Origin: a virus
Virus record (IMG/VR): IMGVR_UViG_3300005253_002076
Coordinates: 1 to 22,286 of that record
DNA length: 22,286 bases
Direction: 5' to 3' (one strand)
Shown here piece by piece: positions 1 through 22,286 of this stretch (position 1 is the first letter of the stretch; every line of letters begins with the position of its first letter). The notes beneath the pieces were generated by a model. That model made no database searches. It had not been told where the DNA came from and saw only the letters and a program-made list of their open reading frames with translations. The position numbers and the translations under genes were made by a program.

Positions 1-208
1 TTGTTACTTCTCCTAGGATAAAAGGACACACGCGTGTAACGAAACCTTCTGGGTCATTCTCATACAGAGTCTTGTAAACTGAAGGATCTGGTGGAATTTT
101 ATAAGCGTTATTTTCTATTAGAGCATCTATTACTTCTTCCCTTACATCAAACCCCGCGAGAATCGACCTGGCTCGTGCTTCAAGTTCCTGAATCTCATAA
201 TACTTCAT
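1..208 (-). CDS. Hypothetical protein, N-terminal part (runs off left edge)
   Basis: The frame is open from an ATG at 208-206 to the window edge, giving 69 codons without a stop; the product begins MKYYEIQELEARARSILAGF. The start is fixed by a 4-nt ATGA overlap with the stop of the upstream ATPase gene, the coupling used throughout this strand. The N-terminus looks helical and charged, then Pro-rich (KIPPDPS). No domain is recognised. It is the most promoter-distal leftward gene seen, directly downstream of the recombination ATPase, so a DNA-metabolism role is possible but unproven. Confidence 0.7.
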   Translation of the reverse strand, partial: MKYYEIQELEARARSILAGFDVREEVIDALIENNAYKIPPDPSVYKTLYENDPEGFVTRVCPFILGEVT

Positions 209-1080
209 TTCCCCTGAGACTTCCTAATCCTCTCCATGATTTCTTTAAAGTTAGGGTTCTTTTCAAAAGATTTAAGGATTCCGGCGTGCCTTGTATTTGC
301 GAGGATTTGACCATCTCCATAGCAATCTAGTTTAATTATTGCAGAGTCCGCTGAACCAATCTTTGTTAAATGCCAAATCTCATCAAAGTTAGCTGTTATG
401 TCGTCGGGCATAGTTTTACCAACAAAACCAGGACGGATACTATCAATAATGTCCTTATCTCCAATAATAGGTTTCCCGTCCCTTCCTATTGATTTAGAAA
501 ATGTATATCTTTCGTGAGCTAAGACAAGAAAGTTCTTTCTAGCTGCCTCAAAAATCTCTACATAAGATTCTAGAAGCCATAGCATAGCCCTTATCTCCAC
601 ACCAAAGTCTTGAATGCCGGACATTGGGATACCACCAGCGTTTTCTGTATTAGCCCATGCCGATGATAATCCTGCACCCTTATTTATCTCAAATCCTTTA
701 TACATAGCAGCTTTTCTAGTATTAGCTATGTCATCTAAGACCATAGTGTCCCAATCGTCTATTCTATTCTCTAACCACCAATCAAACTTTCTAGTTATCT
801 GATCGAAAAGTGTTACCTTCTTTGGCATTCTTTTTTCGTTTAGTTCTTCATGAATCTCTTCAACGAAAGGATTTGTTCCTATTTCTTTTTTGAACCAAGG
901 TGATTGAAGAGTTTTCATACCAGTGATACCTGCTCCGACGAAGATGAACACTGTTCTATCACCACCAGATGCAGCAAAGGATGTTTTACCGCAACCTTTT
1001 TTACCATATACTACAGCACTAAGGATTGGAGTATCTGTCAGATCAGATACTCTCTTTGTTTCATAGGACGGATTTGTCAT
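205..1080 (-). CDS. Phage P-loop ATPase (AAA_24 / Sak4-like recombination ATPase)
   Basis: The product is 291 aa from the ATG at 1080; a longer reading from 1149 would overlap the upstream gene. It has a Walker A motif GKKGCGKTS at about residues 26-34 just after a beta strand (ILSAVVYG), and a Walker B-like strand TMVLDD at about 112-117. This layout (N-terminal P-loop, about 250-300 aa) is typical of phage nucleotide-binding proteins of the AAA_24 group, which includes Sak4-type RecA-like ATPases that assist single-strand annealing. Seen: both nucleotide-binding motifs. Inferred: a role in phage recombination or replication, supported by a PD-(D/E)XK nuclease gene three genes upstream in the same operon. 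No helicase motifs are visible. The substrate cannot be read from the sequence. Confidence 0.82.
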   Translation of the reverse strand: MTNPSYETKRVSDLTDTPILSAVVYGKKGCGKTSFAASGGDRTVFIFVGAGITGMKTLQSPWFKKEIGTNPFVEEIHEELNEKRMPKKVTLFDQITRKFDWWLENRIDDWDTMVLDDIANTRKAAMYKGFEINKGAGLSSAWANTENAGGIPMSGIQDFGVEIRAMLWLLESYVEIFEAARKNFLVLAHERYTFSKSIGRDGKPIIGDKDIIDSIRPGFVGKTMPDDITANFDEIWHLTKIGSADSAIIKLDCYGDGQILANTRHAGILKSFEKNPNFKEIMERIRKSQGK

Positions 1081-1081
1081 C

Positions 1082-1402
1082 TTAATGTTTGAAAATCTTA
1101 TCAGGTGAAACTCCCGGGGCAACCAAATTAGCTGATACAATCCTACCACTCTCCATAATAAATTCTTTTTTCACTAACATAAAGAGAATTTTGTTTGGAG
1201 AAACTAAGCAAGTTTCCACTTCGTCCGGGTTTGAGGTTTCAAATTGGATTAAGGTTTTCACCTCGGACGAAAGCCAGTTTTGTATTTTGTCGATTACTTC
1301 TTCTTGTTTAGCCCTTAGGTTAACCTTAACTCCTACTCCACCTTCATAGGTTATCAGCAAACCGCAGGTTTCTTCTGGTTGTTCTAGCTTATCTTCGGGC
1401 AT
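1082..1402 (-). CDS. Hypothetical protein, 106 aa
   Basis: This 106-residue protein lies between the nuclease and the ATPase in the recombination cluster. The stop is 1 nt before the ATPase start and the ATG at 1402 follows the stop of the upstream gene by 2 nt, so translation is probably coupled. The N-terminus is acidic (MPEDKLEQPEE). The rest alternates strand-like segments (CGLLITYEGG, KILFMLVKKEF) with a helix. No motif or family is recognised. Its position suggests it works with the ATPase or nuclease, but that is context only. Confidence 0.75.
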   Translation of the reverse strand: MPEDKLEQPEETCGLLITYEGGVGVKVNLRAKQEEVIDKIQNWLSSEVKTLIQFETSNPDEVETCLVSPNKILFMLVKKEFIMESGRIVSANLVAPGVSPDKIFKH

Positions 1403-1404
1403 TG

Positions 1405-1614
1405 TTATCTCTCTACTTTCTTTTCGGAATCCTGTTTCGTTTGTACGTTGTCCTTAATCCATTTAACTAAAAACTTTGTCCATTCCCAGCCTGCGTTTGG
1501 GTGTTGCTCGGCAAAGAGTTCTAGTTCACCATCTGTTAGTTGTTCTATTTCTATGTTGTACCACTTGCCATCACGTTCAATACGAACAAAAGCTCCGGTC
1601 ATTGTCTCTCTCAT
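1405..1614 (-). CDS. Small hypothetical protein, 69 aa
   Basis: A 69-residue product with a start at 1614 that shares a TAATG junction with the stop of the nuclease gene. A second ATG four codons in (MTGAFVRIE) could also serve. It starts with a strand-rich segment (FVRIERDGKWYNIEIEQL) followed by an acidic helix and a Trp-containing helix (WEWTKFLVKWIKDN). The fold resembles many small phage proteins of unknown function. There are no catalytic motifs. Coupling to the nuclease suggests co-production in fixed ratio. Confidence 0.72.
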   Translation of the reverse strand: MRETMTGAFVRIERDGKWYNIEIEQLTDGELELFAEQHPNAGWEWTKFLVKWIKDNVQTKQDSEKKVER

Positions 1615-2576
1615 TATCTCTCCACCGTGTTGTCTATGTTTTTAAAATCCCAATGCTTCTGTACGAAGTTCTGTTGAAGTTTAGCAGCCATTCCTCTCTC
1701 TGTTCCCATTTTACAAACTGAGTGATAGTCACAGTAAGAACAGAAGGTTTCTTTAGCTGGCCAAACATCCTCTTCTCTACAAATATCTATCTGTCTCTCA
1801 ACGATTACTTGTTCTCTTTTCCACCTTTCAATCTGTGATGGAGTATAACCAACAATAAATGAACGGATGAATGGTTTTCCGTCGTGAGTTTTTGTTACTT
1901 TATGATGAAAGAGAACTTCTACAATCTGTCCTTTTATATCCTCTCCAATCAACCCAGACTCTCCGTGGGTATATCGTATAAATTGATCTTTGGGATCGAG
2001 GTCTCCCCTCTCATACCACTGCGGAGATTTACCTGTTGATTTAAAATCTCTACCCCAAGGATCGCCATTCCATCGTAGAATTTGATCTGCCTTTCCACCG
2101 CTTGTTCTTCCATCATCTAACGCAACTTCAAAAGGTTGTTCTATTGCTAGAATCTCATAGATTCCATTGATCTTCTCGTTCTTCCAGAAGTTAAAGGCAA
2201 CTAGACAGGAGACTAGGAGATATTCTTTTGTTAAATAATCCCACTTACTAGAACCAGGTGTTGGATTACCGGGCCAACCTTTCTCAGCTTCCTTCCATGC
2301 GGGCTCTAGGCATTTATCCAGGTTTGCTAAACCATGGATTTTGAATTGGACTTCTAATTCATACCTAAAGACATGGTAACAGGAACCAAAGGGAAGATAG
2401 ATCATAACTCCACCCTTTGGGACTCGGAAACCTAGAACCATGGAGAAGAAATATTTTCTATCGCATTGCTTAAATGCAGTAATACATGTAGCATCTCTAG
2501 CCAAAGGTTCAAAGCGTTCAAACTTTGGCATGAAAGTTTTTTTGATTGGTGGTATTGTTTTGAAGTCTTTATCCAT
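1614..2576 (-). CDS. PD-(D/E)XK nuclease, RecB/Cas4-like, with putative Fe-S cysteines
   Basis: The product is 320 aa. Core motifs of the PDDEXK_1 (RecB/AddB/Cas4) group are visible: E150 in a strand, then GGKADQI (D164), then RDFKS (D177-x-K179). One cysteine sits near the N-terminus (FKQCDRKYFF, C38) and three are near the C-terminus (C279, C282, C288 in a C-x2-C-x5-C spacing). That one-plus-three arrangement binds a 4Fe-4S cluster in AddB and Cas4. Inferred role: exonuclease or end-processing enzyme for phage recombination, paired with the nearby ATPase. It is unlikely to be CRISPR Cas4 because no cas1, cas2 or array is present. The start at 2576 overlaps the upstream gene by 8 nt. Confidence 0.87.
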   Translation of the reverse strand: MDKDFKTIPPIKKTFMPKFERFEPLARDATCITAFKQCDRKYFFSMVLGFRVPKGGVMIYLPFGSCYHVFRYELEVQFKIHGLANLDKCLEPAWKEAEKGWPGNPTPGSSKWDYLTKEYLLVSCLVAFNFWKNEKINGIYEILAIEQPFEVALDDGRTSGGKADQILRWNGDPWGRDFKSTGKSPQWYERGDLDPKDQFIRYTHGESGLIGEDIKGQIVEVLFHHKVTKTHDGKPFIRSFIVGYTPSQIERWKREQVIVERQIDICREEDVWPAKETFCSYCDYHSVCKMGTERGMAAKLQQNFVQKHWDFKNIDNTVER

Positions 2577-2763
2577 CAGATAGATTGTCGTCTTTTAGTT
2601 CTTCTATGTGAATAACTTCAATTGTGAGACTAGAGAACTTTGGTGGTATACCTACAGTATCTCCTAAGTAACGGAGAATTTGTTGTACATGTGGTACGTT
2701 ATAGTATAGAGTATCGTATACTTCGTTACTAGCCTCAAATGTAACCTTAAAAGCTCTCAGCAT
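2569..2763 (-). CDS. Small hypothetical protein, 64 aa
   Basis: A 64-residue product whose ATG at 2763 follows a clear GAGGAG Shine-Dalgarno sequence about 8 nt upstream. It overlaps the nuclease start by 8 nt, so the two are probably coupled. The protein begins with a strand-like MLRAFKVTFEAS, has a central helix and ends in an acidic tail (EELKDDNLSDG). No family is recognised. Confidence 0.72.
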   Translation of the reverse strand: MLRAFKVTFEASNEVYDTLYYNVPHVQQILRYLGDTVGIPPKFSSLTIEVIHIEELKDDNLSDG

Positions 2764-2779
2764 CTTACCACTCCTCTAA

Positions 2780-2965
2780 TTATACAGAGTTATGTTCTTT
2801 CTGAACTATGTGCCACCATGTCCGTCGCTGCCAATCAGCACCCCAGAGAAACAATCTCAGCGTCCCGCCCGTGAAATGCAGATATATCCCCTTCCAATAC
2901 TTACCCCATGACACGAAAAGCCAAGGCGGGCGATCAATTCGCTTGGGAAAGGCCCATTCAAACAT
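2780..2965 (-). CDS. Small tryptophan-rich hypothetical protein, 61 aa
   Basis: A 61-residue product with eight tryptophans and many aromatic and basic residues (for example PPWLFVSWGKYWKGIYL and DWQRRTWWHIV). An AGAGAG-type ribosome-binding site precedes the ATG at 2965. Gaps of 16 nt downstream and 31 nt upstream fit the operon. The composition suggests an amphipathic, possibly membrane-surface or nucleic-acid-contacting peptide, but no clear transmembrane span is present. No family is recognised. Its local base composition is richer in GC than its neighbours. Confidence 0.55.
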   Translation of the reverse strand: MFEWAFPKRIDRPPWLFVSWGKYWKGIYLHFTGGTLRLFLWGADWQRRTWWHIVQKEHNSV

Positions 2966-2996
2966 AATACTTATCTCTCTATCTCAATGGAGTCAA

Positions 2997-3155
2997 TTAT
3001 ACGGAGTTAATGTCAGTTTCATACATGATCTTAACTCCCGGTCCCTTATACTTCTTTACTTTCACTGCCCAAATTATCCCTACTCCTATTCCCATTATAA
3101 ATGGAATGAATAAGAATACAGATAGAACCTCTGTCCAAAGAAGGAGGTTAGTCAT
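2997..3155 (-). CDS. Small single-pass membrane protein, 52 aa
   Basis: A short gene read between larger ones. It starts MTNLLLWTEVLSVFLFIPFI and continues with a hydrophobic run to about residue 32 (MGIGVGIIWAV), followed by a basic stretch (KVKKYKGPG). That pattern gives one transmembrane helix with a cytoplasmic basic tail under the positive-inside rule. The ATG at 3155 forms a 4-nt ATGA overlap with the upstream stop, which supports translation without its own Shine-Dalgarno. Function is unknown; small membrane proteins in such operons include holin-like, superinfection-exclusion and accessory proteins. Confidence 0.68.
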   Translation of the reverse strand: MTNLLLWTEVLSVFLFIPFIMGIGVGIIWAVKVKKYKGPGVKIMYETDINSV

Positions 3156-3502
3156 CTGGCTAAATACTTATCAACCAACTCTCTAACTCTTGTTGCTTCT
3201 CCGTCCCTTCCTGCTTTGTATCCTTGATCGTATCCTTTTATCCAAGTTGCTCGATCTTTTTGGTCAACAATGATCCTTGCTAATTTAGCATCTCTTTCTA
3301 TCTCTCTTGGTGTTTTGAATTCTGGTCTTTTGAGTGATATGTCTCTATCTGCAAGAGCATCGAGCAATGTTTCTAGGTCCTGCATCGTAACCTCTGTAAG
3401 AGAATCCATCATGTCAAGCGTGGTAGCTGGGCTTTCTTTATAGAAATTTACGAGAGCACTTACCCGAGTCATAGAGTCTTTTAGTCTTTCCATAGCGTTC
3501 AT
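3152..3502 (-). CDS. Helical hypothetical protein, 116 aa
   Basis: The product is 116 aa and mostly charged and helical. The N-terminal half (about 1-55) looks like a helical bundle, and the C-terminal half is basic/acidic (KTPREIERDAKLARII, GYDQGYKAGRDGEATRVREL). The repeated GYxxGYxAGRDG pattern is common in small phage proteins. A strong GGAGGAG Shine-Dalgarno precedes the ATG at 3502. No enzymatic motif is seen. Confidence 0.75.
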   Translation of the reverse strand: MNAMERLKDSMTRVSALVNFYKESPATTLDMMDSLTEVTMQDLETLLDALADRDISLKRPEFKTPREIERDAKLARIIVDQKDRATWIKGYDQGYKAGRDGEATRVRELVDKYLAR

Positions 3503-3504
3503 TT

Positions 3505-3726
3505 TTACATCTCCTCCAACGGTGATGCATCTGATTCAGAAATATAATGTGAAACCGCATCTCCGTCATCGGGAAATAGGAATATTTCCTCGTTTTTTCT
3601 TCCCTCAGACGAGAACCACCAACACTTCATTTCCTCTCCAGATTCTACTCGGTGTTTAACTTCTTCTAAAGTGTCTCCACTTATATGATAACGATTCCCA
3701 CTTTTCATTATAATAGCAACAATCAT
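3505..3726 (-). CDS. Small hypothetical protein, 73 aa
   Basis: A 73-residue product. The ATG at 3726 is chosen over an internal ATG (MKSGNRYHIS) because it makes an exact ATGA overlap with the upstream stop. It begins with a short beta hairpin (MIVAIIMKSGNRYHISG) followed by a helix (TLEEVKHRVESGEE) and a Trp-Trp strand, a small alpha/beta layout. The end of the gene carries the Shine-Dalgarno of the next one. Function unknown. Confidence 0.72.
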   Translation of the reverse strand: MIVAIIMKSGNRYHISGDTLEEVKHRVESGEEMKCWWFSSEGRKNEEIFLFPDDGDAVSHYISESDASPLEEM

Positions 3727-3926
3727 TCTCCATCCAACTCCTTTCTTAATTCCCTAGCACCAAGTAAAGCAAGATCGGCGGGAGTTTTTCCCTCCTCACA
3801 AGCTTCTCGGAATTTATTTAGTAGCATAGTAAATAACCAAGAGAATGATCCATTTGGAAAATTATTAATGAACCATTGCACATCATCTTCGTTATTTAAA
3901 ATGATCTTCTTTGTTGTGATTGTCAT
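3723..3926 (-). CDS. Small hypothetical protein, 67 aa
   Basis: A 67-residue product with ATGA overlaps at both ends (3926 with the upstream stop, 3723 with the downstream start), which fixes both boundaries. Residues 1-12 are strand-like (MTITTKKIILNN); the remainder is helical with an aromatic patch (WFINNFPNGSFSWLFTMLL). No recognised domain. Confidence 0.72.
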   Translation of the reverse strand: MTITTKKIILNNEDDVQWFINNFPNGSFSWLFTMLLNKFREACEEGKTPADLALLGARELRKELDGE

Positions 3927-4219
3927 TTTTTTAGTAATGTTCTTGCTGCTAGTTGGATGCCTTGCATTCGTCTTTCCATTTCCTGTCCCTCACGAATTCC
4001 TTGAATCCTAGCTTCATCTAACACAGAGTGCTTGTGACTAAGAATCCAATGGTAAAGACGACGTAAGCCACGAAAAAGAACATTAAAGGGGATAGGATAA
4101 GTAACATGGCTTGCTGTGTCGAAATCCCTCCAAGCAAATCCATAACCCCGGGGGAGTTTTGCTCCATCCTCAATTAATTTTCTAGTTAACACTCTTTGAA
4201 ATGACCAGTTCATTTTCAT
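3923..4219 (-). CDS. Hypothetical protein, 98 aa
   Basis: A 98-residue basic protein. Two close in-frame ATGs (4219 and 4213) are possible; GAGG lies a few bases before the first and about 10 nt before the second. Residues 1-45 look like an alpha/beta segment (FQRVLTRKLIEDGAKLPRGY), and the C-terminus is a long helix rich in Arg and Gln (ARIQGIREGQEMERRM). It overlaps the upstream gene by about 38 nt. Function unknown. Confidence 0.68.
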   Translation of the reverse strand: MKMNWSFQRVLTRKLIEDGAKLPRGYGFAWRDFDTASHVTYPIPFNVLFRGLRRLYHWILSHKHSVLDEARIQGIREGQEMERRMQGIQLAARTLLKK

Positions 4220-4688
4220 TCACCTCAATCTTAAGTTCCTTAGACTTCAAGTAAGCCTCTAACTTCCTAAACTCACCTTCTAATATGTCGGAGTTGGGAA
4301 TTCTAATTTGTTCCTTACTTTCTTCTATGATGTATTTAGCTACAGCCCCAACTATTTCTGTAAGGGTTGTCACGCTGGGAAGGTAAACTGACTTTAGCCT
4401 TTTAACACCCATTACAGCAAAAGGAGTTTCACTTCTTAATTCTGCAAGTACGAGACTTCCCTTTATTTTTATAATGAACTTGGATCTAAGAGCAGAGAAC
4501 TCTTTAAGTTTATCACTCTCTGGTTCAATCTTATATTGAACACCAGACGCAGAGATGCCTTCCCTTATGTAGTAAGCTAGTCTATCTGGATTGGGTGTTT
4601 CCCACTCCAAACTTTCATCTGCATTTACCATTAAGGTTAGGAATCTTTCTACCTTTTCTATAACAGAAGGATTTTTAGAGTAGCCCAT
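4182..4688 (-). CDS. Hypothetical protein, 168 aa
   Basis: The start is placed at the ATG at 4688 (MGYSKNPSVIEK), preceded by an AAGGG Shine-Dalgarno. A GTG at 4727 would extend it by 13 residues but has poorer support and a longer overlap. The protein is an alpha/beta mixture: an N-terminal helix (VIEKVERFLTLMVN), a central strand region (KFIIKIKGSLVLAELRSE) and a C-terminal helix then strand (KLEAYLKSKELKIEVNENELVI). No motif matches a family I know. Confidence 0.7.
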   Translation of the reverse strand: MGYSKNPSVIEKVERFLTLMVNADESLEWETPNPDRLAYYIREGISASGVQYKIEPESDKLKEFSALRSKFIIKIKGSLVLAELRSETPFAVMGVKRLKSVYLPSVTTLTEIVGAVAKYIIEESKEQIRIPNSDILEGEFRKLEAYLKSKELKIEVNENELVISKSVN

Positions 4689-4878
4689 TGCCCTTTTCAG
4701 TTGTAAATTTATGGTACAACTCTTCACAATCTCTCGCGAACTGTTTCTCTGCGTCTTCCGCTGCTTTTATCCAATCCTCGTGCAGTTTCGTCCCTGCATC
4801 ATCCTTACCACCCAAACCTAAATCATATAGGTGGAGTATTAGGTGCTGAACGCGGATTGATTCAATTTGATGAAACAT
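4675..4878 (-). CDS. Small helical hypothetical protein, 67 aa
   Basis: A 67-residue, almost entirely helical and charged product (KLHEDWIKAAEDAEKQFARD). It overlaps the upstream gene by 17 nt and the downstream start at 4688 by 14 nt. No clear Shine-Dalgarno is seen, so reinitiation from the upstream gene is likely. Function unknown. Confidence 0.65.
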   Translation of the reverse strand: MFHQIESIRVQHLILHLYDLGLGGKDDAGTKLHEDWIKAAEDAEKQFARDCEELYHKFTTEKGNGLL

Positions 4879-5152
4879 TCAACCCACAATTAACACAATT
4901 CCTTAGATACTTACTCGCCCGCTCATGACAAGTAACAGCAAAGCAAATCAACTCTGGATTTTGCTCTAACTCAAAGTCCAATTTAAGAATCCTATCAAAT
5001 GGCGGGCCGGTCATGTTGGATGCTAGTCTTTTTAACTCTTCTTTATCGTCAACGTGAGGTTCCCATACTTTCTTGAAATTTCGGTAGGGAACTTTAATAA
5101 CTGTGTGACCAAAACGGTCAGTCGTTGTTACTAGGTCTGGGTTATCGGTCAT
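4862..5152 (-). CDS. Hypothetical protein with C-terminal Cys cluster, 96 aa
   Basis: A 96-residue product. The C-terminal third has C70, C75, H76, C86 and C89 (C-x4-CH-x9-C-x2-C), consistent with a small zinc site. The N-terminal part is strand-like and includes Val/Thr and Phe-Lys-Lys segments with no motif. The ATG at 5152 is 3 nt from the upstream stop. Zinc binding is inferred from cysteine spacing only. It may contact nucleic acid or protein, like the other Cys-pair proteins in this window. Confidence 0.7.
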   Translation of the reverse strand: MTDNPDLVTTTDRFGHTVIKVPYRNFKKVWEPHVDDKEELKRLASNMTGPPFDRILKLDFELEQNPELICFAVTCHERASKYLRNCVNCGLNVSSN

Positions 5153-5155
5153 TTT

Positions 5156-5419
5156 TTATTTCTTGTCTAGGCGGTTTAAGGTGTCATGCAACTTGCGTTT
5201 GACATCGCCGTGCGCTTGTAGCAGGAGACGAACGCGGCCCACTGTGGAAATATGCTGGCGCGGACTTCCGCCTGAACGTGTGGAGCCCGTTGTGCCATCT
5301 CTGGGAATAGTCGGGTCTAATGCGCGGTCTATGGCTTGAAGCTCGCGGATCTTTTCGTCGAGTTCCACAGACAGTTCCGCAAACAGGGCGTCATGGTCGG
5401 TTAGCTGTATCTCAGGCAT
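5156..5419 (-). CDS. GC-rich hypothetical protein, 87 aa
   Basis: The start is set at the ATG at 5419 (MPEIQLTDHDALFAEL) because GGAGAG lies about 6 nt upstream. An extension to 5488 would add a lysine-rich tail overlapping the upstream gene. The product has two helical segments separated by a Gly/Ser/Thr linker (DGTTGSTRSGGSP, about residues 41-53). The coding DNA is clearly GC-richer than the flanking genes, with C/G-ending codons, which suggests recent acquisition. No family is recognised. Confidence 0.7.
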   Translation of the reverse strand: MPEIQLTDHDALFAELSVELDEKIRELQAIDRALDPTIPRDGTTGSTRSGGSPRQHISTVGRVRLLLQAHGDVKRKLHDTLNRLDKK

Positions 5420-5465
5420 TGTTCTCTCCGTTGGTAAGTTGGTTTGAGTTTCTCGTTTTTTTTTC

Positions 5466-5702
5466 TTAACTAGAATATGGAGTCCCATCGAGTATAGGAA
5501 ATAATACTCGTGCTACTTCCTCTATTAACTTATCTCCGTATGCTAATACGGCATCTCTCTCCATTAAATGATTGTCTCCCGGTACAGCGTCACAATATGC
5601 AGACCATGTTCCTTCAATTTGTGTACAGGCAACTACTAATACTCTTCTAGCAAGTGCGTGTGTACGAATAGTTGGTGTCCAATCTTGAGCAAATAATACC
5701 AT
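5466..5702 (-). CDS. Hypothetical protein, 78 aa
   Basis: A 78-residue product with a strong GGGAGG Shine-Dalgarno before the ATG at 5702. The core looks alpha/beta: a strand (RRVLVVACTQI), a polar loop and a C-terminal helix (YGDKLIEEVARVLF). The WSAYCDAVPG segment resembles a small compact domain but I cannot name it. It sits between the GC-rich gene and a helical protein gene in the leftward operon. Confidence 0.72.
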   Translation of the reverse strand: MVLFAQDWTPTIRTHALARRVLVVACTQIEGTWSAYCDAVPGDNHLMERDAVLAYGDKLIEEVARVLFPILDGTPYSS

Positions 5703-5704
5703 AA

Positions 5705-6040
5705 CTACCTCCCTGTCATCTTTGGAATATTCATCTCAAGGTTAACCTCATTTTCGCTAGCAATTATTCTATCAGTGTTTAAGTAATGAGCCTTATACAC
5801 AATCTTAGATATTGATATTGCCGCTTCTCTCAACCAAGGAAACTCTGATGACATGAAACCTAGAGTTTCTACACAAAAGCAGATGAGGTCCCAATTAGTT
5901 ACCTTTTTATTTGCTCCATCAGCTAACACCAACCAAATAAACTTAGCTCTTTCACTCGGAGACTTTGTGAGCTTGTCTACCTTGTCAATGAATTCTTCTG
6001 TAAGAATTCTTTGTTCATTTCCTCTATCGCTTTCTGCCAT
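5705..6040 (-). CDS. Helical hypothetical protein, 111 aa
   Basis: A 111-residue helical protein. The ATG at 6040 gives an unusually long 64-nt overlap with the upstream gene. There is no in-frame ATG, GTG or TTG inside the overlap, so the start is either 6040 or far downstream at MSSEF. Residues 13-60 form a likely helical bundle with hydrophobic faces (FIWLVLADGANKKV, WDLICFCVETLGF). No motif is recognised. Confidence 0.66.
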   Translation of the reverse strand: MAESDRGNEQRILTEEFIDKVDKLTKSPSERAKFIWLVLADGANKKVTNWDLICFCVETLGFMSSEFPWLREAAISISKIVYKAHYLNTDRIIASENEVNLEMNIPKMTGR

Positions 6041-6183
6041 GCTTCTCTAGACTCCATGTCTGTGTCATCTATTGTTATTGTTCCAATGACTTGATATTCA
6101 CCATACTCATCATTGTAATGAAATATTTGTAGTAGTATTCTATCAAATCTTCTTAACTCAACTACCGTCCACTTTGGTTTCAT
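5977..6183 (-). CDS. Small hypothetical protein, 68 aa
   Basis: A 68-residue product overlapping the upstream gene by 26 nt. It has an N-terminal beta sheet pattern (WTVVELRRFDRILLQIFHY, EYQVIGTITIDD) and a charged C-terminal helix (ESREAWQKAIEEMNKEF). Function unknown. The overlap with the next gene is the longest between adjacent genes in this part of the operon. Confidence 0.68.
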   Translation of the reverse strand: MKPKWTVVELRRFDRILLQIFHYNDEYGEYQVIGTITIDDTDMESREAWQKAIEEMNKEFLQKNSLTR

Positions 6184-6397
6184 TTAATTCTTCCTTAAAC
6201 TTTTCAGCGGCCTCTGCCAACTTTTTTTCTAGAGAAACCATCGCGTTGGCTTCAAGGCCAATGTATGCGTGCCAATCAAAAATTGCTCGACGAAGTATAA
6301 AGATATCGTCGCCTTCTCTCATACCAAAACCAGTAATGAATACTGAGGTTATTAACAGCATGAGTTCGTTATAACTTAGGTCAAGTTCTACTTTCAT
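6158..6397 (-). CDS. Tandem paralogue family member 3, 79 aa
   Basis: A 79-residue protein related to the two genes upstream. Shared pattern: an N-terminal strand VELDLS, then ELMLLITSVFITGF, a central aromatic helix, then a C-terminal SLEKKLAEAAE helix. It lacks the WPEA tetrapeptide of its siblings (IGLEANAM in its place) and is the most divergent copy. It overlaps the upstream copy by 17 nt. Function unknown; the all-helical C-terminal half suggests oligomerisation. Confidence 0.72.
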   Translation of the reverse strand: MKVELDLSYNELMLLITSVFITGFGMREGDDIFILRRAIFDWHAYIGLEANAMVSLEKKLAEAAEKFKEELNETKVDGS

Positions 6398-6635
6398 CTA
6401 ACTCTTTCTCGGCACATTTTATTCCGGCTTCGTTTAGTACTATCATTTTTTTTGATAAAGAAGTCATTGCTTCCGGCCATTGGGCGATGGCTGCAGTTAA
6501 GAGAGCAAATGTCCTTTTTGCTCTTTCCGTATCGGCCATAAGGACTCTTATTCCTAACGTAGTAACGGAACCTAAAAGCATTGCCTCATCTTGAGTCAAT
6601 GTTAGTTGAATTAAGCTTTCTTCTTTCTCAGCCAT
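6381..6635 (-). CDS. Tandem paralogue family member 2, 84 aa
   Basis: An 84-residue protein aligned without large gaps to the neighbouring 84-residue gene: IQLTLTQDEAMLLGSVTTLG against VQLNLTEEESIILQAIVNVG, and QWPEAMTSLSKKMIVLNEAG against TWPEADGSLADKMVNLVETS. The start at 6635 shares a TAATG junction with the upstream stop. An N-terminal strand is followed by three amphipathic helices. There are no catalytic residues to point to. Confidence 0.76.
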   Translation of the reverse strand: MAEKEESLIQLTLTQDEAMLLGSVTTLGIRVLMADTERAKRTFALLTAAIAQWPEAMTSLSKKMIVLNEAGIKCAEKELDESRT

Positions 6636-6889
6636 TATTTCATCGCCTTTTTTAGTTCTACTAGATGTTCCGCACTCGTCTCAACTAAGTTTACCATCTT
6701 ATCTGCCAAAGATCCATCTGCCTCTGGCCATGTATGCATAAAAAGCCTCATTACACACATTCTTTTTTCCAAATCCTCTAACACCTCTGCTGTTACATTT
6801 TCAGTACGCAGTGTTATTCCAACATTAACTATGGCTTGAAGTATTATTGATTCTTCTTCCGTTAGGTTTAGTTGGACTATTTCCTTCAT
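6635..6889 (-). CDS. Tandem paralogue family member 1, 84 aa
   Basis: First of three adjacent related genes. The product is 84 aa with VQLNLTEEESIILQAIVNVG at the N-terminus and WPEADGSLADKMVNLVE near residue 55-71. The ATG at 6889 overlaps the stop of the TSCPD-like gene by 4 nt (ATGA). The repeated organisation points to gene duplication within the phage operon. Function is unknown. The three products could form heteromers. Confidence 0.76.
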   Translation of the reverse strand: MKEIVQLNLTEEESIILQAIVNVGITLRTENVTAEVLEDLEKRMCVMRLFMHTWPEADGSLADKMVNLVETSAEHLVELKKAMK

Positions 6890-7269
6890 TTCATCGCCTC
6901 CAATCTCCTATTCCTATCTTCTTGATAACGCAATAAGGCATATTTAATCCCCTCGGGCTCTGACCTTATATGTACTCCTGGTTTTTGCATAACAGAGCGG
7001 TCTGATAGGTTCATAGAAATCTCTGCTATTATCTCTGCTAAGTCTATCTTTTTTGTAAACATAAGAGAAATCAAATCTGCCGTCATAGTTGCCCATGCCA
7101 TGATAGCCGATCCCGATTTGCCTATTGTAATAAGTATGTTAATCGGGACCGGCCTTTTTCTGTAGTCTATACTCTCTACAACGGTGACAAACATAACCCC
7201 GTTCGGGGTTGCTATTTTCCAAGTTAGAGAGTCCTGAGCAATGCCACTTTCTAGGTCCGTTAATGCCAA
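6886..7269 (-). CDS. Stand-alone TSCPD-like domain protein, 127 aa
   Basis: The region at about residues 17-92 matches the TSCPD pattern found at the C-terminus of class II ribonucleotide reductases and in short NrdJ-related proteins: TPNGVMFVTVVES, then RPVPINILITIGKSGSA, then a helix and AEIIAEISMNL. It lacks the usual Cys-Pro-Asp signature. A conserved tail-like IRSEPEGIKYALLRY follows. The start is a TTG at 7269 immediately after the upstream TAA, with GAGG about 8 nt before it; the first internal ATG would cut into the domain. Role inferred: nucleotide metabolism accessory or regulator. No reductase catalytic gene is in the window. Confidence 0.62.
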   Translation of the reverse strand: MALTDLESGIAQDSLTWKIATPNGVMFVTVVESIDYRKRPVPINILITIGKSGSAIMAWATMTADLISLMFTKKIDLAEIIAEISMNLSDRSVMQKPGVHIRSEPEGIKYALLRYQEDRNRRLEAMK

Positions 7270-7521
7270 TTACTCATCCTCTCCATCTTCCCCGTCTACT
7301 TCTTCATCAGTTTTTTCATCAGAGATTTGAAGGTTTTCTTTTAGTTCTTCTGCATACTTCTCTGTGTGTGCAGAGAATTCAAAGGTCTCATCTTCTTCTG
7401 GAACATCTGCCACGTCTTGTTCTAGGGCATCGAGGAGATTTAACAACGATGTCCTTACATCATCCGAATCAAACGATGCGTTTCTTTTGATTGCTTTTCG
7501 GATTTGCAGGAAGGGTTTCAT
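7270..7521 (-). CDS. Acidic hypothetical protein, 83 aa
   Basis: An 83-residue protein with a basic N-terminus (MKPFLQIRKAIKRN) and a strongly acidic remainder ending EEVDGEDGEDE. A purine-rich AAAGAG stretch precedes the ATG at 7521. Its stop is adjacent to the TTG start of the TSCPD-like gene. Acidic small phage proteins often mimic DNA or bind basic host proteins, but there is no direct evidence here. Confidence 0.7.
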   Translation of the reverse strand: MKPFLQIRKAIKRNASFDSDDVRTSLLNLLDALEQDVADVPEEDETFEFSAHTEKYAEELKENLQISDEKTDEEVDGEDGEDE

Positions 7522-7536
7522 TTTCTCTTTATCCTT

Positions 7537-7761
7537 TCAGGTTATTACTCTTACGTGTTCGCCTTCTGGCGTCCAGTTTACTATTATTATAGGCTTGTTT
7601 TCTATAAGGTCTAAATCTATCTCAAATACTTGTACTGAATTATTAGGAAGTGCATCATCGACACTCTGCCCAGCTTTAGTTTCTGCGCGTTTCTTATCGT
7701 CGGTAACGAATTCTGGTAATAACCTTCCTTGTTCCATTATAAAACCAACGTATATAATCAT
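7537..7761 (-). CDS. Small hypothetical protein, 74 aa
   Basis: A 74-residue product. The ATG at 7761 makes an ATGA overlap with the upstream gene; a second ATG at codon 9 (MEQGRLLPEF) is possible. The C-terminal half is a beta-rich segment (SVQVFEIDLDLI, KPIIIVNWTPEGEHVRVI). No known domain is recognised. Confidence 0.7.
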   Translation of the reverse strand: MIIYVGFIMEQGRLLPEFVTDDKKRAETKAGQSVDDALPNNSVQVFEIDLDLIENKPIIIVNWTPEGEHVRVIT

Positions 7762-8231
7762 GGTCTCATATCTCTCTTTAGTTGATTGAGGTTTCTGTGT
7801 TTAACTCTCTCAAACTTAGCTTCGATCATTTCATTAAAGGTTAAAACTTGAGCCCTTTTGTATCTTCTAATACAACCTTCGCAAAAATATTCAAATAGGG
7901 CAACAATGGTTACTTCTTCCAAACAATCAGCACAAAATAAGTCTGTTGGTTTCTTTCTTCCTTTTACTCTGCCCATTTTTCTTTTCTCTTTAATCTTTCT
8001 CTTCTTGTACTTTCTTTCTCTCTTCTTATATTTCCTTGTTGGTTTTATTTCATCACGGTCAGCTACGTGAAAATAAGTTAAAGTTATCCAAGCCCTGAGA
8101 GAACATCTGACGCATAAGGTAATGATAACTCTAGGATTGGGGAGAAGGTTTTGGAAATATCTTAAGTTATCTCCACTATTTTTCCTACTACAGAGATCAC
8201 AGACTTCGTCAGGGTCTCTTATGAGGAACAT
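7758..8231 (-). CDS. Two-module Cys-pair (putative zinc) protein with basic linker, 157 aa
   Basis: The 157-residue product has two four-cysteine modules: C11/C14 with C40/C43, and C100/C103 with C117/C120. They are joined by a linker from about residue 65 to 94 that is almost all Lys/Arg with Tyr. A basic helix ends the protein. Each module has the C-x2-C...C-x2-C layout of treble-clef or zinc-ribbon sites. The basic linker suggests nucleic-acid binding. The start shares a TAATG junction with the upstream gene, itself a Cys-pair protein. This is not a family I can name; zinc binding is inferred from spacing. Confidence 0.72.
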   Translation of the reverse strand: MFLIRDPDEVCDLCSRKNSGDNLRYFQNLLPNPRVIITLCVRCSLRAWITLTYFHVADRDEIKPTRKYKKRERKYKKRKIKEKRKMGRVKGRKKPTDLFCADCLEEVTIVALFEYFCEGCIRRYKRAQVLTFNEMIEAKFERVKHRNLNQLKRDMRP

Positions 8232-8482
8232 TACTTCTCAGTCATTTTTGGGATGTGCATACTTATTATTTTATTCTCGTTTTTGTTTAAGCAACTGTCA
8301 CAGAGGCCAAAGTTATGGTATTTTGCTAGTATGTTGCTACAGCTGTTACACCTAATGCCTTTCTTTTTCCTTCCCGGTCGGTCCCTTCTTCCTCTCCTAG
8401 TCACTGTCAGATACCTTCCTCTTTTTGAGGCTTTGGCTATCCTTCTTCTTACTTTCTTTTCCAAGTCAGTTAGTTGTTTCAT
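8231..8482 (-). CDS. Basic zinc-ribbon-like protein, 83 aa
   Basis: The 83-residue product has a highly basic N-terminal half (VRRRIAKASKRGRY, TRRGRRDRPGRKKKG) followed by a compact C-x2-C-x12-C-x2-C site at C45, C48, C61 and C64 (FGLCDSC). The combination of a basic arm and a small zinc site suggests RNA or DNA binding. The start overlaps the upstream stop as ATGA and the stop overlaps the downstream start as TAATG. Confidence 0.74.
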   Translation of the reverse strand: MKQLTDLEKKVRRRIAKASKRGRYLTVTRRGRRDRPGRKKKGIRCNSCSNILAKYHNFGLCDSCLNKNENKIISMHIPKMTEK

Positions 8483-8733
8483 TGGATACGTTTGGCTCGA
8501 TAGTTCACGCCAGTATCAGGAAGTTCTAGCTGTACTGTTTCCTTGCTTTCTCGTATTAATTTCTTAAGAACATCTATACATTGCAAACAATGAGGTAATT
8601 GTCTATGAGTCTCCTTTACACGGGCGCGATTAACGATAAAGTGTCCACAAAGTATACTAACATTTATACCATAATTCCATTTAACTACAACATGTAGAAC
8701 CTTAGTTCTCCCACCGATGTCTGCCCAATTCAT
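8479..8733 (-). CDS. Small Cys/His protein, 84 aa
   Basis: An 84-residue product. Possible metal ligands are C29, H31, H48, C49 and C52 (ILCGHFIVN and HCLQC). The N-terminus is strand-rich (TKVLHVVVKWNYGINVSIL); the C-terminus is a charged helix and tail. ATGA overlaps fix both ends. It is the third of a run of Cys-pair proteins. Function unknown. Confidence 0.7.
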   Translation of the reverse strand: MNWADIGGRTKVLHVVVKWNYGINVSILCGHFIVNRARVKETHRQLPHCLQCIDVLKKLIRESKETVQLELPDTGVNYRAKRIQ

Positions 8734-8942
8734 TCTATTAACATTTCCCGTTCAAAGTAGTCAAAGGCCACCGTTTCTGTTTCGATAAGGTCAACGATGC
8801 CTTTACATAGCACGTACATGGAGCCTGAGGATAGTTTTATTTCCATAGGTAGCCCTCCGAGCTTTATAGAGGCCGTTTTTCTGTCCTCTGCTACGGAGAA
8901 TGTTACATTTTCATATGTAGTAGTGAACTCTTCTATGCTCAT
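8730..8942 (-). CDS. Small hypothetical protein, 70 aa
   Basis: The start is taken at the ATG at 8942 (MSIEEFTTTYENV), which has GAAGG about 8 nt upstream and makes an ATGA overlap with the 40-residue membrane protein gene. A longer open reading to 9158 only reads through that gene and the next in another frame. The first half is strand-like (VTFSVAEDRKTASIKLGG), the second helical (MYVLCKGIVDLIETETVAF). Function unknown. Confidence 0.72.
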   Translation of the reverse strand: MSIEEFTTTYENVTFSVAEDRKTASIKLGGLPMEIKLSSGSMYVLCKGIVDLIETETVAFDYFEREMLIE

Positions 8943-9061
8943 TCTTTTACCTTCTTTGAAAACATTAGGATAAGGAAAAACCAGAACGCAAACGTCCACC
9001 AAATACCAATGGTTGGAGCCATTATAAATCCAATGAGAGCACAGAGGATAAAGAAGTTCAT
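8939..9061 (-). CDS. Tiny hydrophobic membrane protein, 40 aa
   Basis: A 40-residue protein, MNFFILCALIGFIMAPTIGI followed by an aromatic hydrophobic run (WWTFAFWFFLILMF) and a basic end (SKKVKE). It is long enough for two short or one long membrane helix. ATGA overlaps at both ends (9061 with the upstream stop, 8939 with the downstream start) strongly support it as a real gene. It resembles another 40-residue protein encoded at 16948-17070 in length, pattern and several residues. Confidence 0.72.
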   Translation of the reverse strand: MNFFILCALIGFIMAPTIGIWWTFAFWFFLILMFSKKVKE

Positions 9062-9333
9062 TTTCTATCCCGTGGTAAGAAGTTGGACCAGAACCAACAA
9101 GAGATATGATAGTAGTTATGAAGGGGAAACCTGGAACCCGTTTGGATTCCAAACCCATCTATTTTATATGTACAGAGATCACAGAACGGTAACAAGCCTA
9201 GAAGAGAATCAAGGTGAGAGAGTCCACCGTGATGTCTAATAGGTCTAAAGCGTCGGATTCTTATTTTAACAAACTTCTTGATAATTATCCAATTTATTAC
9301 ACCAAGAATAAGGCCAAAGATAAACCATTTCAT
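9058..9333 (-). CDS. Membrane-anchored Cys/His protein, 91 aa
   Basis: The 91-residue product begins with an N-terminal membrane helix (about residues 3-18, WFIFGLILGVINWIII) and a basic stop-transfer segment (KKFVKIRIRRFRPIRHH). A Cys/His cluster follows: C51-x2-C54, H72, H76 and C79. The layout implies a metal-binding domain on the cytoplasmic face. The start shares a TAATG junction with the upstream gene and the stop an ATGA with the downstream gene. No family is recognised. Confidence 0.73.
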   Translation of the reverse strand: MKWFIFGLILGVINWIIIKKFVKIRIRRFRPIRHHGGLSHLDSLLGLLPFCDLCTYKIDGFGIQTGSRFPLHNYYHISCWFWSNFLPRDRK

Positions 9334-9542
9334 TAGCTTAACTTATCCAATTCTTCCTTAGCATCAGCTAGTAATGTTTGGATTCTGTCCCGATCCGCTA
9401 ACAAATACCTTACCGCCATTGTTACTTCAAAGGCTATTCCATCTACAGACGTGTGATGGGAACAGTTGCGAGTATTTGAAATAGTTATATCTGGAAGTAC
9501 TAATACAACTCCATCAGATGATCGGGTTATAGTTTCGGGCAT
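9333..9542 (-). CDS. Small hypothetical protein, 69 aa
   Basis: A 69-residue product bounded by TAATG junctions on both sides. The N-terminal half is strand-like (GVVLVLPDITIS) with His-His in a loop, and the C-terminal half is a long helix (VRYLLADRDRIQTLLADAKEEL). No motif allows a functional call. Confidence 0.72.
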   Translation of the reverse strand: MPETITRSSDGVVLVLPDITISNTRNCSHHTSVDGIAFEVTMAVRYLLADRDRIQTLLADAKEELDKLS

Positions 9543-9769
9543 TATTTCTTCTCCCTAACCTTTTCGTTTCCGGCATAGGAAAAATAACACATCTTTCCAC
9601 TTGCAACTAATTCTGCAACTACAAGCTTAGAAACCTCTATCATCGCACGTTCTATCTCTTTGGCTGTCATACTTTCCATAATGAGAACGCCAGGAATGTG
9701 TATAGGCTTTTGTACCGGCATCTGTAGTGTTACTACTACTTCTGCCTCGTTTCCTTTTCTCATTTCCAT
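9542..9769 (-). CDS. Small hypothetical protein, 75 aa
   Basis: A 75-residue product. The start at 9769 and stop at 9542 are both part of TAATG junctions. A strand (AEVVVTLQMPV), a Pro-rich turn and a helix (TAKEIERAMIEVSKLVVAEL) are followed by a short basic tail. No homologous family is recognised by eye. Confidence 0.72.
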   Translation of the reverse strand: MEMRKGNEAEVVVTLQMPVQKPIHIPGVLIMESMTAKEIERAMIEVSKLVVAELVASGKMCYFSYAGNEKVREKK

Positions 9770-9957
9770 TATTCCTTTTTATCTTCATAAAACTTAAACT
9801 CTTCTATTTCGTCAGTTGATTTGGAACGGCTACAAGCATTAAACTCTAAATGAGCTACAGCTTCTGCTATACAACGTAACAGTTCACTCCTTCGATCTGC
9901 TGCTGATAATTCAAGGAAGATTTCCCTTCCTCGATCTGTATAAATTGCTTTTTTCAT
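9769..9957 (-). CDS. Small hypothetical protein, 62 aa
   Basis: A 62-residue product with TAATG junctions at both ends. The N-terminus is strand-like (KAIYTDRGREIFLEL) and is followed by a helix (DRRSELLRCIAEAVAHLEF) and an acidic tail. Function unknown. Confidence 0.7.
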   Translation of the reverse strand: MKKAIYTDRGREIFLELSAADRRSELLRCIAEAVAHLEFNACSRSKSTDEIEEFKFYEDKKE

Positions 9958-10124
9958 TATTCTTCCTGAACTATTTGCGGACTAATTTCTACTGTTGCAT
10001 CATTTCCTAACAAATGTCTTATTTCATCTCCATGCTCTCCAGCTACTTTTGCTGTACTAAATACATGAGCAGCAATTAATTTTTTTGAGTCTGTTGATTT
10101 AACTATCAGGAGATAGACTTTCAT
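9957..10124 (-). CDS. Small hypothetical protein, 55 aa
   Basis: A short gene fitting exactly between its neighbours. It starts MKVYLLIVKSTDSKKLIAAH at the ATG at 10124, which shares TAATG with the helicase stop. Its own TAA at 9957 shares TAATG with the next start. It looks like a small alpha/beta peptide (strand, helix, loop, strand). The exact coupling on both sides is the main support. Confidence 0.7.
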   Translation of the reverse strand: MKVYLLIVKSTDSKKLIAAHVFSTAKVAGEHGDEIRHLLGNDATVEISPQIVQEE

Positions 10125-12304
10125 TATTTCCTCCTACTCCTCATTTCTGTTTTCATCTTCTTTATCAACTCATAACCCATACTTTTCCCAGCGTCGGGCG
10201 AGTCATTTCCCTCAACAATCTGCTCAATGATTTTTAATTTTCGTGCCAGAATTTCCTGTATCCATTCTTCTATTGTATCTGATCCAACTACATAGTAGGA
10301 TACAGCGCCATGACATTCATTTAACCTGCCGTAAATCCTACCTTCACATTGTTGGTGATAAGCAGGAGTCCAGCCAAAGTCTGAGAAGATAACATATCCC
10401 GCTTTAGTCATATCCAATCCCTCACCAGCTACAAATCCCGTAGCGACTAGGAATTTTATGCTTGGGTCAGATTGAAATTGATCTACATATCTCTGCCTAT
10501 CTTCCTGCTTTGTATCTCCATCAAACACAACCGCTTCATGTCCTAACCTTTTCCCAATTCCTCTAGCTACAGCTTTGAATCCTGAGAAGATAACAACCTT
10601 TCCTTCTCCTAATTTATCTGCAGCTGGAGAAACTTCGTAGGATTCACTTAGCTCTATTGCTAAATCAGCTATTCTATCTACTTTGTCTTGAGCTACGATT
10701 TGTTTTAACCTAGTTATTTGTGCTAACAATCCTGTTATACTTATTGCCTCTGAGCTAAGGTCAAATTCTGCTAGTTGTTGATATATTCCTTCTAGTGCTG
10801 TCTCGTATCTATCTCTAGCTTCGGGGGACAACTCATGCCAATCGTAAATCCTTTCGATGGCTGGCAGTTCTTTTTGAACATCTTCTCTCTTTCGTCTAAT
10901 CATAATTGTTGAGAGAGACTTTCTTAATCTGTCTACATTTCTAACTGAGCCGTCCATAAATATATATTGATTACAGAAATTATCCTCTGATGAGTATTGC
11001 CCTGGACGGATTAAGCGGAGATAGGAGTATAGTTCTCGTGGTCTATTTAGAATAGGAGTAGCAGTTAGGAATAACCACTTTAGAGTTTGTGAAACATTAT
11101 TTAAGTGAAGTGTGGCTCTTGTTCTATTTGCAGAAGTATTCTTGATTTTATGAGCTTCATCACAAACAACTACATCGTAGTCTGCTGCGGTTAAAATTTC
11201 TGCCCAAAGAAATCTATCTTCTTTCTTTTCAGGGTCGTTGCTAACATCTAAACCCTTGCCGAAGATGTCGTAATTGATAATTACATATTTAGGTTTCTTT
11301 GTAACTAGGTGTTCCACGTCCCATTGGGAGGGTGTTGAGCCTTTACAAATATATGCATCCTCACCCGTTAGATTCTTGATATGCCTACGCCAGTTTTCTT
11401 TAATTGCAGCAGGACAGATGATAATTGCATGAAGTTTCTTATATTCAATGTAACCTATTGCTTCCCAAGTTTTACCTAAGCCTGTCATGTCTGCAATAAT
11501 TGCATCACCGCCGGCGCAATCAATAAACTCAACGGCGACTTCTTGAAACGGGCGGAGGTTGTATCCATTCTGTAATTCTACGGAAAGGGATGATTCTAGT
11601 TTTCCTGCTAGGTTGGAGAGTCTTTCTCTTTTTTCTGTTTCTATTTCTATTGCAGCCTTAGCTTCTACACTCCACTCTACTTTAGGATTGTCTAATAGGG
11701 CTTCTTCAATTCTCCAACCTTCAGTTTTTGGTAAGCTCCAAGAGATTTCATCCTTTGACCTTTTTTCCTTCTTAATTCCTTCAATCTTATCAATATCCCA
11801 CATTCCACCTTTTACTTTTAGAATCTGGAATCTTTTGTCTCTTAGGGTTATTTTGTAATTTGGTTTAGCTTCTTCTTTTTTCTGCCAAGCCTTGAATTTC
11901 TGGAAAGCTTGGTATGTTTGGAAGTCCCAATCAATATTGATAGTGGGAATTAACTTCAGACGTTCTAATAATTCTTCTAAGCTTGAGGCAGGAATGTGAT
12001 TAATATTCTCTACTGTTCTATCGTAAAAGCGTCCATTTGTTCCTCGTAAGAGATTTACATATTCATGGTGATACTTAACTGGATTATTTTCTAACAAGAA
12101 AGTGGGATCAGTAACTTCTCCATTTTTCTGAAGGACTTCAATTACTTTCACGGTCATTGGCATTTTTGCTACTAATTCTTGGTAATCTATTTGCTTTACA
12201 GCCTTTGCAGTACGTAAGTTTTCTATCTTCTCTAGTAATTGTTTCTCCTCACTAGAGAGTATATCTATTTCTTTTTGTAGGTTGTCGAGGTTTGGGTTAG
12301 TCAT
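10124..12304 (-). CDS. SNF2-family (superfamily 2) DNA helicase/translocase
   Basis: The product is 726 aa. The N-terminal third (1-240) has a coiled coil (residues 5-35) and a mixed domain. The helicase core starts near residue 250 with RPFQEVAVEF (motif Q/Ia region). Motif I is DMTGLGKT (272-279), motif II DEAH (382-385), motif III FLTATP (412-417), motif V GEGLDMTKAGYVIFSD (627-642) and motif VI QQCEGRIYGR (651-660). This order and the GxGKT/DEAH signatures fit SNF2/Rad54/SMARCAL1-like ATP-dependent DNA translocases used by phages in replication-fork or recombination work. The start at 12304 overlaps the upstream gene by 8 nt. Motif I reads DMTGLGKT rather than the common DEMGLGKT. Confident as to family; substrate is not determinable. 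Confidence 0.93.
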   Translation of the reverse strand: MTNPNLDNLQKEIDILSSEEKQLLEKIENLRTAKAVKQIDYQELVAKMPMTVKVIEVLQKNGEVTDPTFLLENNPVKYHHEYVNLLRGTNGRFYDRTVENINHIPASSLEELLERLKLIPTINIDWDFQTYQAFQKFKAWQKKEEAKPNYKITLRDKRFQILKVKGGMWDIDKIEGIKKEKRSKDEISWSLPKTEGWRIEEALLDNPKVEWSVEAKAAIEIETEKRERLSNLAGKLESSLSVELQNGYNLRPFQEVAVEFIDCAGGDAIIADMTGLGKTWEAIGYIEYKKLHAIIICPAAIKENWRRHIKNLTGEDAYICKGSTPSQWDVEHLVTKKPKYVIINYDIFGKGLDVSNDPEKKEDRFLWAEILTAADYDVVVCDEAHKIKNTSANRTRATLHLNNVSQTLKWLFLTATPILNRPRELYSYLRLIRPGQYSSEDNFCNQYIFMDGSVRNVDRLRKSLSTIMIRRKREDVQKELPAIERIYDWHELSPEARDRYETALEGIYQQLAEFDLSSEAISITGLLAQITRLKQIVAQDKVDRIADLAIELSESYEVSPAADKLGEGKVVIFSGFKAVARGIGKRLGHEAVVFDGDTKQEDRQRYVDQFQSDPSIKFLVATGFVAGEGLDMTKAGYVIFSDFGWTPAYHQQCEGRIYGRLNECHGAVSYYVVGSDTIEEWIQEILARKLKIIEQIVEGNDSPDAGKSMGYELIKKMKTEMRSRRK

Positions 12305-12512
12305 CTTCGTAGTCTAAACCGTGTCCTATTGCACTTATCATGGATTGTAAACAGAGAATGTCTTCATAGAAGAAAGCAACTTTTTGTCTAGCTTCATCTA
12401 ATTCTTTATTTCCTCTACGTACTAATTCTTCTAAGGAATCGAGAGCCATTCTGGCTAGTTCTATATTGAGGTAGGCTCTTATTTCCCTCTTTTCAGAAGT
12501 GGAAAACTTCAT
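12297..12512 (-). CDS. Helical hypothetical protein, about 71 aa
   Basis: The start is either the ATG at 12512 (MKFSTSEKREIRAYL) or a GTG at 12518, which has GGAG 5 nt upstream and a GTGA overlap with the upstream stop; they differ by two residues. The protein is almost entirely helical with Arg/Glu heptads (ARMALDSLEELVRRGNKEL) and an acidic end. It is coupled to the helicase by an 8-nt overlap. It could be a helicase accessory, but that rests on position only. Confidence 0.7.
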   Translation of the reverse strand: MKFSTSEKREIRAYLNIELARMALDSLEELVRRGNKELDEARQKVAFFYEDILCLQSMISAIGHGLDYEDD

Positions 12513-12514
12513 TT

Positions 12515-12676
12515 TCACCAAGTCTCCAAATGTTTAATGTAAGGTAAAACTGTTTTATTTGCCCACAAAAACATCAAATCTTCTATAGGTTGTTCCTCTT
12601 GAAATATCGGTCTTGTTAGTTTTGTTACCTTTATTACTGAGTAGACTAAGTGTTTGTCGTGAGTTATTTGGAACAT
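12515..12676 (-). CDS. Small hypothetical protein, 53 aa
   Basis: I place the start at the ATG at 12676 (MFQITHDKHLVYSVIKV), which overlaps the upstream zinc-finger gene by 13 nt. An ATG at 12718 would add 14 basic residues but overlap that gene by 55 nt. It contains a strand-rich first half and a hydrophobic/Trp segment (EDLMFLWANKTVLPYI). No Shine-Dalgarno is strong. Function unknown. Confidence 0.55.
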   Translation of the reverse strand: MFQITHDKHLVYSVIKVTKLTRPIFQEEQPIEDLMFLWANKTVLPYIKHLETW

Positions 12677-12804
12677 TTTTCGTTTTCTTGTTTCTTTTTT
12701 CTCCAACAGTTCACGCATACATTTTTGATAAACGCATCGTTGGGAGAATATCCGTAAGCTGTTTCTGTATCTTCTTTACAGAAATCACAATATGTTTCTT
12801 CCAT
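12664..12804 (-). CDS. Tiny zinc-finger-like protein, 46 aa
   Basis: A 46-residue protein starting MEETYCDFCKEDTETAYGYS. Cysteines C6/C9 and C30/C33 make a C-x2-C-x20-C-x2-C site, followed by a basic tail (WRKKKQENEKCSK). A GAGGG stretch lies 11 nt before the ATG. The stop of the upstream gene is 5 nt away. The Cys spacing suits a zinc-ribbon or treble-clef site. The gene is shorter than 60 codons and easily missed. Confidence 0.7.
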   Translation of the reverse strand: MEETYCDFCKEDTETAYGYSPNDAFIKNVCVNCWRKKKQENEKCSK

Positions 12805-12809
12805 GATTA

Positions 12810-13019
12810 TTAAACCCTCGCGATTATATCCTCAAATTCAACCCGATAAACCGTTTTTCCGGTTAATTTCATTCCACCAGGAGTAACGATAGTTTCTCTA
12901 ATAAAGATAAAATCGTCACGTAGCCCTACAACTCTACCTTTAAATATTCCATATTTATTTTTCCAAACTACTACTTGATTCAACTCGAACCTTGTTCTCA
13001 TTTGCATTAAATGTTCCAT
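12810..13019 (-). CDS. Small beta-rich hypothetical protein, 69 aa
   Basis: The start is set at the ATG at 13019 (MEHLMQMRTRFEL) because GGGAG lies 7 nt upstream. An ATG at 13040 would extend it by seven residues. Most of the product is beta-strand-like with turns (QVVVWKNKYGIFKGRVVGL, FIFIRETIVTPGG, TVYRVEFEDI), as in small SH3-like or Hfq-size barrels. It overlaps the upstream gene by 65 nt, long for this strand, but both frames look genuine. Confidence 0.64.
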   Translation of the reverse strand: MEHLMQMRTRFELNQVVVWKNKYGIFKGRVVGLRDDFIFIRETIVTPGGMKLTGKTVYRVEFEDIIARV

Positions 13020-13662
13020 GACTTTTCTCCCTATTTTCAAACTCCTTTACAAGTTTATTTAACTTAATTAGCTCCATTTTAGCGCGATGTGTCATTAAGC
13101 GCCACGGTTCCGACTCAGCGGGCATGGTTCGGGTTATAGTTATTCCCGTAGTTGGATCAAATATTGTTATCTTTTGTTCTCTCTTAATTTCTAAATGGTG
13201 GTCTTCTAAATCATATGTCATGAATGGTGGTACTAGTTTCTTAGCTTCTTCTTGACGTTTTATTAAAGCTGTTGTTCTATCTATTGATTTGTTATGAACA
13301 GAATTTCTTACTTGTTCAAGGATAGGATGTAGAAGTTTCTCAAATTCCTTAGTTGAACAAACTGTCATAACTAAATGACAGATTGGTCCAGCGATTATTT
13401 CGTAAGATAATTCGGAGAATTTTCCGGTAGGTAGGATAATGTCTACAGTAAAATCAAACTGAGGGATTAGTCCGTATCTATTTTTTCCAATCTTATAGAG
13501 AAGTTCAGTATATGTTTTTTGGAATGGTTCTAACTCTGCTAACTTTTTCTGAAAGCTTTTATCTACCTTGGGGAGATTCCAGAGTTTAGGTACTTGTTTT
13601 CTATCGTTCTTTTCTTTGTTATTTAATTGAGTAATGGAAACTGGATCAATGCTGGACGACAT
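12955..13662 (-). CDS. First gene of leftward operon; hypothetical protein, 235 aa
   Basis: A 235-residue product starting at 13662 after a GAGG Shine-Dalgarno. It is the first gene after the best promoter in the window and a structured leader. A basic, disordered-looking N-terminus (about 1-40) precedes a central alpha/beta domain (PQFDFTVDIILPTGKFSEL, GPICHLVMTVCSTKEFEKLL). A strand pair (KITIFDPTTGITITRTMP) leads to a helical C-terminus and a Ser-rich tail. I do not recognise the fold. First position in an operon often indicates an early regulatory or host-takeover protein. Confidence 0.78.
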   Translation of the reverse strand: MSSSIDPVSITQLNNKEKNDRKQVPKLWNLPKVDKSFQKKLAELEPFQKTYTELLYKIGKNRYGLIPQFDFTVDIILPTGKFSELSYEIIAGPICHLVMTVCSTKEFEKLLHPILEQVRNSVHNKSIDRTTALIKRQEEAKKLVPPFMTYDLEDHHLEIKREQKITIFDPTTGITITRTMPAESEPWRLMTHRAKMELIKLNKLVKEFENREKSHGTFNANENKVRVESSSSLEK

Positions 13663-13707
13663 TGTTTCCTCTTATTTTTTAATTGTAAGAAAAAAAGAAA
13701 TAGGTTT

Positions 13708-13797
13708 GTTAGGCTTAGTTTCTACGTAGAGAAACTAGATCGAAGTCTAGCCTCCGAAACCAGTTGGCCACCTTACGGCAGCCCAATCTTGCCTAAC
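13708..13797 (-). ncRNA. Structured 5' leader RNA (candidate riboregulator, about 90 nt)
   Basis: The element is closed by a perfect 7-bp stem, GTTAGGC (13791-13797 in leftward sense) with GCCTAAC (13708-13714). Inside are three hairpins: GGCTGCC-GTAA-GGTGGCC (within 13764-13786), CTAGA/TCTAG (13735-13750) and TAGTTTCT/AGAAACTA (13716-13737). The last two share TAG and may alternate. In leftward RNA the first hairpin has two G-U pairs and a GNRA loop; in rightward RNA those pairs become A-C mismatches, so the leftward strand is the folded one. It lies between the promoter at 13861-13889 and the start at 13662. It is not a tRNA because no T-loop or 7-nt anticodon loop exists. Function unknown; a ligand- or protein-sensing leader is an inference. 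Confidence 0.6.
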
Positions 13798-13860
13798 TTT
13801 TGATGGCGTCCCACCCTGGAAACCTACTTCCTTTTCCTAGCCCACAAGGGGCGAATATCC

Positions 13861-13889
13861 AATTTAACACCTATTCCCAAAGAAGTCAA
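13861..13889 (-). promoter_or_regulatory. Leftward sigma70-type promoter
   Basis: Reading leftward, TTGACT (complement of 13884-13889) and TAAATT (complement of 13861-13866) are separated by exactly 17 bp. Both are close to consensus. The expected transcript starts near 13854, giving a leader of about 190 nt before gene 13662. Confidence 0.72.
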
Positions 13890-13890
13890 G

Positions 13891-13917
13891 TGCCAATATG
13901 GCAGTGCCAATATGGCA
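13891..13917. promoter_or_regulatory. Two tandem palindromic operators TGCCAATATGGCA
   Basis: The 13-bp palindrome TGCCAATATGGCA occurs at 13891-13903 and again at 13905-13917. The first ends 1 bp from the -35 box, with its centre about 43 bp before the expected start. That is the position used by class II activators, though a repressor could also bind there. The two copies are 14 bp apart, slightly more than one helical turn. The binding protein is unknown. Confidence 0.7.
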
Positions 13918-13934
13918 GGTTATTTTATTTTTTG

Positions 13935-14156
13935 TTAGGAATTAAACAAATCGGGGAAACGTGGCCTTTTTGTGGGAACCAAGCCCTCACTTAAACAATA
14001 GGAATAGAAAATGTCTGCATCTTCTTCTGTCTCAAAATGGGCTAGAGCACGTAGGAAACTTTTTTCTGGTGCTCCTGACGCAGTAAGAGCACGTTCCCAG
14101 CGGAAATTAAATAATACTACCCATTTTCCGGTTGTTGATGCATCACCTTTCATCAT
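13935..14156 (-). CDS. Small hypothetical protein, 73 aa
   Basis: A 73-residue product with adjacent ATGs at 14156 and 14153 after a strong GGGAGG Shine-Dalgarno. Strand (KWVVLFNFRWERAL), helix (EKSFLRALAHFETEEDADIFYSY) and Pro-rich tail form a small alpha/beta unit. It is the last gene before the operator/promoter region of the next transcript. Function unknown. Confidence 0.73.
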   Translation of the reverse strand: MMKGDASTTGKWVVLFNFRWERALTASGAPEKSFLRALAHFETEEDADIFYSYCLSEGLVPTKRPRFPDLFNS

Positions 14157-14159
14157 AAT

Positions 14160-14324
14160 TTAATCCTCCCATTCCTTTCTATGGCAATATTCCGCTAGTT
14201 TGGTTGTAGTGTGAGTTAAAAGAACATTACAACCGAATTTCCTAGCAAAATACATCGCAGTTTTTAACTGCATTCCCAACTTAAAACGATTTCCAGAAGG
14301 GAAAGTAACTTCAGCTAGCCACAT
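14160..14324 (-). CDS. Small hypothetical protein, 54 aa
   Basis: The start is set at the ATG at 14324 (MWLAEVTFPSGNRFKLGMQL), which has GAGG 8 nt upstream and sits 10 nt after the upstream stop. A reading from 14378 would overlap that gene. The product has a strand pair followed by a helix (KTAMYFARKFGCNVLL) and a basic end. Function unknown. Confidence 0.68.
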   Translation of the reverse strand: MWLAEVTFPSGNRFKLGMQLKTAMYFARKFGCNVLLTHTTTKLAEYCHRKEWED

Positions 14325-14334
14325 TATTATAACC

Positions 14335-14529
14335 TCACTTTCTCTGAAGTCCTGTTTCTGAATCGTACTCTTCTGCAAGTTTCTCAGTTTGTCTCATTCC
14401 TTCTGCCGACAGTAGCTCTAGAACCACATCACATAATTCCCAGTACAGGAAACGTGCGTCGTGTTCCATATTTACTGCATGTTCTTTAAGGTTCTTAACC
14501 TTTTCGGTTTGGAATTGGAAGTTTATCAT
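14335..14529 (-). CDS. Small helical hypothetical protein, 64 aa
   Basis: A 64-residue helical product (KVKNLKEHAVNMEHDARFLY, LCDVVLELLSAEGM). The ATG at 14529 overlaps the metalloprotease stop as ATGA, so it is coupled to that gene. No motif is recognised. Confidence 0.7.
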   Translation of the reverse strand: MINFQFQTEKVKNLKEHAVNMEHDARFLYWELCDVVLELLSAEGMRQTEKLAEEYDSETGLQRK

Positions 14530-14927
14530 AACCCACTCCTCTCAAAATGCCCGTCCGGCCCACATATCGCAATCGGATATGCCCGTTCGTGGTGACGTTG
14601 TGGAAATACTAACCTAACATCAAATGACGCACAGAAAAATCTCTCTATTGCCTTGAAATTAACCCCGTGTTTCTCATTCCTCCCGTAATCACGAAACGCA
14701 ACTAAATGTGCAATCTCATGACAAACGTAGTACCTGACATAATGAATACTTCTCCCTAGTACCCAAAGTGGAATTGTTATTTTATTCTTATCATAATGGG
14801 CGCGACCCCTATTCCTAGTTATCCCAATTCTTAACTTTGGAATAACTGAAGATGGAACCTTCTTATTTAATTCGGAGACTGTCACGGCAACTATCCTAGT
14901 TATTATCTCTCTATGTCTAGCGTCCAT
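14526..14927 (-). CDS. SprT-like zinc metalloprotease, 133 aa
   Basis: The 133-residue product contains the zinc metalloprotease signature YYVCHEIAHL: H70, E71 and H74 as HExxH, with a downstream H87 (NEKHGVNFKAIERF) as likely third ligand. This order and the strand before it (NKITIPLWVL) match the SprT/WSS-like fold, a group that cleaves DNA-bound or DNA-crosslinked proteins in cells. A strong GGGAGGGG Shine-Dalgarno precedes the ATG at 14927. A phage role in clearing protein blocks from DNA or in host takeover is inferred. The usual C-terminal zinc ribbon of SprT is absent. It is the first gene after the repeat-rich 14928-15495 stretch. Confidence 0.82.
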   Translation of the reverse strand: MDARHREIITRIVAVTVSELNKKVPSSVIPKLRIGITRNRGRAHYDKNKITIPLWVLGRSIHYVRYYVCHEIAHLVAFRDYGRNEKHGVNFKAIERFFCASFDVRLVFPQRHHERAYPIAICGPDGHFERSGL

Positions 14928-14970
14928 GTTCCCCTCCCAGGAATCACCATATCTCGATTAAATGTCTGAG

Positions 14971-15023
14971 CCAACTCGTCCAACTCCACCCAACCACGTC
15001 CAACCACGTCCAACCAACCAACC
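14971..15023. repeat. Degenerate CCAAC repeat array
   Basis: Successive units CCAACTCGT, CCAACTCCAC, CCAACCACGT (twice in tandem) and CCAACCAACCAACC follow one another with a 9-10 bp period. It is not a CRISPR array because the units have no unique spacers of 25-40 bp. The last unit pairs with a GTTGG repeat about 230 bp downstream. Confidence 0.7.
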
Positions 15024-15051
15024 CCCGCGAGTTGGGGCCTAGGGGGTTGGT
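15017..15051. repeat. 10-bp stem hairpin, GC-rich
   Basis: ACCAACCCCC (15017-15026) and GGGGGTTGGT (15042-15051) form a perfect 10-bp stem around a 15-nt loop. No T run follows on either strand, so it is not a standard intrinsic terminator. The loop contains GCGAGTTGG, shared with the second hairpin downstream. Confidence 0.72.
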
Positions 15052-15117
15052 GTCAACATTCTTTACACTTATTCATTCTCATATATTTCCCCAGTGTGGT
15101 GGTGTATATAGTTGTTC

Positions 15118-15139
15118 TTTTTTTTTTTTTTTTTTTTTT
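15118..15139. repeat. Homopolymer run of 22 T
   Basis: Twenty-two consecutive T residues lie in the middle of the gene-free stretch. In leftward transcripts this would be a run of 22 A about 190 bases before the metalloprotease start. It could bend DNA or ease melting, or its length could be affected by sequencing or assembly. Confidence 0.85.
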
Positions 15140-15237
15140 AAACGAAAGAGCCAATTACTACAATTTACTTGGGAGTTTAGGACTCCCTAATATATAGAAA
15201 AACATTTGAAGCGATTCGACCCCGGACCCGCCCCCGG

Positions 15238-15267
15238 CCAACTCCCGCGAGTTGGTTGGTTGGTTGG
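15238..15267. repeat. Hairpin plus GTTGG repeat with G-quadruplex potential
   Basis: CCAACTC-CCGC-GAGTTGG (15238-15255) is a perfect 7-bp hairpin. It runs into GGTTGGTTGGTTGG (15254-15267), the inverted copy of CCAACCAACCAACC at 15010-15023. Four GG pairs with TT loops are the known minimum for a two-layer G-quadruplex. CCCGCGAGTTGG is repeated directly at 15024-15035 and 15244-15255. Confidence 0.68.
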
Positions 15268-15495
15268 GTGTTTCTGGTCAACCTGGAGGTTCTGGGGTTC
15301 ATTTGCTCCATTTCGTTACATACCATTAAGAAAGTATGAAGGCTCCAATTATCACGTCCCTTAGATACACCTAGCATTTCAATCTTTTTGATTCTAAGAG
15401 GAGAAAGAAAAGGGACCACCGTTGCCGGCAATCCCTTTTCCTTGATTTCTTAAGGTCCCTAGCTACCGGGTCATAGTCCTATCCCTAAGAAATCC

Positions 15496-15897
15496 CTACG
15501 ACAACCGTGCAGCCAGTGCTAGCAAATCGTCTGCCACTGCGCTTGCACCTTCCGTGCGGACACGAGCTAGAATCACGTCCAACTCTTGTGCCTTTTCCTT
15601 GTTCGTGGAACGGGCGATTGGCTGGAAACCTTTTCCCGCCTCCATAGCACGGGATTTGATTTCTTCTTCCGTAATCCCCGTTTCTGGAGCGTCCGTGATG
15701 GTCTCGCGGACCCTTTCTCCCGCTCCATCTCTCACAGCGAGATTGACGAATTGCAGACCGGCTTCGGGCGAACCCGCTGCGGCTACAAACTCGTCGAAAT
15801 CAGAGTATTCAGGATACTCATACTCCACTTCGATCTTACCGCCTTTTGCTGTTCCAAGCTTGTGGTTTGTGCGAGTTGTTCTCTTTTTCAACTCCAT
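15496..15897 (-). CDS. GC-rich hypothetical protein, 133 aa
   Basis: A 133-residue product with a strong GGAGGAG Shine-Dalgarno before the ATG at 15897 and an operator-linked promoter further upstream. The N-terminus is basic (MELKKRTTRTNHKLGTAKGG). A strand (KIEVEYEYPEYSDFDEFV) leads to helices and an Ala-rich C-terminus (GASAVADDLLALAARL). The coding DNA is markedly GC-richer than its neighbours. The layout is one I associate with abundant small phage proteins, but I cannot name a family. It stands alone between two control regions, so it is probably separately regulated and perhaps highly expressed. Confidence 0.76.
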   Translation of the reverse strand: MELKKRTTRTNHKLGTAKGGKIEVEYEYPEYSDFDEFVAAAGSPEAGLQFVNLAVRDGAGERVRETITDAPETGITEEEIKSRAMEAGKGFQPIARSTNKEKAQELDVILARVRTEGASAVADDLLALAARLS

Positions 15898-15946
15898 GTT
15901 CTCCTCCGTAAATCAATTGTAAAAGAACGGTTCCTTCCGACATCCT

Positions 15947-15975
15947 AATGTAACCCTTTTGTCCATCATATCCTA
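15947..15975 (-). promoter_or_regulatory. Second leftward promoter, weak boxes, same layout
   Basis: Reading leftward, TAGGAT (complement of 15970-15975) and TACATT (complement of 15947-15952) are 17 bp apart. The -35 is poor. Placement relative to the palindrome is base-for-base identical to the 13861-13889 promoter (1-bp gap), which is the main reason to call it. It would transcribe gene 15496-15897 and be activator-dependent. Confidence 0.55.
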
Positions 15976-16029
15976 GTGCCAACTTGGCAGGTTTTTAGTG
16001 TGCCGTATTGGCATCGTTTTGTCCATCAT
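15957..16029. repeat. Direct repeat TTTTGTCCATCAT, two copies
   Basis: TTTTGTCCATCAT occurs at 15957-15969 and 16017-16029, exactly 60 bp apart, flanking the operator pair. The left copy fills the promoter spacer. The repeat may mark a second protein-binding site or a partial duplication of the promoter. Confidence 0.7.
15977..16013. promoter_or_regulatory. Two palindromic operators upstream of gene 15897
   Basis: TGCCAACTTGGCA (15977-15989) and TGCCGTATTGGCA (16001-16013) share the TGCCR-N3-TGGCA plan of the sites at 13891-13917. The copy adjoining the promoter is at the identical distance. Between the copies the spacing is 24 bp rather than 14. GGTTTT follows the right half in the 15977 copy, and similar GGTTATTTT follows the 13905 copy. 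Confidence 0.68.
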
Positions 16030-16058
16030 TGGAGCGCCGGACTTGACCCCGGGACCTA

Positions 16059-16093
16059 CCGACTACCGCCCCCCTTTGGTCGCTTGACTTACT
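16059..16093. repeat. Post-stop repeat, copy 1
   Basis: A repeat of about 32-35 bp, beginning CCGACTACCGCCCC and ending TTGGTCGCTTGACTTACT, ends inside the stop codon of the 16089-16271 gene. A second copy is at 16521-16552. This copy has three extra bases in the C/T tract. It can form a weak hairpin (CGAC with GTCG). Confidence 0.75.
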
Positions 16094-16271
16094 CTCCTCC
16101 TATCACATCAATCTCAAATCCTTCTACGAGCCACCCAGTCTTATCAGAAATTGCGTCGGCAACGTCGTCCTTGTCGTCTACAGAAAGGAATAATACAGAA
16201 GGTAATTCCTTTGGGCCTACCGAATCTTCTGGTTCGATACAATAGGTAATGTTAGATACTCGCACTCTCAT
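16089..16271 (-). CDS. Small hypothetical protein, 60 aa
   Basis: The start is the ATG at 16271 (MRVRVSNITYCIEPEDSVGP), directly after a strong GGGGGAG Shine-Dalgarno. A reading from 16313 would overlap the upstream gene. It is strand-rich with an acidic helix (DDKDDVADAISDKTG) and the end WLVEGFEIDVIGGE. Its stop codon lies within copy 1 of the post-stop repeat. Function unknown. Confidence 0.72.
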   Translation of the reverse strand: MRVRVSNITYCIEPEDSVGPKELPSVLFLSVDDKDDVADAISDKTGWLVEGFEIDVIGGE

Positions 16272-16287
16272 AATCTCCCCCTTGAAA

Positions 16288-16488
16288 TTAGACTGGCCTA
16301 ACCTTAACACCACGGACAGAAATCACCATTCTAATGAGCTTGTCTAGCTGTTCATCCGACTCCATCAACTCTTTTTTAATCTCAAGAATCGCGTCGGGAT
16401 CATCTCCTCCGTCTTTCCATGAGTCAGCCTCTAGGGCAGAGGCATAGCGGTGAATGGCAGCCCAAAGTTCTTTTCTGTAGATTTTCAT
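16288..16488 (-). CDS. Small helical hypothetical protein, 66 aa
   Basis: A 66-residue product with an AGGTGG Shine-Dalgarno before the ATG at 16488. It is mostly helical and charged (KELWAAIHRYASALEADSW, AILEIKKELMESDEQLDKL), ending in a short strand (VISVRGVKVRPV). No family is recognised. Confidence 0.72.
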   Translation of the reverse strand: MKIYRKELWAAIHRYASALEADSWKDGGDDPDAILEIKKELMESDEQLDKLIRMVISVRGVKVRPV

Positions 16489-16520
16489 GGTGTTCCACCT
16501 GGTGAAACGTTTATACTGGC

Positions 16521-16552
16521 CCGACTACCGCCCCTTGGTCGCTTGACTTACT
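16521..16552. repeat. Post-stop repeat, copy 2
   Basis: The second copy of the repeat at 16059-16093 begins CCGACTACCGCCCCTTGGTC and ends in the stop codon of the 16548-16727 gene. Thus both copies begin at a stop codon in the leftward sense (AGTAAGTCAAGCGACCAA). Such placement suggests an mRNA 3' processing or weak termination element, or a duplication relic. Confidence 0.75.
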
Positions 16553-16727
16553 GAGACTTGTATCTAATCTCAGGGTGTTCATCGTAGCCAAGAGCATTGC
16601 CTAGTCGACCTAGTTGTTTTTGAAGTGCTACCATCAACGCAAGCTTTTCCCTATCTTTTTGTACCTGTGTTTCTAGGTCTCTGATCTTCTCTTCTGTACA
16701 TATTTTCCTGCATTTCTCGCACATCAT
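16548..16727 (-). CDS. Small Cys-rich coiled-coil protein, 59 aa
   Basis: A 59-residue protein beginning MMCEKCRKICTEEKIRDLET. C3-x2-C6-x3-C10 forms a partial metal site at the N-terminus, and residues about 12-40 form a charged helix likely to be a coiled coil. Adjacent ATGs at 16727 and 16724 follow an AAGGTAGG ribosome-binding site. One more ligand from a partner, as in a dimer, would be needed for a full zinc site. Function unknown. Confidence 0.7.
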   Translation of the reverse strand: MMCEKCRKICTEEKIRDLETQVQKDREKLALMVALQKQLGRLGNALGYDEHPEIRYKSQ

Positions 16728-16742
16728 TGTTCGCCTACCTTT

Positions 16743-16955
16743 CTAAATTGGCCCAACTTCAATCCTGATCCCCAGCGCCGTTGCCCGCGCTAAGGATTTG
16801 TAGAAAAACAACTCACTCTCCTTTTTGTTCCGACAGATGATAGGACTGACACGTTTCCACGTGTGCCCAAGTTTGGCAAATAAGGAATACTTTCTTCGCG
16901 GATTCTTCCGCGTTTTGTTGTATTCCTCCTGATGCCAGAAATGACCTTTATGCAT
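16743..16955 (-). CDS. Basic hypothetical protein, 70 aa
   Basis: A 70-residue basic product (MHKGHFWHQEEYNKTRKNPR, then HTWKRVSPIICRNKKESELF) with a GAGGAAAT Shine-Dalgarno before the ATG at 16955. It overlaps the upstream membrane protein gene by 8 nt. Aromatic and Lys/Arg residues could suit nucleic-acid contact. No family is recognised. Confidence 0.68.
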   Translation of the reverse strand: MHKGHFWHQEEYNKTRKNPRRKYSLFAKLGHTWKRVSPIICRNKKESELFFYKSLARATALGIRIEVGPI

Positions 16956-17070
16956 ATTTCCTCGGAAAAAGTAAGAGAAGTAAGAACCACATCATGAGCG
17001 CATACTGCATGCCAACGGTTGCGGCTACTACTGTGCTAACGAGAAAGTAAGCAACTACAAAGTTTTTCAT
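16948..17070 (-). CDS. Tiny hydrophobic membrane protein, 40 aa
   Basis: A 40-residue protein, MKNFVVAYFLVSTVVAATVG followed by MQYALMMWFLLLLF and a basic end PRKYA. One or two membrane helices are predicted by eye. A GAGGGAG Shine-Dalgarno lies 3-4 nt before the ATG at 17070. Same length and similar residue order to the 8939-9061 product (N-F near the start, A-x-T-x-G in the middle, W-F-x-L before F and Lys). It is the first gene of the leftmost-reading transcript beside the divergent junction. Confidence 0.72.
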   Translation of the reverse strand: MKNFVVAYFLVSTVVAATVGMQYALMMWFLLLLLFPRKYA

Positions 17071-17118
17071 ATCTCCCTCTCAGCTAGATTTCCCTCACGC
17101 TGGAAGATAGCTAATGGG

Positions 17119-17150
17119 CTATGAAGATACTATGAAGATTCTATGAAGCT
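17119..17150. repeat. 11-bp tandem repeat, three copies
   Basis: CTATGAAGAT recurs at 17119, 17130 and (as CTATGAAGCT) 17141, each 11 bp apart, in phase with the DNA helix. The third runs into TTCTTCAT, forming an imperfect palindrome. Such phased repeats suit cooperative protein binding near the first leftward gene. Confidence 0.75.
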
Positions 17151-17414
17151 TTCTTCATAAAAATCTGCTCATGCCTGGGCAGCAATCACCCGAAATTGTT
17201 GTATATTAATAACTATATTATGCGAGACTAAGAATCTATTTATTAGGCTGTCATAACTGTGCTGAGAAACTAACCCGAACGGACCCCGAAGGGGGCCTAC
17301 AAAGAAATTTTCGTTCATTATCACACATATCAGGTCAGAACTATTTGTACAATATTTTTTTTACCCCTTTTTATTTTATTCTCATAATTTTCCCTATTAT
17401 TTTTCCTACTAAAA

Positions 17415-17466
17415 TTTTTCATTGTTATTTTTCATTGTTATTTTTTCTTGTTATTTTTCATTGTTA
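17415..17466. repeat. 13-bp tandem repeat, four copies
   Basis: TTTTTCATTGTTA occurs at 17415, 17428 and 17454, with a variant TTTTTTCTTGTTA at 17441, each 13 bp apart. The whole stretch is T-rich on the plus strand. It could be an iteron or regulator-binding array just upstream of the late-type rightward genes. Confidence 0.78.
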
Positions 17467-17486
17467 TTTTTTGGCAGGTTTTCTCC

Positions 17487-17499
17487 TGTCATATTGACA
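17487..17499. promoter_or_regulatory. Operator-like palindrome TGTCATATTGACA
   Basis: This 13-bp palindrome has the same TGNCA-N3-TGNCA layout as the four TGCCA sites, with T/A in place of the C/G pair. A half site TTGGCAGGTTTT lies at 17471-17482. No -35/-10 pair sits at the distance seen for the other promoters, so the link to the same regulator is tentative. Confidence 0.4.
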
Positions 17500-17623
17500 T
17501 GTTCTAGGTGCTTCAAGGGGACCTTCCACGTGGGACGGATGTTCGTCGGGGGTTGTGTTTGGGTGAGTTGGGTGTTACATTGAGATGGGTTATTCCGTTT
17601 TCTTCTTATTTGGAATTTGAATT

Positions 17624-17992
17624 ATGTCTATCGCTTTTTCTAAACTTACTGATCTTGCTATTCCTAATGGAACTAAACCTTCCAATGCCATTGCACAAGA
17701 ATTAATTGATGATGCGATTGCAATTCTCTTAATTGCGCCCGCAGCATTAGATGGGAATACTTATACTATTGAGGGACGAAGATGGGGAGCAGCTACTTGG
17801 GTTACTCTTCAGGAAGGGTTTATTGGAGTTGCATTAGCTGACGTTAATGCTCCTGCTGCGGGCAAGGGGCTTTGCTATAACATGGCAGATTACGCGTTTA
17901 ATGCTTTTCATTCATTTCGTATTATTTCTACTGTAAATGTTGGTGACGCTTTACATATATGGGAAGCCATAAAACTATGGGAGGGAATGTAA
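17624..17992 (+). CDS. Probable phage structural protein, 122 aa
   Basis: A 122-residue product that opens the rightward arm. The first third (KLTDLAIPNGTKPSNAIAQEL) and the APAALDGNTYTIEGRR segment resemble small phage virion-associated proteins with an Ig-like beta fold that begin with an IPNGTxxSNxI motif. The remainder is beta-rich (WVTLQEGFIGVALADVN). A weak GGA-type ribosome-binding site precedes the ATG. Virion association is inferred from the motif and position upstream of the terminase genes. Confidence 0.6.
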   Translation: MSIAFSKLTDLAIPNGTKPSNAIAQELIDDAIAILLIAPAALDGNTYTIEGRRWGAATWVTLQEGFIGVALADVNAPAAGKGLCYNMADYAFNAFHSFRIISTVNVGDALHIWEAIKLWEGM

Positions 17993-17996
17993 GATT

Positions 17997-18494
17997 ATGG
18001 ATTACGTTGAAGGAAGAGGCGTTACAAGTGGTAATGAGGTTTATTTCATTTTTGATGCCGAGAACGATGTAGTAGTTATGGCAACGTATAGGGATGCGCC
18101 GGGAGTACGTAGTGACTTGCTTAAACCTAACATCGTTAAAACCTTTTCTAAAGACGAATGGGGAGACATTAACGAGTTTCTTTCAGCGGGTGCTAGTGAG
18201 AATGAGGAAGAAGCAGAAGAAGCAGAAGAAGCAGAATCCTCGCCCTTGTTCCAGCAGATTGTTCCTGAAACTAGCGATGAGGAAAAGGAAGAAGGAGATG
18301 AGCCCGATATTTCTCCTGTGCTTGGACTACATTCTACAGCCGACATAGCTGTTGATGATGTACAACTTCCCAAAATGAATAATGTCCCAGCTATGACCAA
18401 AGACGAGATACAAGAGAAGTTTGATCCTATCACAGGAACGCAAAACGAAGATGATAAGGAAGAAATAGAAGAAGATGGCGAAGAGGACGAGTAG
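17997..18494 (+). CDS. Acidic low-complexity protein, 165 aa
   Basis: The N-terminal 60 residues look folded (NEVYFIFDAENDVVVMATY). A Glu/Ala tract (EEEAEEAEEAE) and further acidic stretches follow, ending in a run of Glu and Asp. A GGGAGG sequence lies upstream of the ATG, overlapping the previous gene's end. Strongly acidic tails are common in scaffold- or chaperone-like phage proteins. It is directly followed by a very basic protein, and the two may form a charge pair. Function unknown. Confidence 0.7.
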   Translation: MDYVEGRGVTSGNEVYFIFDAENDVVVMATYRDAPGVRSDLLKPNIVKTFSKDEWGDINEFLSAGASENEEEAEEAEEAESSPLFQQIVPETSDEEKEEGDEPDISPVLGLHSTADIAVDDVQLPKMNNVPAMTKDEIQEKFDPITGTQNEDDKEEIEEDGEEDE

Positions 18495-18615
18495 GAAAGT
18501 AGTTAAAAGACGACCAGCCCTTAGAGGGGCGCATCTTAAGGGAGTAGCAGACCATCTTCGCAATCTGGAGAAGTTTGCAAAGCTGAGGAGAAGAAAGAGA
18601 AGTAGGAAGAGATGA
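18475..18615 (+). CDS. Tiny highly basic protein, 46 aa
   Basis: A 46-residue product starting MAKRTSRKVVKRRPALRGAH and ending LRRRKRSRKR, with a basic residue in over a third of positions. It overlaps the acidic gene by 20 nt and the terminase small subunit start by an ATGA. A nucleic-acid-binding or packaging-related role is inferred. It is too short for an ordinary gene finder. Confidence 0.68.
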   Translation: MAKRTSRKVVKRRPALRGAHLKGVADHLRNLEKFAKLRRRKRSRKR

Positions 18616-19292
18616 CTTCTACAGCATTAGACCTGAACAATAAACCATTACCTTCTGTTAAGGGAAATGGTGATGGGACTAGTATAAATGTAAGTTTAGT
18701 AGAAACAAATACCAAGAGAAAAAGAGGTAGGCCAAGGAATGATGATCCAAATAGACCAGCGAGATTAGTTAAATGGGTTCCTAAGGAGTGGACGCCCGTA
18801 TACGAGCAAATTGTATCTCTGGACTGCATGGGCGTTCCACAAAAAGAAATTGCGGCTAAGTTTAACTTTACCACGGTGATGATAAGTAAGGTCTGCTCAA
18901 CGCCCCAGGCCAAGATATTCAGACGGAAAGTTCTTGAGATTCTTGCAGAGAGGAATAAGATCTTTCAAGAAGATAGATTTGAGCGGACACAAGTTCGGGC
19001 GATGGAGAGAATCTCTTCATTTATGGAGGACGATGCTTTATTTGCATCCGATCCTTTTGCTGTGGTAGATAAAGCATTTAAGTTGTTAGAAAAAACTAGA
19101 GTCTTAGGTGGTAGTGAGAGTAAAGGGAATGTTAATATTTTAGGAGATGTTAACCTACTTTCCCAAACTGCCATTGTTGAACTTAAAGATGGTTTGGCAA
19201 AAGCCCGGGAATCTCGGGAGTTACATAAAGAATTAGAGGCGGTAGACGTTACTTCTCCTACAATTGAACGGAAAAGGATAACAGGTAAATGA
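18612..19292 (+). CDS. terS: Terminase small subunit-like DNA-binding protein, 226 aa
   Basis: The 226-residue product lies immediately before the large terminase subunit and overlaps it by an ATGA. It has an AT-hook-like KRGRPR (about 37-42) and a helix-turn-helix near 74-98 (GVPQKEIAAKFNFTTVMISK). A helical oligomerisation region follows (KIFRRKVLEILAERNKIFQ). This domain order fits small terminase subunits, which recognise the packaging site and load the motor. The gene symbol is assigned by position and HTH, not by a specific family match. Confidence 0.78.
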   Translation: MTSTALDLNNKPLPSVKGNGDGTSINVSLVETNTKRKRGRPRNDDPNRPARLVKWVPKEWTPVYEQIVSLDCMGVPQKEIAAKFNFTTVMISKVCSTPQAKIFRRKVLEILAERNKIFQEDRFERTQVRAMERISSFMEDDALFASDPFAVVDKAFKLLEKTRVLGGSESKGNVNILGDVNLLSQTAIVELKDGLAKARESRELHKELEAVDVTSPTIERKRITGK

Positions 19293-20971
19293 CACTTTAT
19301 CCTGATAACACTTTCTCCTTCCCAAAGGAATTAAAAGCCCCATCTGATGATGAATGGGAAGCTCTGTTGCGTCCTGATAGATTAGACAGAGCACAGGAGG
19401 AAGCTAAGAAAAGAAGAGATGCCTTAGACGAAGATGAAATTAGGGAACTTCAAATTTTAGCTAAAACAGATACATTTTTCTTATCTTACTCAATTTTGGG
19501 TTACACAAAGCTCACGACGAAGTTTCACGGTCATTTCTGTGCCTGGTTAGATAAAACTAGAACTCAGAGAAAGATTCTAGATGACGAAGAGCTTGATGAG
19601 TTAGTATGGCTGTATCGTATGACTTTGTTAGCACGATCTCATTTTAAATCAACGATTAAAACAATAACGGGTTCGGTCCAGTCTGCTTTACCAGACGTTG
19701 CTGGAAAGGAACTTCATCCTTTTAATTTAGGAACCGACATTCGATTACTCCTTGGACACGAAGCACACGCAGGGTCACAACGGTTCTTATATGAAATTAC
19801 CGGACATTTTACAGGCAATCCGAAACTCATCGCATTGTTTCCAGAATGTGTCCCCAACCCTAGAGTACAAAGGATAAATAAGTCTGAACTGGAACTTCCG
19901 AGGTCTAGCTTCTGGGCCGAGCCTACTTTTGATACTATTGGAGTTGGAGGAAGATCACAAGGACGACATTATAATCTAATTAAGTTAGATGATATTTTTG
20001 GAGATAAAGCTAGAGATAGTAGAGTTGAGAGAGCGACGTTAGTTGATTGGTTTGACAATATTCAGTCATTCCTTGTTAATCTGAAAGAAGATCACATTGA
20101 TGTAGTGGGAACTAGATGGTCAGTTGATGATATTTATGCTCACATGATGAAGGTTTATGGGAGTAAGTTAATTAAGTACATTAGAAGAGTTGAGGAGTTT
20201 AATGAGGAAACAGGCAAAGCAGAGCCCGTTTTCCCTGAACACTTCCCTGCTGAATCATTAGACATTCTTAGGAAGAATAAGAGGGTTTGGGCAGCCCAGT
20301 ACGCCAATGATCCACATGAAGGATTAGCTGAGTTTGATCTTACTTGGAAAAGATTCTTTTCCCGAACACCAACTTATCCTGTTACAGCTGTAACTCCTCA
20401 CGGTTCCTTACGGTGGAAGTTAAAGGATTTAGATATTCTCATCCTAAACGATCCGGCTGTCACAAAGACTCCGGGGATTGTTGTTACGGGAACGGATAAG
20501 TTCATGAACATTTTTGTCCTTGAAACAATAAAAAGGGAAATGAGCCCAATGGAGTTTGTTGAGACTCAATTCTCCTTAGTTCAAAAATATTGGCCAAGGG
20601 CCGTCTGCATGGAGGAAGTTGTATTCTCCGAAGTTTATTCTCATTGGTTAAGAAGGGAGATGTTGATTAGGAATATTAGGTTCAATATTCTTCCTTATAA
20701 ACCTCCAAAGGATAAGCTTAAGTTTGAAAGGGTTGCGGTTCTTGGTAATTACTATGCTGCTGGGCAGATTTTCTTCCACGCAAGTCAGGAAGAAATGATT
20801 TGGGAATTTGACAACTTTGGTGCGACAATGAACTACCATCTCCACGACGCCCTTGCTCAAGGAGAACAGTTTTGGAGACCTGCTGTCTGTATTAAAGATG
20901 AAAGAGAACGTGATGAATTCCTAGAAGAACGTTTTGAAGAGTTAGATCCTGTAACTGGGTATAGCAACTGA
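19289..20971 (+). CDS. terL: Terminase large subunit (packaging ATPase/nuclease), 560 aa
   Basis: The product is 560 aa, a usual length. The ATPase half has a deviant Walker A ARSHFKST (115-122), a Walker B LIKLDD (230-235) and a coupling motif VVGTRW (272-277). The nuclease half is RNase H-like with acidic residues D388 (LNDPA), E442/E443 (CMEEVVF) and D520 (LHDALAQ). These are the signatures of phage TerL, which drives DNA into the procapsid and cuts the concatemer. The gene is intact and followed 2 nt later by a homing-endonuclease gene. Packaging type (pac or cos) cannot be told. Confidence 0.95.
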   Translation: MTLYPDNTFSFPKELKAPSDDEWEALLRPDRLDRAQEEAKKRRDALDEDEIRELQILAKTDTFFLSYSILGYTKLTTKFHGHFCAWLDKTRTQRKILDDEELDELVWLYRMTLLARSHFKSTIKTITGSVQSALPDVAGKELHPFNLGTDIRLLLGHEAHAGSQRFLYEITGHFTGNPKLIALFPECVPNPRVQRINKSELELPRSSFWAEPTFDTIGVGGRSQGRHYNLIKLDDIFGDKARDSRVERATLVDWFDNIQSFLVNLKEDHIDVVGTRWSVDDIYAHMMKVYGSKLIKYIRRVEEFNEETGKAEPVFPEHFPAESLDILRKNKRVWAAQYANDPHEGLAEFDLTWKRFFSRTPTYPVTAVTPHGSLRWKLKDLDILILNDPAVTKTPGIVVTGTDKFMNIFVLETIKREMSPMEFVETQFSLVQKYWPRAVCMEEVVFSEVYSHWLRREMLIRNIRFNILPYKPPKDKLKFERVAVLGNYYAAGQIFFHASQEEMIWEFDNFGATMNYHLHDALAQGEQFWRPAVCIKDERERDEFLEERFEELDPVTGYSN

Positions 20972-20973
20972 TT

Positions 20974-21408
20974 ATGGTTAAATTAAAAGATATTGCTTGG
21001 CTGGGTGGGCTACTCGAAGGGGAAGGATGTTTTGGGTTTAGCGAGAAAAAGTATCCTAATATTAGCGTAGGTATGACCGCTGAGGATACTATTACCAAAG
21101 TTGCTGATATGTGGGACGTGAGGATCCATAAGAGTAGAAATTGTTGGAAAACTCAGATCAATGGGGCATACGCTATCTCATGGATGATGACGCTTTATCC
21201 ATTTCTTGGTAGGTGTAGGAAAGATACGATTACAGAAATTATCAAGTTTTGGAGGAATTTCTCTCATATAAGAGCACATAATGGACTTCAAAGGACATAT
21301 ATAATGGCTACTTGCCATCCAGATAGAGTGTCAGTAGGTTTTGGTTTATGTAGTTCTTGTTACATGAAAGAATACAGGAAAAGAAAGCGATTACTTAAGG
21401 TGATATAA
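20974..21408 (+). CDS. LAGLIDADG-type homing endonuclease with C-terminal Cys finger, 144 aa
   Basis: The single LAGLIDADG-like motif WLGGLLEGEGCF (9-20) is followed by the usual strand/helix pattern (ISVGMTAEDTITKVADMW). A C-terminal finger at C114, H115, C126 and C129 (CHPDRVSVGFGLCSSCY) continues into a basic tail. One motif per chain implies a homodimer. Homing endonucleases cut DNA lacking their own gene and so spread within phage populations. This one is free-standing beside terL, a common invasion target, without interrupting it. Start is 2 nt after the terL stop. Confidence 0.82.
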   Translation: MVKLKDIAWLGGLLEGEGCFGFSEKKYPNISVGMTAEDTITKVADMWDVRIHKSRNCWKTQINGAYAISWMMTLYPFLGRCRKDTITEIIKFWRNFSHIRAHNGLQRTYIMATCHPDRVSVGFGLCSSCYMKEYRKRKRLLKVI

Positions 21409-21587
21409 TGCCAGGACACACCACGAGAGAACGGGCAAAGAAGAGAGTTAAAAGAAAGAGCGTTCCGAAAAGACTCAGGAAGAAAGTCTCAGCTAAAATT
21501 AGTAAATTGAGTCGTGAAGGAAAACCACAAGCTCAGGCAATAGCTCAGGGGATTAATCAGACATTGAAAGAATCTAAGAAGAAATGA
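21408..21587 (+). CDS. Small basic protein with QAxAIAxG helix, 59 aa
   Basis: A 59-residue product (MPGHTTRERAKKRVKRKSVP then KISKLSREGKPQAQAIAQGI). The basic first half plus the REGKPQxQAxAI segment matches a short phage protein type I have seen near structural genes, usually of unknown role. The start shares TAATG with the endonuclease stop and the stop shares ATGA with the tail-fibre gene. Confidence 0.74.
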   Translation: MPGHTTRERAKKRVKRKSVPKRLRKKVSAKISKLSREGKPQAQAIAQGINQTLKESKKK

Positions 21588-22286
21588 CCACTCCGTTCGG
21601 TTCAGTAGTTGGTCAGCTTTTAGAAGAAGCTGGCGGTTCAATCCCATATAACCTTCCAGAAGAATCTATTTATCTAGAGAGCGTGCGTGGACTACGTACT
21701 GAACTAGATTCTATTGTGGCAGGTGATCCTGGATTTGTAATTGATCCTTCTACTATTGACCATGATGCTCTGCTTAATTTTGACCAGGATGAACATTATC
21801 TACAATCTGCCATTATAGAAGTAGGAATAGTAGCAACAGGGACTTGGAACGCTGATGTTCTTACAGAGGTTTATGGAGGAACAGGACAATCTAGTTATAT
21901 TCTTGGTGATACTTTATACTCCGATGCAGCTAATTCCATCGCTAAACTTGCTGGGAATACAGTCGCGACTAAGAAGTTTCTAACACAAGTCGGTGATGGT
22001 GCAATCTCTGCTGCTCCTGCTTGGAATACTATTATTGATGGAGATATTGCAGAAAGTTCTGTTACCCAACATCAAGCTGCATTATCTATTGGTGCAGCAC
22101 AAATCACAGCGGGAACTTTTGGAGCTGGAGACTACGTGTTCCCTGCTGATGTAACAACGAGTGCCAGCTTTGTATCAACTGGCGGAGGTGCAACGGGAAA
22201 ATTCCTCACGGGCGGTGCTGGTGCTACAGTCTTTGCTTTTAGTGGAGCCAATTTTGACATAAGAGCAGGGGATGGTATGCAGTCGT
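21584..22286 (+). CDS. Tail fibre / receptor-binding-like protein, N-terminal part
   Basis: The frame is open from 21584 for 234 codons and runs off the window. Residues near 68-85 (HDALLNFDQDEHYLQSAI) and the segment GGTGQSSYILGDTLYSDAAN, then KLAGN and TKKFL, are the recurrent motifs of phage tail-fibre and tip proteins. Gly/Ala/Thr-rich beta repeats follow. It should help recognise the host surface. The adjacency to terL without an intervening portal or capsid gene is notable. It has no visible stop, so the length is unknown. Confidence 0.8.
   Translation, partial: MTTPFGSVVGQLLEEAGGSIPYNLPEESIYLESVRGLRTELDSIVAGDPGFVIDPSTIDHDALLNFDQDEHYLQSAIIEVGIVATGTWNADVLTEVYGGTGQSSYILGDTLYSDAANSIAKLAGNTVATKKFLTQVGDGAISAAPAWNTIIDGDIAESSVTQHQAALSIGAAQITAGTFGAGDYVFPADVTTSASFVSTGGGATGKFLTGGAGATVFAFSGANFDIRAGDGMQS

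Follow-up and report, generated by a model that had tools for sequence, protein, structure and literature searches.

A leftward phage operon leader with a pair-conserving outer helix around an exchangeable cloverleaf-like element

The 90-nt cloverleaf-like element in the leader of a long leftward phage operon is predicted, when the whole leader is folded, to be enclosed by an outer helix of 18 continuous bp (13837-13820 with 13707-13690). As judged from the two related leader sequences, selection is visible for this outer duplex in the leftward RNA and not for the cloverleaf. The most likely reading, to which we assign a probability of roughly 0.4, is a structured 5' leader whose duplex would shield the operon mRNA, be cut by an RNase III-type enzyme, or both.

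Setting and promoter of the leader

The window, i.e., the whole stretch of DNA analyzed, is an IMG/VR virus record of 22,286 bp. Protein and DNA searches identified a single close relative, contig 3300005253_000511 of IMG/VR (positions prefixed L002 or L125 below), with proteins 83 to 91% identical to those of the window. The helicase and terminase searches led to this same contig, and it was the only relative found for the first-gene protein (83% identity) among phages, plasmids, IMG/VR, and GTDB genomes. A search with helicase alignment A3 returned no relative; the patterns chosen for it were probably poor. The first-gene protein had no match in PHROG or Pfam. By blastn, the leader DNA matched none of 50,697 phage records, and the leader region showed no similarity to plasmids. 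A literature search on structured phage leaders gave no title or abstract matching this leader. The DNA shared by the two phages is 68 to 88% identical, compared with 96% in a 181-bp segment (window 22106-22286; L125 13077-13257) whose spacing differs; this segment may have been recently exchanged or be strongly constrained. The features of the window discussed here are listed below.

19289-20971, + strand: terminase-like gene
13891-13917, - strand: tandem pair of 13-bp boxes, TGCCATATTGGCA, immediately 5' of the -35 hexamer
13861-13889, - strand: leftward promoter-like site, sigma-70-like (TTGACT-17 nt-TAAATT, extended TG)
13840-13852, - strand: small hairpin GCCC-CUUGU-GGGC near the presumed RNA 5' end (pair probability ~0.9)
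13820-13837, - strand: 5' arm of the outer helix, GGAAAAGGAAGUAGGUUU (counterpart, L002 4907-4921)
13802-13815, - strand: 5-bp hairpin separating the outer helix from the 90-nt element (pair probability, 0.97 to 0.99)
13708-13797, - strand: cloverleaf-like 90-nt element with a 7-bp closing stem (13797-13791/13714-13708), without counterpart in the relative
13766-13783, - strand: 7-bp hairpin GGCUGCC-GUAA-GGUGGCC with a GNRA loop
13716-13762, - strand: arm with two states, a single long bent hairpin or a pair of hairpins
13690-13707, - strand: 3' arm of the outer helix, AAACCUAUUUCUUUUUUU, U-rich (counterpart, L002 4952-4966)
13667-13672, - strand: Shine-Dalgarno-like AGAGGA, outside the long helix, with weak pairing only (0.39)
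12955-13662, - strand: first gene downstream of the leader, encoding a 235-aa protein of unassigned function, start at 13662
10124-12304, - strand: SNF2 helicase

A first-pass annotation of this DNA had placed the 90-nt element downstream of a leftward promoter and upstream of the first gene of the main leftward operon. Both placements agree with our results (promoter-like site, 13889-13861; first gene start, 13662), and the term "main leftward operon" is a fair description of the very long leftward gene run (>12 kb) downstream of the leader. Promoter-type matches are no commoner in the window than in shuffled sequences. The -35 region and the two boxes are kept almost letter for letter in the relative. 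From the promoter match, leftward transcription is predicted to start at ~13855. More leftward ORFs (13935-14927) are located upstream of the leader promoter, so that read-through transcription may also cover the leader region.

Both phages carry 13-bp palindromic boxes (TGCCATATTGGCA or variants of it) upstream of genes, at three places that correspond between the genomes (window 13891-13917, 15977-16013, and 17487-17499; L125 4968-4994, 6630-6665, and 7511-7523), the first place on each list being the tandem boxes of the leader promoter. The window contains seven matches to this box type versus 0.3 expected. The tandem boxes are probably regulator sites, and boxes of this type are probably operators of a phage regulator. 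Because they occupy three corresponding places in both genomes, the leader promoter is probably controlled in both phages. Searched elsewhere, the tandem boxes gave matches that, taken as a whole, look like chance or unrelated repeat arrays; among the search matches, the box-plus-promoter arrangement was seen only in the relative's record.

The outer helix in two leaders

In the minimum free energy (MFE) structure of the whole leader, the outer helix appears as 20 pairs with a bulge. The whole leader has a z score of -4.3, and its complement has one of -0.8. In the relative, the promoter with its boxes and the 5' hairpin are retained, as is the outer helix, there a continuous 15-bp helix formed by AGAAAAGGAUAGGGU with GCCCUAUUCUUUUCU at the same position. 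The helix score of the window leader was reached by 4 of 1,000 shuffles and that of the relative's leader by none of 1,000, figures to be read with the composition of the arms in mind (A/G-rich versus U/C-rich), which makes long helices easier to obtain by chance. The opposite strand of the relative's leader is itself fairly stable (z = -2.2).

The two phages lose DNA similarity at window position 13828 and regain it at 13678; the stretch between measures 149 nt in the window and 74 nt in the relative. Across the 15 outer-helix pairs that can be compared, there are seven substitutions and no broken pair: five one-sided changes that each leave a standard pair and one double change, from U-A to G-C. 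When the same numbers of changes were placed at random, all 15 pairs were kept in 0.08 to 1% of trials, depending on transition bias; this test used a hand-made, pair-maximizing alignment of two sequences only and lends support without being strict. The relative lacks two base pairs of the window helix, in both arms alike, a paired 2-bp length change. The substitutions go through G-U, which is tolerated in the leftward RNA only. The 5' hairpin of the relative (ACCC-CAUGC-GGGU) also carries one compensatory pair, G-C to A-U.

Taken together, promoter, position, strand asymmetry, and pair-preserving changes in the outer helix bear out the earlier description of this region as structured leader RNA of the leftward operon. 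That description was accurate for its 90 nt but missed the 18-bp outer helix, the hairpin at 13815-13802, and the 5' hairpin. Short ORFs overlap the leader, and none that starts inside it is common to both phages; two TTG frames (28 and 46 codons) are seen in both, and their starts lie in the boxes, upstream of the promoter.

The 90-nt element

The closing stem of the element (GUUAGGC...GCCUAAC) is a perfect 7 bp with pair probabilities of 0.95 to 1.0, and the hairpin with a GUAA loop is present, both as first annotated. The three annotated hairpins form only part of the time: a three-hairpin form exists at -35.5 kcal/mol, but a two-arm form is the minimum at -36.1 kcal/mol, with both forms populated to about the same extent. 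The cloverleaf-like shape is that of the three-hairpin state only. On the - strand, the 90 nt have an MFE of -36.1 compared with a mean of -23.4 for shuffled sequences (z = -3.77), and none of 200 shuffles was as stable. The + strand reaches -24.0 (z = -2.0), so that the claim of stability only in leftward RNA is somewhat overstated. Among 1,110 sliding 120-nt windows on both strands, the location of the element ranks 11th by z, i.e., in the top 1% without being unique.

Searches for tRNA and tmRNA by ARAGORN yielded 0 genes. With the covariance models of Rfam 15, the window gave no match at the gathering threshold, and a permissive search gave chance-level matches only (E above 5), in line with the earlier statement that no known riboswitch class is recognizable. 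What the element shares with tRNA-like and cloverleaf RNAs is closure by a 7-bp stem and a maximum of three hairpins. It differs from them in that ARAGORN is negative, a two-arm form competes, and the cloverleaf is not conserved; the proposed resemblance to a tRNA acceptor is thus limited to the 7-bp stem.

Neither the 90-nt element nor the adjacent 5-bp hairpin has a counterpart in the relative, where the apical region comprises 30 nt versus 112 nt in the window. A covariance model of the element (R1), run against 96 sources (0.89 Mb) that included the relative, retrieved the window itself only. In the one available relative, leader position, promoter, and outer helix are all retained, but neither alignment nor covariance search finds a counterpart of the element, an outcome of the kind that the first-pass annotation had itself named as refuting its reading. 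This complete apical difference favors the duplex, rather than a ligand-binding core, as the working part of the leader.

Possible roles of the leader and other structured regions

RNase III-processed phage leaders include those of lambda pL and the T7 early RNAs. A long, near-perfect duplex with conserved pairing near the 5' end, the criterion we used for leaders of this kind, is found here in both sequences compared (18 and 15 bp). Under the preferred reading, RNA started at the predicted site would open with the small hairpin, followed by a duplex of 15 to 18 bp that encloses a variable apical domain, here consisting of the 5-bp hairpin and the multibranched 90-nt element. The 5'-terminal structure would protect the operon mRNA from 5'-end-dependent decay. 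In addition or instead, a double-strand-specific RNase of the RNase III type would cut the duplex, so that the mature RNA would begin shortly before the exposed Shine-Dalgarno sequence of the first gene. A role in stability or RNase III-type processing fits best with the conserved duplex, the exchangeable apical part, the exposed Shine-Dalgarno sequence downstream, and the 5'-terminal hairpin. The leader resembles ompA/papA-type stem-loops and RNase III-processed leaders in its 5'-end hairpin, long duplex, exposed downstream Shine-Dalgarno sequence, and variable loop. It differs from them in its unusually large, branched apical domain. Stem-loops at the 5' terminus that stabilize mRNA are established in E. 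coli, according to works cited in PMC3997798.

Other roles were weighed against the same evidence. The helix could act as an attenuator, i.e., a conditional intrinsic terminator between the promoter and the first gene with regulated read-through. The G+C core is flanked by AAAAGGA, an A-tract, and by a U-tract (UUUCUUUUUUU or UUCUUUUCU). In both leaders the U-rich stretch comes immediately after the G+C portion of the stem, and the A-rich 5' arm is able to pair with it. However, the loops of 30 and 112 nt are far above those of normal terminators, the outer helix is absent from the terminator scan list, and neither a conserved leader peptide nor an alternative antiterminator fold was found. 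We consider attenuation unlikely and regard as more doubtful still an RNA-only antiterminator analogous to the put RNAs of HK022, in which the leader would bind the polymerase and allow read-through of the >12-kb leftward operon. The putL RNA of HK022 is ~70 nt long and forms two bulged stem-loops downstream of an operator-controlled phage promoter (PMC9378689). The present leader likewise lies just behind a promoter that is probably operator controlled, has two neighboring stem-loops, and precedes a very long leftward gene run, but it consists of a continuous 15- to 18-bp helix with a variable apical part, and no sequence similarity to putL was found. Put RNAs have sequence in common among themselves (PMC9378689), whereas the apical part here differs even between two close phages, and no sequence match was obtained in phage records or Rfam.

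The first-pass annotation implied a regulatory RNA of the ligand-, protein-, or tRNA-mimic type, with the 90-nt element as sensing domain. The stability of the element alone (z = -3.8), a closing stem with probability near 1, and an arm with two nearly isoenergetic states would suit such a role. Nevertheless, the element is missing in a relative that keeps the promoter and the gene, it corresponds to no tRNA (ARAGORN) or Rfam family, and the Shine-Dalgarno sequence lies outside any switchable helix; we hold a sensing domain to be as improbable as put-type antitermination. Least probable among these roles is processing of the leader into a stable small RNA acting in trans: the RNA is compact, closed by a double helix, and U-rich at its 3' end, but no unpaired seed is conserved between the two phages. 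It is also very unlikely that the leader represents a previously undescribed class of phage leader RNA, with a conserved duplex as the scaffold for an exchangeable apical domain and a direct effect on transcription or sensing for the operon. The evidence points instead to a control or processing element of an ordinary kind, not to a new RNA class.

If confirmed, the preferred stability or processing role would provide one more RNA-level control element for an almost uncharacterized phage group (two metagenomic records). The comparison also advises caution in reading leaders by eye, as what looks like a cloverleaf in a single sequence can turn out to be the expanded apex of a simpler, conserved helix.

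Two other regions of the window are highly structured. By z, the strongest fold of the window (-6.2) is a long hairpin on the - strand at 16841-16960, in or near a 66-aa ORF; it is mostly missing in the relative, where its flanks are kept. In the other region, ~560 bp without an obvious gene (14930-15490), repeats of the CCAACCACGTCCAACC type occur as direct and as inverted copies (CCAACC...GGTTGG). It also contains ~20 consecutive T's near 15120-15140 and folds very stably at 15201 (+ strand) and 15401 (- strand). This region could be a replication origin or a terminator region.
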